Shown here piece by piece: positions 1 through 64,000 of a stretch of 64,000 bases of DNA. The notes beneath the pieces are model-generated. The model worked only from the letters and a program-made list of their open reading frames with translations, made no database searches and was not told the DNA's origin. Source of the DNA: Candidatus Gastranaerophilales bacterium (lineage in GTDB: Bacteria > Cyanobacteriota > Vampirovibrionia > Gastranaerophilales > Gastranaerophilaceae); contig CALUPH010000001.1 in assembly GCA_944322615.1 (NCBI GenBank), forward strand, positions 124,001-188,000. The letters run 5' to 3'. Numbering within the stretch: position 1 is the stretch's first letter; each line of letters starts with the position of its first letter. The translations under genes were made by a program, and so were the position numbers.

Positions 1-2
1 TG

Positions 3-959
3 ATTGGTGATGCACAAGGTACAAGATTGGTATTAAATTCAATTGATACAATATCACCTGATGCATTTGAAACTAGTGAAATAATAAAAACAGAAATTCC
101 TGAGCAAGCTGATAGAGTTTTATTTACTCAATATTTGGCAGGTACGACAGAGGGCATTTCGCCGGAATTATTAACAAAATTTGAATCAGTTAAAAATATA
201 GGATTGCAAGAATTAAGTGATGCTCAAACTCAAACTTTTGTCAGCGGTTTATCAAAAGCGATAGAATCCGGAACAATAAGAATAAGTGAAGTTCATAATT
301 ATTATGGTGAAGATAGTGTACCATATTTATCACAAAGTCAATTGACTCAAATTGAAAATGCATATAATAAATGGTATCAAGAAACGCTAAAAACAGCAGA
401 TACACCTCAAAGTAGTTATAAATTGGTACAGGAAACACGTGAAGATGGTTCAGAAATTGAATATTTATATGATGTTGAATCAGGAGTTAAATTCTATAAA
501 TCTCTAATTGTAGAAACAGAAGAAAAACAAAGCGGATATACAGCTGCACAATTTAATCTTGTAAATCAATATAATCAATTGGAAGAATTGCAGTTTAGAG
601 GTTCAAATTTAGATGAACTTGCAGAAATAGAACACATAGTTTATGATATCAAAAGCAATAAAGATACTGTTTCAGGAGCAGAATACGATTCAGTAAGGCA
701 AGTTATAAATAAACTCCAAACTTTAACACAAAAAGATGCTGCTGGAAAAACAGCTATGGAAGAATATAATGAATATTTTAGTGCTGTATATAAATCTTCA
801 AGAGTAAGTGAATTTGGAGCAAAAGCAGAAGAGCCTGATATTTATGAAGATTATCCTCTTTTAAAAGAATTATTTACCAAAGAAGAACTTTCTCTAATAA
901 GTAAAGAAGGTTTAGAACAATTACATAATCAGATAAAAGCGTCAAAGGAGAGCCAATAA
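3..959 (+). CDS. RelA/SpoT-fold nucleotidyltransferase-like protein, C-terminal part (cut by window edge)
   Basis: The reading frame is open to the left edge, so only the C-terminal ~318 residues are visible. The first visible residues, IGDAQGTRLVL, match the D-x-x-G-x-R strand of RelA/SpoT synthetase folds. About 170 residues later come SGYTAAQFNL (the G-Y-x-x-x-H region) and EELQFRG followed by AEIEHIVYDIK (the E-x-Q-x-R and A-E-x-E-H helix). Where typical (p)ppGpp synthetases have His after the conserved Gly-Tyr, this protein has Gln, and an unusually long insert rich in Gln and Glu separates the two blocks. That is far from housekeeping Rel, and the catalytic status is unclear. The next gene starts directly after the stop codon. 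The fold assignment is inference from motifs. Confidence 0.5.
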   Translation: MGDAQGTRLVLNSIDTISPDAFETSEIIKTEIPEQADRVLFTQYLAGTTEGISPELLTKFESVKNIGLQELSDAQTQTFVSGLSKAIESGTIRISEVHNYYGEDSVPYLSQSQLTQIENAYNKWYQETLKTADTPQSSYKLVQETREDGSEIEYLYDVESGVKFYKSLIVETEEKQSGYTAAQFNLVNQYNQLEELQFRGSNLDELAEIEHIVYDIKSNKDTVSGAEYDSVRQVINKLQTLTQKDAAGKTAMEEYNEYFSAVYKSSRVSEFGAKAEEPDIYEDYPLLKELFTKEELSLISKEGLEQLHNQIKASKESQ

Positions 960-1382
960 ATGAATATAGATAATAATCTAAATGGATTAAATTCAATAAA
1001 CTATAAAAGAAATTCTGAAACTGAACCAAATAAGGATTTCAAAAAGGAACTTGTTGAAAATTTATATAAAAAAGCAAGACAAGAAGTTCCTCAAGATGGG
1101 AATAATATCAATGAATTTGATCCTGTAAGCGTAAAATATACTGATCCTCAAACTGAAGATATATATTATGTTTCAGTACAAGCAGGTTACGATAAAGAAG
1201 CCCCTGAATTAAAAGTTTTAAGGGCAAGTTATCAATTAAGTAAAGATGAACCTGTTTATTATATGAATATTATCAGAGGATCTAAGCAAGATATTCTTGA
1301 TTATTTAGGTAATGAAAATAATCTTGGAAAAATTAAAGGGTGCTTAAGTGTATTAAAGGAAAGAGCACTTCAAGGTGATTAA
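960..1382 (+). CDS. hypothetical protein, 140 aa
   Basis: I do not recognise this protein. Its ATG follows the stop of the RelA/SpoT-like gene with no gap, and the end of that gene holds the ribosome site AAAGGAGAG, so the two are surely co-translated. The product is soluble and charged, with an Asn-rich start (first ~15 residues), a Lys/Glu helix around residues 25-45 and a mixed alpha/beta remainder. No signal peptide or membrane segment is seen. The tight coupling suggests a partner or regulator of the upstream gene, but nothing in the sequence proves that. Confidence 0.6.
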   Translation: MNIDNNLNGLNSINYKRNSETEPNKDFKKELVENLYKKARQEVPQDGNNINEFDPVSVKYTDPQTEDIYYVSVQAGYDKEAPELKVLRASYQLSKDEPVYYMNIIRGSKQDILDYLGNENNLGKIKGCLSVLKERALQGD

Positions 1383-1462
1383 TGAAATATTTGATTATCT
1401 ATAAAATTTCAGTAAAAAGTATATAGATTTATTTTTATAAAACAATATGTTACTTTATAGAT

Positions 1463-2464
1463 ATGTCAAATATAAATTGGAATCAATTTTCAAATAACTT
1501 TATGAACAACTTTAATAGAGTTGCTCAAAATAATGTTCCAAATACACCTCAAGTTATTCAAAACCAAAATCAACAGGTAAATACACCATATATAGCACAG
1601 CCTTTTTTACCTCAAACAACAGCACAATTAAGTAAAACAATTGCGGAATTGAGTGTTTTAAATCAACAGCAGACTATGAATATGCTTAAGGATTTACTGC
1701 AGTTTCCAAAGAATTTTGAACAACTTTTAACTCAATTAGCTGTAAATCCAAATGAATCTAATCAAAAAATAGCATTATTGTTATTAGCATCTTCACTTAA
1801 TACAAGTCAATTATCATCTTTGCTTCAAAATAATTCTAAGCAAGCAATGACTAATTTGTATCAAATGCTTGCGCAGTATAACGAACTTGGTATGAGGCTT
1901 AAAGATGAACAATTAGGGCAATTAACCAAGTTGATTTCATTTGTAGCAGCTTCAAGTACGTCTGATGTTCAAACAATAAGAACTACAATGTTAATGTATC
2001 TTCCTTGGCTTCCTTTAACTGATCCGAATGCTTTTAAACTTGAAATAGCAGGTAAAGCTTTAGATTCAGGTGCAATTAGTGATGATTTTGTTACTGTTCT
2101 TATAGCTACCGAAAATTATGGTAACTTGCAGGCTGATATATATAAAACACAAGAAGATGGGATAAAGATAGAATTAATTTCTTCAGATACATTCCCTCAA
2201 AATGATTTTGTTGTTTTAATGAAAGAAGAAAGTAAAAAATATAGTATAAATATAAATTTTGAACTTTCTAAAAAAGAGTCTTTTAATAAGGAAAAGAATG
2301 AAAAGTCACAAATACAGGTTTGTATGAATACAAGCCCCGGAGTAAATCCTTTTCTATTATTAATTTCGAATGCATTAATAAAAAATGTACATATAATAGA
2401 CAGTAAAGAAAACTTAAGAGAACAACGAAAAGAGAAACTGGATAATGGCAAAAGTGAAAACTAA
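1463..2464 (+). CDS. hypothetical Gln/Asn-rich protein, 333 aa
   Basis: I cannot assign a family. The first ~65 residues are low-complexity Asn/Gln/Pro/Thr. Helical repeats rich in Leu and Gln follow (about 70-180). A compact region then contains MYLPWLPLTDP (about 174-185) and beta-like strands to residue ~300, and the protein ends in a basic tail. The Gln-rich disordered start, helical middle and globular end recall flagellar hook-length (FliK-like) or surface-presentation proteins, but this is only a layout resemblance. No signal peptide is visible. No clear ribosome site precedes the ATG, so a later start is possible. Its 3' end overlaps the radA start by 20 bases. Confidence 0.55.
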   Translation: MSNINWNQFSNNFMNNFNRVAQNNVPNTPQVIQNQNQQVNTPYIAQPFLPQTTAQLSKTIAELSVLNQQQTMNMLKDLLQFPKNFEQLLTQLAVNPNESNQKIALLLLASSLNTSQLSSLLQNNSKQAMTNLYQMLAQYNELGMRLKDEQLGQLTKLISFVAASSTSDVQTIRTTMLMYLPWLPLTDPNAFKLEIAGKALDSGAISDDFVTVLIATENYGNLQADIYKTQEDGIKIELISSDTFPQNDFVVLMKEESKKYSININFELSKKESFNKEKNEKSQIQVCMNTSPGVNPFLLLISNALIKNVHIIDSKENLREQRKEKLDNGKSEN

Positions 2465-3812
2465 ATGGGTATGTCAAAATTGCGGATATGAAACACCTAA
2501 ATATATAGGTAAATGTCCTGATTGCGGCAGTTGGGGAACTTTAACTGAAGAAGTTGAGGTTAAGTCATCTAATCTTTCACAAAGTGTTATTATTGATGAG
2601 AGTCCTGTATGTTTAATTAATGAGATAGAAATTACCGAAAGTATAAAATTACCTACAGGTTTTGAAGAATTAGACAGAGTATTGGGCGGCGGTTTAGTAC
2701 AAGGTTCTTTGGTTTTATTGGCTGGAGACCCCGGAATCGGTAAATCTACTCTTATTCTCCAAACATCGGGTAATATATGCAAACAAGGTAAAAAGCTTTT
2801 ATATATTTGTGCCGAAGAATCAGGTTCTCAGGTTAAACTAAGAGCTCAAAGATTAGATGTTAATACTGATAATCTTTATGTATATTCACAAACTAATTTA
2901 GAGAATATTGTTAATCAAATTGATATTTTAAAGCCTGATATATTAGTTATAGATTCAATTCAATCAATATATACATCTAATATTACAAGTTCATCGGGAA
3001 GTGTTTCTCAAATTCGAGAATGTACCAATATATTAATGGATATAGCAAAGAATAAAAATATTACGGTAATTGTAATCGGGCATGTAACCAAAGACGGTAA
3101 TATAGCAGGACCTAAAATACTTGAACATATGGTTGATACGGTTATATATTTTGAAGGTGATAAATATAAATCACAAAGATTATTGCGTTCAATAAAAAAT
3201 CGTTTTGGTTCAACAAATGAAATAGGTGTATTCAATATGGTTGAAAATGGCTTGGAAGAAGTTAAAAATCCAAGTGAATTGTTTATGAAAGAACGAAATG
3301 AAAATGCTACACCGGGAAGTGTCATAATAGCAACTTTAGAAGGTACAAGGGCATTATTGGTAGAAGTTCAAGCATTAGTGGGAACAACATCTTATCCTTC
3401 ACCAAGAAGAGTTTCAACAGGTGTTGAATATAACAGACTTCTTCAAATTATAGCAGTTTTAGAGAAAAGAATAGGTTTGAATCTATCTAAGCATGATGTA
3501 TATGTAAATGTTATAGGCGGTATAGAAATAGATGAACCTGCTGCTGATTTAGGTATAGCATTGGCTGTTGCAACTTGTTATAGAGATGTTGTAGTAGATT
3601 CTGATTGTGTAATAATTGGGGAAATAAGTTTATCAGGTGAAATAAGAAATGTATCAAATATTGAAAAACGTATTTATGAAGCTCAAAAGTTAGGATTTAA
3701 AAAAGCAATTATTCCTAAACTTACAAAAAAACTTCCTGATAATTTTGATATACAAATTATTCAAGTTCCTCGTTTAATGGATGCTATTTCAGCTTGTGTT
3801 TCAAAAAAATAA
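2445..3812 (+). CDS. radA: DNA repair protein RadA
   Basis: RadA is a RecA-like, DnaB-type helicase that promotes branch migration of recombination intermediates. The order of domains is canonical: an N-terminal zinc finger (C10, C13, C24, C27), Walker A GDPGIGKST at 94-102, the RadA-specific KNRFG motif at 251-255, and a Lon-protease-like C-terminal domain (about 275-455). The 455-residue length is normal. The start lies inside the end of the upstream unknown gene (20-base overlap), so translation is coupled to it. The gene ends at a strong hairpin terminator shared with the converging aminotransferase gene. Confidence 0.97.
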   Translation: MAKVKTKWVCQNCGYETPKYIGKCPDCGSWGTLTEEVEVKSSNLSQSVIIDESPVCLINEIEITESIKLPTGFEELDRVLGGGLVQGSLVLLAGDPGIGKSTLILQTSGNICKQGKKLLYICAEESGSQVKLRAQRLDVNTDNLYVYSQTNLENIVNQIDILKPDILVIDSIQSIYTSNITSSSGSVSQIRECTNILMDIAKNKNITVIVIGHVTKDGNIAGPKILEHMVDTVIYFEGDKYKSQRLLRSIKNRFGSTNEIGVFNMVENGLEEVKNPSELFMKERNENATPGSVIIATLEGTRALLVEVQALVGTTSYPSPRRVSTGVEYNRLLQIIAVLEKRIGLNLSKHDVYVNVIGGIEIDEPAADLGIALAVATCYRDVVVDSDCVIIGEISLSGEIRNVSNIEKRIYEAQKLGFKKAIIPKLTKKLPDNFDIQIIQVPRLMDAISACVSKK

Positions 3813-3830
3813 TTTATGCAATAAAAAAAA

Positions 3831-3856
3831 GACCTATATTTTATAGGTCTTTTTCT
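3831..3856 (+). terminator. bidirectional rho-independent terminator
   Basis: A perfect 8-bp stem (GACCTATA/TATAGGTC, 3-base loop) is flanked by an A-run on the left and a T-run on the right, so it can stop transcription from radA and from the converging gene. Confidence 0.9.
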
Positions 3857-3873
3857 TTTGAATAAATATTATA

Positions 3874-4992
3874 TTAAACTTTTTGTTTAGTCATATTCAA
3901 ACATTTAACAACTGTTTCAACAACTGTTTTTTGTTCTTCGGCAGTTAACTCTGCAAACATAGGAAGTGACATAACAAGTTTAGTATCTTTTTCAGTTAGA
4001 GGTAAATCGCCTTCTTTGTATCCTAAATCTTTGTGTAATTTTTGCAAGTGTAAAGGAACAGGATAATAAATCATAGCGCCAACACCGTTTTCTTGAAGAA
4101 GTTTATGAACTTCATCACGATTTTCAATTCTGATTGTATATTGGTGGTAAACGCAATATGAATCGTGAATTTCTTTCGGAGTTAAAATTTCAGGGTATTT
4201 AGCAAATAATTCATTATATCTGTAAGCATTTTCTCTTCTTGCTTTATTCCATTCATCAATATAATTTAATTTAACTCTTAAAATAGCAGCTTGGATTTCA
4301 TCTAATCTTGAGTTAACGCCAAGTTCATCGTGATAATATCTAACAGCACCGCCATGATTTCTTAAAGCAACAACTCTATCAAATAAAGCTTGATCATTGC
4401 AAGTAATCATACCGCCATCACCCATACCGCCAAGGTTTTTAGTAGGATAGAAGCTGAAGCAACCAAAATCACCGAATGTACCAACTTTTTGACCTTTATA
4501 TTCAGCACCGATAGCTTGGCAGCAGTCTTCAACAACTTTTAGATTATGTCTTTTTGCAATATCCATAATCTTATCCATTTCAGCAGGTTGTCCGTATAAG
4601 TGAACAGGAATAATTGCTTTAGTTTTTGGAGTAATTGCAGCTTCAATTTTATCTGCATCAATATTGAATGTATCAGGATTAATATCAACAAAAACAGGAG
4701 TAGCGCCTGCTAAACCAATTGCACTGGCTGTAGCAACAAATGTAAATGCTGTTGTGATAACTTCGTCACCTCTGCCGATGTTTAATGCTCTTAAAGCTAA
4801 ATGAAGAGCATCTGTTCCTGAATTTAAACCAAGTGAAAATTTAGAACCTACATAATTTGCAAACTCTTCTTGAAGTGCTTTATTGTGTTTGCCTAAAATA
4901 TATGAACCTGAAGCTAATACTTCAAGAACTTCTTTTTCAATTTCTTTGCCGATTTTTGCATATTGTCTTTTTGAATCCAGAATAGGTATCAT
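3874..4992 (-). CDS. DegT/DnrJ/EryC1/StrS family sugar aminotransferase
   Basis: This is a PLP-dependent aminotransferase that usually adds an amino group to a nucleotide-activated keto-sugar for surface polysaccharide or glycoprotein glycans. The PLP-binding lysine is K185 in FYPTKNLGG, and the pyridine-nitrogen Asp is in VEDCCQA (D156). The loop NSGTDALHLAL at 57-67 binds the cofactor phosphate. The length of 372 residues is typical. The ATG is preceded by AGGAG. No sugar nucleotide dehydratase or acetyltransferase lies nearby, so the exact sugar cannot be told. Confidence 0.9.
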   Translation of the reverse strand: MIPILDSKRQYAKIGKEIEKEVLEVLASGSYILGKHNKALQEEFANYVGSKFSLGLNSGTDALHLALRALNIGRGDEVITTAFTFVATASAIGLAGATPVFVDINPDTFNIDADKIEAAITPKTKAIIPVHLYGQPAEMDKIMDIAKRHNLKVVEDCCQAIGAEYKGQKVGTFGDFGCFSFYPTKNLGGMGDGGMITCNDQALFDRVVALRNHGGAVRYYHDELGVNSRLDEIQAAILRVKLNYIDEWNKARRENAYRYNELFAKYPEILTPKEIHDSYCVYHQYTIRIENRDEVHKLLQENGVGAMIYYPVPLHLQKLHKDLGYKEGDLPLTEKDTKLVMSLPMFAELTAEEQKTVVETVVKCLNMTKQKV

Positions 4993-5074
4993 AATTTTCT
5001 CCTATAAACTTACTACCAACTATATAAATAGTTTAGCACATATAAATACTGCCTTTATATAATCTTTATAATTT

Positions 5075-5902
5075 TTATTCTTTTATTCCGCCATTTAATA
5101 TATCATTTATAAAATATTTTCTTCCAAGCAGGAATACGCCAATTACAGGAAGGCAACATATTACAGAAAAAGCGCAAAGAGCTCCCCAGTCTGTAATTTC
5201 TCTAAAACTTCCTTTAAAGTTAGCAAGTGCTAACGGCAAAGTTCTCATAGAGTCAGAATTAGTAACAATTAAAGGCCACATAAAACTGTTCCAAGTTGTA
5301 ATAAAAGTGAAGATAGCTAACGTCATTAAAGCCGGAAGTGCTAAAGGAAGCGCTATTTTATAAAATACTTGAAAAGTATTACATCCGTCTATTTTTGCAG
5401 ATGATTCCATATCGTCAGGCATGGATTTAAACCATTGGCGCATCATAAACACCCCAAATCCTCCAAATAATCCGGGGACTATTAATGCCCAATATGTATC
5501 AATCCAATGAAATTGTTTCATAATAAAAAATAAAGGTACAATGTTTACCTGTGGCGGTATCATCATTGAAACAAGTATTAAAATAAATAATATTTCTTTG
5601 TGTTTAAACTCAAAACGAGCAAAAGCATAACCTGCCAGAGCAGAAATTATCACCTGACCAATTGTCGTTGCAATTGCAACAAACATGCTGTTGAAAAAAT
5701 ATCTGAAAATATCAACATTATTTATTACATAAGTATAATTTTCTAGCGTAGTAGGGTTTGGAAAAAGATTAAAACTGTTTGTGAAAATTTGCTTATCAGT
5801 CATAAAAGATAAGCTGAACATGTAAACAAACGGCAATAACATTGATATTGCACCAATAATCAGTATTAAATACCCTATTGTTTTATAGAATTTTTTATAC
5901 AT
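5075..5902 (-). CDS. sugar ABC transporter permease, MalG/CUT1 type
   Basis: This is an inner-membrane permease of the carbohydrate-uptake-1 family. It has about six membrane helices. The cytoplasmic EAA loop reads ESSAKIDGCNTFQVF, followed by KIALPLALPAL, which couples to the ATPase. The 275-residue length and C-terminal INDILNGGIKE are typical of MalG-like subunits. It starts 3 bases after the stop of the exonuclease gene and so must share its transcript. CUT1 importers normally need a second (MalF-like) permease, a binding protein and an ATPase, and none is present in the window, so this subunit is isolated. Confidence 0.88.
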   Translation of the reverse strand: MYKKFYKTIGYLILIIGAISMLLPFVYMFSLSFMTDKQIFTNSFNLFPNPTTLENYTYVINNVDIFRYFFNSMFVAIATTIGQVIISALAGYAFARFEFKHKEILFILILVSMMIPPQVNIVPLFFIMKQFHWIDTYWALIVPGLFGGFGVFMMRQWFKSMPDDMESSAKIDGCNTFQVFYKIALPLALPALMTLAIFTFITTWNSFMWPLIVTNSDSMRTLPLALANFKGSFREITDWGALCAFSVICCLPVIGVFLLGRKYFINDILNGGIKE

Positions 5903-5905
5903 TTA

Positions 5906-6838
5906 TTATACGTGTTCAGGTCTTCTGTCTGATTTAATAATATGAATATTTCTGGTTTCAGAAAGCATTTGTCTTGCAGCAGCTAATTTTTCTCTGTTTT
6001 CTTTGCTGATGCTTCCTGATGCAATAAGTCTGTCTACAAAATTATTATTTAGTTTTACTGCTTTAGGCAGCGCACCTATTTCATCTAGAACATCTTTAAT
6101 TTCAACAAAATCATATGCATAAGATTGTTTAGATTGATATACAAGCGTTTCACCATTTGGAGAATGAATGCTTTCTCCGCCTTTTTCAAAATATAATCTG
6201 AAGATAGATTTTAAATCCTGCATTTCAGACTGCATAGTCTGAACAGCTTGTTGAATTCTAAGATATCTTTCAAATAAATAATCAACATTATCAAGCTGTT
6301 GAATTTGCCAGGCATATTTTTTTTCATAAAGTTTTTTAAGTTCAGGATATGCTTTAGCAAGTCCTTCGGTATCTGCCATTGCTCTATGGCGTGTAGAAAA
6401 TTCTACATTAAATTTATTCATTAGACTCTCTAAACCGCAAGATTCAATATCAGGATATACTTCCTTAAACATCATCTGAGAATCAATTCTTGGGTTAGAA
6501 ATAGGATTACCTGTAGTTCTAATGCTTGCTTCATTTATAAAAGAGTAATCAAAAATAGCATTATGAGCAACAATAGGATAATCAGCAATGAAATCTAAAA
6601 TCATAGGCATTACTTGAGCTTCAGTTGGTGCATCTTTAACATCATCCTCCGTAATACCGTGAACAGCAATACTTGATTTTCTGATATGTTGTTCAGGATT
6701 GATTAAAGTCTCAAATCTGTCTTTCATTTTGCCGTTTTCTAACCTGATAGCGGCAAATTCTACCATTTTTTCTTTTGTATAATCTAAACCTGTTGTTTCA
6801 ACATCTAAAACTATTTCAATACACTTTTTCTTAGGCAC
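5906..6838 (-). CDS. DnaQ-like DEDDh 3'-5' exonuclease
   Basis: The N-terminal ~160 residues form a DNA polymerase III epsilon-type exonuclease with all DEDDh residues: D12 and E14 in DVETTGLD, D97 in AHNAIFDYSF, and H151/D156 in HRAMADTEG. The remaining ~150 residues, with a helical segment and no recognised motif, are an extra C-terminal region not present in minimal DnaQ. The start codon is GTG, with GGGAG about 11 bases upstream. It may be a proofreading subunit or a stand-alone nuclease. It is transcribed with a sugar permease, an odd pairing. Confidence 0.85.
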   Translation of the reverse strand: MPKKKCIEIVLDVETTGLDYTKEKMVEFAAIRLENGKMKDRFETLINPEQHIRKSSIAVHGITEDDVKDAPTEAQVMPMILDFIADYPIVAHNAIFDYSFINEASIRTTGNPISNPRIDSQMMFKEVYPDIESCGLESLMNKFNVEFSTRHRAMADTEGLAKAYPELKKLYEKKYAWQIQQLDNVDYLFERYLRIQQAVQTMQSEMQDLKSIFRLYFEKGGESIHSPNGETLVYQSKQSYAYDFVEIKDVLDEIGALPKAVKLNNNFVDRLIASGSISKENREKLAAARQMLSETRNIHIIKSDRRPEHV

Positions 6839-6926
6839 AAACTCAAAATCTCCCTCTATAAATTAAATAATAACACAAAGATGGATGACGGGCAAAATTG
6901 CTTAATTTTACTAAGCTAAATATTAA

Positions 6927-6955
6927 TTGCTTTATTAATATATCGGTAGTAACAT
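6927..6955 (+). promoter_or_regulatory. candidate sigma70-type promoter for the oxidoreductase operon
   Basis: TTGCTT (-35) and TAACAT (-10) are spaced by 17 bases, about 30 bases before the ferredoxin gene start. This is inference from consensus only. Confidence 0.4.
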
Positions 6956-6987
6956 ATATGTAAGAACATATAAATGGATTTGTAAGT

Positions 6988-7194
6988 ATGGGAAGAATTG
7001 TTTTAAACAGAGATAAATGCAAGGCTTGTTATTTATGTGTTGATGCTTGTCCTAATAAGGTTTTGGAAGTAGACAAAAGTGTTAATGCTTTGGGGTACTA
7101 TCCGATAAAGGTAAATCCTGATAAAACATGTATAGGTTGTGCAATGTGTGCAAGAGTTTGCCCTGATATTGCGATTGAAAAGGTGTACAGATGA
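6988..7194 (+). CDS. 2-oxoacid:ferredoxin oxidoreductase, ferredoxin-like delta subunit (2[4Fe-4S])
   Basis: This small electron carrier has two C-x2-C-x2-C-x3-C[P] clusters: CKACYLCVDACP in the N-terminal half and CIGCAMCARVCP in the C-terminal half, each binding a [4Fe-4S] centre. The length of 68 residues fits the delta subunit of four-subunit 2-oxoacid oxidoreductases. It leads the operon and overlaps the alpha subunit gene by 4 bases (ATGA). It passes electrons between the thiamine enzyme core and external ferredoxin. Confidence 0.92.
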   Translation: MGRIVLNRDKCKACYLCVDACPNKVLEVDKSVNALGYYPIKVNPDKTCIGCAMCARVCPDIAIEKVYR

Positions 7195-8288
7195 AAAAAG
7201 AAAAAGAGCTTTTAAAAGGTAATTATGCTATTGCTCAGGCAGCAATTCAAGCAGGGTGTCAGAGTTATTTTGGGTATCCGATAACACCTCAAAGTGAGAT
7301 AGGTGAATATTTAAGTGAGAAAATGCCTGAAAATGGCAGAGTTTTTGTAGCGGCAGAAAGTGAAGTTGCTGCAATTAATATGCTGTTAGGAGCTGGTTCT
7401 ACAGGTGTTAAGGCAATGACATCATCATCTTCTTGTGCTGTTGCTTTAATGCAAGAAGGGTTGTCATTTATTGCAGGTGATGAAATTCCTTGTGTGCTTG
7501 TCAGTGTTATGAGAGGCGGACCGGGTTTAGGTTATATTTATCCTTCCCAAGGTGATTATTATCAAGCTACAAAAGGTGGCGGTAACGGTGATTATAAAAT
7601 TGTTACTTTTGCTCCGAGCAGTGTTCAAGAATGTGTTGATTTAACATATAAGTGTTTTTACGTATCTCAAAAATACAGAACACCTGTTTGCTTGTTAGCA
7701 GACGGTATGTTGGGTCAAATGATGGAACCTGCTGTTGTAGGTGAATATCCGTATGAAGAAATTGATCAGTCTTCTTGGGCATTAGATGGAGCTAAAGATA
7801 GAGAACCAAGATATATTGCTTCTATTGAACGTGAACAAGAAACTTTAAGAAAACGTGTAGTTAAGATTTTTGAAAAATATAATCAAATTTTAGAAAATGA
7901 AAATTTGTTTGAAAAATATGAAATTGACGGTGCAAAACTTGTAATAACGGCATTCGGAAGTATAGCGAGAATTGCAAAGGCTGCGGTTAAAATGGCAAGA
8001 AAAAAAGGTTTAAAAGTTGGTTTATTCAGACCTATTATGCTAAATCCGTTCCCAGAGAAAATTGTTGCTGAAATAGCACAAAAGGTAGATGGTATTTTAG
8101 ATATTGAGCTTAATTGCGGTCAAATGCTTCAAGATATAAAAGCAAGTATTGCAGGTGTTGCAAGTATTCCTGTAGAATTTTTCGGAAGACCTGCAGGTAT
8201 GATGATGACTGTTGAAGAAATTTATGAACAAATTGAAATAGCATACAAAAAGATAGTAGAGAAAAAATATGGAACAGCTTGTATATAA
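7191..8288 (+). CDS. vorB: 2-oxoacid:ferredoxin oxidoreductase alpha subunit (VorB/KorA type)
   Basis: The alpha subunit carries pyrimidine-binding and hinge domains. YFGYPITPQSEI near residue 25, the AESEVAA motif and the MTSSSSCAVALMQEG segment are hallmarks of the pyruvate/2-oxoacid:ferredoxin oxidoreductase alpha family. MRGGPGLG and the later DGMLGQMMEP resemble proteins annotated as VorB (3-methyl-2-oxobutanoate). The 365-residue length is typical. The substrate could equally be 2-oxoglutarate, because VorB and KorA differ subtly. It is coupled to the ferredoxin subunit upstream and overlaps the beta subunit gene by 20 bases. The enzyme class is oxygen-sensitive and marks anaerobic metabolism. 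Confidence 0.85.
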   Translation: MKKEKELLKGNYAIAQAAIQAGCQSYFGYPITPQSEIGEYLSEKMPENGRVFVAAESEVAAINMLLGAGSTGVKAMTSSSSCAVALMQEGLSFIAGDEIPCVLVSVMRGGPGLGYIYPSQGDYYQATKGGGNGDYKIVTFAPSSVQECVDLTYKCFYVSQKYRTPVCLLADGMLGQMMEPAVVGEYPYEEIDQSSWALDGAKDREPRYIASIEREQETLRKRVVKIFEKYNQILENENLFEKYEIDGAKLVITAFGSIARIAKAAVKMARKKGLKVGLFRPIMLNPFPEKIVAEIAQKVDGILDIELNCGQMLQDIKASIAGVASIPVEFFGRPAGMMMTVEEIYEQIEIAYKKIVEKKYGTACI

Positions 8289-9024
8289 AAAGCCCGATTC
8301 AATAAGGGATGATTTTAAAATAACTTTTTGCCCCGGTTGTGACCATGGAGTTGCGGTAAAACTTGTGGCTGAAGTTCTTGATGAGCTTGGTGTAAGAGAA
8401 AATACAATTGGTATAGCATCTGTTGGATGCAGTGTTTTTTCATACGATTTTTTCAATGTTGATATAGTGGAAGCTCCACATGGTCGTTCCTTAGCTGTAG
8501 CTACAGGAGTTAAGCGTTCAAAACCTGATAAAGTTGTATTCACATATCAAGGTGATGGTGATTTGGCCAGTATCGGTATAGGTGAAACAATCCATGCTAT
8601 GACAAGAGGTGAAAAAGTTACTGCTATATGTATAAATAATACTACATACGGTATGACCGGTGGTCAAGCAGGTCCTACCACACTGATAGGTCAGGTAACT
8701 ACAACAACAACTAAAGGTCGTAAGGTTGAGATTTCAGGCTATCCTTTAAAAGTCTCTGAAGTCTTAAAAGAAATAGATGGTACTGCTTTTGTTGCAAGAG
8801 TTACTTTAGATAGTCCTCAAGCAATTATGAATGCAAAAAAATGTATAAAAAAAGCATTCGAAGCACAACTAAAAGGATTGGGAACAGGGTTTGTTGAAAT
8901 TTTGGCAACTTGTCCTACTAACTGGAAAATGACACCTCAAGAAGCTCATGCTCGTGTTAGAGGTGAAATGTCTGAAATATTTAAACCAGGAATATATAAA
9001 GATAAAGTAAGCGAGGCAAAATAA
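8269..9024 (+). CDS. 2-oxoacid:ferredoxin oxidoreductase beta subunit, TPP-binding
   Basis: The beta subunit binds thiamine diphosphate. It shows the early CPGCDHG motif and the TPP/Mg site GDGDLASIG...NN, with INNTTYGMTGGQ following. At 251 residues it is the compact type found with separate alpha, gamma and delta chains. The start overlaps the alpha subunit gene by 20 bases and the stop overlaps the gamma subunit ATG by 1 base, so all four subunits are made in step. Confidence 0.93.
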   Translation: MEQLVYKKPDSIRDDFKITFCPGCDHGVAVKLVAEVLDELGVRENTIGIASVGCSVFSYDFFNVDIVEAPHGRSLAVATGVKRSKPDKVVFTYQGDGDLASIGIGETIHAMTRGEKVTAICINNTTYGMTGGQAGPTTLIGQVTTTTTKGRKVEISGYPLKVSEVLKEIDGTAFVARVTLDSPQAIMNAKKCIKKAFEAQLKGLGTGFVEILATCPTNWKMTPQEAHARVRGEMSEIFKPGIYKDKVSEAK

Positions 9025-9560
9025 TGGATTCTAATGTATTAATAGCCGGTTTTGGCGGTCAGGGTGTATTATTTATAGGTCAGTTATTTGCCAGTGCTTG
9101 TATGAATGAAGGTTTAAATGTTACTTGGTTTCCTGCATATGGTGCTGAAATGAGAGGCGGAACTGTTAACTGTACTGTTTGCATGTCTGATGAAGAAGTA
9201 GCGTGTGCATTTGTTGATAAACCTACCAATGTAATTGCTTTAAATGGTCCTTCTTTTGAAAGATTTGAAAGTCAGATTGTTCCCGGCGGATTAATGGTTG
9301 TTAATTCTTCTTTGGTAAAGTCTGAACCTAAAAGAAAAGATATTACTTATAAATTTGTTCCTATGACTGATATAGCAAATACCGTAGGAAATCAAAAGAT
9401 GGCTAACATTGTTTCATTAGGTGCTTTTATAAAGGCATTTCCTATTGTGAAGAAAGACAGCATAATTGATTTAATGAAGCAAAAATTGACAGGTAAAAAG
9501 GCAGAAATGCTTGAAGGCAATATTAAGGCCTTAGAACAAGGTTTTGCAGCTGTAAACTAA
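9024..9560 (+). CDS. 2-oxoacid:ferredoxin oxidoreductase gamma subunit
   Basis: The gamma subunit has the conserved N-terminal GFGGQGVLFIGQL loop and AYGAEMRGGTVNC, both diagnostic of the POR/KOR gamma family. It completes the delta-alpha-beta-gamma order. The length of 178 residues is normal. Its stop lies only 8 bases from the stop of the converging PLP lyase gene, with no room for a conventional hairpin. Confidence 0.93.
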   Translation: MDSNVLIAGFGGQGVLFIGQLFASACMNEGLNVTWFPAYGAEMRGGTVNCTVCMSDEEVACAFVDKPTNVIALNGPSFERFESQIVPGGLMVVNSSLVKSEPKRKDITYKFVPMTDIANTVGNQKMANIVSLGAFIKAFPIVKKDSIIDLMKQKLTGKKAEMLEGNIKALEQGFAAVN

Positions 9561-9568
9561 AACAATTT

Positions 9569-10795
9569 TTATTTAAATAATTTTTCAACTATGCCTTTTA
9601 ATGCTATTTTAACGTGGGCATAATTCAGACCGCCTTGCATATAAACTGCATAAGGTTCTCTTACAGGACCATCTGCTGATAATTCTAAAGTTGAGCCTTC
9701 AATAAATGAGCCGCCTGCCATTATTAATTTATCATCATACCCTGGAACTTCATCCGGAACGGGCGTTAAATATGATTCAATCGGTGAAAAAGATTGAAGA
9801 GTTTTACAAAATTCTATTAAAGGTTCAGCTGCGCCAAATTTTATGGTTTGAATTAAATCAGTTCTTATTTCATAAGGTTTTGGAGTAGAAATAAACCCGA
9901 TATCTTCAAAAACTTGTGATGCTAAAATAGCACCTTTAACTGCTTCAGAAACAATAGATGGTGCCATAAATATACCTTGAAAAATCAACCTTGATTGATT
10001 AAGCATAGCACCGCCTTCGCTGCCGATACCCGGAGCAGTTAATCTATAAGCTGCTTGATTTACATATTCTTCTTTACCTGCTATATAACCGCCTGCTTCA
10101 ACAATTCCGCCTCCGGGGTTTTTTATTAATGAACCTGCTATTAAATCAGCTCCTACTTCTAATGGCTCAAATTTTTCGACAAATTCACCGTAGCAATTAT
10201 CTACAAAGCAAATACATTTTGGATTTTTTGATTTTACTATTTCAATTATTTTCTTTATAGTTTCAATATTTAATGATTTTCTTAAAGAATATCCTCTTGA
10301 ACGTTGAATTAAAACCATATTGGTTTTATCGTCAATCTTATTTCTTATCCCTTCAAAATCAACATCTGTTTCATTAATTAGGTCTACTTCATCATATAAA
10401 ATACCGTGACCGATTAAAGAAGCTCTTTTATCACCTCTTGTACCAATAACTTCTTCCATCGTATCATAAGGTTTTCCTGCAACAGAAACAAGTTTTTCTC
10501 CGTATCTCAAATTTCCGAATAAACAACATGCTAAAGTGTGAGTTCCTGATACAAAGTGATTTCTTACAACAGCTTTTTCAGCCTTGAATATATCGGCAAA
10601 TACATTATCTAAAGCTTCTCTGCCCATATCATCATGACCGTATCCCGAAACCGTTGAGAAATGTTCAAGTCCTATTTTGTTCTTACAAAATGCTTTTAGA
10701 ACTTTTTCCTGATTGTATTCCTTTATTTCATCAACAAGTTCAAAATATTTTTTTACTTTTGCTTCTGCATTATTTACTATAAATTTCTTATCCAT
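9569..10795 (-). CDS. methionine gamma-lyase/aluminium-resistance family PLP protein
   Basis: This belongs to the COG4100-type PLP lyases, named for 'aluminium resistance' but related to cystathionine lyases. Key signs are NHFVSGTHTLA (80-89), the family-typical QRSRGYS, the DNCYGEF strand and the probable PLP lysine K225 in GSLIKNPGGG. The C-terminal RLTAPGIGSEGG segment is also typical. At 408 residues it is full length. The physiological substrate is not settled for this family; a role in sulfur amino-acid breakdown is inference. It appears monocistronic. Confidence 0.88.
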   Translation of the reverse strand: MDKKFIVNNAEAKVKKYFELVDEIKEYNQEKVLKAFCKNKIGLEHFSTVSGYGHDDMGREALDNVFADIFKAEKAVVRNHFVSGTHTLACCLFGNLRYGEKLVSVAGKPYDTMEEVIGTRGDKRASLIGHGILYDEVDLINETDVDFEGIRNKIDDKTNMVLIQRSRGYSLRKSLNIETIKKIIEIVKSKNPKCICFVDNCYGEFVEKFEPLEVGADLIAGSLIKNPGGGIVEAGGYIAGKEEYVNQAAYRLTAPGIGSEGGAMLNQSRLIFQGIFMAPSIVSEAVKGAILASQVFEDIGFISTPKPYEIRTDLIQTIKFGAAEPLIEFCKTLQSFSPIESYLTPVPDEVPGYDDKLIMAGGSFIEGSTLELSADGPVREPYAVYMQGGLNYAHVKIALKGIVEKLFK

Positions 10796-10916
10796 ACTTA
10801 AATGAAATCATAAATGAATATTATATTCAACACTTGGCTTATTTTTATTTCATTCTCTTGTATGTACTAATTTTATGTTTTTTGAAGTAAAATAAAAAAG
10901 GTATTGAGGTATTATT

Positions 10917-12245
10917 ATGGCAGAGTTGAAGGATAAAGAAGAACAATATAGTACTTTTTTAAAGTACAAAGAAAATGATGAGGAAGATGAAAGTAAGCTT
11001 ATAATAACTTTAAGAGTAATTTTTGTGACGTTCTTTATGGTTGCAATAACAGCTCTTACGATGTTCATTATTACTAATTACAATGATATTTCTACAATAA
11101 TTGAAAGTTTTACGGATAAAAAACTTGCAGGTGTAAAAGTTAGCCAAAAACCTGATTTGACACCTTCTAAATTTAATTTTAAGATGTTAAGCCGATACCA
11201 AAATATATTACTTTTAGGTGTTGATTCCAATGGTCCAAATACTCTTCCGTTTTCCGGTGTTCGTTCTGATACAATGATTATATTGAGTGTTGATTTACAC
11301 GGAAAAAGCGTAAATGCTATTTCTATTCCAAGAGATAGCAAAGTATATATTGCAGAAGGACACGGAGTACAAAAGATTAACTCTGCATATGCACTAGGCG
11401 GTATTGATTTAGCAAAGAAAACAATAGAAGAAACACTTGGTATTAAGATTCATAACTATGTAATAGTAAATGCAGAAGGTGTAAGACAGTTAATTGATGC
11501 AATTGGTGGTGTTCCAATTCATATTGATCAAAATATGCATTATCATGATTATTCTGCAGGATTGCATATTGATTTTTCTAAAGGTGATTATGTTTTATCA
11601 GGAAAACAAGCTGAAGAATATTTGAGATTTAGAAAAGATGCATTAGGTGATATAGGTAGAGTTCATCGTCAGCAAAAATTTATAAAAGCTTTAATAGAAC
11701 AAGCAAAATCGCCTGAAGCTTTAAGAAAAATACCTGAAGCTTTAAAAATAGCAAGTTTATATACAAGAACAGATTTAAATCTATATCAAATGTCACAATA
11801 TGCGGCAGCAGCAAGAGATATAGATTTGAATAAAGTAGAATTTGTTATGTTGCCAGGCGGTCCTAATAAAAAAGGAATTATAAGCTATTGGATTTTGGAT
11901 CCTGAAAAAACGCAACAAGTAATAAACAGATTAATTTACAGACAAAAAACTGACATTGCTCAAAATGAATTTTCAGTCGGTTTAATGTATTCACGAATGA
12001 AAGAAATTGAAGCGATGGCAATACGTGAACAATTAAAAAGTCTTGGTTATGATGTTAATTGTACAGGCAAATCTTCAATGATTGAGGAATCTCAAATTAT
12101 TGGTTATAACACACAAGTTTCAAAAGATATGATTCGCGCAATGCAGAAGAAAGTTCCTGAAATATCGGAATTTAATTATGTTCATAGTCCTGTAAGAAGT
12201 TATTGCAATAATAGTGATATCGTTATAACAATAAAGAATGATTAA
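10917..12245 (+). CDS. LytR-CpsA-Psr (LCP) family cell-wall polymer ligase
   Basis: LCP proteins transfer undecaprenyl-linked glycopolymers to peptidoglycan or other envelope acceptors. An acidic cytoplasmic start is followed by one membrane helix (about 29-52) and an outside LCP domain. This domain has GVRSDTMIILSVD, SIPRDSKVYI (Arg/Asp that hold the pyrophosphate lipid) and RFRKDALGDIGRVHRQQ. The last ~85 residues look like a LytR_C domain. TTGAGG lies 8-9 bases upstream of the ATG. hisG follows after 20 bases. In this lineage the ligated polymer is unknown. Confidence 0.92.
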   Translation: MAELKDKEEQYSTFLKYKENDEEDESKLIITLRVIFVTFFMVAITALTMFIITNYNDISTIIESFTDKKLAGVKVSQKPDLTPSKFNFKMLSRYQNILLLGVDSNGPNTLPFSGVRSDTMIILSVDLHGKSVNAISIPRDSKVYIAEGHGVQKINSAYALGGIDLAKKTIEETLGIKIHNYVIVNAEGVRQLIDAIGGVPIHIDQNMHYHDYSAGLHIDFSKGDYVLSGKQAEEYLRFRKDALGDIGRVHRQQKFIKALIEQAKSPEALRKIPEALKIASLYTRTDLNLYQMSQYAAAARDIDLNKVEFVMLPGGPNKKGIISYWILDPEKTQQVINRLIYRQKTDIAQNEFSVGLMYSRMKEIEAMAIREQLKSLGYDVNCTGKSSMIEESQIIGYNTQVSKDMIRAMQKKVPEISEFNYVHSPVRSYCNNSDIVITIKND

Positions 12246-12265
12246 AATAAATAAGGAATATAAGA

Positions 12266-13132
12266 ATGGAAATGTTAAAGATAGCTATACCAAATAAAGG
12301 AAGATTATCAGAAAAAATATATGATTTGTTAAATTGTGCAGGACTTGTTTTTCCGTCTAAAGATGAAAGAACATTGCAAGTTATAACAAAAGATAAGAAA
12401 TACTCAATAATATTTGTAAGAACTCAAGATATACCTATGTTTGTAGAAAATGGTATTGCAGATATCGGTTTTACAGGGTTTGATATTTTAACTGAGTTAA
12501 AATCAAATGTTGATAAAATAATGGACTTAGACTTTGGTTATTGTGAGATGGTAGTTGCTGTAAAAGAAGAAGATAGTTATAAAACTTCAATGGATTTACC
12601 TCAAAACTTGAAAATAGCAACATCATTTCCGAATATAGCAAGAGAATATTTTGAAAAATTAGGTAAAAATCCTAAAATAATAGAAGTATCAGGAGCTACA
12701 GAAATTACTCCGCGTCTTGGTTTATCTGATGTAGTTGTTGATATTACTTCATCAGGGTCTACTTTAAAATCAAATAAATTAAGAATAATAGATAAGATTT
12801 TAGAGTCTACGGCAATTGTTATAGCCAATAAAACCCTAAATAAAGAAAAACAGGAAAAAACTCAAGTAATATTGAGAGCATTAAAATCTGTAATAGATGC
12901 AAGAGAGAAAAAATATTTAATGGCACATGTACCAAAAGCATCGCTGGATGAAATAAGAGCATTTCTACCCGGGTTATCATCACCTACTCTTATGACTCTC
13001 GCAGGTGATGACGAACACGTTGTAATGCACGTGGTTGTTGATGCCGATAAAGTTTTTGACAGTATTGATAAACTTAAGAAACTTGGCGGTCAAGGTATAT
13101 TAATTATGACAGTTGACCAAATGGTGAGATAA
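12266..13132 (+). CDS. hisG: ATP phosphoribosyltransferase, long form
   Basis: HisG condenses ATP and PRPP in the first step of histidine synthesis. IAIPNKGRLSE near the N-terminus and the PRPP-binding DVVVDITSSGSTL loop are conserved. The 288-residue length and the C-terminal regulatory domain (VPKASLDEIRAFLPG, then VVMHVVVDAD and GGQGILIMTVDQM) identify the long, self-regulated form that does not need HisZ and is inhibited by histidine. No other his gene is in the window. Its stop shares one base with the mazG start. Confidence 0.95.
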   Translation: MEMLKIAIPNKGRLSEKIYDLLNCAGLVFPSKDERTLQVITKDKKYSIIFVRTQDIPMFVENGIADIGFTGFDILTELKSNVDKIMDLDFGYCEMVVAVKEEDSYKTSMDLPQNLKIATSFPNIAREYFEKLGKNPKIIEVSGATEITPRLGLSDVVVDITSSGSTLKSNKLRIIDKILESTAIVIANKTLNKEKQEKTQVILRALKSVIDAREKKYLMAHVPKASLDEIRAFLPGLSSPTLMTLAGDDEHVVMHVVVDADKVFDSIDKLKKLGGQGILIMTVDQMVR

Positions 13133-13896
13133 TGAATTATCCTAATTTAGAACGTTTAATTGAAATAATTGATATTCTTCGCAGTGAAAACGGATGTAAA
13201 TGGGATAGAGAACAAACTCATTCATCTTTAAGAAAAAATATGCTTGAAGAAGCTTATGAAGCAGTTGATGCAATAGATGATAATGATTTTAAACATCTTC
13301 AAGAAGAACTTGGTGATGTATTGTTGCAAGTTGTTTTGCATTCGCAAATAGCAAAAGAAGAAAAAGCTTTCAATATAGAAGATGTTGCAAAAGGAATATC
13401 TGATAAACTTGTACATCGTCATCCGCATGTATTTGGTGATGTTAAAGTTAGTTCTACATCTGAAATATTAGATAATTGGGAAAAACTTAAAAAAGAAGAA
13501 AAACCCCATCGTACATCAATTATGGATGGTATTTCAAAGGCGCAATCCGCATTAATGAGTGCTCAAAAAATAAGTAAAAAAGCTGTTAATGTCGGTTTTG
13601 AATGGCCAAATGAGGATTCTTTGTACGATTGTGTTTATTCTGAAATAAAAGAATTTAAAGACGCAAAAACAAAAGAAGAAAAAGAAGAAGAACTCGGCGA
13701 TATATTATTTGCGGTTGTAAATCTTGCAAGATGGAATAAGCTTGATGCCGAACAAGCATTATTGAAAGCTAACAAAAAATTTATTAACAGATTTAAATCT
13801 ATGGAAAAAAATGCAAATAAAAAACTTGAACATCTGACTCTTGAAGAGTGGGATGAACTTTGGAAAAAAGCAAAGAAAGACGTTCAAAAAAACTAA
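13132..13896 (+). CDS. mazG: nucleoside triphosphate pyrophosphohydrolase MazG
   Basis: MazG hydrolyses (d)NTPs to monophosphates and pyrophosphate, cleaning the nucleotide pool. The N-terminal half has C-K-W-D-R-E-Q-T and the Mg-binding E-E-x-x-E...E-E-L-G-D pattern (EEAYEAVDAID, then EELGDVLLQ), and the C-terminal half repeats it (EIKEFKDA, EELGDILFA). This two-domain form of 254 residues is the normal house-cleaning enzyme rather than the toxin-linked short MazG. It is translationally coupled to hisG and ends 3 bases before the end of the converging PNP gene. Confidence 0.95.
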   Translation: MNYPNLERLIEIIDILRSENGCKWDREQTHSSLRKNMLEEAYEAVDAIDDNDFKHLQEELGDVLLQVVLHSQIAKEEKAFNIEDVAKGISDKLVHRHPHVFGDVKVSSTSEILDNWEKLKKEEKPHRTSIMDGISKAQSALMSAQKISKKAVNVGFEWPNEDSLYDCVYSEIKEFKDAKTKEEKEEELGDILFAVVNLARWNKLDAEQALLKANKKFINRFKSMEKNANKKLEHLTLEEWDELWKKAKKDVQKN

Positions 13897-13899
13897 AGC

Positions 13900-14700
13900 T
13901 TAAATAGATTTTAATATTTCAGACAAAAGATTTTTAAAGCTTTCTTTAACTCTATTTGCAGTATCAATAACTTCTTGGTGATTTAATGGTGTTTCACTAA
14001 CTCCGGCTGCATAGTTTGTAAGGCAGCTTATACCTAATATCTTTAAGCCACAATAGTTTGCAACAATTGCTTCAGGTGCGGTAGACATACCAACAGCATT
14101 TGCTCCAAGCATTCTAAACATTTTAACTTCTGACGGAGTTTCGTAACTTGGACCTGTTGTTGCTGCGTAAACACCTTTTTGATAATTGATGTTTAGTTTT
14201 TGAGCAATTGCTTCGGCTTTTTGTATTAATTCTTTTGAATAAACTTCACTCATATCAGGGAAACGAGTACCCAAAGTTTCATCATTTTTTCCGATTAATG
14301 GGTTTGTTCCCATAAAGTTTATATGGTCAGTAATTAACATTAAGTCTCCGGGTGTAAATTCAGGAGTAACAGCACCTGCCGCATTTGTTATTATGAGTGT
14401 TTTTACACCTAGTTTTTTCATAACTTTCACAGGGAATGTTACTGTTTGCATAGAATAACCTTCATAAAAATGATATCTTCCCTGCATCATTACAACTTTT
14501 TTTCCGTTTATTTGAGCAAAAACAAGCTGTCCTTTATGACCTTGAACATTTGATTTTTCAAATCCCGGTATATCATTATAAGGAATTATTATAGATTCAA
14601 ATCCATCAGCAAAATCACCTAAACCGCTGCCTAATATAATTCCTATTTCCGGTTGAAAATCTTTAATCTTTTCTTTTATATAATTAACTGTTGATTCCAT
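13900..14700 (-). CDS. punA: purine-nucleoside phosphorylase, trimeric class I
   Basis: The enzyme splits purine nucleosides with phosphate to base and (deoxy)ribose-1-phosphate. GSGLGDF (phosphate loop), QGRYHFYEGY, ITNAAGAV and the base-binding Glu in STAPEAIVA are all present. The Asn in SCLTNYAAG is the residue that in this class favours 6-oxopurines (guanosine, inosine). The 266-residue length fits. It lies 2 bases downstream of uppP at the end of a malQ-queD-uppP-punA transcript. With the pyrimidine phosphorylase and DeoC elsewhere in the window it forms a nucleoside salvage set. Confidence 0.93.
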   Translation of the reverse strand: MESTVNYIKEKIKDFQPEIGIILGSGLGDFADGFESIIIPYNDIPGFEKSNVQGHKGQLVFAQINGKKVVMMQGRYHFYEGYSMQTVTFPVKVMKKLGVKTLIITNAAGAVTPEFTPGDLMLITDHINFMGTNPLIGKNDETLGTRFPDMSEVYSKELIQKAEAIAQKLNINYQKGVYAATTGPSYETPSEVKMFRMLGANAVGMSTAPEAIVANYCGLKILGISCLTNYAAGVSETPLNHQEVIDTANRVKESFKNLLSEILKSI

Positions 14701-14702
14701 AT

Positions 14703-15557
14703 TTATACTCCGCTTGCAAAAATATTAAAAAACACAAAAGATAATGCTCCTATTATTATGCAATAATATCCGAAAAATGCAAGAGAATATTTCCCAACAA
14801 ATTTTAAGAAGTATTTAATACATAAATAGCCTACAATAGCTGAAACTATTGTTCCCAATATAATTGCGTTCCAATTGTAATTTGCAAACTCATGGAAATC
14901 TATTTTTATTATAGGATACACCATAGAAGCACCTAATATAATCGGAATACTTAATAAAAATGAGTATCTTGCAGCAGTTAATCTATCCTTTTTGTTTAGT
15001 AATCCTGTTGCGATTGTTAAACCTGAACGAGAAAATCCGGGTAGTGCAGCCAAACCCTGTGCTATAGCTATAAATATTGATGTTTTTAAATCAATTTTAT
15101 CTGATTTATCTTGTATTCTTTTTGAAAATGCTTCTGCAGAAAATAACAAAATCCCCGTAAATATAAGAAGTAAGCCTACAATAGCTGGAGAATATACTAA
15201 GTTTTCTGCAACATCATGCAATGGAAAAGCAATAACAACAGTAATTATTGTACCTATTAAAATGTATAATGCCATTTTTGCATTGTTATCAGAAAAATCA
15301 TTCGATTTAACTGCAGACAGAAAAGCTTTTATAATTTCAATAATATCTTTTCTGAAATATATCAATACTGCAATCAATGTACCTAGGTGAAGCATAATAT
15401 CAAGAAATATTTCTTGAGAAGATTCTTGTGTCAATTCTAAACCTTTTAGCACTTTATATAAATTTGATGTAATAACAAGGTGTGCTGAACTTGAAATAGG
15501 CAGGAACTCACTAAGTCCCTGCACTATACCCATTATAATTGATTGCAATATATGCAT
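14703..15557 (-). CDS. uppP: undecaprenyl-diphosphatase UppP (BacA)
   Basis: This integral membrane enzyme recycles undecaprenyl pyrophosphate to the monophosphate carrier for peptidoglycan and polysaccharide synthesis. Conserved catalytic segments are GLSEFLPISSSAHL near the N-terminus and PGFSRSGLT in the second half. About eight hydrophobic segments are visible in 284 residues. The gene sits between queD and punA on one transcript. Confidence 0.95.
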   Translation of the reverse strand: MHILQSIIMGIVQGLSEFLPISSSAHLVITSNLYKVLKGLELTQESSQEIFLDIMLHLGTLIAVLIYFRKDIIEIIKAFLSAVKSNDFSDNNAKMALYILIGTIITVVIAFPLHDVAENLVYSPAIVGLLLIFTGILLFSAEAFSKRIQDKSDKIDLKTSIFIAIAQGLAALPGFSRSGLTIATGLLNKKDRLTAARYSFLLSIPIILGASMVYPIIKIDFHEFANYNWNAIILGTIVSAIVGYLCIKYFLKFVGKYSLAFFGYYCIIIGALSFVFFNIFASGV

Positions 15558-15580
15558 TATTAATCCCCTATTCTAGAAGT

Positions 15581-15937
15581 TTATTCGTAATAACTTGCAC
15601 AAGCTTTTTCTGTTTCCCATACTGATACTTTTGAAATACAAGGTATTTTTGATTTCAATTTTTCATAAATATACTTTGATAGTATTTCACTGCTCGGACT
15701 TACATTTTGGAAATCATCTAAAGTATTTATATCCTTATGGTCAAGTAAATCTAGTACACTATTAAGTTCTTTTTTTAGTACTTTAAAGTCTATTAATAGA
15801 TTTGATTTATCAAGTTCTGTCCCTTTTGCATAAACTTCAACTTTCCAATTATGTCCGTGTTGATTTTCGCATTCACCGTCATAGTTTAAAAGATGATGTG
15901 CTGCTGAAAATGAACTTTCTACTTTTAACTCGTGCAT
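15581..15937 (-). CDS. queD: 6-pyruvoyltetrahydropterin/6-carboxytetrahydropterin synthase family (QueD-like)
   Basis: This small zinc enzyme acts on 7,8-dihydroneopterin triphosphate. Zinc ligands are H14/H15 in SAAHHLL and H27/H29 in NQHGHNW, and C23 in GECEN is the catalytic cysteine of the family. The 118-residue length and the ETEKACASYYE end match QueD, which makes the 6-carboxy product for queuosine. No other queuosine or folate gene is near, so a pterin role cannot be excluded. It lies 8 bases after malQ. Confidence 0.85.
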   Translation of the reverse strand: MHELKVESSFSAAHHLLNYDGECENQHGHNWKVEVYAKGTELDKSNLLIDFKVLKKELNSVLDLLDHKDINTLDDFQNVSPSSEILSKYIYEKLKSKIPCISKVSVWETEKACASYYE

Positions 15938-15945
15938 TATTTTCC

Positions 15946-17874
15946 CTACATTATACTTTCTAATTTATTAATTATTTCCTGATTTGCATTAGCAAATTCA
16001 TTACCTCTTGCATAAATAGCAAGTTTTAAAATTAATGGAAGATTTAGTGCTTTTCCTGATTTTAGGTTATTACAATATACTTCTTCATAATTATCAGGAA
16101 TTCTTAATGACCAATTTGAATCACCTGATGTACCGGGGCGATTGTATACATCATATAAACCTAAGAAATCAGTAAAGAATATTTGAATATTTTCTGCCTT
16201 ACAAGCAAATAATTCAATTAATTTATTTTGAGTTAAGAATTCAGCATCATTTGAACATCTTACTGCAACTTGTTCTCTTTCTTCACCATTTGCATCAGGA
16301 TATAAATCTTCTGCTAAATTTTTACCGTTTAAGTACCCTGCTTCTGTGTGTACAGTTGCATTTGCCCACATTGCAATAGGTTCATTATCATGTGTACCTA
16401 CCATTGCCCAGCATCTTTCGTTAATGTTTTTACATCTGTATGGGTGCATTGGTTTTTCAGGTACAACGAATTGAATTAATTTCATACCTTGAAGATCATA
16501 TTCTTTCATAACACTAACAACCGGCATTGTTAAAGTTCCTAAGTCTTCACAAACAATAGAATCTTTATCAAGACCTACTTCTTCAGCAGCTCCGATTACT
16601 ATCTTTTCTACCAAACGACCGTATTTTCTTACTTGTTCAGGTGTTAGTTTTATAATTCTTTCTTCTTTATCAGCTTCAACTTCATTGTTTAAATCGTCCA
16701 TTGTTGCAATTGCATATCTTGAAAGAACAGGATGCTCAGGAGATGAATATAATCTTCCCGCACCTTCTTCAATTTTCGGTTTTCTTCCTGCAACATAAAC
16801 CCAAGGGTCAATTAAACCTACCATATGGTCAATTCTTACACCACCGGGGTTTTCTGTGAACATTTTTTTATAAAGTTCCTTCATTAATAATCCGCCTTCA
16901 CCAAGTGAACCATCAGGATTAAATAATTTTTCAGGATCCATTACAGGGAAGCCCCAAGCTTGACCATCTTCCGAAAAATAATCAGGAGGACAACCTAAAC
17001 ACCATCCTTTTAAGAAATATGCCTGATATGCCCAGTTGTCGCGGTCAGAAAATGCTACCTGACGGTCTGCTATCATTTTTAGACCTCTTGATTGTGCATA
17101 TTCTCTTGTTTTTTCGTTTTGAACAGATATTACAAACTGACAGAATGAATAATATTCAATTACGTCAGCATATTTTTCTTCTAATTCTTTTATTCTTTTT
17201 GCATATTGAACTTTTTGTTCATCGTTTTGAGGATTAAATAAACATTTATCTGTTTCAGATTCCCACATTGGCCAGTAATCATTACCATTTTCAATGATTA
17301 ATGCTTCATATAAAGAATCTTTTTCAAGCCAAAATTTATTCTTTTCTTTATATGTTTCAAATTTTGATTTTAATTCTGCGTTATCTAATTTTTTGAAGTT
17401 CTCAAAAGCTTCTTTTAATGCTTTTTCTTGTTCATTAAAAATGTATGAATAAGCGGTTTTATTTGTATCTTTATTCGGATTATTTTCAGTAATTTTGTTG
17501 TATGTTTCAACGGATAGAATATTAAACCATTCATCTGTTGTAAGTTGTTCTAAGTCTATAAACAAAGGATTGTTTGAAAAAATGGTTCCGGTATAAGGTG
17601 AAGCATCAATAGATTTTGTTTTACCGGATGGTCCCAGTTGAACATCAGTAAAAACGCCTGAAAGAAAATCCATTAATTTTTTTGCTGCATTTGAATTGCT
17701 TGAGCCAAATCCTGTATTTTTACCTGATTCAGCAGGAAAACTGTTTGCGTGTGCAATAAAAGCAAAGTGTTTTTTTCCTAAAACTTTTAGTGCATCTTTA
17801 ATAATATTTTTTGCTTCAATACTTGAAAACGGTGATTTATTTTTTTCATCGCAGTAAGTCATAATTTCACACAT
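15946..17874 (-). CDS. malQ: 4-alpha-glucanotransferase (GH77)
   Basis: MalQ (D-enzyme) transfers alpha-1,4-glucan segments between maltodextrins. The GH77 barrel is clear: IADRQVAFSDRDNW, GWCLGCPPDYFSEDGQ, then the nucleophile D349 in GVRIDHMVGL, acid/base E442 in VCEDLGT and D495 in GTHDNEP. At 642 residues it is longer than the common ~500, mostly because of an extra helical region (about 105-240). A second in-frame ATG four codons downstream is an alternative start. With the GH13-like protein at 46.9-48.6 kb it points to alpha-glucan storage or use. Confidence 0.94.
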   Translation of the reverse strand: MCEIMTYCDEKNKSPFSSIEAKNIIKDALKVLGKKHFAFIAHANSFPAESGKNTGFGSSNSNAAKKLMDFLSGVFTDVQLGPSGKTKSIDASPYTGTIFSNNPLFIDLEQLTTDEWFNILSVETYNKITENNPNKDTNKTAYSYIFNEQEKALKEAFENFKKLDNAELKSKFETYKEKNKFWLEKDSLYEALIIENGNDYWPMWESETDKCLFNPQNDEQKVQYAKRIKELEEKYADVIEYYSFCQFVISVQNEKTREYAQSRGLKMIADRQVAFSDRDNWAYQAYFLKGWCLGCPPDYFSEDGQAWGFPVMDPEKLFNPDGSLGEGGLLMKELYKKMFTENPGGVRIDHMVGLIDPWVYVAGRKPKIEEGAGRLYSSPEHPVLSRYAIATMDDLNNEVEADKEERIIKLTPEQVRKYGRLVEKIVIGAAEEVGLDKDSIVCEDLGTLTMPVVSVMKEYDLQGMKLIQFVVPEKPMHPYRCKNINERCWAMVGTHDNEPIAMWANATVHTEAGYLNGKNLAEDLYPDANGEEREQVAVRCSNDAEFLTQNKLIELFACKAENIQIFFTDFLGLYDVYNRPGTSGDSNWSLRIPDNYEEVYCNNLKSGKALNLPLILKLAIYARGNEFANANQEIINKLESIM

Positions 17875-17901
17875 CCTTAATAATAGCTATCTACAACTAT
17901 T

Positions 17902-17930
17902 ATTTTATATTCTTCAAAGATATTTTACAA
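17902..17930 (-). promoter_or_regulatory. candidate malQ promoter with overlapping inverted repeat
   Basis: On the minus strand TTGTAA and TAAAAT are separated by 17 bases. The -35 box lies within a 7-bp inverted repeat (ATTTTAC-AA-GTAAAAT, 17922-17937), which could be an operator. Confidence 0.45.
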
Positions 17931-17982
17931 GTAAAATCATAGCTTATTTTTTTGTGTTAGAATTTTTGTGAGGAGAGGTTTT

Positions 17983-18561
17983 ATGCACGAAATTTTTGTA
18001 CAAATGACTGAATTTTTTAAATCTATGGGAATTTGGGGATTGGCTTTAAATTCTTTTGTTGAAAGTTTCTTTTTAGTTCCTCCTCCTGATTTTTTGTTAA
18101 TAGTAATGGATTTGGCAAATCCTGCAAAGGCCTTATTTTATGCTTTTGTTTGTACTATAGCATCTACCTTTGGCGGAGCTGTTGGTTATGCTATTGGCTA
18201 TTGGGGCGGAAGACCTGCTTTTAACTGGTTATTTAGAAAAGGCGGTAAAGAAAAATTTGAAGCTGTTGAAAACCTTTATAATAAATATGGTACTTTGGCT
18301 GTGTTTTTCTCTGCTTTTACACCAATTCCTTATAAAGTTTTTACAATTGCAAGCGGTATTTTAAGTATGAATTTCTGGAAGTTTATGCTTGCTAGTTTTC
18401 TTGGCAGAGGGTTGAGATTTTTCATTGTAAGTATTGTTTTAATGTTGTTCGGAGAAGCTATAAAACAGTATATCGAGCTTGTTATTATAGCTGTTACTCT
18501 TTTAATTATTCTGTTTTTTGTTATTTTGTATAAAAAAAGAAAATCTTTAATTAAACAATAG
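17983..18561 (+). CDS. DedA-family membrane protein (VTT/SNARE-associated domain, YqaA-like)
   Basis: This polytopic membrane protein is of the DedA superfamily, members of which flip or transport polyprenyl-phosphate and phospholipids. The core VTT region includes GGAVGYAIGYWGGRPA and FSAFTPIPYKVFTIASG with its conserved Pro pair, then the amphipathic FLGRGLRF. About five hydrophobic helices are seen in 192 residues. I place the start at the ATG 15 bases inside the longest frame, because AGGAGAGG sits 4 bases before it; a GTG start upstream would place that site inside the gene. Confidence 0.88.
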   Translation: MHEIFVQMTEFFKSMGIWGLALNSFVESFFLVPPPDFLLIVMDLANPAKALFYAFVCTIASTFGGAVGYAIGYWGGRPAFNWLFRKGGKEKFEAVENLYNKYGTLAVFFSAFTPIPYKVFTIASGILSMNFWKFMLASFLGRGLRFFIVSIVLMLFGEAIKQYIELVIIAVTLLIILFFVILYKKRKSLIKQ

Positions 18562-18621
18562 TTTACAAATGAGCAACTTTTAATTTTTACTGTACTTATA
18601 CTCACTGAATTAAGGTGTTGT

Positions 18622-19233
18622 ATGAATATAAGTCCTATTGGTTTTAAAGGTACTTTTTGTATAGAACAAAAAGACTTAAATAATAAGAAATTTACTAAGA
18701 TACTTTCTAAAAAAGATGACTTTGAATTGTCATTTCAAGTTAGCGGGTATACAAATCCCGATAAGTTGTATGTGCAAATGCCTTATGAGTTTGATTCTCA
18801 ACTTATGAAATTGCTTGCAAAACTTTCAGTTCCGTATAAAAAAATAGAAGAAGATGATTCACTTGATCCGGATAATATTATAAAAAGAATTGTTATTTGT
18901 CCAAGCGGTCATAACAAAGAAGAATTTTTACAAAAAGTAGATGCAGATAAACTTGATTCTGAACTAAAAAAAGATCCTGCAATGCATGTTGGGTATAATG
19001 GTAAAAATGGTTCAGGAATCAAATATGATAGGTTTAAAGCTTTTTTAAAAACAAATCAGGAAATTCGTTCACCTATTATTTATCTTAGAAAACTTCCATG
19101 TGGAGAAATAGAAACTCATATTTATGACGGTCGTCATCGTTTTGCTGTTTTACGAGATATGGGTATTAAACAAATTCCAGTAACTATTGATAAAGACTCA
19201 TTAGAACTGGCTAAAGAAATAGGATTGGTATAA
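18622..19233 (+). CDS. small protein with ParB/sulfiredoxin-like C-terminal motif
   Basis: The protein has no clear family over most of its 203 residues. It starts MNISPIGFKGTF, a short leader style seen in several unknown proteins here. The C-terminal part contains YDGRHRFAVLRDMG (168-181) followed by IKQIPVTI, which matches the G-x-H-R...L...G...I-P-V signature of ParB/sulfiredoxin-like nucleotide-binding folds. No helix-turn-helix or DNA-binding part follows, so it is not a partition protein. A phosphotransfer or nuclease role is only a possibility. It stands alone between DedA and tolC. Confidence 0.6.
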   Translation: MNISPIGFKGTFCIEQKDLNNKKFTKILSKKDDFELSFQVSGYTNPDKLYVQMPYEFDSQLMKLLAKLSVPYKKIEEDDSLDPDNIIKRIVICPSGHNKEEFLQKVDADKLDSELKKDPAMHVGYNGKNGSGIKYDRFKAFLKTNQEIRSPIIYLRKLPCGEIETHIYDGRHRFAVLRDMGIKQIPVTIDKDSLELAKEIGLV

Positions 19234-19379
19234 TTTTTTAAAATTTTTATGAAATCCTATATTTATTTAAAAAGTCTTTGAACTTTGAAAATGATATCTC
19301 GTTATAGAGTATATAATATTGTTGACTGATTTCTTAATTAGTTTGATATTTTATAATTAGTTTCGAAATAATAATTACT

Positions 19380-20792
19380 ATGAAAAAAATTATAATAATA
19401 GCATTTATATTTATACTCTCAGGTTCTTTTAAAGCGTTTGCAATAGACGAAATACAGCAAGGTGCTACGTTATCCGTTCAAGATTGTGTTGAAATAGGTA
19501 TAAAGAATAATCCGCAGATAAAAATATATGAACAGTACGTGAAAATGCAGGATTATGCTGTAGGTAGAAGTAAAGCGAGTTATTTTCCAACAATTGGGGC
19601 AAGTATCGGACATGATTACGGAAATTCTGATTCTGGATTTCGTGCTACTCAGAATAGAGGTTCATCTGCAAAAGTTGCCTTAAACCAACTTATATATAGC
19701 TTTGGTAAAGTCTTTTCAAAAGTTAAGATGGAAAAATTTTATAAGATTGCGGCTGAATATGACCTTCAAACTGCTATTCTTGATGTAAGTAACAGTATTA
19801 AATCTGCTTATTATGCGGTTTTGGGTGCAAAAGCAAATGTGGATATTCAAAAAGCAAATGTTTTAGTAAATGAGAGACAATATAACAGAACTAAAGCTTT
19901 CTTCGATGAAGGTTTGGTTTCTAAAATTGATTTAGTTAACCAAGAAGTTTATTTAAGTGACGCAAAGATAAACTTAGTGAGTGCGGAAAATTTATACCAA
20001 AATGCAATTGTTCAACTGAATAATGCTATGTCTGTTGTTAATGCTCCCGATTATAATATTGAAAATACCGAAACTTTTAATTTTAAGAGTAATTATGCCG
20101 AGGTTAATCTGTTAAATATTGCAAATACGACAACTAAAGCTGATGGTACTATTGAACCAAAAGAAGCTGTACTTACAATGCAGGTTGAAAAAACCAATAT
20201 ACTTGAAAATTATAAATTTACAGTTTATCCTTATACGCTTGAAGAATCTATAGAAAGAGCTTATAAAAATCGTCCTGATTTACTTTCTATGCAAGCTACA
20301 AAAGATGCTGTTAATGAAAATCTTAAATATGCGAAGAAGTCTTATTTGCCTGATTTAACAGGTTCAGTCGGATATAATTGGGGTAATAACAATTACTATT
20401 CAACAAACGGAATTACTTTAGGTGCATATTTGACTATGAGTAATCTCAATATTATGGATACAAATTTAATGATAAAAGAAAGTAAAGCTCAGCTTGAAGT
20501 TGCAGAACAGAATGTTGAATTGGTTAAACAAAATATATATTTTGAAGTTCAGAATGCTTATATAAATATGATTCAGTTAGAAAAAAATATACCATTAATG
20601 CAGACGAAAGTTAAACAAACACTTGAAAACTATGAACTTGCCGATGCAAGATACGAAGTTGGTTTGGGTAATTTTATAGAACTTCAAGATGCAAAAGAAA
20701 ATTACAATAATGCTCAAAGAGATTATGTGCAAACAATATATAAATATAATGTTGCGTTAACAGATCTTCAAACTGCAATGGGAGAGAAATAA
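19380..20792 (+). CDS. tolC: TolC-family outer-membrane efflux protein
   Basis: This is the trimeric outer-membrane exit duct of a tripartite efflux pump. A signal peptide spans residues ~1-21 (basic MKK, hydrophobic core, ending AFA). Two OEP repeats follow, each with long amphipathic helices: LSVQDCVEIGIKNNPQI near the start and SIERAYKNRPDLLSMQA in the second half. YEVGLGNFIELQDA near the end is typical. The 470-residue length is normal. Its stop overlaps the adaptor gene by 1 base. Its presence implies an outer membrane. Confidence 0.93.
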   Translation: MKKIIIIAFIFILSGSFKAFAIDEIQQGATLSVQDCVEIGIKNNPQIKIYEQYVKMQDYAVGRSKASYFPTIGASIGHDYGNSDSGFRATQNRGSSAKVALNQLIYSFGKVFSKVKMEKFYKIAAEYDLQTAILDVSNSIKSAYYAVLGAKANVDIQKANVLVNERQYNRTKAFFDEGLVSKIDLVNQEVYLSDAKINLVSAENLYQNAIVQLNNAMSVVNAPDYNIENTETFNFKSNYAEVNLLNIANTTTKADGTIEPKEAVLTMQVEKTNILENYKFTVYPYTLEESIERAYKNRPDLLSMQATKDAVNENLKYAKKSYLPDLTGSVGYNWGNNNYYSTNGITLGAYLTMSNLNIMDTNLMIKESKAQLEVAEQNVELVKQNIYFEVQNAYINMIQLEKNIPLMQTKVKQTLENYELADARYEVGLGNFIELQDAKENYNNAQRDYVQTIYKYNVALTDLQTAMGEK

Positions 20793-21931
20793 TGAAAAAA
20801 TATATAATTGGACTTGTTGTTATTTTGATTATAATTGTTCCGTTTGTTCTGAATAAGAAAAATGGCAAGGCTCAATATTTATCAGAACCTATTCAGAAAA
20901 GGACAATAACACAAATAGTAGAAGCAACAGGGACAATAGAACCAATCAATACAGTTTCTATAGGTTCTCAGGTTTCAGGCAGGATTGATGAAATTTTTGT
21001 AGACTATAATTCTCATGTTGAAAAAGGTCAATTACTTGCTCAGATAGATACATCATTATTTAAAGCTCAACTTCAACAAGCAGAAGCTAATATTAATAAT
21101 GCGAGAGCTACTCTTCAAAAAAATAAAGCATTGTTAGATTATGATACGAAAACTTATCATAGGTATAAGAATCTTTATGAAAGAAATTTAGTATCAAAAA
21201 ATGATTTGGATGAAGCTGAATCTGCTTATAAATCAGATTTAGCACAAGTCTCAGCAGCAAGAGCTTCAATAATGCAAGCAGAAGCTAATTATGCTACAGC
21301 TTCAGCGAATATGGGTTATACAAAAATAGTATCTCCCGTAAAAGGAATAGTAATTTCAAAAGAAGTTGAAGTAGGTCAAACCGTTGCTGCAAGCTTTCAA
21401 ACTCCTACATTATTTACGGTAGCAGAAGATTTAACCAAAATGCAAATAGAAACAAGTGTTTCTGAAGCTGATATCGGTAAAGTTGCTGTGGGTCAAGATG
21501 TAAACTATACGCTTGACGGTTATCCTGATCTTGTGTTTACAGGAAAAGTGAGCCAGGTAAGGTTATCACCAACAACAGAATCTAATGTTGTAACTTATAC
21601 TGTTATTATTGAAGTTGAAAATAACGAAGGTAAATTGCTTCCGGGTATGACTGCTAATGTTTCAATTATTACAGGTAAAAAAGAAGATATACTAACAGTT
21701 CCGAATGTAGCGTTGAAATTTACAGTTGCAGGAAATACTCAGAAGTATGATCAAAAAGGTATATGGATTGATAAAAAAGGTAAACCTGTAAGAGTTAATA
21801 TTGAAACCGGCGTTAGTGATGATAATTATACTGAAATAATTTCAGATAAAATAAAAGAAGGAGATCTTGTATATACAAGAAACCTTAGCAATGTAAAGAA
21901 AAAAGAAAATATGAGGGTGCCAAGGATATAA
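20792..21931 (+). CDS. macA: MacA-like periplasmic adaptor (HlyD/RND membrane fusion protein)
   Basis: The adaptor joins the inner-membrane MacB transporter to TolC. One N-terminal membrane helix (about 4-21) anchors it. A lipoyl/barrel-sandwich half-motif (VSIGSQVSGRIDEIFVDYNSHVEKGQ) is followed by a coiled-coil hairpin (about 90-165) and the second lipoyl half (IVSPVKGIVISKEVEVGQTV). A beta-barrel with PGMTANVSI and a membrane-proximal domain come last. At 379 residues it is full length. It is coupled to tolC and lies 1 base from the ATPase gene. Confidence 0.92.
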   Translation: MKKYIIGLVVILIIIVPFVLNKKNGKAQYLSEPIQKRTITQIVEATGTIEPINTVSIGSQVSGRIDEIFVDYNSHVEKGQLLAQIDTSLFKAQLQQAEANINNARATLQKNKALLDYDTKTYHRYKNLYERNLVSKNDLDEAESAYKSDLAQVSAARASIMQAEANYATASANMGYTKIVSPVKGIVISKEVEVGQTVAASFQTPTLFTVAEDLTKMQIETSVSEADIGKVAVGQDVNYTLDGYPDLVFTGKVSQVRLSPTTESNVVTYTVIIEVENNEGKLLPGMTANVSIITGKKEDILTVPNVALKFTVAGNTQKYDQKGIWIDKKGKPVRVNIETGVSDDNYTEIISDKIKEGDLVYTRNLSNVKKKENMRVPRI

Positions 21932-21932
21932 A

Positions 21933-22649
21933 ATGGCGTTAATTGAAGTAAAACATGCTATAAAAACATATAAAACAGGTGAAGAAAGCTTTAATGCTTT
22001 AGATGATGTTTCTTTATCAATAGAAAAAGGTGAACTTGTTGCTATAATGGGAACATCGGGAAGCGGAAAGTCTACCTGTATGAATATGCTTGGTACCTTA
22101 GACAAACCTAATTCCGGAAGTTATCATCTTGATGGTATTGATGTACTTTCACTTTCACCTGATGAACTTTCTGATATAAGAAATTTAAAATTAGGTTTTG
22201 TATTTCAAGGTTTTAATTTGATTTCAAGAACATCGGCTATAGATAATGTGGAATTGCCGATGATATATAAAGGTATTCCTGAAGAAGAACGTCATAGAAG
22301 AGCAAGAGAAGCATTAAAAATAGTTGGCTTGGAAAAAAGAGAAGATCATATGCCCAATCAAATGTCAGGCGGTCAACAGCAAAGAGTTGCAATTGCGAGA
22401 GCAATTGTAAATGATGCTCCTTTGATTCTGGCGGATGAACCTACAGGTAACTTAGATACTAAAACCAGTATAGAAGTTATGGAATTTTTTGTAAGATTAA
22501 ATGAACAAACAGGTAAAACAATAGTAATTGTTACTCATGAACCTGATATTGCAGAATATTGCAGAAGAATTATTCGTTTTAAGGATGGAAAAATAGTCTC
22601 GGATTTATCAAGAGAAGAGTGGCAAAAAACAAGGACAAGGCAGACTTAA
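21933..22649 (+). CDS. MacB-type ABC transporter ATPase
   Basis: This is the nucleotide-binding subunit of a MacB/LolD-type ABC system. It has Walker A GTSGSGKST, the Q-loop FVFQGFNLI, signature MSGGQQQRVAIARAI and Walker B LILADEPTGNLD, with the H-loop at IVTHEPD. At 238 residues it is a stand-alone ATPase, whereas E. coli MacB is a fusion of ATPase and permease. Here the permease is the next gene. The pair should form a mechanotransmission exporter pushing substrate through MacA and TolC. Confidence 0.94.
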   Translation: MALIEVKHAIKTYKTGEESFNALDDVSLSIEKGELVAIMGTSGSGKSTCMNMLGTLDKPNSGSYHLDGIDVLSLSPDELSDIRNLKLGFVFQGFNLISRTSAIDNVELPMIYKGIPEEERHRRAREALKIVGLEKREDHMPNQMSGGQQQRVAIARAIVNDAPLILADEPTGNLDTKTSIEVMEFFVRLNEQTGKTIVIVTHEPDIAEYCRRIIRFKDGKIVSDLSREEWQKTRTRQT

Positions 22650-22651
22650 TT

Positions 22652-23881
22652 ATGATGGATTTAAAATCTACAACTAAAATGGCTATTAATTCACTAAAAG
22701 TGAATAAGCTTCGTTCTGCTCTGACAAGTTTAGGTATTATTATAGGTGTAAGTGCAGTAATTATAATGCTCGCTATAGGGACAGGCGCAAGTAAACAAGT
22801 TCAGGCAAATATGGAATCTATGGGGAGTAATTTGCTTACTATTCGTTCAACCTCAGCAAGAACAGGCGGAGTCAGTTTAGGTATAGGTACACGACCATCT
22901 TTAACATTAAAAGATGCTACAGCTATTGAAAAAATGATTCCCGATATAGATGCTGTTGCACCTGTTTCTAATGAAAGTAAACAAGTAATGTACGGTAATC
23001 AAAACTGGCAGACTACTGTTTATGGTACAACACCAAAATACTTATATGCTAAAAATTACGAAATAGATTTAGGTAGAAGATTTTCTTTTGAGGATGTTAA
23101 AAACAGCGCAAAAGTATGTTTAATAGGTTCTACTGTTGCAACTGAATTATTCGGTGATGTTTCACCTATTGATAAAGTTATAAGAATTGGTAATGTTCCG
23201 TTTAAAGTTCTTGGTACTTTAAAAACTAAAGGTTCATCAGGACCATTTGATCAGGATGATTTAATCTTTATTCCTATAACAACAGCTCAAAAGAAATTAT
23301 TTGGAGTGTCTTTCCCCGGTACTGTAAAAATGATAATAGTTAAAGGTCAAGATGCTGATACTCTAAATAATGTCGAAAAAAATATAGAAGAACTTTTAAA
23401 ACAAAGGCACAATATCGGGAAAAATCAGGTTAATGACTTTGAAATAAGAAATTCTGCAGAATTTCAGGAAAAAATGAAATCAACAGTTCAAACTTTTGCT
23501 ATACTTTTGGCGTCTATTGCATCTGTATCATTGCTTGTTGGCGGTATCGGGATTATGAATATTATGCTTGTTTCAGTAACTGAAAGAACAAAAGAAATAG
23601 GTATAAGGATGGCAATAGGGGCAAGGGCTTCTGATATTAGGTGGCAATTTTTGATTGAATCATTTTTATTATCTATGATTGGCGGTTTAATAGGTGTTGC
23701 TACAGGTATAATAGGGGCGAAGTCTGTTGAATTTTTCTCTGAAGGTATGAGTATTTCAATTTCATTATTTTCTATATTTTTATCATTGGGTTTTTCGGGT
23801 CTTGTTGGTATAGCTTTCGGATATTATCCTGCTTACAAGGCTTCATTATTAAATCCTATTGATGCTCTAAGATATGAATGA
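22652..23881 (+). CDS. MacB-type ABC transporter permease
   Basis: This is the inner-membrane half of the MacB-like exporter. One N-terminal helix (about LRSALTSLGIIIGVSAVIIML) is followed by a ~230-residue periplasmic domain of the MacB_PCD type (TIRSTSARTGG...DIDAVAPV...LGRRFSFEDV). Three C-terminal helices of the FtsX type come last, with GGIGIMNIMLVSVTERTKEIG. I prefer the ATG pair at 22652/22655, just after the ATPase stop, because AAGGACAAGG lies upstream. A GTG 33 bases earlier would overlap the ATPase gene. No Thr/Ser export substrate is encoded beside it. Confidence 0.92.
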   Translation: MMDLKSTTKMAINSLKVNKLRSALTSLGIIIGVSAVIIMLAIGTGASKQVQANMESMGSNLLTIRSTSARTGGVSLGIGTRPSLTLKDATAIEKMIPDIDAVAPVSNESKQVMYGNQNWQTTVYGTTPKYLYAKNYEIDLGRRFSFEDVKNSAKVCLIGSTVATELFGDVSPIDKVIRIGNVPFKVLGTLKTKGSSGPFDQDDLIFIPITTAQKKLFGVSFPGTVKMIIVKGQDADTLNNVEKNIEELLKQRHNIGKNQVNDFEIRNSAEFQEKMKSTVQTFAILLASIASVSLLVGGIGIMNIMLVSVTERTKEIGIRMAIGARASDIRWQFLIESFLLSMIGGLIGVATGIIGAKSVEFFSEGMSISISLFSIFLSLGFSGLVGIAFGYYPAYKASLLNPIDALRYE

Positions 23882-23893
23882 TATAATTTCTTT

Positions 23894-25534
23894 ATGAAAA
23901 TTGAGAAAATAAATAATAAACAGATTTGCTTTTTTTATATTCCGCTCTTTTTGTTTATTATTTTGTTGGGTATTTATCTTGGGCATAATTTTGCTATTTT
24001 TGAAGATGATTTAGTATATTCAACATATTATAAGAGTGAAAAAATTTTTAATTGTTTGAATTTTAACTTTGGTCATGGTGGTGGTTATTTAGGATATTTT
24101 TTATCTAAATTCTTATCTTTTGGACTCCCTAATTTATTATCAATTCATCCATGTGACTTTACTGTTTATCATTTAGTGATTAAAGGATTTTTTACAATTA
24201 TTACTTTATTATTAATGACGAAATTTTCTACATTCTTTTATAGGTCAAAACTAATTTTTATATCAGTTTTTGCTTTTTTGACATTTTATTATTTCTTTTA
24301 TTTATGTAAATTGGAAACATTAATAGTTGGTGTAAGTTATAATTATTACAGGTATTCTTTTTCTCTTATATTTTTTAGTGTCGTTGTTTATTTTATATTT
24401 GAAAATCTTATAAAAAATAAAAAAAATACAAAATTTAAATCTGTATTATTTATTCTTCTTTGTGCTTTTATCGCAGGTACTTCAAGCGAAATTATATTTA
24501 TAACTTTAATACTTTTTTCATTATTAATATTGCTATATCAGTTGATTATATATTTAGTCTCGTCTTTGAAAAAATCATATGATTTTTTCAATTTATATAA
24601 GTTTGATATTAGTAAAAATTTTATATTCACATTTTTTATATTGATTTTTACCGTATTTTGTTTCGTAAATTCTTCTGGATTTAAAAAAGTTGCTCTAACA
24701 AGAGGGTTAGAGGATTTTATTATTACCAAAGATATACTTTTGAGTTTCATTAACGAATATATTCAGTTTTATTTTATAGATGAGATTATTTATTGGATTA
24801 TCTTTATTATATTGTTAATTGTAAATTTTGCTATAGCATATAAAAGACACGAAATAAAAAAATTAATCCTGCCGTTTTTATTGCAAATTTCTATATTAGG
24901 AACTATATTTTCTTTGATATTTTGCAAAGAAACATATTATACAGGTGGCTTTTGGCTTGTTCATCATCATATAAGATTTATTTTTTCAATGTTGATTATG
25001 TGTCCTATGCTAATGTTTTTAAGTTACTTTGTTAAATCATTAATATTAAAATATAATAATTCTATAGAAAAAAAGAAGATTATTAATAATATAGCTATGA
25101 TAACTTTTATTTCTTCTATAGTCTTTCTTTGTTTATTGTTGAAAGTAATTAATGGAAATGAATTTAAATATTTTCATATAAAAACGAAAAATCTTAAAAT
25201 ATTTAATTATAAAATAGAGAAAATATTTCGTTTTTATTATTTAAAAAATGAGGTTCCTTATTTACCAGGATATATAACGGATAGAGATATATATAGGTTT
25301 AAGAAACCAAAAGGAGAGTTTTGTTTTATTGATGAGTATAATAATTTTCTTGAAGCTTATTATACAAATATATATAAAGATACCAATGTATATAATATGC
25401 TTTATTGTGTATCAGATAAAGCAATTGAAAAATTCTATGAAAATGGTGGAACATTTACAGAAGAAGAACTTAAAAATATTAAGTTCTCCCGTCTTTTTGA
25501 TGAAAATTTTGTTTTGAATAAAGAAACTAATTAA
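23894..25534 (+). CDS. polytopic membrane protein, possibly glycosyltransferase-like
   Basis: The product has 546 residues, with about ten hydrophobic helices from residue 10 to ~420 and a soluble C-terminal tail of ~120 residues. An acidic loop after the first helix (AIFEDDLVYST) is reminiscent of GT-C enzymes that use polyprenyl-phosphate sugars, and GHGGGYLGYFLSKFLS resembles DUF6056-type membrane proteins. I cannot assign a substrate. Base composition is even more AT-rich than its neighbours, and no clear ribosome site precedes the ATG. It follows the MacB permease by 12 bases and overlaps the end of the converging DAHP synthase gene by 8 bases. Confidence 0.65.
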   Translation: MKIEKINNKQICFFYIPLFLFIILLGIYLGHNFAIFEDDLVYSTYYKSEKIFNCLNFNFGHGGGYLGYFLSKFLSFGLPNLLSIHPCDFTVYHLVIKGFFTIITLLLMTKFSTFFYRSKLIFISVFAFLTFYYFFYLCKLETLIVGVSYNYYRYSFSLIFFSVVVYFIFENLIKNKKNTKFKSVLFILLCAFIAGTSSEIIFITLILFSLLILLYQLIIYLVSSLKKSYDFFNLYKFDISKNFIFTFFILIFTVFCFVNSSGFKKVALTRGLEDFIITKDILLSFINEYIQFYFIDEIIYWIIFIILLIVNFAIAYKRHEIKKLILPFLLQISILGTIFSLIFCKETYYTGGFWLVHHHIRFIFSMLIMCPMLMFLSYFVKSLILKYNNSIEKKKIINNIAMITFISSIVFLCLLLKVINGNEFKYFHIKTKNLKIFNYKIEKIFRFYYLKNEVPYLPGYITDRDIYRFKKPKGEFCFIDEYNNFLEAYYTNIYKDTNVYNMLYCVSDKAIEKFYENGGTFTEEELKNIKFSRLFDENFVLNKETN

Positions 25535-26540
25535 ATTCTTTTTTTAGAACAACTGCAAGAGCTTTTAGTTCATCATAAAGTTCTTTAAATTGTTCGGGAT
25601 ATAAAGATTGAGCACCGTCACAAACTGCTGTTTCAGGTGAATTATGAACTTCTATTATTAATCCGTTAGCACCGGCTGCAATTGAAGCTTTTGACATAGG
25701 AGCAACTTTATCTCTTAATCCTGTTGCGTGGCTTGGATCAACAACAACAGGTAAGTGGCTTATTTTTTGGACAACGGGTATTGCACTTATATCAAGAGTA
25801 TTTCTTGTTATATGCTCAAAAGTTCTTATGCCTCTTTCGCACAATATAACTTCTCTATTTCCCCCTGCCATAATGTATTCTGCAGACATTAGCCATTCTT
25901 CAATTGTTGCACTTAAACCTCTTTTTAATAATATCGGTTTTCTTACTTCTCCAAGACTCTTTAATAAGTTAAAGTTTTGCATATTTCTTGCACCTACTTG
26001 AAGAATATCAACGTATTTTAAAAACATAGGAATTTGAGCAACTTCCATTACTTCTGAAGTTACTACCATATCATATTTATCAGCTACTTCTCTTAGAATT
26101 TTCAAACCTTCTTCACCAAGACCTTGAAAAGCATAAGGTGATGTTCTTGGTTTAAATGCGCCGCCTCTTAATACTTTAACTCCATAGCTTTTGAGTTTTT
26201 TTGCGGTTTCATCCATTTGTTCATATGTTTCAACAGTACAAGGTCCTGCAATCATACCTATATGGTCACCGCCAAATTTAACACCTTTGACATCAATAAT
26301 AGTGTCTGTGGGTTTGAAAACTCTGCTTACCAGTTTATATGGAGATGATATTCTTATAACTTCTTTAACTCCATCTAAAAGTTCAATGTCTCTTTTATCT
26401 ATTACTTTTCTTCCAACTGCACCAATTACTGTGTGATCGGCACCTTTTGATATATGAGCATCAAATCCTTTTTGTTTTATAAAGTCGATAACTTTTTGTA
26501 TTTTTTCTTCGCCCGCATTCGGCTGCATTACTATTAACAT
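25527..26540 (-). CDS. aroF: 3-deoxy-7-phosphoheptulonate (DAHP) synthase, type I-beta
   Basis: The enzyme joins phosphoenolpyruvate and erythrose-4-phosphate in the first shikimate step. The first ~70 residues form a ferredoxin-like regulatory domain (MLIVMQPNAGEEKIQKVI) like that of Thermotoga. The barrel has MIAGPCTVE, LRGGAFKPRTSPYAFQG and VQVGARNMQNF, with VVDPSHATG near the end. The 337-residue length fits this subtype. It is preceded by AAGGAGAG and is apparently monocistronic. Confidence 0.95.
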   Translation of the reverse strand: MLIVMQPNAGEEKIQKVIDFIKQKGFDAHISKGADHTVIGAVGRKVIDKRDIELLDGVKEVIRISSPYKLVSRVFKPTDTIIDVKGVKFGGDHIGMIAGPCTVETYEQMDETAKKLKSYGVKVLRGGAFKPRTSPYAFQGLGEEGLKILREVADKYDMVVTSEVMEVAQIPMFLKYVDILQVGARNMQNFNLLKSLGEVRKPILLKRGLSATIEEWLMSAEYIMAGGNREVILCERGIRTFEHITRNTLDISAIPVVQKISHLPVVVDPSHATGLRDKVAPMSKASIAAGANGLIIEVHNSPETAVCDGAQSLYPEQFKELYDELKALAVVLKKEFN

Positions 26541-26620
26541 ATTTAACTCTCCTTAACTTGATTATATAATAGACATGCAATTATTGAATTAATTATAAAT
26601 TTTTCTATTACATAAATTTC

Positions 26621-26649
26621 TTGTATTTAAATATATCATTTGCTAAAAT
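26621..26649 (+). promoter_or_regulatory. sigma70-type promoter for ompH (first copy)
   Basis: TTGTAT and TAAAAT are spaced by 17 bases, with TGC just before the -10 box (extended -10). The predicted start near 26656 is just upstream of AGGAGG. Confidence 0.6.
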
Positions 26650-26671
26650 GTATTATAAACAGGAGGTTATA

Positions 26672-27124
26672 ATGTTTAAAATTAAATTTATCTTAACAGC
26701 TTTATTAATAATGTTTGCTGCTAATCTTTCTGCTAACGCAGGTACAATCGGTTATGCTGATTTTCAAAAAGTAATTAACGACTATTCATATGCTCGTAAC
26801 GCTTATAAAGATATTGATAATAAATTAGTTGAACTTCAAGAATATGCAATTAGTAAAGATAAGCAATATAAAGCTATTGAATCGCCAATTCAAAAGAAAA
26901 CTTTTGAAGAACAAATTCAAAAAGAATTTAGAGCTAAAGAAGAAAGAATTTATAATTTAAAAACACAAAAAGAAAAAACTATTCGTGATAACATTTTAGC
27001 TGCTTGTAAATCAGTAGCTGCTGCTAAAAAGTTAGATGTAATTCTTGACTATGGTGTTGTATACGCAGGCGGTGTTGACGTTACTAACGATATTATTCAA
27101 TATTTGAATACTCAAAAGAAATAA
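26672..27124 (+). CDS. OmpH/Skp-like periplasmic protein, copy 1
   Basis: This is a small periplasmic helical protein of the OmpH/Skp chaperone type. A signal peptide spans ~1-22 (FKIKFILTALLIMFAANLSANAG), then TIGYADFQKVINDY starts the family fold. A Lys/Glu/Gln coiled coil follows (about 45-110) and then the conserved ILDYGVVYAGGVDVTNDI end. I use the internal ATG with a perfect AGGAGG 5 bases upstream; the longer frame would begin with a TTG inside the promoter. The usual role is holding outer-membrane proteins, which is inference here. A second copy lies at 31 kb. Confidence 0.85.
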   Translation: MFKIKFILTALLIMFAANLSANAGTIGYADFQKVINDYSYARNAYKDIDNKLVELQEYAISKDKQYKAIESPIQKKTFEEQIQKEFRAKEERIYNLKTQKEKTIRDNILAACKSVAAAKKLDVILDYGVVYAGGVDVTNDIIQYLNTQKK

Positions 27125-27143
27125 TATTTTGTAGTTTTTTACA

Positions 27144-27188
27144 TAAGAGAAGCCTAAATATTTGATATATTTATAAAGGCTTCTCTTA
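27144..27188 (+). terminator. long hairpin terminator after ompH copy 1
   Basis: A 12-bp stem (TAAGAGAAGCCT/AGGCTTCTCTTA) is extended by an inner AAATAT/ATATTT pairing. The following T content is modest, so termination efficiency is uncertain. Confidence 0.65.
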
Positions 27189-27215
27189 TTAGTTCTAACA
27201 GAAATCGGGGTTTAT

Positions 27216-28520
27216 ATGAAAATTATTGACATTATTGAAAAAAAGAAAAAAGGCGGAGTTTTAACTGAAGATGAAATTAAATTTTTCATTAACGGTATAA
27301 TGGATAACTCTATAGAAGATTATCAAACCAGTGCATTATTAATGGCTATTTATTTTCAGGGAATGAATATAGATGAGACAACTTTTCTTACAAAATATAT
27401 GGTGGAATCAGGTGAAATTTTAGATTTATCATCTATTTCTGATAATATTGTAGATAAACACTCTACAGGAGGTGTTGGAGATAAAATAACATTAATGTTT
27501 TTACCGTTAATGGCTGCATCTGATTTGTATACTGCAAAATTATCAGGCAGAGGTTTAGGTCATACAGGCGGTACAATTGATAAACTTGAATCTATTCCCG
27601 GCTTTAGAACTGATTTATCTATTGATGAATTTAAATCAAAAGTTAAGGAACATAAAACTGCAATTGCGGCTCAAACATTATCATTAGCGCCTGCTGACGG
27701 TAAATTGTATGCGCTTCGTGATGTAACTTCTACTGTAGATATTATTCCTTTGATTGCATCTTCTGTTGTTTCTAAAAAAATAGCATCAGGTGCAAATCAT
27801 ATAATATTGGATGTTAAATATGGTTCAGGCGCATTTTTGAAAACTCCGGAAGAAGCTCAAAAACTTTCTGAAGTTATGGTTGAAGTCGGTAAAAGATTAA
27901 ATAGAAATATTTGTGCTGTAATAAGTTCTATGAATCAGCCTTTAGGTAGAGCTGTCGGTAATTCTGTTGAAATTCAAGAAGTTATTGAATTCTTGAAAGG
28001 TAATATGGAACCTGATTTAAAAGAAATTACATTCACTTTGGCACAGACTGCATTTGAAAAAACAGGTAAATTTGCTTCTAAAGAAGAAGGATTTAAGTAC
28101 TTGGAAAATCTTATTTCTTCAGGTGCTGCACTTGAAAAATTTAAGGAGATTGTTGCTTCGCAAAATGGTGATATTTCAATTTGTGATGATTATACAAAAC
28201 TTCCTCAAGCATCAGTTAAGTATGAAGTTAAATCTCTTAAAGATGGTTTTGTAAAAAATATTGATGCGTTGAAGGTGGCTAAAGCTTGTAAAAACTTAGG
28301 TGCAGGAAGAGAAAAGAAATCAGATTCTATTGATTATTCCGCAGGTATATATTTGACTCAAAAATATGGTGAACCTGTCTGCAAAGGTGAAACAATTGCT
28401 GTTTTATATACAAATAAACAAGATGCGATTAAAGAGGCGGAAGCTTTAGTTATTGATGCGTTTGAAATCTCTGATGAAGAACCTAAAGCCCAATCTTTGA
28501 TATATAAAATAATTCACTAA
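27216..28520 (+). CDS. deoA: pyrimidine-nucleoside (thymidine) phosphorylase
   Basis: The enzyme cleaves thymidine, deoxyuridine or uridine with phosphate. Family features are the DKHSTGGVGDK phosphate loop, KLSGRGLGHTGGTIDKLESI and the ALRDVTSTVDI segment, followed by a C-terminal alpha/beta domain. The 434-residue length matches Pdp/DeoA of bacteria. A ribosome site (TCGGGGT) precedes it. It converges with gshA, 14 bases between stops. Together with DeoC it funnels deoxyribose-1-phosphate into glycolysis, although a phosphopentomutase is not in the window. Confidence 0.94.
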   Translation: MKIIDIIEKKKKGGVLTEDEIKFFINGIMDNSIEDYQTSALLMAIYFQGMNIDETTFLTKYMVESGEILDLSSISDNIVDKHSTGGVGDKITLMFLPLMAASDLYTAKLSGRGLGHTGGTIDKLESIPGFRTDLSIDEFKSKVKEHKTAIAAQTLSLAPADGKLYALRDVTSTVDIIPLIASSVVSKKIASGANHIILDVKYGSGAFLKTPEEAQKLSEVMVEVGKRLNRNICAVISSMNQPLGRAVGNSVEIQEVIEFLKGNMEPDLKEITFTLAQTAFEKTGKFASKEEGFKYLENLISSGAALEKFKEIVASQNGDISICDDYTKLPQASVKYEVKSLKDGFVKNIDALKVAKACKNLGAGREKKSDSIDYSAGIYLTQKYGEPVCKGETIAVLYTNKQDAIKEAEALVIDAFEISDEEPKAQSLIYKIIH

Positions 28521-28534
28521 ATAAAAATATAAAT

Positions 28535-29824
28535 TTAGCTTATTTTCCTGTTGAATTCTTCAATCAAGTTATCAGCAGGAACTCTTTTTAGTGCAATATA
28601 TTCATAAACAGGTTCAAGATATTTTTCTTCGCTTTTTTTATTTTCTCTTAAAGAATAATATGAAATATCGAAGAATTCTTTTATTAAGTCAATTATGACA
28701 ATATTCTTTAATTTTGATTGAATACCTTGAATAGGTGAATCTTTTCTCAAATTCATAAAATCTTCATATTCATAATTTGATAAAATCTTATTTATTTCAT
28801 CCATAGCATCGGAATTATACATAATACCCTTCCAAAAAGCAGGAATAGAAAGAGTCATAAGCGTATTTTGCGCATCATGATTTCTTATTTCAACGTAACT
28901 TTTTAATCTTACATCGGGGAAATATAAACTTATATGATTTTGCCAATCTTGAATTGTTGCATGAAGTCCCATATATCCGTTTAACATAAAATCTCTGAAT
29001 GTTTGCTGTGTTGCGAAACAATTATTTCCTCTTTGAATAAATATCATAGGAACATCAAGAAGAACTTCTGTATAATCAGCAAAAGAAAAATCTGTTTTTT
29101 TATCAAATAATTTAGCACTTATATAACCGCATCTGTCTTCATCGACATTCAGCCAAGAGTTTGCTCTGAAAGACTTATATCCTGTAAGTTTTGATTTTCT
29201 TATTGGAGAATTAGCATATATACTGCTGATTATAGGACTCATTTTTAAAGCGAGAGAAAGCTTTTTTATGGCGTCTTCTTCACTATTATAGTCAAAATTT
29301 GCTTGTACCCCGGCAGTTTCTCTCATCATAACAAATGGAGTTAACCCTTTTGTCGGAAGATATTTTGTCATATGTTCATACCTTTTTTTAGGGATGATTG
29401 TTATATCTTCATATGTTGAAACAGGTTGAATTCCGCTGTCTAAAACACAAGCTCCTATTTTATCTGCATAAGTTGCAAGATTTGTATAGAAATCTATTAA
29501 TTTTGAACTTATTTCTTCTAAACCATCATAAGGAATAAGGCTTAATTCAATTTGGCTTCCGGGTTCAAGTGAAATTGTCCCAATATCACTTTTTAAGCCA
29601 AGTAAGTTATCATTTTCATATATTCTTTGCCATTTATTCTCATCAAAAAGTTCTAAGACTTTAACTATATCTTCATATTTAACTGCCTTAAAATTATTTT
29701 TGTATACAAGAAGTTTTTCTGATTCAACACCTATTGTTTTTGTGGTTTTACATCCCGAGAAAAATGTTTCAATCAGCTGACTTTTATTTAAAATTATATT
29801 CGCAGAGTTATTTGTTAACAGCAT
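28535..29824 (-). CDS. gshA: glutamate-cysteine ligase, plant/proteobacterial type (GCS2 family)
   Basis: GshA joins glutamate and cysteine in the first step of glutathione synthesis. IGVESEKLL, SLEPGSQIELSL, MMRETAGVQANFDYNSEEDA and ANSPIRKSKLTGYKSFR match the plant/alphaproteobacterial-type ligase, not the enterobacterial one. I prefer the inner ATG (11th codon of the longest frame), which has AAGAAAGG close upstream and reduces the overlap with gshB to 17 bases. The two genes form a gshB-gshA operon. Confidence 0.88.
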   Translation of the reverse strand: MLLTNNSANIILNKSQLIETFFSGCKTTKTIGVESEKLLVYKNNFKAVKYEDIVKVLELFDENKWQRIYENDNLLGLKSDIGTISLEPGSQIELSLIPYDGLEEISSKLIDFYTNLATYADKIGACVLDSGIQPVSTYEDITIIPKKRYEHMTKYLPTKGLTPFVMMRETAGVQANFDYNSEEDAIKKLSLALKMSPIISSIYANSPIRKSKLTGYKSFRANSWLNVDEDRCGYISAKLFDKKTDFSFADYTEVLLDVPMIFIQRGNNCFATQQTFRDFMLNGYMGLHATIQDWQNHISLYFPDVRLKSYVEIRNHDAQNTLMTLSIPAFWKGIMYNSDAMDEINKILSNYEYEDFMNLRKDSPIQGIQSKLKNIVIIDLIKEFFDISYYSLRENKKSEEKYLEPVYEYIALKRVPADNLIEEFNRKIS

Positions 29825-30800
29825 AGAGCCTTTCTTTTGAAAAATGCTTTTCAATTAATTTTTCTATACAAGTCATTATTTTATCTTCAAAGTGAATATT
29901 ATAATGTTGATTTATTTCTCTGATAAAATAACAAGGGCTTGTTACATTTATTTCTATTACTTTTTCATTTATAACATCGAGCCCTACTAAATATAATCCT
30001 CTTTCGGATAATTTTTTTGCTATTGTCTGTGCTAATTTTATTTCCTTTGGAGATAATAAAGCATCTTTAAAATATCTGTCTGAATGTATTGAAAATTTAA
30101 AATTATGGTCTCCCGGGAGTTTTTGTATACATTCTTCTAATACAGTTTCGCCTATTATTAATACTCTTTTATCTCCGAATTTTGCTTCCGGAAGATATTC
30201 TTGAAACATAACCGGAGTTTTTCCGCTTTCAGTCATATTATTAATAATTGTAAGAAGATTTTTGTCATCTTTGTTTAAATAATAGACTCCATTTCCAAAA
30301 CATCTGTTCAATGGTTTTAAAATGGCTTCTTTGTTTTTTTCTACAAAATCTATAATTAATTCTGCCGAGCTTGTAACTATATTCTTTGGTACAAATTCAT
30401 TGAAGTAATTAATATGGAATTTTTCGTTAAAGTTTTTTATTTCAGTCGGGTCATTTATTAAAAGTGTTTTTTCTTTATCTACATAGTCAAAGATATAACA
30501 AGCATTTATATAATTGATATCAACTGGAGGATCAGGACGGAAAAATACAACATCAAAATCATTTATCAGTTGTTTTTGCTGCTCTTTGTTGTAGAAAATA
30601 TTTTCTTCTTTTAAGTAGGATTCTCTATTAAGTACATATGCTTGTGCATTTTCTATAAATAAATCACTTTTTATAGCTATTGATACTTTGTAATTTCTTT
30701 TTAAGAACTCTTTTATAAACCAAAAGTTTGTTACTAAATCATTAAACTCAAAGTATTTTAATTCAACTTCATCTATAATAAAAAGAATTTTTTTTGACAT
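29808..30800 (-). CDS. gshB: glutathione synthetase (prokaryotic type)
   Basis: GshB adds glycine to gamma-glutamylcysteine using ATP. It is an ATP-grasp protein with VVFFRPDPPVDINYI, then AILKPLNRCFGNGVYYL (ATP-binding loop) and YLVGLDVINEKVIEINVTSP near the end (metal-binding Glu/Asn). The 330-residue length is standard. GAAAGAGG lies upstream of the ATG. Its 3' end overlaps gshA. A terminator 91 bases upstream separates it from ompH copy 2. Confidence 0.93.
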   Translation of the reverse strand: MSKKILFIIDEVELKYFEFNDLVTNFWFIKEFLKRNYKVSIAIKSDLFIENAQAYVLNRESYLKEENIFYNKEQQKQLINDFDVVFFRPDPPVDINYINACYIFDYVDKEKTLLINDPTEIKNFNEKFHINYFNEFVPKNIVTSSAELIIDFVEKNKEAILKPLNRCFGNGVYYLNKDDKNLLTIINNMTESGKTPVMFQEYLPEAKFGDKRVLIIGETVLEECIQKLPGDHNFKFSIHSDRYFKDALLSPKEIKLAQTIAKKLSERGLYLVGLDVINEKVIEINVTSPCYFIREINQHYNIHFEDKIMTCIEKLIEKHFSKERLYAVNK

Positions 30801-30890
30801 AATATGCCTCTTTCTCTATTTAAGGGTAGCACTTAAATTGTTTTTTTCAAATACAAAAGAGTTAATTATGTTGTTTATTGTTAATAAAAA

Positions 30891-30908
30891 AGGAAGCTTT
30901 AGCTTCCT
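30891..30908 (-). terminator. rho-independent terminator after ompH copy 2
   Basis: An 8-bp stem (AGGAAGCT/AGCTTCCT) with a 2-base loop is flanked by A- and T-runs, so it reads as a terminator on both strands. It lies just downstream of the minus-strand ompH gene. Confidence 0.88.
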
Positions 30909-30933
30909 TTTTTAGAATAAAATTTTAATAAAT

Positions 30934-31401
30934 TTATTTAACTTCTTTTGATATAGCATCAGTAATATCAGTACCGCCTGATAATACAACACCTTTAGCA
31001 AGGACTAAGTTATATCCGTTTGCTTGTGCATTCTTATCAATTACGCTTGATATATTTTTATCAATAGCAAGTAATTTTGTTTCGTAGTTTTTCGCAATAG
31101 CATCTCTTTTTGCTTGGAATTCTTTATTATATTTTTCTTCTAAAGCTTTCTTCTTTTTAGCGTCTTTTTCTTTATCAAGATTTGTTTTAGCTGTTTCAAT
31201 AAATTTAGCTAATTCTTGACCTTTTTTCTTTTGTTCATCTTTTAAAGCCTTAACTTGAGAAGAAGATGCTACAACTTTTTGAACATCAACAACCGCTACT
31301 TTAAAATTTGAAGGTACATCAGATATTGCATAGTTACCTGCAGCAAGACCAATCGCAAATGCTACTAAAGATACCGTTAAAAATTTTAGACTATTTTTCA
31401 T
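30934..31401 (-). CDS. OmpH/Skp-like periplasmic protein, copy 2
   Basis: This is a second Skp-like protein with a signal peptide or anchor (about 6-27, FLTVSLVAFAIGLAAGNY). KVAVVDVQKVVASS begins the fold, followed by a Lys/Glu coiled coil (about 50-110) and the LVLAKGVVLSGGTDITDAI end, which mirrors copy 1 at 27 kb. At 155 residues it is of typical length. A consensus promoter, AAGGAG ribosome site and terminator surround it, which suggests a strongly expressed single-gene transcript. Confidence 0.87.
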   Translation of the reverse strand: MKNSLKFLTVSLVAFAIGLAAGNYAISDVPSNFKVAVVDVQKVVASSSQVKALKDEQKKKGQELAKFIETAKTNLDKEKDAKKKKALEEKYNKEFQAKRDAIAKNYETKLLAIDKNISSVIDKNAQANGYNLVLAKGVVLSGGTDITDAISKEVK

Positions 31402-31424
31402 TTTGTACTCCTTTTAATGTGTAG

Positions 31425-31453
31425 ATTATAGCATTTTAGGTTGACTTTTTCAA
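31425..31453 (-). promoter_or_regulatory. consensus sigma70 promoter for ompH copy 2
   Basis: On the minus strand TTGAAA and TATAAT are exactly 17 bases apart, with TGC before the -10 box (extended -10). The predicted transcript starts ~17 bases before the gene. Confidence 0.8.
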
Positions 31454-31466
31454 ATTATCCTTATGA

Positions 31467-32522
31467 CTAACTCTTAAATGCATTGCTTATAGATGTTTTA
31501 AAATCAGGTTTTAGAATTCCTTTTTCTGTAATAATACCTGTAATAAGTTCATTAGGGGTAACATCAAATCCGGGGTTTATTATATTAACGTCTTTTGCAC
31601 AAATCCAGTCGCCGTTTATATGTGTTACTTCTTCGTGTGAACGTTCTTCGATAGGTATTTCTTTACCTGATTTTATAGATATATCTATTGTTGATAATGG
31701 AGCTGCAATATAGAAGGGAATATTATGGTATTTTGCTGCAATTGCAACAGTATATGTGCCTATTTTATTAGCTGTATCACCATTTGCTGCAATTCTGTCG
31801 GCTCCCACTACAACCATATCAATCATTCCTTTTGACATAAAGTATGAACACATACCATCAGTTATTAAAGTTGTAGGTATTCCGTCACTGGTAAGTTCCC
31901 AAGTGGTTAATCTTGCACCTTGTTGTCTTGGTCTTGTTTCATCAGCAAAAACCTTAATTGTAGGATCTTTTGCAAATGCACTTCTAATAACACCTAAGGC
32001 GGTACCATAGCCTACGGTTGCTAAAGCACCGGCATTACAGTGAGTTAATATTGTTGCACCTTTTGGAACTACTTGTGCTCCATAATCTCCCATTTTTTTA
32101 TTTATTTCTATATCTTCATTTTCAAGTTTAATTCCGTTTTCAATTAAAGCTTTGGTTATTTCATCAATATTTCCTTGTATTTTTGAGGCAAGTTCTATTT
32201 GTTGATTAACCCCCCACATTAAATTTACTGCCGTTGGTCTTGATGATTTTAAGTATTCGCCTCTTTCTTTTAATTTTGCAAGAAATTCTGATTTGTCAGT
32301 TATTGATTTAGATAGTTCTATAGCGGCCAGTGAAACACCATGTACACCTGCTATTCCTATTGCAGGGGCACCGCGAACTATCATGTCTTTAATCGCAAAG
32401 AACATTTCTTCATCTGTTTTTATATCTACTGTTTTATATTCTTTAGGTAAAACAGTTTGGTCTATCATTCTTGATACATTATCAACCCACTCGATAGTTT
32501 TAATTTTTGATTCAAAAGCCAT
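31467..32522 (-). CDS. mtnA: S-methyl-5-thioribose-1-phosphate isomerase
   Basis: MtnA converts methylthioribose-1-phosphate to methylthioribulose-1-phosphate in the methionine salvage pathway. It is an eIF2B-like fold with IVRGAPAIGIAG, the catalytic Cys in LTHCNAGALAT, FADETRPRQQGARLT and the catalytic Asp in VVGADRIAANGDTANKIGT. The start at the inner ATG follows AGAGGATAAT and sits next to the stop of the upstream membrane protein gene; the longer frame adds 11 residues that overlap it. The other salvage genes are not in the window. Confidence 0.94.
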   Translation of the reverse strand: MAFESKIKTIEWVDNVSRMIDQTVLPKEYKTVDIKTDEEMFFAIKDMIVRGAPAIGIAGVHGVSLAAIELSKSITDKSEFLAKLKERGEYLKSSRPTAVNLMWGVNQQIELASKIQGNIDEITKALIENGIKLENEDIEINKKMGDYGAQVVPKGATILTHCNAGALATVGYGTALGVIRSAFAKDPTIKVFADETRPRQQGARLTTWELTSDGIPTTLITDGMCSYFMSKGMIDMVVVGADRIAANGDTANKIGTYTVAIAAKYHNIPFYIAAPLSTIDISIKSGKEIPIEERSHEEVTHINGDWICAKDVNIINPGFDVTPNELITGIITEKGILKPDFKTSISNAFKS

Positions 32523-32523
32523 A

Positions 32524-32967
32524 TTATCCTCTGTTTCTCGGTTTAAAATATTCATATAAGTATGCTGTTAAAAATCCTGAAAATGTATTCATTAATCCGC
32601 ATAAAAGTGCAATTAAAATAATCATTGGTATTAAAAATCCAATATTCATAAAAATAACTTTTATCCATAGAAAAGATTGAATTTTAAATATTAAATTTAA
32701 AATGAAAGCTATAGGAAAATATATTACAGAAAATCCAAGAAAAGCACTTGCGCCTGATATTGCACCAATAGTTAAACATTTCTCTGTTTCTATATCTTCA
32801 ATCAGTTTTAATTTATGTAAGTATATTATGATAAATGGTGCCACTAAAAACATTACAGCTAAAAAAGCAATCCAGGTAAAAGCAGGTATTAAAGGTATTA
32901 CCCCAAGAATACCTCCTATTATAAAAGAGCATATGAAAATAATTTTTAATAAAGCTTTATTTATCAT
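32524..32967 (-). CDS. small polytopic membrane protein, 147 aa
   Basis: This protein of unknown function has about four membrane helices (roughly 7-27, 30-50, 66-93 and 100-130) joined by short charged loops. No catalytic motif is visible. It is placed 11 bases after ruvC and 1 base before mtnA on the same transcript. Its position between a resolvase and a salvage enzyme gives no clue to its job. Confidence 0.7.
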   Translation of the reverse strand: MINKALLKIIFICSFIIGGILGVIPLIPAFTWIAFLAVMFLVAPFIIIYLHKLKLIEDIETEKCLTIGAISGASAFLGFSVIYFPIAFILNLIFKIQSFLWIKVIFMNIGFLIPMIILIALLCGLMNTFSGFLTAYLYEYFKPRNRG

Positions 32968-32978
32968 TATAGGTTCCT

Positions 32979-33452
32979 TTAATTTATGTTATTACGAGCA
33001 AGACAAAGTGCAATAGCTATAGAGTCTAAAGTGTCATCCAGTTTTGGTAATTTTTTGTATTCAATACTCATTTGTACAATTTTTGCTACTTCATCTTTTG
33101 TTGCTCTTCCATATCCTGTTATTATTTGTTTTACTTCAATGGGTGTGAATTCTTGTATTTTAATTTTGTTTTTTTGTAAAACAGAAAGGATAACACCTCT
33201 TGCTTCAGCTACAGGGATTATTGTTTTTTGGTTTTTAAAATAAAACAATTTTTCTATGCTTGCAAAATCCGGTTGGAATTTTTGAATAATTGTTTGCAAG
33301 TCAGTTTCTATTTCTAACAGACGCTCAGCATCAGTTTTATCTTTGTCTGTTTGTATAGAACCTGATGAAACTAAAATATTTTTATCTTTTACAATATCTA
33401 TTACCGAATAACCTACAATAGCAAGTCCCGGGTCAATTCCTAATATTCGCAT
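32979..33452 (-). CDS. ruvC: Holliday junction resolvase RuvC
   Basis: RuvC cuts Holliday junctions after RuvAB branch migration. The RNase H-like fold has D7 in GIDPGL, E67 in ASIEKLFY, and D140 and D143 in KLDDTLDSIAIAL, so all four acidic metal ligands are present. The 157-residue length is normal. ruvA and ruvB are not beside it. The downstream membrane protein and mtnA are probably co-transcribed. Confidence 0.95.
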   Translation of the reverse strand: MRILGIDPGLAIVGYSVIDIVKDKNILVSSGSIQTDKDKTDAERLLEIETDLQTIIQKFQPDFASIEKLFYFKNQKTIIPVAEARGVILSVLQKNKIKIQEFTPIEVKQIITGYGRATKDEVAKIVQMSIEYKKLPKLDDTLDSIAIALCLARNNIN

Positions 33453-33645
33453 TCTTTAATTATATTTTAGATTTTTATTAAAGATTATAATTTAAATTTT
33501 CGTAATAAAAATATATAGTAATTAATTTCTAAATGTGAATTTTGTAAAGCTTTGTAATAATATATCCTTTATTTAGGCAATTTGTTGCTTTTCTTTTTTT
33601 TAAATAAATAGTGGTATAGAAAAAGTAGATAAGGAGAAGTATATC

Positions 33646-33957
33646 GTGAATGTGTCTCAGCTAAATTTAGGAACAAATGATATGCAAGTTAATCAAAATA
33701 AAAGTAATTATGCAAGAAATGGAGCTAAAATTGGCGCAGCTGTTGGTGCTGGTTTTGCAACAAAAAATATGTTAATAAATAAAACATATATAAAAGATAT
33801 TTTCGAAGAATCTTCAAAGAAGTTGGGAAAAAATGCATCAAAAGGTTTATTAGTTGCTGCTATGGCTATTGGCTTCGGAGTTTTAACAGCAATTGGATCT
33901 GCAATTGGATCAGGTGTTGGCTCTATTTGTAATAGTATTAAAAATAAAAAAGAGTAA
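33646..33957 (+). CDS. small Gly/Ala-rich putative membrane-associated protein, 103 aa
   Basis: This protein is of unknown family. It starts at a GTG with AAGGAG about 9 bases upstream. Two hydrophobic stretches carry glycine-zipper spacing: AKIGAAVGAGFAT (about 28-40) and the longer VAAMAIGFGVLTAIGSAIGSGVGS (about 70-93). The polar N-terminal 25 residues are Asn/Gln-rich. Such zippers are common in membrane-inserted or pore-forming small proteins, but nothing else supports that role. It has its own strong terminator. Confidence 0.6.
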   Translation: MNVSQLNLGTNDMQVNQNKSNYARNGAKIGAAVGAGFATKNMLINKTYIKDIFEESSKKLGKNASKGLLVAAMAIGFGVLTAIGSAIGSGVGSICNSIKNKKE

Positions 33958-33990
33958 TCTTCTGAGAAAATATATAGAATTTTCAAAATC

Positions 33991-34020
33991 AAAAGACCGC
34001 AATTAATAATGCGGTCTTTT
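33991..34020 (+). terminator. bidirectional terminator
   Basis: A perfect 10-bp stem (AAAAGACCGC/GCGGTCTTTT) with a 10-base loop lies between the small Gly-rich gene and the converging asnS. Confidence 0.9.
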
Positions 34021-34083
34021 CAAATATAAAAAATATAAGATTTATCTAAATAACTGAATAATTAGAATGGTATAATTTAAAAA

Positions 34084-35370
34084 TTATGGTCTAATTCTAT
34101 CCATTAATCTTGGGAAAGGAATAGTTTCACGGACATGATGCAAACCGCAAATCCAAGCTACGGTTCTTTCTATTCCTAAACCGAAACCTGCGTGAGGAAC
34201 GCTTCCGTATTTTCTTAAATCCAAATACCAATCGAAAGTTTCAGGATTTAGATTTTGTTCCTTTATTTTAGCCAATAATTTATCGATGTCTTCTTCTCTT
34301 TGACCGCCGCCAATAATCTCGCCGTAACCTTCAGGAGCAATCATATCTACACAGGCTGCTTTGTCATTTTCTGCTTGTTTAAAGTAAAAAGCTTTAACGC
34401 TCATTGGATAGTGGTGAATCATAACAGGTTTATCAAATTCTTCAGAAATAAGAGTTTCTTCATCACCGCCAAAATCTTCTCCATATGGTGTGTCATTACC
34501 TTTTTTGTGAAGTATTTCAATAGCTTCATCATATGATATGCGAGGGAATGGGCGTTTAATTCTTTCAAGTTTAGAAATATCTCTTTCAAGAGTTTCTAAA
34601 TCTTGACGGTTATTTTCAAGAACTTTTGCGACAATATATTCAACAAATTCTTCAGCTAAATCCATATCATCCCAAATATCAGCAAAAGCCATTTCCGGTT
34701 CTACCATCCAAAATTCGGTTAAGTGACGTCTTGTTTTTGATTTTTCAGCTCTGAATGTAGGACCAAAACAATAAGCTTTACCGACAGCCATAGCAGCAGC
34801 TTCCATATATAATTGTCCTGATTGGCTTAAATATGCTTTTTGATCAAAATAATCTGTTTCAAATAATGTAGTAGAACCCTCACAAGCATTTGGAGTAAAT
34901 ATTGGAGCATCAACAAGTGTAAATCCGTGTGAATCAAAAAAGTCTCTTACCGATTTAATAATTGTATGACGAATATTTAATATTGCTTTTTGTTTTAAAG
35001 AACGAAGCCATAAATGGCGATGTTCCATTAGAAAATGAGGTCCGTGTTCTTTCGGTGTTATAGGGTAATCATTTGCAACGCTTATGACTTTAACGTCTGT
35101 AGCATCAATTTCATAACCGATTTTTGAACGCTCATGTTTTTTAACTGTTCCTTTTATTTCAACAACACTTTCTTGAGAAATTTTATCTGCAAGTTCAAAA
35201 ACTTCATCTGATACATTGCCTTTAAAAACTACAGCTTGGATTTCTGCAGTTCCATCACGAAGTTGAAGGAAATGAAGTTTTCCGCTTGAACGTTTGTTAT
35301 ATAGCCACGCTTGCAATACAACTTCTTTGTTTTCATAATTTTTAATGTCTTCAATCCAAATTTTCTTCAT
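34084..35370 (-). CDS. asnS: asparaginyl-tRNA synthetase
   Basis: AsnS charges tRNA-Asn. An N-terminal OB-fold (about 1-105) with [19 protein letters not shown] is followed by a class II core. The core has motif 2 ([16 protein letters not shown]) and motif 3 ([12 protein letters not shown]), with [11 protein letters not shown] at the end. The 428-residue length and lack of a GAD insert separate it from bacterial AspRS. The ATG directly follows a T-run that ends a hairpin, and no separate ribosome site is seen; the GGGG in the hairpin's 3' arm is the only candidate. This suggests regulated initiation. Confidence 0.93.
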
Positions 35371-35410
35371 AAAAAAATTAACCCCATAAAAATACTATGC
35401 GGGTTAATTT
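35371..35410 (-). terminator. terminator/attenuator-like hairpin abutting asnS start codon
   Basis: On the minus strand AAATTAACCC pairs with GGGTTAATTT (10 bp, 16-base loop), and the T-run of seven ends directly at the asnS ATG. It may end the upstream small gene, attenuate asnS, or hide its ribosome site. Confidence 0.7.
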
Positions 35411-35438
35411 TATCATAATTTTAGGAGTATATAAATAA

Positions 35439-35672
35439 CTATAAATTATTGATTATTTTTTGGATTTCAGAATTTGTTTCTTCACATATTGTACTGTTTA
35501 GTATTCTATTGATAGAAGCAGCCGGTTCTTCTTCAATTTGAGTATCTTCAATTATTTGTTTATTGTTGACAGAATTATTTTTAATATACTTTTGAATGGC
35601 TTCAATTGTTGCTTTTGTATCACCAAGTATATTTTTGTATATAGTATTGATTTTGTTTACTTCTGCCATCAT
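35439..35672 (-). CDS. small acidic hypothetical protein, 77 aa
   Basis: I do not recognise this family. The start (two tandem ATGs) is preceded by AAAAGGAG, which makes a real gene likely. The product is soluble, helical and acidic, with a Glu-rich centre (EDTQIEEEPAAS) and two Ile/Asn helices. No signal peptide, membrane helix or metal motif is seen. The only downstream gene is asnS, separated by a terminator-like hairpin. Confidence 0.55.
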   Translation of the reverse strand: MMAEVNKINTIYKNILGDTKATIEAIQKYIKNNSVNNKQIIEDTQIEEEPAASINRILNSTICEETNSEIQKIINNL

Positions 35673-35889
35673 AACTCTCCTTTTTTTATCTCATATGAAA
35701 TCTAATTCGGCATAAAAAAAAGAAACTTTAGTTGTTTATTAAAAAAATAATTTTTCTTTACAAAAGATGAACTATATTTTTAACTTTTTGAAGCATGTTC
35801 TTTAAAAAAAAATGTGTTTATGTAAAGATAAAAATGGCGTAAGCTAAGTGTAATTTAAATTAAGTAGTGATAAATAAAGGAAAAAGAAA

Positions 35890-37974
35890 ATGGCAAGAAA
35901 AGTTCCATTGGAAAGAGTAAGAAACTTTGGTATTGCTGCCCACATCGATGCAGGTAAAACAACTACCACTGAACGTATTCTTTTCTACACGGGTAAAACA
36001 CATAAAATTGGTGAAGTGCACGACGGTGCTGCTGTAACTGACTTTATGGATCAAGAACGTGAAAGAGGTATTACAATTCAATCTGCAGCTGTAACAGCTA
36101 TGTGGAAAAATCATCAATTCAATATTATTGATACTCCCGGGCACGTTGACTTCACAATTGAAGTTGAACGTTCTCTTCGTGTATTAGATGGTGTTGTTGC
36201 TGTATTTTGTGCTGTTGGTGGTGTTCAATCTCAATCAGAAACAGTTTGGAGACAGGCAAACAGATATGAAGTACCTAGAATGGTATTCATTAATAAAATG
36301 GATAGAACAGGTGCTGATTTCTATAGAGTTGTTGACCAATTAAAAAACAGATTAAATGCAAACGCTGTACCTATCCAACTACCAATCGGTGCAGAAGATA
36401 AATTTACAGGTTTAGTTGATCTTATGACAATGAAAGCTGAAATTTATACTAATGACCTTGGTACTGATATAAGAGAAGAAGAAATTCCTGCAGATCTTCT
36501 TGAAAAAGCTCAAGAATACAGAGCAGAAATGATTGAAAAAATTTCAGAAACAGACGATGATTTGATGATGAAATTTATGGAAGGTGAAGAACCTACAATA
36601 GATGAATTAAAAGCAGCTTTAAGAAAAGCAGTTTGTACAAACCAAATCGTTCCTGTATGTTGCGGTACAGCATTCAAGAATAAAGGTGTTCAATTATTAT
36701 TGGATAACGTTGTTTACTATATGCCATCTCCATTAGATGTAAAAGCTATTGAAGGTGAACTAGAAGACGGAACAAAGGTTGAAAGACACTCTAGTGAAGA
36801 TGAACCATTTTCAGCTCTTGCATTTAAAATTATGACAGACCCTTATGTAGGTCGTTTAACATTCTTAAGAGTTTATTCGGGTAAATTGACAGCAGGTTCA
36901 TATGCATTGAATGCAACAAACGGTAAGAAAGAACGTATTTCAAGATTGGTTCAAATGTATGCTGATCAAAGAAATGAAATTACAGAAGTATATGCTGGTG
37001 ATATTTGTGCAGCTGTTGGTTTGAAAGATACAACAACTGGTGATACATTGTGTGATGAAAATGCACCAATCATATTAGAAAAAATGGAATTCCCAGATCC
37101 TGTTATTTCTGTTGCTATTGAACCAAAAACAAAAGCAGACCAAGATAAAATGGGTATTGCGCTTCAAAAACTTGCTGAAGAAGACCCATCATTCAGAGTT
37201 AAATCAGATTCTGAAACAGGTCAAACAATTATTTCAGGTATGGGTGAACTTCACTTAGATATTATTGTTGACCGTCTTTTAAGAGAATTCAAAGTTGATG
37301 CTAACGTTGGTAAACCACAAGTTGCATACAGAGAAACTATCTTAGGAAATGCTGATCAAGATTCTAAATTCATCAGACAATCAGGTGGTAAAGGTCAATA
37401 CGGTCACGTTAAAATTAGAATTTCTCCGGCAGGTGAAAATGAAGGTTTTGTATTTGAAAACAAAATCGTTGGTGGTGCTATTCCAAAAGAATACATCGAA
37501 CCTGCAAGAAAAGGTATGGAAGAAGCTCTTGAAGGCGGTATCTTAGCAGGATATCCTATGATTGACGTTAAAGTTGAACTTTATGACGGTTCATATCACG
37601 ATGTTGACTCTTCAGAAATGGCATTCAAAATTGCTGGTTCTATGGCTATCAAAGATGGTTGTAAGAAAGCAAGACCTTGTATTCTTGAACCTATGATGAA
37701 GGTTGAAATCGAAATTCCTGATGAATATACAGGTACAATTATCGGTGATATTTCAAGACGTCGCGGTCGTATTGAAGGTCAAGAACCAATTGGTAATACA
37801 GGTAACGTAATCGTGAGAGCAACTGTTCCATTAGGTAACATGTTTGGTTACGCTACAGACTTACGTTCAAATACTCAAGGTAGAGGCACATTCTCTATGG
37901 AATTCTTGAAGTATGAACAAGTTCCAACTAATGTTCAAGAAGAAATTATTTCAAAATCAGGCGCTCGTGCTTAA
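35890..37974 (+). CDS. fusA: elongation factor G
   Basis: EF-G is the GTPase that drives ribosomal translocation. G1 AHIDAGKT (17-24), the switch [12 protein letters not shown]3 DTPGHVDF and G4 NKMD are all present, followed by domains II-V ending in the [10 protein letters not shown] tail. The 694-residue length is canonical. No rpsL/rpsG or tuf lies beside it, so it is outside the str operon layout. A strong terminator follows 16 bases after the stop. The ribosome site is AAAGGAAAAAG. Confidence 0.97.
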
Positions 37975-37990
37975 TTGAAGTAAAAATGTA

Positions 37991-38021
37991 AAAAGAGAGG
38001 CATTACACTTGCCTCTCTTTT
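37991..38021 (+). terminator. fusA terminator
   Basis: An 11-bp stem (AAAAGAGAGGC/GCCTCTCTTTT) with a 9-base loop is followed by T residues. Confidence 0.92.
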
Positions 38022-38181
38022 TATTGAAATTAACAATATTTATTATTAATTTATTAGTTTATTTTTTTTCTTAATAAAACAATTTATCGAAAATTGAAGA
38101 TAAATTTAAGAAATATTAAGTTTTGAAAATAATATAAATATTATAAGTCATGTTACATTACTACAAATATAGTAAAATATT
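38022..38181. other. AT-rich spacer without recognised feature
   Basis: Within the 332-base gap between fusA and the next gene, this part is almost pure A/T. I see no ORF, hairpin or repeat of note in it. Confidence 0.6.
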
Positions 38182-38210
38182 TTGAAAGTTATAAAAAAAA
38201 GTGTTATAAT
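38182..38210 (+). promoter_or_regulatory. consensus extended -10 promoter of the Ycf45-like gene
   Basis: TTGAAA (38182-38187) and TATAAT (38205-38210) are spaced by 17 bases, and TGT precedes the -10 box. The predicted start near 38217 gives a ~90-base leader. Confidence 0.8.
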
Positions 38211-38216
38211 AAAAAT

Positions 38217-38306
38217 GTAGATGTATAGCCCCGATATAGGGCGATAAAAAGTCCTAGTCGGTACAAGTAAAATACCCGAGTTCGTTAGATAAAGCGAAAG
38301 GGACAT
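38217..38306 (+). promoter_or_regulatory. structured 5' leader RNA (candidate cis-regulatory element)
   Basis: This leader is a GC-rich island in an AT-rich gap. A first hairpin pairs GCCC (38228-38231) with GGGC (38239-38242). A three-way junction follows: P1 GTCCT (38251-38255) with GGGAC (38300-38304), P2 TCGGTA (38258-38263) with TACCCGA (38273-38279, one bulged C), and P3 TTCGTT (38281-38286) with AGCGAA (38293-38298, loop AGATAA). P1 contains the AAAGGGA ribosome site, so folding could block translation. It matches no riboswitch consensus I can recall. The folding is by hand and the function is inference. Confidence 0.55.
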
Positions 38307-39905
38307 ATGGACAAAATACAATTTCACAATGACCTAAGAAGGTTAATTGAAATTTTACCGCCGAAGATTGTCGAAGCATTAAGGCCTTACAACTTGGATG
38401 ATGCAATCGAATTGGTTTTTGATTTAGGCAGGGTTGGAGAAATACGTTATTCTGATGGGAAAACAGTTTATTTAGGCGAAAGTTATATAGTTGATGAAGA
38501 TATTGAGTATATAACATCGAAAATTCAGCCATTTACAAGCGATAATCGTTCAGGTATACCTGGGACTTTGCATAGAATAAGTGCAATAAGAAACAGACAG
38601 TCGAAAGTTGTAGGTCTCACTTGCAGAATCGGTCGAGTTGTTACTGGTACTATTGCTTGTATAAAAGATATAGTTTTACAAAATAAAAGTATATTGTTCT
38701 TAGGTCGTCCTGGTGTTGGTAAGACAACTAAGCTTAGAGAAATATCAAGATTAGTTGCGGATGATTTAGGAAAAAGAGTTGTTGTTGTAGATACATCAAA
38801 CGAAATTGCAGGTGATGGAGATACTCCGCATCCGGCTATAGGTAGAGCAAGGAGAATGCAGGTTTCTCAACCTATTTATCAAAAAGATGTAATGATTGAG
38901 GCTGTTGAAAATCATACTCCTGAAGTTATTGTTGTCGATGAAATAGGTACAGAAGAAGAAGCCCAAGCGGCAAGAACTATAGCTGAACGTGGTGTTATGC
39001 TTATTGCAACTGCTCATGGTAATACTTTGGATAATTTGATAAAAAACCCAACATTATCTGATTTAGTTGGTGGTGTAAGTTCTGTAACACTAGGTGATGA
39101 TGAAGCGAAGAGACGTGGTAGTCAAAAAACCGTATTGGAAAGAGAAAAACAGCCAACATTTGATATAGTTATAGAAATTATAGATAGAAATACCTTGGCT
39201 GTATATAAAAATACTGCTGAAGCTGTTGATTATATATTACGTGGTTGGCCGATAAGACCTGAAATCAGAAAAGTTGATCAAGTATATGAAAATGCAGAAA
39301 AAGCAGTAGAAGAAGTTGCAGTTCAGGAAAAAATAAAAGAAGAAGAAGATCTTGCAAGTCAGAAACTTAAGTTTAGTTTTTCAAGACAAGAGTATGTAAA
39401 ACAAGTAAAAGATTTTAAAAAGATATATATCTATGCAGTTAGTAGAACTGTATTGGATAAAGTTCTTGAACGGCTTAATCTTCAAGCGGAAATTACAAGA
39501 AATATAGAAGAAGCTGACATTGTAATAGTTCATAAAGCATTTGCAAAAGGCGGTACTAAAATTTTAAGTATAGCAAATGATTATAAGCTTCCTATATATT
39601 ATGTACGTTCAAATTCTATGTCGCAAGTACAAAAAGTAGTAAAAGAAGCGCTTCATATAACTGATAGTGAAACTTTGCAAGGGTATTATGATGATGCCGA
39701 AAGAGCATTAGATGAAGCAAAAGCTGCTATTCAAAAAATATTAGAAGGTGCTGATAATGTTGAATTGCAACCTCAAAATCAACAAATAAGGAAAATGCAG
39801 CATGAACTTGTGGAACAGCATAATCTATCAAGTGAAAGTGTAGGTGAAGGTCCTCAAAGACGATTGAGGATTGTTGGCGGTAGTGATTTTAAGCATGCCG
39901 GATAA
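38307..39905 (+). CDS. Ycf45/SpoIIIAA-like AAA ATPase
   Basis: This P-loop ATPase is related to the cyanobacterial/chloroplast Ycf45 protein and to SpoIIIAA. An N-terminal domain ends in RSGIPGTLHRISAIRNRQ. Walker A is GRPGVGKTT (133-141), VVVDTSNEIAGDGDTPHPAIG follows, and Walker B is EVIVVDEIG (206-214). A C-terminal ~150-residue domain (FKKIYIYAVSRTVLDKVLERL onward) is as in Ycf45, but no R3H motif is visible at the end. The molecular role of the family is not established. A consensus promoter and a folded leader precede it, and a terminator follows. Confidence 0.85.
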   Translation: MDKIQFHNDLRRLIEILPPKIVEALRPYNLDDAIELVFDLGRVGEIRYSDGKTVYLGESYIVDEDIEYITSKIQPFTSDNRSGIPGTLHRISAIRNRQSKVVGLTCRIGRVVTGTIACIKDIVLQNKSILFLGRPGVGKTTKLREISRLVADDLGKRVVVVDTSNEIAGDGDTPHPAIGRARRMQVSQPIYQKDVMIEAVENHTPEVIVVDEIGTEEEAQAARTIAERGVMLIATAHGNTLDNLIKNPTLSDLVGGVSSVTLGDDEAKRRGSQKTVLEREKQPTFDIVIEIIDRNTLAVYKNTAEAVDYILRGWPIRPEIRKVDQVYENAEKAVEEVAVQEKIKEEEDLASQKLKFSFSRQEYVKQVKDFKKIYIYAVSRTVLDKVLERLNLQAEITRNIEEADIVIVHKAFAKGGTKILSIANDYKLPIYYVRSNSMSQVQKVVKEALHITDSETLQGYYDDAERALDEAKAAIQKILEGADNVELQPQNQQIRKMQHELVEQHNLSSESVGEGPQRRLRIVGGSDFKHAG

Positions 39906-39913
39906 TACGATAT

Positions 39914-39947
39914 AAAAAAAAGAGGTTTTTTAAAACCTCTTTTTTAT
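39914..39947 (+). terminator. bidirectional terminator
   Basis: AGAGGTTTT pairs with AAAACCTCT across a 2-base loop, with flanking A- and T-runs. It serves the Ycf45-like gene and the converging thrC. Confidence 0.9.
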
Positions 39948-39963
39948 TTTAATAATTATGCTT

Positions 39964-41031
39964 TTATAAGTTAATAACTTTTAGAATGTCATGTAAATCC
40001 GCTTTAGTTTTCTTAACTTCAGCAGCTGAGTATTTTATTGCACTATCAGGGTCTTTTAGTCCATTACCAGTTAAAATACAAACAGAGGTTGAACCTTCTT
40101 TAACAAGTCCCATCTTATTCGCTTTGATTAAACCTGCAACAGAAGCAGCACTACCCGGTTCAGCTAAAATACCTTCTGTTGAAGCCATTAATTTATATGC
40201 TTCAATAATTTCTTCATCTGTAACGCAATCAATTTTACCGTTTGATAAATCTCTTGCTCTTTCAGCTTGTTTCCAGCTCGCAGGATTACCGATTCTTATT
40301 GCTGTTGCAATTGTTTCAGGGTGAAGTATTCTTTCACCTTTTACAATAGCTGCTGCACCTTGAGCTTCATATCCCATCATTTTAGGTAAATGAGTTGATT
40401 TTTTAAGTGCGAAGAATTCTTCATAACCTTTAAAGTACGCCGTAATATTACCTGCATTACCTACAGGAATAAAGTGGTAGTCAGGTGCATCACCTAAAGC
40501 TTCAATAATTTCAAACGCACCTGTTTTTTGTCCTTCTATTCTGTATGGATTTACAGAGTTTACTAAAGTTATAGGAGAATTTTTAGAAATTTCAATAACC
40601 ATTTCAAGTGCTTCATCAAAGTTTCCTTGAATTGCAATAATCTCAGCACCATACATCATAGCTTGTGATAATTTCCCAAGAGCGATGTATCCATCAGGAA
40701 TTAAAACAAAAACTCTAACACCAGCTTTAGCTCCATAAGCTGCAGCTGCTGCAGATGTATTACCTGTTGAAGCACAAATTATTGCTTTAGAACCATCTTC
40801 AACAGCTTTTGTAACTGCCATTGTCATGCCTCTGTCTTTAAAGCTTCCTGTTGGATTTGCTCCTTCATATTTTAAATAAACATTACCTTTAAGACCTATT
40901 TTCTTTGCCAGATTATCAGCTTTTATTAATGGAGTATTACCTTCATTTAAAGTAATAACAGGTGTTTTATCTGTTACAGGTAAATATTCTCTATATTTAT
41001 TTATTAAACCTTGATAATGATTCTTTTCCAT
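39964..41031 (-). CDS. thrC: threonine synthase
   Basis: ThrC turns O-phosphohomoserine into threonine with PLP. K65 in TGSFKDRGM is the Schiff-base lysine, and [16 protein letters not shown] is the fold-type II phosphate region. [13 protein letters not shown] is also conserved. The 355-residue length fits the short bacterial/archaeal-type enzyme. It lies 9 bases after hom on the same strand, forming a hom-thrC operon. Confidence 0.95.
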
Positions 41032-41040
41032 AAAAGCCTC

Positions 41041-42312
41041 CTAGTTCATAACTCTTAATAGGTTATCTATATTTTTAATACAATCAGATTTCAATAATTC
41101 TTTTAGTGCATTTTGTACATCAGCTTCTTTGCTTCTTTCTGTAATAACAACAATTTCAGCGGTATTATCATCTTTTGTACCCTTTTGCATAATTGTTGAA
41201 ATGTTTATATTATTTTTACCGCAAATTGTACCTATAACACCGATTGCCCCCGGATTATTACTTGCATTTATAGCTATATAATATTCGTTATAAGTGTCAC
41301 CGATATTTATTTGGTCGGCAATTTCATTATGGTTACAAATTGCTTGCGGAATAGGAGAATCAGATGCTTCAAGTTCAGATGCTAATACAAGTAAATCACC
41401 TACTACAGAACTTGCTGTAGGTTCAGCTCCTGCACCTGCTCCGGTAAAAATTAAATCTCCAACAGGGTAACCTGTCAGCATTATAGAATTTGTTGCATTT
41501 TTAACTTTTGCCAATAAATGTTTTTTTGCAACAAGCATTGGATGAACTCTTACGTCAATTTTTCCGTTTTCTAAAACTTGTCCCATTGCAATAAGTTTTA
41601 TTGTATATCCCAATTCTTTTGCTGATTTAATATCTTGTGCTGTTATTTTTGTAATACCTTCACGGTATATCTTATTAATATCCACTTTTTTATTAAAAGA
41701 AATTGTAGATAAAATAGCTATTTTATATGCTGCATCATATCCTTCAACATCACCTGTAGGATCAGTTTCAGCGTAGCCTAATTCTTGAGCTTGTTTTAGT
41801 GCTGTTTCATATGATAATTCTTTTTCTGCCATCTTTGTCAAAATATAATTTGTAGTACCGTTTAATATGGCAGCTATTTTCGTAATTTTATTAGCACATA
41901 ATATTGTTTTTACAGGCATAATTATAGGAATACCGCCTGCTACTGCTGCTTCATACAGTATTATCACTTTATTTTCTTTTGCAAGTTGGAATAATTCGCT
42001 TCCTTTTTTTGCAAGTAATTCTTTGTTTGCAGTAACTATATGCTTTTTGTTTTTAATTGCTGCAGTTAGAATGTCAAAGGTTGGAGTTACGCCACCTGCA
42101 ACTTCAATTACTATATCAATTTCAGGGTTATTAACTATTTCGTATGGATCTTGTGTTAATAAGGTTGTATCAAAGTTCTCAATATTTCTTTTTTTTGTAA
42201 TATTTTTTACTGCAATTTTTTTGATTTCAATATTTGGAAATGATTGAAGTACCTTGTATACCCCTGTTCCGACTGTTCCAAAACCTATAATTCCGACTTT
42301 TAGTGCTTTCAT
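41041..42312 (-). CDS. hom: homoserine dehydrogenase with ACT domain
   Basis: Hom reduces aspartate semialdehyde to homoserine. The NAD(P) site IIGFGTVGTGVY lies at the start, followed by the conserved VTANKELLA and NGTTNYIL segments and the YAETDPTGDVEGYDAAYK active-site block. A C-terminal ACT domain (about 345-423) should give threonine feedback. At 423 residues it is the mono-functional form. thrB is not in the window. Confidence 0.95.
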   Translation of the reverse strand: MKALKVGIIGFGTVGTGVYKVLQSFPNIEIKKIAVKNITKKRNIENFDTTLLTQDPYEIVNNPEIDIVIEVAGGVTPTFDILTAAIKNKKHIVTANKELLAKKGSELFQLAKENKVIILYEAAVAGGIPIIMPVKTILCANKITKIAAILNGTTNYILTKMAEKELSYETALKQAQELGYAETDPTGDVEGYDAAYKIAILSTISFNKKVDINKIYREGITKITAQDIKSAKELGYTIKLIAMGQVLENGKIDVRVHPMLVAKKHLLAKVKNATNSIMLTGYPVGDLIFTGAGAGAEPTASSVVGDLLVLASELEASDSPIPQAICNHNEIADQINIGDTYNEYYIAINASNNPGAIGVIGTICGKNNINISTIMQKGTKDDNTAEIVVITERSKEADVQNALKELLKSDCIKNIDNLLRVMN

Positions 42313-42431
42313 AATTACTCCGATTATCTTTTTATAGAATAATTAAACCATAATTGAGTTTAAAAAAACATAAGTAAAATATGATTTTAAAACATAATTA
42401 AGAAATGTAACAAAAAAAGACTTTGCTGATT

Positions 42432-42460
42432 TTGACTATTTTTAAAAGTTTTTATATATA
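42432..42460 (+). promoter_or_regulatory. strong promoter of the repeat peptide gene
   Basis: TTGACT and TATATA are spaced by 17 bases, about 35 bases before the ATG. AGGAGA lies 6 bases upstream of the start. Confidence 0.7.
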
Positions 42461-42495
42461 TGTAGACACTATTTAAAGATATTAGGAGATAGAAA

Positions 42496-42729
42496 ATGGG
42501 CATTGGAAATTATATTTCTTTATTAAATTCAAGCGGAAATCAAGGTCATGTTGCTTTATTTTCATCTTCTAAAGGTGGAGAAACAGCCGGAAGTGTTGCA
42601 TATAATTCTTCTTCAAAATCAAGATTTTCATATCAAGGCGGCGAAACAGCCGGAAGTGTTGCATATAGTTTTTCAGGCGGATCATCTTCTTGTGGAAGCA
42701 GCTGCGGTTCTTTCTCTGCTATAGCATAG
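42496..42729 (+). CDS. Ser/Gly-rich repeat peptide with C-terminal Cys motif, 77 aa
   Basis: This protein is unknown. After a 15-residue start it consists of repeat units: GHVALFSSSK, GGETAGSVAYNSSSK and GGETAGSVAYSFSGG. The second and third are also near-identical at DNA level, 63 bases apart. The end is SSSCGSSCGSFSAIA, with the only two cysteines. Ser, Gly, Ala, Tyr and Cys dominate, as in precursors of modified peptides, but no maturation enzyme or exporter lies beside it. A strong promoter, an ideal ribosome site and a downstream hairpin show it is a real, probably highly expressed, single gene. Confidence 0.7.
   Translation: MGIGNYISLLNSSGNQGHVALFSSSKGGETAGSVAYNSSSKSRFSYQGGETAGSVAYSFSGGSSSCGSSCGSFSAIA
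42574..42667 (+). repeat. two-copy direct DNA repeat inside the peptide gene
   Basis: The unit starting GGTGGAGAAACAGCCGG (42574-42604) recurs almost exactly at 42637-42667. Both copies encode GGETAGSVAY in frame. The 63-base offset equals 21 codons. Confidence 0.9.
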
Positions 42730-42848
42730 ATAAAAATTAATCGCATATTGCTATTTTGAACAATATAAATAAAGAAACAGAAGTCTTTAATTTGGCTGTG
42801 TGTTTGTGACTATTATGTGAAACAAATTAAACAAGAAGATTTCATAAT

Positions 42849-42877
42849 AAAAGAGATGCTTTTAAGCATCTCTTTTT
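42849..42877 (+). terminator. bidirectional terminator
   Basis: A 13-bp palindrome (AAAAGAGATGCTT/AAGCATCTCTTTT) with a 2-base loop lies between the peptide gene and the converging zinc-ribbon gene. Confidence 0.9.
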
Positions 42878-42893
42878 GGTATTTTATAAAAAT

Positions 42894-43166
42894 TTATTGA
42901 GCATCTTTTATTGTGCTATAGCAATCTTTACAATATACTTCTTTTCCTTCGATTGGTTTAAAAGGAACTTTTGTTTGGCATCCGCATTTAGAACAAGTTA
43001 CTTCGTATAACTTCTTTCTATTTTTTTGTCTTCTGTTTTTTCTGCATTCCGGACAACGCTTTGGTTTATTAGCAAGACCTCTTGCTGCGTAAAATTCTTG
43101 TTCACCTGCAGTAAACACAAACTCACTTCCGCAATCTTCGCAAATAAGCTTTTCGTCTTCGTACAT
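42894..43166 (-). CDS. zinc-ribbon protein with CxxC pairs
   Basis: This small protein has two zinc ribbons. The first uses C9/C12 and C38/C41 and contains the well-known FVFTAGEQEFYAARGL stretch of the 'CxxC' zinc-ribbon family. The second uses C58, C61 or C63, and C79/C82. The linker is strongly basic (KNRRQKNRKK), fitting nucleic-acid or ribosome contact. The family is widespread but its function is not settled. AGGAGAAG precedes the ATG. It converges with the repeat peptide gene. Confidence 0.85.
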   Translation of the reverse strand: MYEDEKLICEDCGSEFVFTAGEQEFYAARGLANKPKRCPECRKNRRQKNRKKLYEVTCSKCGCQTKVPFKPIEGKEVYCKDCYSTIKDAQ

Positions 43167-43421
43167 TTTGTCTTCTCCTTAAATTGGGTAATGCTTGTAA
43201 ATAATTTGCGATAGGAATTAATAGTTTAATTACTAAATTTAGTTATCTACAAGATAATATTGTATAATTGAACATTATTTTTAGCAAGAAGAATATTGTT
43301 AAAAATCTAATATCAAACACAATATTAAGATATGTAAAAAAATATTTTTTTATTTATTTCATGTAGCAATAATATTGTTTTAGGATATTTATGTTTACAG
43401 GTATACATCTGTGAGGAATCA

Positions 43422-44540
43422 ATGGTCTATTCAATAGGGGTTCAAAATCAAAATAACGGTAGTATAAAGACATTGTCCTTCGGTAAAAAAGAAGAGGGCA
43501 AGAGAAGTAAGTGTGAAAATCATGATGCATTAATGTACGATGAGAAAAGAAAGCATCCGATAACAACAAATGTGAAAATACAGGCAGATAAGTTTGTTAA
43601 TGCATTCACTAAATATCCTCAAAAAGGGCTAAAAGGGAGTAAAAACTCTAATTTCTATGAATTTTTGACAATGGGCATGGTTCCATATTTAACAGGTAGT
43701 GCTACGATGATTGCTGTTTTCAACTTGGCAAGTAAGTTCTTTGATACTCCTGCAGCAGTAAATGCTTCAAAACTCGGTAAAAAGATGGGGTTAGGTGTTT
43801 TATTCTATGGTATTGGTAAAACACTTTCTAAGAAATTTATTGAAACACCTGTTAATCTTAGATACGGAATAGATGTAAACTTACCATACAAAAAAGTAAT
43901 TCATGAACTTCCCGAACAAGGTAATACAAATAATTTAGTAACACAAGAGTATCATAAAGCATATGAGAGTGTGGATTTCCCTCGTTGGGATTTATTCTAT
44001 AATAATGAAAGTTTTGGACCTGACAGAAACAGTTACTTTGAAAAAGTCGGCAAGAAAATGGGCATACAGGATGATGATTTAGACCATGCCGATCAAAAAG
44101 TAAAACCATTGATAAAAGAAAAAGTAATTAAAACAAAACTGTTTTCTACATTAAGTTCATATTTTTGGGCTGCAACAGGTGTTGGTATAGCAATGCAAAA
44201 ACCGTGGGAAAATCTGGTTATTAATCCTGCAAAGAGAGTTGCAAACTATAAAAATTATAAAAAAGTAGCGGAAGCTGCAAAAGAAAAAGGAATGAATGTT
44301 GCAAAATATAATAACTTTGCAAAAGATTTCGGTAAGAAATTTGTTGAAAGTTGTAAAGAGTTTGTTAATAATGGTCATAAAGGTATGAGAATTGCGGGTC
44401 GCAGCCTTCTTGGGTTAGCTGTTGGCATGACTTTATTAGGCAATTTATCAACACTTTTAGACTTTAATAAAGGTAGGGGGGCAAGCTCTCAAGCATCTTC
44501 ATCTTTAATTGATGAAAGTAAAGAAAAGGTAGTATGTTAG
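43422..44540 (+). CDS. conserved-looking membrane protein, paralog A of a four-gene operon
   Basis: This 372-residue protein is of unknown function. The N-terminus has KTLSFGKKEE. Hydrophobic segments lie at about 82-103, 122-132, 242-258 and 328-346, the last followed by a Ser-rich tail. RYGIDVN (147-153) and FEKVGKKMGI (206-215) recur in the next protein as RTGVDIH and LDKMGKKLGV with similar spacing, so the two are paralogs. GAGGAA precedes the ATG, and its stop is 1 base before the next start. It opens the operon that also holds a GH13-like enzyme. Confidence 0.75.
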   Translation: MVYSIGVQNQNNGSIKTLSFGKKEEGKRSKCENHDALMYDEKRKHPITTNVKIQADKFVNAFTKYPQKGLKGSKNSNFYEFLTMGMVPYLTGSATMIAVFNLASKFFDTPAAVNASKLGKKMGLGVLFYGIGKTLSKKFIETPVNLRYGIDVNLPYKKVIHELPEQGNTNNLVTQEYHKAYESVDFPRWDLFYNNESFGPDRNSYFEKVGKKMGIQDDDLDHADQKVKPLIKEKVIKTKLFSTLSSYFWAATGVGIAMQKPWENLVINPAKRVANYKNYKKVAEAAKEKGMNVAKYNNFAKDFGKKFVESCKEFVNNGHKGMRIAGRSLLGLAVGMTLLGNLSTLLDFNKGRGASSQASSSLIDESKEKVVC

Positions 44541-44541
44541 G

Positions 44542-46878
44542 ATGACAAACGTTTTAAATTCAATACTTGCAAATCAACCTATTAATCAATCTGCGGCGCA
44601 GAAAAATAACTCTGCCTTTGTTTTTACTAGTGACGGAAAGATAAAACCTATGAAGGATAAAGGACAACTCCTTCCTTCAAGAGTTTTTGGTTCTCCTGTT
44701 GAATATGCAAAAGATTTGAAAAAAGATATTGTAAGCATAGGTAAAGCAGCAAAAGGTAAGGCTAATGACCATGAACTTGGCAGAATTAATGACTTAGCTA
44801 TGAAATTAGGTTCTTTAGCTTTAGCATCTTATTTGTTTGTTAAAAATCCTTTGAAATTGAGTAAAGCAATGGAATTTGTCGGTTTTGGAACTTTCTTTGC
44901 TTCAATGTCATTATGGCCTAAATTAGCTATACAGGCTCCTTTAAAAGCAAGAACAGGTGTTGATATACATCAAAAATATATTGATTCTCAAGGTCGTAAG
45001 AAAATGTTATTCCAAGACCCGCAATATGTTTTAACCGATTTATATTCAAGAGATGATTTGGATAAAATGGGTAAAAAATTAGGTGTAAGTGAAAATTTAC
45101 CTGATAGAGATAACTTTATTAAACAAAGAGCACAAAAGACTGCACTTCAAGGAAATACATTATGGATGATGACAGCAGGTTTTGCTTCTCCATTGATGAG
45201 TGCTCTTATGTGTAACAGATTAGAAAAACCAATCGGAAAAGCTATAGAAAAATATTCAATGATATCATCCGAAAAAGCTATGCAAAATGGCAGTTATCAA
45301 AGTTTATCAGACAGAATGAAACAGACAATGTCTTTAAGAAGCTTTGATAGTTATCTTGCAAAAAACTCTGATAGATTGATGGATGAGAAAACTATATCCG
45401 AATTAGCTTCAAAAATTGGCGGAAAAGCAAATTCTGCAACAATACAAACTGCAATAAAAGACGAATTGGCTGCATTAAAAAATAATGTAAAAATTGATGA
45501 GTCATTTGTCCGTAGTGCATTAAGAGGCAAAGTTGATGATTCTGTTTTTGCCGCTTTAACTGAACAGCAAAAAGCTTTATTAAATAAGGCAATAGCTAAT
45601 AAATCATTTACAGGTATTGCTGATATCTTATCTAAAGCATCTACAGGTTCTAAAAAAGAACAAGTAAAACTATCTAAAGAGTTAACTCAAATTTTAGGTA
45701 AAGCTAAATTATCAGCAGAAACTCCTACTTTATCTCAAGTATCAGGTTCAATCAAAACATTGTATTCAAACATAGTTGATTTTGCTTCAGGTAAAGGAAT
45801 TCTTGATAGGTATATAAATGCAAGAGTAGGTGATCAATCAGGAACATACATTGCAAATCAATGGGGCAGAGTCGGCGATAAACTTATCAAAGCTTTAAAG
45901 CTTAACGGAAAAGAATTAAAAGCTGTTTCTCAAGGCAATATTGATATAATAATGGATAAACTTGCAGCACTCGCTTCAAACGATGCTGAATATGATAAAG
46001 TAATTAAACAATTAACTAAGCTTATTGGCGATTACGAAAAAACTACAAGTTCTGATTTCGTTTCTATGGTTCAGGATAAAGCAAAAACTGTTTGTACTTC
46101 AACAAGTAATGATTTAAGAACTAATGGTTTTGTTAAATTGGCTGATAAGATTTCATCAGCAGCTAAAAAAGGAACTGTTGAAAATGTTATTAATGTAAAT
46201 ACAGCAGAAAGAATTTCAGGAGCTCAATCTTCGTTCTACAGGTTGTTGCAATCACTTGATGTATTTAGAAAAGCAAAAAACGGAAGCTTGGAAAGACAGT
46301 TAGCTTCTATGCTTGGAGAAAAGGGTGTAACTGCTGATAAAGAAACACTTCAAAGAATGGTTAAAGCTTGTCAGGATCTTGTTTTAAATGCAACAACTAC
46401 TGATTATGTTGAAAAGTTGAAAACTGCAGGATTTAACTTATCTGAAATAGAATATAAAACAGTTATGAAAGCTCTATTTGACAGTGAAGCAGATACAACA
46501 ATAGCTGAAAGTTTATCAAGAACATTAGGTGCTGATAAAGTTGATGATGTATTAAAAGGCTTTACTTCATATAAGAAAGAATTTATGAGTAAAGTAGCTA
46601 ATTGGCAAAATGGCATGACAACTGAATTATCAAGACGTACAGTTGATGGTGTAACAAATGCTGCGAATGCAGTTGAAAGAAATAATTTGGCTGGTAAGCC
46701 TATTAAGTCACTTATTCAAGATGTTGCAAAACAGACATATAATTCACAAAAATGGTTAAAGATTTTTGGAGGTTCAATGCTTGCTTTAACTGCAGTTACA
46801 CTATTAGCAGGGTTGGCAATTGGACGTAAGGGAAAAACAGAAAAACAAGTTGAACAGGAAAACAAGGTAAATGGCTAA
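44542..46878 (+). CDS. large helical membrane protein, paralog B of the operon
   Basis: This 778-residue protein of unknown function has N-terminal ~240 residues related to paralog A: a hydrophobic pair at about 88-125, RTGVDIH (137-143), LDKMGKKLGV (173-182) and a hydrophobic segment at about 205-223. A ~490-residue insert of polar, Lys/Ala/Ser-rich helices follows. The protein ends with one membrane helix (about 742-763) and a basic tail, as in paralog A. It overlaps the GH13-like gene by 8 bases. The insert could form a long helical bundle on one side of the membrane; that is inference. Confidence 0.72.
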   Translation: MTNVLNSILANQPINQSAAQKNNSAFVFTSDGKIKPMKDKGQLLPSRVFGSPVEYAKDLKKDIVSIGKAAKGKANDHELGRINDLAMKLGSLALASYLFVKNPLKLSKAMEFVGFGTFFASMSLWPKLAIQAPLKARTGVDIHQKYIDSQGRKKMLFQDPQYVLTDLYSRDDLDKMGKKLGVSENLPDRDNFIKQRAQKTALQGNTLWMMTAGFASPLMSALMCNRLEKPIGKAIEKYSMISSEKAMQNGSYQSLSDRMKQTMSLRSFDSYLAKNSDRLMDEKTISELASKIGGKANSATIQTAIKDELAALKNNVKIDESFVRSALRGKVDDSVFAALTEQQKALLNKAIANKSFTGIADILSKASTGSKKEQVKLSKELTQILGKAKLSAETPTLSQVSGSIKTLYSNIVDFASGKGILDRYINARVGDQSGTYIANQWGRVGDKLIKALKLNGKELKAVSQGNIDIIMDKLAALASNDAEYDKVIKQLTKLIGDYEKTTSSDFVSMVQDKAKTVCTSTSNDLRTNGFVKLADKISSAAKKGTVENVINVNTAERISGAQSSFYRLLQSLDVFRKAKNGSLERQLASMLGEKGVTADKETLQRMVKACQDLVLNATTTDYVEKLKTAGFNLSEIEYKTVMKALFDSEADTTIAESLSRTLGADKVDDVLKGFTSYKKEFMSKVANWQNGMTTELSRRTVDGVTNAANAVERNNLAGKPIKSLIQDVAKQTYNSQKWLKIFGGSMLALTAVTLLAGLAIGRKGKTEKQVEQENKVNG

Positions 46879-48625
46879 TTACTTAGATAAATATCTTAAT
46901 ATAACACCAACGATTACTGTGGCACCTAAAATGGCAGAGCCTACAGCTGTAATGTTGCCAAATAATAATCAACCTAAAGCTCCGCAACCTATGGGTACTA
47001 ATGTTTTAGAACGTTATCTTCAAAATCAAGGTGTAGTTGGGGCAACACAAGTAAATGCTGTGAATAATTCTAAACCTGTTCAAGGTTATAAAAATAATTT
47101 AAGGACAAAATTCCAAAATAATGAAGCAACTATAATGGGTGTTATTATTCGTTCATTAGGTGCAAAGAACAACGTAGGTAATGAACTTATAAGAGAAGGC
47201 GACGTTCGAGGTACATTAATCAACGCTGTTGACAGGCTTGATGAATTAAAAGAATTGGGTATTAATACATTGCACGTATTACCGATAAATCCTCCGGGTA
47301 AAAAGAATGCTTTTGGTACAGCAGGTTCTGTTTATGCACCGGCAGATTTATTGAAGGTTGATCCTGCAATAGTAGATCCTAATGATCCGAGAACACCTGA
47401 CGAACAATTTAAATACTTCACTGATGAATGTCATAAGCGTGGCATTAGCGTTATGCTAGACCTTCCAAGCTGTGCATCTTATGACTTGTTCTTGGAAAGA
47501 CCTGATTTAATGGCATTTGAAAAAGACGGTACTCCAAAAACGCCGGGTGGTTGGAACGATATCAGAATGTTCAATCCTTGGAAAGATGAATCTAAACGTG
47601 AATTAAATAAAGAATTATTGGATTATCATATTAAATTTGTTGATAAATGTATTAAAAATTGGGGCGTTGATGGTATTAGAAGTGACGTTGCAAGAACAAA
47701 ACCAACAGAGTTTTGGCATATTCTAACCGATTATTCACGTTCATTGGATCCTGAATTTGCTTGGCTTGCTGAAAGCTATACATATGAAGACGCTTCACCT
47801 CAATTAAATATGAATTATGATAGACCTCAAGACTCTTTAAGAGCAGGTTTTGACAGTTATTACGGTCAATATCATATTTTCCATGAATGGACAAATGCAC
47901 AAGATTTATTTAATTATGTAAGAGAAAACATAAATATGTCTCAAGAACTTGAACCTGGTAAATCTTTAATTGGTTCATTCGGAACACACGATGACATATC
48001 AATAATGAATCATGGCGGAGTTACATTTACTAATTTAGTTTCAGGTTTGCAAGCAACTCTTCCTATGTTAAATCCTTATTATTTTGATGGGTATCAATCA
48101 GGTGATGATTATATCTACGATTTTGAAGGTACTACTGATGAACAAACTGATACTGATTCTAACGAATGTACTGTTCACAGAGGAAGACCTGATATCTTTA
48201 ATTTCTCAAGACCTTTAATTGGTGATCATCCTGAATGTGGTGATTTCATGAAAAATACTTTAGATGTCAGAAATGATAAAAAGTATCATGATATATTAAC
48301 AAAAGGTTCGTTTATTCCATTAAATGTTGAAAAGAATGATAATGATCAAATTATTGCTTTTGCTCGTCATTTAAACGGTAAAACTCTTTTGGTTGTTGCA
48401 AATAGAGATGTAAATGCCAGACAAGGCGGAAGTATTGTAATTCCAGGATTAAAAGAATCTCAAAAATTAAATAATTTGTTTAAGTCGTATGGGGAAAATT
48501 CAACACTTCAAGCATCAGACGGAAGATTAAATGTTGATTTGGGTTCAGGTCGTATTCATTTATTTGAAATTGATACTCCGAATATTGAATCTTCAGGGGT
48601 TGAAGTTTTAAAGCAAAAACAATAG
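46871..48625 (+). CDS. GH13 (alpha-amylase) family-like protein
   Basis: The protein is a glycoside hydrolase or transglycosylase-type barrel. Disordered residues 1-85 carry two similar motifs, NYLDKYLN (3-10) and NVLERYLQ (44-51). The barrel keeps the catalytic set: D272 in GIRSD, E301 in AESYTYE and D374 in GTHDD. Region I is abnormal: DLPSCAS replaces the usual D-x-x-x-N-H, so the Asn and His are lost. There is no signal peptide, so it should act in the cytoplasm. The substrate is probably an alpha-glucan or sucrose-like sugar, but cannot be told. Confidence 0.85.
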   Translation: MANYLDKYLNITPTITVAPKMAEPTAVMLPNNNQPKAPQPMGTNVLERYLQNQGVVGATQVNAVNNSKPVQGYKNNLRTKFQNNEATIMGVIIRSLGAKNNVGNELIREGDVRGTLINAVDRLDELKELGINTLHVLPINPPGKKNAFGTAGSVYAPADLLKVDPAIVDPNDPRTPDEQFKYFTDECHKRGISVMLDLPSCASYDLFLERPDLMAFEKDGTPKTPGGWNDIRMFNPWKDESKRELNKELLDYHIKFVDKCIKNWGVDGIRSDVARTKPTEFWHILTDYSRSLDPEFAWLAESYTYEDASPQLNMNYDRPQDSLRAGFDSYYGQYHIFHEWTNAQDLFNYVRENINMSQELEPGKSLIGSFGTHDDISIMNHGGVTFTNLVSGLQATLPMLNPYYFDGYQSGDDYIYDFEGTTDEQTDTDSNECTVHRGRPDIFNFSRPLIGDHPECGDFMKNTLDVRNDKKYHDILTKGSFIPLNVEKNDNDQIIAFARHLNGKTLLVVANRDVNARQGGSIVIPGLKESQKLNNLFKSYGENSTLQASDGRLNVDLGSGRIHLFEIDTPNIESSGVEVLKQKQ

Positions 48626-48633
48626 GTGTAAAT

Positions 48634-48957
48634 ATGCAAATTGGTTCTAATTATACATATAATTATTATAAGAATCCTTCATTTATGTCTTTAAAAAAGG
48701 CTGATGAAGCAAAATCTGATGTATATGTTAAACCTACAAAAGATGAAATTATAACTGCAAAAACGAAAAAAGCTATTTCTGAATGTAAATATGTTGTTCT
48801 CGGTTTGGGAATATTATATTTTGCAATGAAGAGAAATATTAAAGTTAATAAGATAAAAGCAGCAGAAAGAAAGCTTGCTGAACTTGCAAAACAAAAAGTT
48901 CTTACTCCTCAATTGATGAGTGTTAATATTGATGAATTAGGTATTATAGGAGTTTAA
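48634..48957 (+). CDS. small single-helix membrane protein, end of operon, 107 aa
   Basis: The function is unknown. The start NYYKNPSFMSLKKADEA resembles the leader style of other unknown proteins here. One membrane helix (about 51-68, VVLGLGILYFAMKR) is followed by a basic helix and a short tail. It begins 8 bases after the GH13-like gene stop, so it belongs to the same transcript. Its last 14 bases overlap the converging deoC end. Confidence 0.65.
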   Translation: MQIGSNYTYNYYKNPSFMSLKKADEAKSDVYVKPTKDEIITAKTKKAISECKYVVLGLGILYFAMKRNIKVNKIKAAERKLAELAKQKVLTPQLMSVNIDELGIIGV

Positions 48958-49588
48958 CACCGGAACTGGTTCCAAGTCTTGATGCACCTGCATTTATAAG
49001 TGCAATAGCTTGTTCTTTTGTTTTTATTCCACCGGATGCTTTGATTTTTACATTGCTGTCTTTTAATGTTTCATACATTAATTTTATATCTTCAACTTTT
49101 GCTCCGATGCCGTTTTTTACAAATCCGGTAGATGTTTTTGCAAAATCAGCTTTTGCTTCTTTTATTATTTCGCAGGCTTTTACTATTTCTTCTTTTGTTA
49201 ATAAATCGGTTTCAATAATTACTTTTAAAGGAATATTTCCACATGCTTTTTTTACTGTTTCAATATCGTTTTTTGTATATGTGTAATTTTTATCTTTAAT
49301 TGATTGAACAGAAATGACCATATCTATCTCATCAGCGCCATATTCAATTGCCTTTTGTGCTTCAAATGCTTTTACTTCGCTTAAACAAGCTCCAAGTGGG
49401 AAACCTACTACTGTAACTACTTTTACATTAGTGTCTTTTAAATATTCTTTTGCTTGTTTTACGTTTGCACTATTAACACAAACTCCTTTGAAATTGTGTT
49501 CTTTTGCTTCTTCTAATAATTTTATTAATTCTTGCTCTGTTGCATCTTGTTTTAACAATGTATGTTCAATATATTGTTCAAGTCTCAT
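48944..49588 (-). CDS. deoC: deoxyribose-phosphate aldolase
   Basis: DeoC splits deoxyribose-5-phosphate into acetaldehyde and glyceraldehyde-3-phosphate. The Schiff-base lysine lies in FAKTSTGF, with VCVNSANV and VVGFPLGA earlier and VKIKASGGIKT near the end. The 214-residue length is normal for the short class. It is 1 base after recO at the end of a pilT-recO-deoC transcript. Confidence 0.95.
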   Translation of the reverse strand: MRLEQYIEHTLLKQDATEQELIKLLEEAKEHNFKGVCVNSANVKQAKEYLKDTNVKVVTVVGFPLGACLSEVKAFEAQKAIEYGADEIDMVISVQSIKDKNYTYTKNDIETVKKACGNIPLKVIIETDLLTKEEIVKACEIIKEAKADFAKTSTGFVKNGIGAKVEDIKLMYETLKDSNVKIKASGGIKTKEQAIALINAGASRLGTSSGVKLL

Positions 49589-49589
49589 A

Positions 49590-50354
49590 CTATCTTATGC
49601 TCTCCAATATTTGTGTTGTTTTGAATTTTTTTGGTGAATAATATTCTATATAATTTTTAAGAAGATTTATGCATATGTCACAAATTTTTTCTGTAGCTAA
49701 ATCATCATATTTTGTATGAACATTAAAATCTTCTTCTAATAATGTATTTAAAAATTCTTTTATTTTATTTGGAATTTTTACTTTTTTGCATATATCTTGT
49801 GCACATTCTTTGCATAAAATCCCGCCTTGTTCAATTGAAAAATAAATCTCTTCACTATTAGGTTCTTTCAAACATTTTACGCAGTCTTTTAATTCTAAAG
49901 AGTAGCCTGTTATATCCATGATTTTCAGCTGAAAACGAAGAACACTTAGCATTGCTTGTTCTTTTCTGCTTGCTTTTGAAATTTGTTCAAGAAATGTATA
50001 AAATAAATTATAAATTTCTTCACTGTTAGGATCATTTTCTGTTCCAAAATTCGAGACAATTTCACTACAATACATTGCATAGAATAATTTGTTCATATCA
50101 CTTCTAAGATTGAAAAAAGTATTCAGTGCTTCAGCCTGACAAATAGTGTCAAGATTTTTACCCTTATTAAGCATCATTTTATTAGCTACAAGCATATCCA
50201 TTCTTCCGCCAAGTTTGCTTGTTATTTTTTTTATCCCCTTGGCTACGCCTTTGATAAGACCTTTCTCTTTTGAATACATAAGAATAATCTTATCAGACTC
50301 GCTGATGCTATAAGATTTTAAATTTATTGCATTTGTTGTAAATTGTTCTCTCAT
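49590..50354 (-). CDS. recO: DNA repair protein RecO
   Basis: RecO helps RecF and RecR load RecA on gapped DNA. An N-terminal OB-fold (TTNAINLKSYSISESDKIILMYS) is followed by the typical GVAKGIKK and a helical domain. The zinc site has C-x2-C (CVKC) and C-x2-C (CKEC) pairs. The 254-residue length fits. It is 6 bases after pilT, an unusual pairing. Confidence 0.93.
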   Translation of the reverse strand: MREQFTTNAINLKSYSISESDKIILMYSKEKGLIKGVAKGIKKITSKLGGRMDMLVANKMMLNKGKNLDTICQAEALNTFFNLRSDMNKLFYAMYCSEIVSNFGTENDPNSEEIYNLFYTFLEQISKASRKEQAMLSVLRFQLKIMDITGYSLELKDCVKCLKEPNSEEIYFSIEQGGILCKECAQDICKKVKIPNKIKEFLNTLLEEDFNVHTKYDDLATEKICDICINLLKNYIEYYSPKKFKTTQILESIR

Positions 50355-50360
50355 TTTATT

Positions 50361-51452
50361 TTAGAATATATTTTCGCTTCCTGAGTATACACCTCTCATA
50401 TAATGCATTAGTTCATTTGGTGTATCAGAATGTTCAAGTGCTACTTCTTTTGTAATTAATCCTTTTTTGTACAAGTCATATAACGAAATATTAAATGTTA
50501 TCATATCGTTATAAGAACCTTTTTGAACTAATTTGTATATTTCTTCAAGTTCATCTTTCAGAATAAAATCTTTAATTGTAGGAGTAGAATATAAAAGTTC
50601 TACTGCAGGTATTCTTCCTTTTCCGTTAGAATTTGGTAATAATTTTTGAGATAAAGAACCTCTAAATACTTCTGCAAATTGGCTTCTTACTGCAGATCTT
50701 TCTGATGGCGGGAAGAAACTTAATATACGGTTTATTGTTTGTATTGCATTAAATGTGTGCAGGGTTGCGAATACCAAGTGACCTGTTTCTGCTGCGTGGA
50801 GGGCACTTTCTACCGTTTCCATGTCTCTTATTTCACCTATTAATATAACATCAGGATCTTGTCTTAGGGCAAACTTTAAACCGTCAAGATAATTAGCTGT
50901 ATCTATTCCTATTTGTCTTTGTGTGAATATTGATTTCTGACTTTTATAAACATATTCAATAGGATCTTCAATCGTAACAATATGCTTTTTTTGTGTATTA
51001 TTTATATGATTTAAAATTGAAGCAATAGTTGTAGATTTACCGCTTCCTGCAACACCGGTTACAAGTACAATACCGTTTTCAAATGTTGAAAATTTCTCTA
51101 TTGTTTTAGGTAATTTTAATTGTTCAAATGTTGGTATTTCATACGGTACTAAACGTACAGTCATGGAATGGTATCCAAATGACATTGCAAGGTTAACTCT
51201 GAAACGTGATACACCTTCCAGTTCATATGGAAAGTCAGAGTCATATGAACGGAATATTTTATCTCGCATAGATATTGGTGCCATTTCATCAATTGCTTGC
51301 ATCATATCTTCTTCGGTTACAGGTTCAAGTTTTGACTTTATTATTTTACCGTCTATACGAAATGAAGGAACTTCACCTACAATGAAGTGAAGGTCAGATG
51401 CACCAAGTTCTTGTGCTTTTTCCAGTAGTGAATTTATTGTATAATTACTCAT
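50361..51452 (-). CDS. pilT: PilT-like type IV pilus retraction ATPase
   Basis: PilT is the hexameric ATPase that powers pilus retraction. An N-terminal PAS-like domain (ASDLHFIVGEVPSFRIDGK) comes before Walker A GVAGSGKST (133-141). The Asp box is TIEDPIEY, Walker B is DVILIGEIRDMET, and the His box is ATLHTFNA. The 363-residue length is typical. No pilin or other pilus gene is in the window. A related role in competence or another filament system is possible. Confidence 0.92.
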   Translation of the reverse strand: MSNYTINSLLEKAQELGASDLHFIVGEVPSFRIDGKIIKSKLEPVTEEDMMQAIDEMAPISMRDKIFRSYDSDFPYELEGVSRFRVNLAMSFGYHSMTVRLVPYEIPTFEQLKLPKTIEKFSTFENGIVLVTGVAGSGKSTTIASILNHINNTQKKHIVTIEDPIEYVYKSQKSIFTQRQIGIDTANYLDGLKFALRQDPDVILIGEIRDMETVESALHAAETGHLVFATLHTFNAIQTINRILSFFPPSERSAVRSQFAEVFRGSLSQKLLPNSNGKGRIPAVELLYSTPTIKDFILKDELEEIYKLVQKGSYNDMITFNISLYDLYKKGLITKEVALEHSDTPNELMHYMRGVYSGSENIF

Positions 51453-51555
51453 CTAAATGCTCCAAAAATTACTATATGACAATATTATAGTACTTTTTTT
51501 AATTAATTAAAATAAGTTTACATTTACTATTATTTTTTAATATTATTTAATGTTT

Positions 51556-51584
51556 TTGACTATTACGTGTATTTGTTGTGTAAT
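51556..51584 (+). promoter_or_regulatory. candidate promoter of smc-scpA-scpB
   Basis: TTGACT and TGTAAT are spaced by 17 bases, giving a transcript start ~28 bases before the smc ATG. No clear ribosome site precedes that ATG. Confidence 0.55.
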
Positions 51585-51618
51585 TGAAAGTATCTAGATA
51601 TGGGTACCATCAAAATTA

Positions 51619-54600
51619 ATGTATATAAAAGAATTACAAGTCGACAACTTTAAATCTTTCGCAAACGATATTACCATTCCGTTCCTGAAAGGATTTACAA
51701 CAATATCGGGTCCAAATGGTTCAGGTAAAAGTAATATCATTGACAGTATTTTATTTGCTCTTGGTCTTGCAAGTGCCAGGAATCTTCGTACTGAACAACT
51801 TTCTGATTTTATTTCTACTCATACAAAAAAGAATGAAGCTTTTGTTAAAGTTGTTTTCGAACCTGAAAATAGTGAAGAAGAACCTATCACTGTTGCAAGA
51901 AAAATCAGAAAATCTTCTCAAGGGTTTAATAGTGTTTATTATTTAAATGACCAAGTTTCAACTTTAACTGAAATTCATACTCATCTGGAAAAATATAGAA
52001 TAACTCCAAACAGTTATAACGTCATGATGCAAGGTGATGTTATGAGCATTACTAATTGTTCTACTGTTGAAAGACGTAAAATTATTGACGAAATTGCAGG
52101 TATTGCTGACTTCAACAGAAGAATTGATAAAGCGCAGGAAGAACTTTTAACTGTTGAAGAAAGAGTTGAAAATGCAAATCTTATTTTGACAGAAATTGAA
52201 TCTTCTATTGAACGATTAGCTCAAGAAAAAGAAACAGCTTTGAAATATCAGAAATTGAAAACTGAAAAATTTCAATTAGAAAGTCAAATTACAACTGTTA
52301 AATATTTTGATATAAAAAGAAATTTGGAATTGGCTCATCAAAATATTTTAGAGTTCAATAAAAAGAAAAAAGAAGAAGAAGGTAACTTAAAAAAATTAGA
52401 AGATAATCTTTTAGAAATAAAGAAAAGATATTCTGAAATATCTGAATTGGTTAAAAATAATGGCGAAGCGGAACAAATAGAAACAAAAAAACAATTAGAA
52501 GAATTAAAAGGGCAAATCTCTCGTAAAAATTTGGCTATCAGTTCTGTTGAAAAAACTATTCACGATAATTTGAAAACAATTGAAAATTCTAAAAACGGTA
52601 TTGAAAACCATAAAGAAAAAATTGAAAAAATTTCTTTAAAAATTGAAGAAAAGAAAGCTGAAATTGTTGAAATTGAGAATAATATAAAAATTCAAGAAGC
52701 TGAATTAACAAAAATTTTAGAAGAAGTTTCAGGTTTAAATAAAAATGCTGATAAACAAATTGAAGAAAGAAACAATCTAAAAAAAGAACTTGAAAAATTA
52801 AAAGAAGAAGAATGGAATATAAAATCAGAAACAATTCCGTTAGAAACCGAACTTGCAACAACAAAAAAAGATGTTGAAAACGCAAAAAAATCATTAAATG
52901 AATTAACAAATTTCAAAGCTAATTTTAAAGATAATCAGGATAAATTGCAGCTCCAAGTTGAAGAATTAACAAAAGAGCAGGCTGATTATAAATTGGCTCA
53001 GGAAAATGTTATGTATAATTTAGACAAAAATAAGAATGAAATGTCTGATTTATTGCATGACATACAAATGGCTCAAAGAAAAATTATTACAATAGAAGCT
53101 CAAAAAAGTGCATATGAAGAAGTAAATTTGGGAAGGGCAATAGATTCTGTTTTAAAAGCCAAAATAAATGGAGTTCATGCTCCATTGTTACAGCTTGGAA
53201 GTGTTGATAAAGAATATTCAACGGCACTTGAAGTTGCAATGGGCGGCAGAATGAAGAATATTGTTGTTGATGATGAAGATGTTGCTCGTGTTTGTATTGA
53301 TTATTTAAAATCATCAAGAGCGGGAAGCGCAACATTTTTGCCTTTAAACAGAATGAAGAAGGCTCCTTCAAGTTTAAGAATACCTAAAGAAAAGGGTGTT
53401 GTTGATTACGCAATAAATCTTATTGATTTTGATGACAGATATTTGGATGCATTCTTCTACGCACTTGGCGATACTTTGATTGTTGAAGATTATGACAGTG
53501 CAAAAAGGCTTATAGGTAAATATAGATTAGTTACATTAGATGGAAGTTTATTTGAAAAATCAGGTGCAATAACGGGTGGTGACAGACGTGATACCGGTTT
53601 AAAATTCAGCCAAAATCAGGATGAAGAGTTGAATAAATATAAAACCCGTTTCGCTGAACTTCAAAAACAATATTCTTCGCTTGAAAATACAAGAAAAGAA
53701 CTTGAAGCAAAACAAGAAAAAATCAGACAAAATTATTCTAATACGATGACTGCATTAAATAGTGCAAAAATTGAATTGAATAATTTAAATAATAATTCTA
53801 AAAATAATGAAGACAAAATAGAAGAATATAAAAATATTATTAAAGAGAATGAACCTAAGATACAAAATATAGAAAAGAAACTTGAAAAATATGAAGAAAA
53901 GTTAGTTGATTTAAATGATAAAATGCTTGTTCTTCAAGATAAAATTGCAGAAATTGAAAGTAAAATGACAGAAGGTGAACTCAAGAAACTTAAAGAGATG
54001 ACTGCTGCAATTGAAAATCAAATAAAAGACTACCAAAATAAAATTTTAAAATGTAATAACGAAATTAATGAAGCAAATAGAGATATTGATTTCAATAAAG
54101 AATTAATTAAAGCAAAAGAAGAACAAATTCAAAGACTAATAAAAGATAATGAAACAGCAGCTCAAGATAAGATTAAGTTTGCTGAAGAGATTAAAGAAAT
54201 TGAAGTAAAAGCTTTAGAATTAGAAGAAAAAATAAAATCTTTAGGTGAAAAACTTCTTCAACTTCAAAAGCAAAGAGATTTGGTACAAGAAGAACTTCTT
54301 AGTGCAGAAACTCAAAAAAATAAAATTACTAATGAAATTGAAAGAATAGGTGAGCAAGTTGAAGCATTCAAAGCAAGAAGAAGAGAACTTGAACCTCAAC
54401 TTGAAGAAATAAGAACAGAACTGAAAGCTAATGAAGTTGATATTAACGCATTGGTTCCTACAGAAATTTCTACAGAAGAAATAACAACCAAAATTCAACG
54501 TTTACAAAAGAGAATGGAAGAAATGGAACCAGTCAATATGCTTGCTATTCAAGCATATGATGAAGTTAAGGCAAGACAAGAAGAGAAAAAAGAACAAATA

Positions 54601-55116
54601 GCTGTTTTAACGAATGAACGTAAACAAATTCTTGAAAAAATGAACGGATATGAACAAATTAAAAAAGAAACGTTCATGAAAACATACAATAATATTAATG
54701 AAAATTTCAAAGATATATTTGCCAGATTATCTGAAGGTGAAGGAACTTTGATGTTAGAAAATCCTGAAAATCCTTTTGAAGGTGGTTTAACAATTGAAGC
54801 TCAACCTAGAGATAAGAAAAAGCAAAAACTCGGAGCTATGTCAGGTGGTGAAAAATCATTAACAGCATTAGCATTAGTTTTTGCTATTCAAAAATATCTT
54901 CCGGCACCATTCTATGCATTAGATGAAGTTGATGCTAATTTGGACGGTATAAATGTAGAACGTTTAGCCGATATTATTCAACAACAGGCAAAAAATACGC
55001 AATTTATAGTAGTTAGTCACAGAAAACCTATGATAGAATCAGCTAATAGAACAATAGGTGTGACTCAAAAAGAACATGGTAAAACCCGAGTAACAGGGGT
55101 TAAATTTAGGGACTAA
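51619..55116 (+). CDS. smc: chromosome partition protein SMC
   Basis: SMC is the ATPase of the bacterial condensin, which compacts and segregates the chromosome. MYIKELQVDNFKSFA and Walker A GPNGSGKSN (31-39) start it. Long coiled coils (about 165-500 and 670-1000) flank the hinge (about 505-665, with GAITGGDRRDTG after it). The C-terminal head has the MSGGEKSLTALAL signature and Walker B FYALDEVDANLD. At 1165 residues it is full length. scpA starts 5 bases later. Confidence 0.97.
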   Translation: MYIKELQVDNFKSFANDITIPFLKGFTTISGPNGSGKSNIIDSILFALGLASARNLRTEQLSDFISTHTKKNEAFVKVVFEPENSEEEPITVARKIRKSSQGFNSVYYLNDQVSTLTEIHTHLEKYRITPNSYNVMMQGDVMSITNCSTVERRKIIDEIAGIADFNRRIDKAQEELLTVEERVENANLILTEIESSIERLAQEKETALKYQKLKTEKFQLESQITTVKYFDIKRNLELAHQNILEFNKKKKEEEGNLKKLEDNLLEIKKRYSEISELVKNNGEAEQIETKKQLEELKGQISRKNLAISSVEKTIHDNLKTIENSKNGIENHKEKIEKISLKIEEKKAEIVEIENNIKIQEAELTKILEEVSGLNKNADKQIEERNNLKKELEKLKEEEWNIKSETIPLETELATTKKDVENAKKSLNELTNFKANFKDNQDKLQLQVEELTKEQADYKLAQENVMYNLDKNKNEMSDLLHDIQMAQRKIITIEAQKSAYEEVNLGRAIDSVLKAKINGVHAPLLQLGSVDKEYSTALEVAMGGRMKNIVVDDEDVARVCIDYLKSSRAGSATFLPLNRMKKAPSSLRIPKEKGVVDYAINLIDFDDRYLDAFFYALGDTLIVEDYDSAKRLIGKYRLVTLDGSLFEKSGAITGGDRRDTGLKFSQNQDEELNKYKTRFAELQKQYSSLENTRKELEAKQEKIRQNYSNTMTALNSAKIELNNLNNNSKNNEDKIEEYKNIIKENEPKIQNIEKKLEKYEEKLVDLNDKMLVLQDKIAEIESKMTEGELKKLKEMTAAIENQIKDYQNKILKCNNEINEANRDIDFNKELIKAKEEQIQRLIKDNETAAQDKIKFAEEIKEIEVKALELEEKIKSLGEKLLQLQKQRDLVQEELLSAETQKNKITNEIERIGEQVEAFKARRRELEPQLEEIRTELKANEVDINALVPTEISTEEITTKIQRLQKRMEEMEPVNMLAIQAYDEVKARQEEKKEQIAVLTNERKQILEKMNGYEQIKKETFMKTYNNINENFKDIFARLSEGEGTLMLENPENPFEGGLTIEAQPRDKKKQKLGAMSGGEKSLTALALVFAIQKYLPAPFYALDEVDANLDGINVERLADIIQQQAKNTQFIVVSHRKPMIESANRTIGVTQKEHGKTRVTGVKFRD

Positions 55117-55120
55117 GTGA

Positions 55121-55996
55121 ATGTTAAATCCAAAGGATACAGATAATTTTTATATGCAGACTACTACTGAATCTTATACAAAAGATTTAGGTTTTAGTCC
55201 TGATTCTATTTTAGATTCTCCGTCTGATGAATTGGATGGTATAGAAGTTTTGGTTCAAATGGCAAAACAAGGGAAAATAGACCCTTGGAATATTGATATT
55301 GCTGATATTGCAGATAAATATATGCTTCATATAGCAGAAAGTAAGTCTAATAATTTAAGAGTTACGGGTAGAGCTTTATTTTTCCTTGCTGTTTTATTGA
55401 AATTAAAATCAAATATTCTTGTAGGAATTGATCCAATGCAATTTGAAGTGCAGGAGGATATAAATCCTGAGTATGATGATACTGATGATTCAAGATTTTC
55501 TGATGATTTGTATTATCAAGACTATTATCCTGATAATGTTATTCCAATAGAAGATATTATTCAAAGAAGAACAAGTGTTAAATTAAACAGAAACAGAATA
55601 GTTACATTAAAAGATTTAATAAGACAATTAGAATTTTATGAGCAGCTTGATAAAAAGCAAGCAGTAAAAAATTCTTTAGAAAGAGCAAAAAGAAGAGTCA
55701 GAAATTATGCAAATATGTCTGCTGATGACATAATTAATTTGGCACATGAAGAATATATTGAAAATAGTGTAAAAATACTTCATGAAAATCTAATAAAGAT
55801 TTTCGAGAAAGAAGAAAAAGTTGAATTAAATACATTAACACTGTTAGGGTTAGATAAGATTTCTGCTTATATTGCATTGTTGTTTTTAACTGCAGAGAGT
55901 GATTTTGATTTAGAACAGGAAGAATTTTACTCTGATTTATATGTAGTAAAAGGACAAGCTCCAACAGTGAATGTTGAAGAAAAACAAACGGCATAG
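55121..55996 (+). CDS. scpA: segregation and condensation protein A (kleisin)
   Basis: ScpA is the kleisin bridging the SMC heads. The N-terminal domain has DGIEVLVQMAKQGKIDPWNIDIADIADKY, typical of ScpA, then FFLAVLLKLKS. An acidic linker (about 110-150) leads to the C-terminal winged helix with VELNTLTLLGLDKISAYIALLFL. The 291-residue length is slightly above average. It lies between smc and scpB with gaps of 4 and 9 bases. Confidence 0.93.
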   Translation: MLNPKDTDNFYMQTTTESYTKDLGFSPDSILDSPSDELDGIEVLVQMAKQGKIDPWNIDIADIADKYMLHIAESKSNNLRVTGRALFFLAVLLKLKSNILVGIDPMQFEVQEDINPEYDDTDDSRFSDDLYYQDYYPDNVIPIEDIIQRRTSVKLNRNRIVTLKDLIRQLEFYEQLDKKQAVKNSLERAKRRVRNYANMSADDIINLAHEEYIENSVKILHENLIKIFEKEEKVELNTLTLLGLDKISAYIALLFLTAESDFDLEQEEFYSDLYVVKGQAPTVNVEEKQTA

Positions 55997-56005
55997 GCGG
56001 TTATT

Positions 56006-56524
56006 ATGGATTTAAAATCAAGAATTGAAGCTGTATTATTCGTAACAGGCAGGGCTGTTCAATTAGATGAGATAGCTAAAATTTTAGATGTAGAAGAACA
56101 AGAAATTGAAGATGCTATGCTTTCATTAATAGTAGATTATTCTTCCCGAGACGGAGCTTTAGAAATTGATGATGAGAACGGATATATAATACAAGTAAAA
56201 GACGAATATATGGATATAGTTGAAAAACTTTGTCCGATTGATATTTCTAATGCCGTACTTAAAACTTTAACCGTAATAGCTTTGAAAGAACCTATAAGAC
56301 AAGCAGAACTAAAGGAATTAAGAGGTTCAACAGCCTATGAGCATGTTACGGAACTCGTAGAAAAAGGACTTATAAGTAGAAAACGTGATAAGAATGGTCG
56401 TTCTTATAATTTAAAAACTACTCCAAAGTTTGCCGAATATTTTAAATTAAAAGGTAATTCTGAAATTCTTTCAAAAATGGATACTAACAGATTATCTGAA
56501 TTATTGGAGCTGAATAAGCAATAA
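56006..56524 (+). CDS. scpB: segregation and condensation protein B
   Basis: ScpB binds the ScpA linker as a dimer of winged helices. LKSRIEAVLFVTGRAVQLDEIAKIL begins the first winged helix, and ALKEPIRQAELKELRGSTAYEHVTELVEKGLI forms the second. FAEYFKL near the end is conserved. The 172-residue length is within range. It completes the smc-scpA-scpB operon and is followed after 14 bases by the metalloprotease gene. Confidence 0.93.
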   Translation: MDLKSRIEAVLFVTGRAVQLDEIAKILDVEEQEIEDAMLSLIVDYSSRDGALEIDDENGYIIQVKDEYMDIVEKLCPIDISNAVLKTLTVIALKEPIRQAELKELRGSTAYEHVTELVEKGLISRKRDKNGRSYNLKTTPKFAEYFKLKGNSEILSKMDTNRLSELLELNKQ

Positions 56525-56538
56525 GAGAAGGAGAATAT

Positions 56539-58065
56539 ATGAAGTCTACGAAAGGGAAACCTGAGCAAAACAAAAGTATGAAAACATCTTTAATTGTTTT
56601 TGGTGTTGTTATACTTTTAGTTTTGGGGATTTATTTTTATGTTAAAGATTTAATGCCTAATCAGATGTTAAATCAAGGTAAAAAATACATGGAAGTCGGT
56701 CAATACGATAAAGCATTAAAAATGTTTAAAATTGTTGCCGATGTTAAGCCATATGATTCTGAACCTGTTTATTATCAAGCTCTTGCTATTTCTAAATTGC
56801 CTCCTACATTTGAAAATCAAAAGCAATTATATGAAATAGCACAATTAGAAGACTGTGATGAAGCAAGTCAATTAGCTGAAACTATTTTAATGAATATGCG
56901 TAAGCAAATTGATACTCAGGTCGGTTCAAATTACATTGATAATGTTTTATATGAAGATACACTTATTAGATGGAATATATCGAAGCCTATTACGTATTCA
57001 ATATTTATAGATTCAGCAGTTCCGATAGAAAATATTGAAGCAGTTAAAAAGGCATTTTTTGATTGGCAAGCACTAACCAATGGTGTAATTACATTTAAAG
57101 AAACTCCCGGAAGCAAAAATGCTGATATTGTTGTTAATTTTATGAATGATATATCTTTAAAGGATACATATGAACCAAACAGAGTTGGAAAAGTTGTTCC
57201 TTTAATTAATAATGAACAACTTCAAAAAATGAACATATATTTTAGAAAATATAATCCTAAAGGTGAAAGTTATCCTTCAGATTTGTTTTATACAGTTGCT
57301 TTACATGAAATCGGGCATGCTTTAGGGCTTGGCGGTCATAGTGCCGATAATAATGATATTATGTTTTATACCGGCGATTATATTGATGAAACGACTGTTC
57401 CAAAGACTATAACAAAAAGAGATATGAATACTCTTAATTTGTTATATAGAATGGTTCCCGATATAATTGATAAACCTCTTAACCCAAACGAATATAGTAA
57501 TTTGTTTTATCATGAAATACTAACTACATATCCTGGTGAAAACTTTGAAATTGAAACAAAAAGGTTATTAGCTCAACTGCAAAAAGATAGAAAAAATATT
57601 ATTGTTTGGGTAGATTTGGCTATTAACTACGCATTTAAAAAACAATATGCGCGTTCAAATTATATACTTTATAATGTACTTCCTTTAGTTGCAACTGATG
57701 TACAAAATCAACATGTAATTTTATATAATTTAGCAGTTAACTATTATAAAATGAAAGATTATTCAAATTCTTCCAAATTTCTTTCTATGGCTGAAAATTT
57801 GAAATCTGATTTAGATACTCAAATTTTAGGAACTTTCTTAGATGTTAGATTTGGCAGATTAGATTTGGCCAAAAAGAAATTAAAAATATTAATAGATCAA
57901 TATCCGGATAATATAGAAGTGGCTCTTAAACTTGCAGAAGTTTATCATATTCAAAAAGACAGAAAGATGGAAAAGGAAGTAATTGATAATTTAATTAAGC
58001 GAAATCCTAAAGCTGTAAGAGACAGAAGAGTGCTCAAGTACCACGCTAAAAATAATAAATATTAG
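56539..58065 (+). CDS. membrane-anchored matrixin-like metalloprotease with TPR repeats
   Basis: An N-terminal membrane helix (about 17-35) anchors an extracytoplasmic protein. A TPR-like pair (about 43-115) follows. Then comes a metzincin domain with zinc motif HEIGHALGLGGH (256-267) and a Met-turn at M275 (NDIMFYTGD), as in peptidase family M10/matrixins. The C-terminal ~180 residues form further TPR-type helices. The zinc ligands and catalytic Glu are intact. AGAAGGAG precedes the ATG. It sits 14 bases after scpB, so it is probably co-transcribed. Its substrate is unknown. Confidence 0.85.
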   Translation: MKSTKGKPEQNKSMKTSLIVFGVVILLVLGIYFYVKDLMPNQMLNQGKKYMEVGQYDKALKMFKIVADVKPYDSEPVYYQALAISKLPPTFENQKQLYEIAQLEDCDEASQLAETILMNMRKQIDTQVGSNYIDNVLYEDTLIRWNISKPITYSIFIDSAVPIENIEAVKKAFFDWQALTNGVITFKETPGSKNADIVVNFMNDISLKDTYEPNRVGKVVPLINNEQLQKMNIYFRKYNPKGESYPSDLFYTVALHEIGHALGLGGHSADNNDIMFYTGDYIDETTVPKTITKRDMNTLNLLYRMVPDIIDKPLNPNEYSNLFYHEILTTYPGENFEIETKRLLAQLQKDRKNIIVWVDLAINYAFKKQYARSNYILYNVLPLVATDVQNQHVILYNLAVNYYKMKDYSNSSKFLSMAENLKSDLDTQILGTFLDVRFGRLDLAKKKLKILIDQYPDNIEVALKLAEVYHIQKDRKMEKEVIDNLIKRNPKAVRDRRVLKYHAKNNKY

Positions 58066-59366
58066 AAATTAGCAATTAAATCATATTCAACAGCTCCTGT
58101 TATTTTTACGGTGATTATATCACCCGGTGTAACAGGAGTTTTTGTATTAATAAATACTAATCCATCTACCTCGGGAGCATCTTTATATGTTCTTCCTACA
58201 ACAATACCATCTGAATTAATTGCTTCTATTATGCAATCAATTTTTTTACCGATTAGCTTATTATTTATTTCTTTGGATACTTGTTGCTGTAATTCCATTA
58301 ATTGTTTTTTTCTTTGTTTTTTTATTTTAGATGGAATTTGCGGTTTTAGTTTATATGCTTTTGTATTTTTTTCTCGTGAAAATTCAAAAATTCCAAGTTT
58401 TTCTATTTTCATTTCTTTTATGAAATTATATAGTTCTTGGAAATCTTCTTCTGTTTCTCCGGGGTAGCCTACAATGAATGTAGTTCTTATAGCAACAGAT
58501 GGAATTAATTTTCGTATTTTTTTTATTAATTTTTTATTATCTATAACAGGTCTATTCATTGCTTCAAGCATGTTTTTACTTACATGTTGAAGCGGAATAT
58601 CAATGTATTTAACAACTTTATCCAGTTTGTTAATAGTTTCTAAAAATTCATCTGTTATAAATGAAGGATATGTGTACATAATACGTATCCAACTCAATTC
58701 TTCTATTTTATTTAGTTCAATTAACAGTTCTTTTAAAGATGGTTTTCCATATATATCTTTACCGTAGCTGGTTGTATCTTGTGCAATTAAAACTATTTCA
58801 TTTACGCCTTTTTGAGCAAGTTCTTTTGCTTCTTTAACAATATTTTCTATTTTTCTTGATTTATATGGACCTCTTAATTGCGGAATTATACAGTATCCGC
58901 AATTAAAGTTGCAGCCTTCAGCTATTTTGATATATGAACTTGCACCCATTGTAATTTGTTGACGTTTTACATCTTCGGGGTAGTTATATTCAGGATTTTC
59001 ATTTACTTCATATCTTGTTTTTTTGTCTTTTGTAATTTTTTTTATTACATCAACAATTTTATCTATATCCGATGTTCCTAAAAAAGCTAATGCTTCAGGA
59101 ATTAATTCTTGTAATTCTTTTTTATGTTTTTGAGGCAGACAGCCTGTTATAACTATTTTTTTGCCTGCGTTTATCATATCAAATATTGATTTTACAGATT
59201 CTTTTTCCGCATCATTTATGAATGAACATGTATTAATAATTACAATATCTGCTTTTGTTTCATCAAGAGTTATTTTATATCCATTTTGGATTAATTTCCC
59301 AAGCATTAGTTCAGAATCAACTAAATTTTTTGCACACCCGTGATTTATTAAAGCAATCTGTCTCAT
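58062..59366 (-). CDS. rimO: ribosomal protein S12 methylthiotransferase RimO
   Basis: RimO is a radical SAM enzyme that methylthiolates an Asp of ribosomal protein S12. The N-terminal UPF0004 domain holds C11, C47 and C76. The radical SAM cluster is C152-x3-C156-x2-C159 (GCNFNCGYC), and a C-terminal TRAM domain follows. ALINHGCAKNLVDSE is RimO-like rather than MiaB-like. The 434-residue length fits. It shares one base (TAATG) with the upstream membrane glycosyltransferase stop. Confidence 0.94.
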   Translation of the reverse strand: MRQIALINHGCAKNLVDSELMLGKLIQNGYKITLDETKADIVIINTCSFINDAEKESVKSIFDMINAGKKIVITGCLPQKHKKELQELIPEALAFLGTSDIDKIVDVIKKITKDKKTRYEVNENPEYNYPEDVKRQQITMGASSYIKIAEGCNFNCGYCIIPQLRGPYKSRKIENIVKEAKELAQKGVNEIVLIAQDTTSYGKDIYGKPSLKELLIELNKIEELSWIRIMYTYPSFITDEFLETINKLDKVVKYIDIPLQHVSKNMLEAMNRPVIDNKKLIKKIRKLIPSVAIRTTFIVGYPGETEEDFQELYNFIKEMKIEKLGIFEFSREKNTKAYKLKPQIPSKIKKQRKKQLMELQQQVSKEINNKLIGKKIDCIIEAINSDGIVVGRTYKDAPEVDGLVFINTKTPVTPGDIITVKITGAVEYDLIANF

Positions 59367-60886
59367 TATATTTTCTTTCTTTTAAATATTTTTATATCAT
59401 TTTCTTGTTTAACTATATCGTAATTATTAATAATCATCTCATAAAAATTTTGTGCATAGTCAATTCCGAAATAACTGCTTCCATATTCTATATTATTTAT
59501 TGGTAAAATTACAAAATATTCAGGTGGATTTTCTTTGAAATGGTTGATTGTTCTTGTTTCTCCAAATACGTCATTATAAAATAGAGGACTTAAATTATAA
59601 TAAAAATCGTCTCCTTTTCTGTTTGCTATAAAGTTTATAAAACAACCTTCCGGTAACACAACTGTTTTATCTGTATCTTTTGTATTATTTGTAATGAAAT
59701 CTGATACTTTTTTTATCGGTTCTCCGTCTTTTTTAAAGGTATAAATATTTCCTTTATTCGTTTCAAGAAGATAATTTTTATATTTAAGAGAATCAAAATC
59801 TTCTGCTGCAAAAAGAAGAATACAAGCGCTCAAAAATATGGGAATAAACTTTTCATAATATTTTGATATTAATATGATTAGAGCAAGTGAACATATTGGA
59901 AAAATGAAAATTCCCATATGATTTACATTAAGGTAAAAGAAAGATTTTGCACTTGCTGTTATTGCGCATAATAACAATATAAAAAGAGGCTTATTTTCAT
60001 ATAACTTTTTAATGTTAATGAGAAATATAATTAAATTTATTAATGGAATAATACCGAATATTGCAAAGATTTTGTTTTGCAATATTAAATGCTTGATATA
60101 TGAAAAGTCAAAGAATACTCCTACTTTCAAGAAAAATATTTTTAAAGTAGGTGCATTTATCAGGTTTTGGAATAATATAATTGTATCTTTTATTTGGTTT
60201 ATATCAATTCCTTGCAAGAGGATATATCCAAAACTTATAAAAGGTGTCAAAATAAAACATCCTAAAGATTTAATTATATTTTTTATTCCGATTGGTTTAA
60301 CAAATATAAGTACATAAGCTAATACTAAAGGGTATAGACTGAATTCGTATTTGTTTGTAATACTTAATCCTGCAAACAGGCATGATAAATATGCCATTTT
60401 GACATTTCCATTTTTTATATATTTTGTGAGAAAAAGCACAGATATTAAAAATGAAGATAATGCATAAATTATTGCAAATGAATATGTCAGATTTGAATTA
60501 TATAAAAATGTTGTAAAAACAAGAGAGAACATTATTAATATAGAGAATAAAAAACAAATATGTTTTTTTAAAAACTCTCTTGCAAGTAAATATAAAGTAA
60601 CTATTATAACTAAAGAGTTGATTATGCCTGCAAAATATAAAGTATTTATTTTTTGTCCGAATAAAAAAAGCAGAATAGCATTAAACTGATATGATAAAGG
60701 TCCGTAAATATTAAAAATATCTTTATACAATACTTTTCCTTGCAGTATTTGTTGAGGAATGTAGAATTCTCTGCCTGTATCAATCAGTAATAATCCTTGA
60801 TGTAAAAAGAAAAATGGCAGAATTAAACAAAACATAAGAATTAATAATAGAATAATTCCTTTATCACTTTTAATAAAATTTTGCAT
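59366..60886 (-). CDS. GT-C fold membrane glycosyltransferase-like protein (ArnT/PMT type)
   Basis: This is a polytopic membrane protein of 506 residues with about ten helices. The first outside loop, DTGREFYIPQQILQGKVLYKD then YGPLSY, matches the D-x-G-x-x-Y...G-x-x-x-Y-x-D signature of GT39/GT83 mannosyl and aminoarabinose transferases, which use polyprenyl-phosphate sugars. A soluble end of ~120 residues follows. The acceptor is unknown. It is 11 bases after mutS and overlaps rimO by 1 base. Confidence 0.75.
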   Translation of the reverse strand: MQNFIKSDKGIILLLILMFCLILPFFFLHQGLLLIDTGREFYIPQQILQGKVLYKDIFNIYGPLSYQFNAILLFLFGQKINTLYFAGIINSLVIIVTLYLLAREFLKKHICFLFSILIMFSLVFTTFLYNSNLTYSFAIIYALSSFLISVLFLTKYIKNGNVKMAYLSCLFAGLSITNKYEFSLYPLVLAYVLIFVKPIGIKNIIKSLGCFILTPFISFGYILLQGIDINQIKDTIILFQNLINAPTLKIFFLKVGVFFDFSYIKHLILQNKIFAIFGIIPLINLIIFLINIKKLYENKPLFILLLCAITASAKSFFYLNVNHMGIFIFPICSLALIILISKYYEKFIPIFLSACILLFAAEDFDSLKYKNYLLETNKGNIYTFKKDGEPIKKVSDFITNNTKDTDKTVVLPEGCFINFIANRKGDDFYYNLSPLFYNDVFGETRTINHFKENPPEYFVILPINNIEYGSSYFGIDYAQNFYEMIINNYDIVKQENDIKIFKRKKI

Positions 60887-60897
60887 AATAAATCCTT

Positions 60898-63471
60898 TTA
60901 ATCAAAAGATAAAGTTAACTGTGGTACATCGTGCATTTTTTGTTTTGATTTTTTCTTTGATAAGTCTTTAGAATAATCTTTTTGCATTTTATTCATCAAA
61001 TCTTGTGCTTTAGAAACAACACAATCAGGAAGTCCTGCCATTTTAGCAACTTGTATGCCGTAACTTTTGCTTGCACTTCCTTCTATTACTTTTCTTAAAA
61101 ATTTTATTTCGCCATTTTCTTCTGAAAGAGTTATTCTGTAGTTTTTAATTTGTTCAATGGAATTAGGCATTACATTTAGTTCATGGTAGTGTGTTGCAAA
61201 AATTGTTCTTGCTTTTATTTTTGTTGCAATATATTCCGCAACTGACCAAGCTATTGCAACGCCATCATAAGTAGAAGTTCCTCTTCCTATTTCATCAAGT
61301 AGAATGAGGCTTTTTTCGGTTGCGCTGTTTAAAATGTATGCGGTTTCATTCATTTCAACCATAAAAGTAGATTGACCTAATGACAAATCATCAACAGCGC
61401 CGACTCTTGTAAAGATTTTATCTACAATACCGATTCTTGCATATGAAGCAGGTACAAAAGAACCTATTTGAGCCAATAGAACAATTAAAGCATTTTGTCT
61501 CATATATGTAGATTTCCCTGCCATATTAGGACCGGTTAATATCATAAATTGAGTATCTTCATAATTATGGATATCAGCAATTAATTTTAAATCGTTAGGA
61601 ACATATTGACCCATTGGTAAGATTTTTTCTACAACAGGATGTCTTCCGTCTTTTATATATAATTCATTAGTATCAACAATTTCAGGTTTTATGTAGTTTG
61701 ATTCTATTGCATTTATTGCAAATGATAACAAAACATCAACTCTTGCAAGAAAATGAGCTGTTTCCTTAATAATATCAACAAATGATTTTGAATATTCCAC
61801 AAGGTCAGAGAATATCTTTTGTTCAAGTTCTATGGACTTAAACTGAGCAGAAAAAACATCTGTTTCATGTTTTTTTAGTTCTTCTGTCATATATCTTTCA
61901 ACATTAGTAAGAGTCTGCTTTCTGATATAATTCATAGGAACTTGTGAAAGATTTGATTTTGTAACTTCAATAAAAAATCCGAAATTTCTGTTATAACTTA
62001 CTCTAAGATTTTTTATACCCGTTATTTCTTTTTGCTCATTTTCAAAATTTCTGAGCCATTCTTCACCACCTGTTAACAGGCTTCTGTAATAATCTAAGTC
62101 ACTATTTACATTATCTTTTATTATTCCGCCGTCTTTTATTGTTATTGAGGCATTATCATCAATTGTTCTGTTAATTATAGATGCGAATTCAACTAAATCA
62201 GTAACTCTATCAGTAAAACCGTTTAGGTATGGATTTTGGAAGTTTTTAAATAAATTTTCGAAATTAGGGAATAGAGCAAATGTATCTTTAAGAGCTAAGA
62301 AATCTCTTGGGTTGACACTTCCGTTACTTAATTTTACTGCCAGACGCTCAATATCACATATTCTATCCATAAGGTTAGAAATATTTAATCGACTTGAGGC
62401 ATTATTTATGAGTTCTTCAACTGCATTCAATCTTGTATTTAATTCATCTATATTTTTAATGGGTTGAGTTATCCAAGATTTTAAAAGTCTTGACCCCATT
62501 GGAGTCTTAACTTTATCAATAGCCCAATATAGGCTACCATATTTAGACTTATCTCTTGAAGTTTCTATTAATTCAAGATTTCTTCTTGTTGAAGCATCTA
62601 TTGAAACAAATTCTGATATTGAATAAGGTTTAATTACATCAAATTTTGGAAGAACTCCTTTTTGAGTTTCAAGAATATAATCAATCATTGCTCCTGCAGC
62701 ATAAAAAGCCGGTTTAAATTCTTCAAATCCAAATGCTTCAAGTGAAACTACATTAAATACTTCTTTAATTCTTTTTATTGCATTATCTTCATCATATGAT
62801 GACAAAGGCATTTTTGTGCAAGGATATATAGCTGTAATAGAATCAGGCAAGTCAATTTTTTCTTCCGGAACTATTTGAAACGGCATAATTTTTTGTTTTT
62901 TTATAGGAGTTAATATTTCAGCCGGTTTTATTCTTGCCAGTTCTGATAAAATTTCTTCTAGAGAACCTTTTGTAACTTTAAATTCACCTGTTGATATATC
63001 AGTATAAGCAAGACCGTATACATTATTAATATTTATTATTGATGCTAAGAAGTTATTGCCTGTCGGTTCAAGTAAATTAACTTCTGTTATGGTACCTGCG
63101 GTAATAGTTTTAACTATATCTCTTTTTACCAGACCTTTTGCATCTTTAGGGTTTTCTAATTGTTCACATATTGCAACTTTTATATTCTCATTTAAAAGTT
63201 TTGGAATATACATATTTAAAGATTTTACAGGAATTCCTGCCATTGGAACTTTCCCAATGGCACCGCCATCTTTATGAGTTAAAGTTAACCCAAGAACTTT
63301 TGAAAAAATAATTGCATCTTCAAAAAATCCTTCGTAAAAATCGCCCATTCTGTACAATAAAACTACTTCCTGATATTTTCTTTTTATATCAAGAAATTGT
63401 TTGAACATTGGTGTGGCAAGTTCATAATCTACATCAATACTGTTTGAATTCTTGATTTCTTCATTTGTCAT
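60898..63471 (-). CDS. mutS: DNA mismatch repair protein MutS
   Basis: MutS recognises mismatches. The F-x-E motif of the mismatch-binding domain is FYE at 45-47 (MGDFYEGFF). The ATPase core has GPNMAGKSTYMRQ and LILLDEIGRGTSTYDG, then FATHYHEL. The 857-residue length is typical of MutS1. It heads a mutS-glycosyltransferase-rimO transcript. mutL is not in the window. Confidence 0.97.
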   Translation of the reverse strand: MTNEEIKNSNSIDVDYELATPMFKQFLDIKRKYQEVVLLYRMGDFYEGFFEDAIIFSKVLGLTLTHKDGGAIGKVPMAGIPVKSLNMYIPKLLNENIKVAICEQLENPKDAKGLVKRDIVKTITAGTITEVNLLEPTGNNFLASIININNVYGLAYTDISTGEFKVTKGSLEEILSELARIKPAEILTPIKKQKIMPFQIVPEEKIDLPDSITAIYPCTKMPLSSYDEDNAIKRIKEVFNVVSLEAFGFEEFKPAFYAAGAMIDYILETQKGVLPKFDVIKPYSISEFVSIDASTRRNLELIETSRDKSKYGSLYWAIDKVKTPMGSRLLKSWITQPIKNIDELNTRLNAVEELINNASSRLNISNLMDRICDIERLAVKLSNGSVNPRDFLALKDTFALFPNFENLFKNFQNPYLNGFTDRVTDLVEFASIINRTIDDNASITIKDGGIIKDNVNSDLDYYRSLLTGGEEWLRNFENEQKEITGIKNLRVSYNRNFGFFIEVTKSNLSQVPMNYIRKQTLTNVERYMTEELKKHETDVFSAQFKSIELEQKIFSDLVEYSKSFVDIIKETAHFLARVDVLLSFAINAIESNYIKPEIVDTNELYIKDGRHPVVEKILPMGQYVPNDLKLIADIHNYEDTQFMILTGPNMAGKSTYMRQNALIVLLAQIGSFVPASYARIGIVDKIFTRVGAVDDLSLGQSTFMVEMNETAYILNSATEKSLILLDEIGRGTSTYDGVAIAWSVAEYIATKIKARTIFATHYHELNVMPNSIEQIKNYRITLSEENGEIKFLRKVIEGSASKSYGIQVAKMAGLPDCVVSKAQDLMNKMQKDYSKDLSKKKSKQKMHDVPQLTLSFD

Positions 63472-63537
63472 AGCTATAATGTATTACAAATTCCGCTTAT
63501 TTTCAACGAATATACATATCTTAGTAAAGGAGTTTTA

Positions 63538-64000
63538 ATGAAAGGTTGTTTAAGTTTTATTATCAAGACTGTTATTGCTGTTTTGGTATTTTTTGGTCTT
63601 TTGCATTTAGGTGTAATTGATTTTATAAAGGATAAAATCCAAGAATATAAAACTGAAACATCTTCTCAAGAAAAAATGATAGATAAAACGAAAGATGTTG
63701 TTGATTTATCTGAAATTGAAGAAGAATATACTATTGATAAAAATCTAAAGATATTAAAAAACAGAATGATTATTGCCGAGCATAATGCAAGCGGACAAAA
63801 AATGATTATGATTGAGCCTAAAGATGGTGATATCCTTACAAAAGATGATATTAAAAGTGATGATATACAAACTAAAATTGACTCAATAGTGAACAAATAT
63901 AAATATAAAGTCGTAAAATTTGATAAGATAGAAGTAGTAAAACATGGCTCTTTAGAAGGTTTAGGACAGACAATTCCATATGTTAAGGTTGTAGCTCAAA
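63538..64000 (+). CDS. hypothetical membrane-anchored protein (cut by window edge)
   Basis: The frame starts at an ATG with TAAAGGAG upstream and stays open to the right edge (154 codons seen). A membrane helix (about 6-27, FIIKTVIAVLVFFGLLHLGV) is followed by a charged region with an acidic stretch DLSEIEEEYTI and a mixed alpha/beta part. I do not recognise the family. It diverges from mutS. Confidence 0.6.
   Translation, partial: MKGCLSFIIKTVIAVLVFFGLLHLGVIDFIKDKIQEYKTETSSQEKMIDKTKDVVDLSEIEEEYTIDKNLKILKNRMIIAEHNASGQKMIMIEPKDGDILTKDDIKSDDIQTKIDSIVNKYKYKVVKFDKIEVVKHGSLEGLGQTIPYVKVVAQ

Follow-up and report, generated by a model that had tools for sequence, protein, structure and literature searches.

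Does the spacer in front of a ycf45-like gene in a host-gut bacterium of Candidatus Gastranaerophilales encode an RNA that regulates the gene, and if so, in what shape? Ycf45-like proteins are widespread across the order Gastranaerophilales, and the closest named relative in the records is Candidatus Avigastranaerophilus faecigallinarum (protein identity 99%). In the open-access papers searched Ycf45 occurs mainly in plastid genome reports, and a search for Gastranaerophilales together with riboswitches found nothing. A preliminary description of the window (the whole 64,000-nucleotide stretch of DNA that was analysed, to which all coordinates refer) had read the bases ahead of this gene as a candidate regulatory RNA, structured and closing over the ribosome site. 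Both folding and comparison support that general reading, and the leader, 38217-38306, is a real structured element; the fold favoured by orthologs is not the one first drawn.

The locus and its promoter

The ycf45-like gene forms a single-gene unit between an elongation factor G-like gene upstream and a convergent threonine-synthase-like gene, both neighbours being named from a reading of their translations:

35890-37974, gene reading as elongation factor G
37989-38023, terminator-like hairpin 3' of the elongation factor G-like gene
38158..38174, no strand assigned, near-palindrome TTACTACAAATATAGTA, immediately 5' of the -35 box
38182..38210, + strand, extended -10 sigma-70 promoter, TTGAAA-17-TATAAT, 11/12 matches, TG before the -10 box
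38307..39905, + strand, gene for the Ycf45-like protein, 532 aa
far side of the ycf45-like gene, convergent gene reading as threonine synthase

Pfam and NCBIfam searches agree with the naming of the downstream product as a Ycf45-like ATPase, finding a SpoIIIAA-type ATPase, a PF25516 domain and, at the C-terminus, an R3H domain (Pfam E 4e-11). Orthologs of the gene were not found in four assemblies (G036, G037, G050 and G146), which may be incomplete.

The consensus promoter that had been placed ahead of the leader is present as claimed, with a TG extension, and is kept in the aligned leaders of orthologs; its position predicts a transcription start at about 38217, some 90 bases before the gene. 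The leader is also, as first noted, a GC-rich island within A/T-rich spacer, with a GC content of 0.42, where the upstream spacer has 0.12-0.16.

The near-palindrome just ahead of the promoter, which presumably resembles BlaI/MecI-type operators, is likely a dedicated, if putative, transcription-factor site: TACTACAnnnTGTAGTA-like sites occupy the equivalent position in many genera of the family. Within its own genome TTACTACAAATATAGTA has its sole exact copy here, and the number of palindrome copies there does not exceed that of a reversed-pattern control, so that no regulon is seen. Two further near-palindromes that we inspected suggested nothing.

A conserved hairpin and the proposed junction

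The MFE fold of the leader (-24.1 kcal/mol, z -3.58, with 0/200 dinucleotide shuffles as good) consists of a long hairpin, CCGAU.AUAGGGC/GUCCUAGUCGG, and a separate stem-loop, CCC-[UUCGUU..AGCGAA]-GGG, here called H1 and P3. The preliminary description had instead drawn a 5' hairpin and a three-way junction closed over the ribosome site by a stem P1:

38228..38230, + strand, conserved GCC, unpaired in the H1 fold, 5' of H1
38231..38261, + strand, hairpin H1, CCGAU.AUAGGGC / GUCCUAGUCGG, with unpaired A 38236 and a variable loop, 38243-38250
38262..38267, + strand, invariant UACAAG, unpaired in the supported fold, adjoining H1
38275..38302, + strand, stem-loop P3, in which CCC (38275-38277) pairs with GGG (38300-38302) and masks the Shine-Dalgarno sequence
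38281-38286/38293-38298, + strand, inner hairpin of P3, UUCGUU/AGCGAA, across a purine internal loop
38297..38302, + strand, Shine-Dalgarno sequence AAAGGG, present in nearly all orthologs
38251..38304, + strand, P1 of the junction, GTCCT (38251-38255) / GGGAC (38300-38304), a possible alternative pairing that excludes H1

To the earlier reader the leader fitted no familiar riboswitch consensus, and the catalogue searches were equally empty: Rfam 15 gave no match in the entire window at the gathering threshold, and none in region 38100-38420 even at E<=10.

To compare the two architectures across orthologs we took leaders from 41 genomes of the genus; a covariance model (R1) built from 5 of them yielded 32 matches, which were aligned. 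The H1 and P3 pairings hold in 96% of cells of this alignment, against 22-57% for slid versions of the same structure, and nine of the 16 modelled pairs have both-side changes, found in 25 cells versus 3.5 expected (0/500 shuffles). Eight of these nine pairs lie in H1, where ten were modelled. Because the alignment had been fitted to the H1 and P3 structure, we added an arm-swap test that is free of alignment: H1 arms fold at a mean of -17.5 kcal/mol with their own partners and -14.1 kcal/mol when exchanged (z -8.7; 0/20,000 permutations). Placed on the protein tree, each H1 pair at offsets -3 to -12 shows 4 to 8 changes, and the sisters L010 and L045 have near-identical proteins yet different H1 sequences. 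Judged from these sequences, the H1 fold is supported by compensatory changes, and H1 is conserved as a shape more than as a sequence.

The same comparison gave the junction 1 both-side change versus 0.8 expected over the 32 leaders; the check for covariation that had been proposed for it thus found compensatory changes in H1, and the aligned leaders lack them in the junction, the very outcome named in advance as refuting it. What stands of the original candidate is its promoter, GC island, stable fold and lack of an Rfam match; its architecture as drawn does not. In the MFE fold GTCCT (38251-38255) is part of the 3' arm of H1. As junction and H1 use common bases they cannot coexist, and the junction could be an alternative state only; it survives merely in that role, its pairing being possible in most species.

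Such a second state would make the leader a bistable switch, riboswitch-like or triggered by a protein, with H1 as the open state and the Shine-Dalgarno sequence locked in P1 in the other. The conserved GCC (38228-38230) and C38231 can pair with GGGC (38239-38242) in an alternative 5' hairpin, GCCC/GGGC, which would free GUCC, so that P1 (GUCCU/GGGAC), P2 and P3 would form a three-way junction. P1 can still form in 97% of cells; GUCC hardly varies at its G and U, nor does the AC that follows GGG, although other genera vary in this spacer; and H1 retains a G-U wobble in 29 of 31 leaders where a G-C pair would give more stability, which P1 would account for, since the U must then also pair with A. 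In six species (L006, L012, L016, L036, L039 and L040) the alternative fold lies at or close to the energy minimum, and leaders that lack GUCC, in the L011/L019 clade and in g44, also lack GGGAC. Invariance of the P1 strands is nevertheless not covariation, as the single both-side change makes plain, and forcing P1 (GUCC/GGGAC) on the window sequence gives -14.3 rather than -24.1 kcal/mol, a cost of 9.8 kcal/mol. Individual leaders also speak against the switch: in L037 GUCCU has become AUUCC with compensation in H1 and an unchanged GGGAC, L069 keeps GGGAC without GUCC, and in g44 H1 is replaced altogether. We regard a bistable switch as unlikely. Less likely again is the fuller proposal of a new class of bistable Gastranaerophilales RNA, in which H1 would interconvert with a Shine-Dalgarno-locking junction on a trigger from a ligand or Ycf45; were it true, it would give the first handle on what the poorly characterised Ycf45 ATPase family responds to.

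Conserved sequence also lies beside H1. UACAAG is kept in nearly all leaders of the genus and in the sister genera g44 and g38, and is altered in L019; ACC(U/C)GAG is likewise nearly invariant in the genus leaders, as is GCGAAAGGGACAU ahead of the start codon. H1 is dispensable, as it has been lost in two members of the genus that form one clade (L011 and L019), and g44 has in its place a hairpin of unrelated sequence, ACUUUC AAAAA GAAAGU, which adjoins ACAAG and is followed by ACCUGAG and P3.

A simpler account of these features would give H1 the role of a 5' hairpin for stability or against nucleases and leave P3 only to tune a constant low translation, with no signal involved. The position of H1, some 14 nt from the predicted 5' terminus, would suit such a role, as would its conservation in shape more than sequence, its loss in one clade and the single-copy, single-gene occurrence of the element. 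Stability alone, however, leaves unexplained both the invariant unpaired UACAAG and the conserved ACC(U/C)GAG beside H1, and we think this account improbable.

Several leaders depart from the common size. In L012, L016, L036, L039, L040 and L041 the loop of H1 is enlarged, to about 35-55 bases, and further hairpins are predicted within it; the arms of H1 are retained. A leader from goat cecum (L032 1250-1503, G038) has an insertion of about 150 bases between UACAAG and ACCUGAG, both halves remaining recognisable. Two further candidates were set aside by eye: a leader peptide, whose ATG at 38221 of the window leader is missing from L002, and a pseudoknot joining UACAAG to the loop of P3, the loops being unconserved.

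Masking of the Shine-Dalgarno sequence across the order

Nearly all genomes of the genus carry this leader ahead of their ycf45-like gene. Among 286 genomes of the order the model matched 22 (21 in the genus, 1 in g44), with one copy in each, always 5' of ycf45 and with no paralogous copies; the window's own genome has one match, the second listed having an E of 9.4. Genera beyond the genus and its close relatives have neither H1 nor UACAAG.

P3 follows a different pattern. Within the genus its outer stem joins CCC or CCU to the Shine-Dalgarno GGG around an inner hairpin of CGC/GCG or UUCG/CGAA; the predicted pairing probability of the Shine-Dalgarno GG is 0.98, and P3 by itself shows little covariation. 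Most other genera place a different stem over the Shine-Dalgarno sequence, commonly GCC...hairpin...AGAAAGGC, and the masking pairings vary by lineage (GCC/GGC, CCC/GGG, UCC/GGA, ACC/GGU, UUCCU/AGGGAA and UCCC/GGGA). Over 22 genera the mean predicted pairing of the GG is 0.84, versus 0.57 when the leaders are shuffled upstream; in g27, g32 and g45 masking exceeds that of shuffles little or not at all. Exchanging tails between genera gave z values of -1.8, -2.7 and -1.5 in three draws, which is no more than suggestive of covariation of P3 across genera. The Shine-Dalgarno sequence is thus predicted to be paired in most lineages. From comparison of the leaders, the order-wide part of the element appears to be the masking stem, and the H1-UACAAG platform an addition of the genus and its close relatives.

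In bacteria of the host gut, a Shine-Dalgarno sequence covered by a short stem that a purine internal loop interrupts might also suggest an RNA thermometer, in which a weak P3 would melt at host temperature. Prediction runs the other way: in nine leaders the predicted pairing of the Shine-Dalgarno GG never falls below 92% between 20 and 55 C, though nearest-neighbour loop energies are rough. Because none of the predictions up to 55 C showed melting, we rejected the thermometer, which we consider very improbable.

Proposed control of ycf45 and known systems

On balance, the leader probably acts in cis to control translation of the single ycf45-like gene downstream. Transcription would start about 90 bases 5' of the gene, and the RNA would form H1, then the exposed invariant UACAAG, then P3, pairing GG(G) of the Shine-Dalgarno sequence. 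Since P3 pairs the Shine-Dalgarno sequence, initiation would be low in this ground state, whose fold is itself shown by comparison. We infer that a trans-acting factor may read the H1-UACAAG platform and shift the equilibrium of P3; association with a single gene and the lack of paralogous copies point more to a trigger specific to this gene than to a metabolite riboswitch in wide use. R3H is a nucleic-acid-binding domain type, which makes the protein itself the simplest candidate factor, and the most economical scheme would be autogenous control by the gene's own product through its R3H domain. That step we offer tentatively, as possible though doubtful, on the basis of domain type only.

Together, a dedicated promoter, an operator-like site and a covarying leader at one gene suggest that the dose of ycf45 is controlled at two levels. 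The leader is one more structured RNA of uncultured gut bacteria, so far uncatalogued, and a defined RNA offers a way to seek either the signal or the RNA target of the Ycf45 protein itself.

Among known systems, RNA thermometers such as the ROSE and FourU types share with this leader a short imperfect stem over the Shine-Dalgarno sequence, but differ in the melting that prediction denies it and in their Rfam families, none of which it matches. Translational riboswitches resemble it in having a structured leader, a masked Shine-Dalgarno sequence and possibly an alternative pairing; here, by contrast, no Rfam family matches and the element serves a single gene without paralogous copies. Unlike in the preQ1 riboswitch, the H1 loop is unconserved, which argues against a preQ1-like loop pseudoknot. 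Autogenous leaders that sequester the ribosome-binding site include those of ribosomal proteins; none of the Rfam leader families matched here, and the binding protein is a candidate only, but the resemblance is otherwise broad: one leader for one gene, hairpins with conserved unpaired bases, a Shine-Dalgarno sequence held in a stem, and sequence that drifts under a kept structure. The leader belongs to a familiar type, that of cis-acting leaders with a masked ribosome site, of which it is an uncatalogued example.
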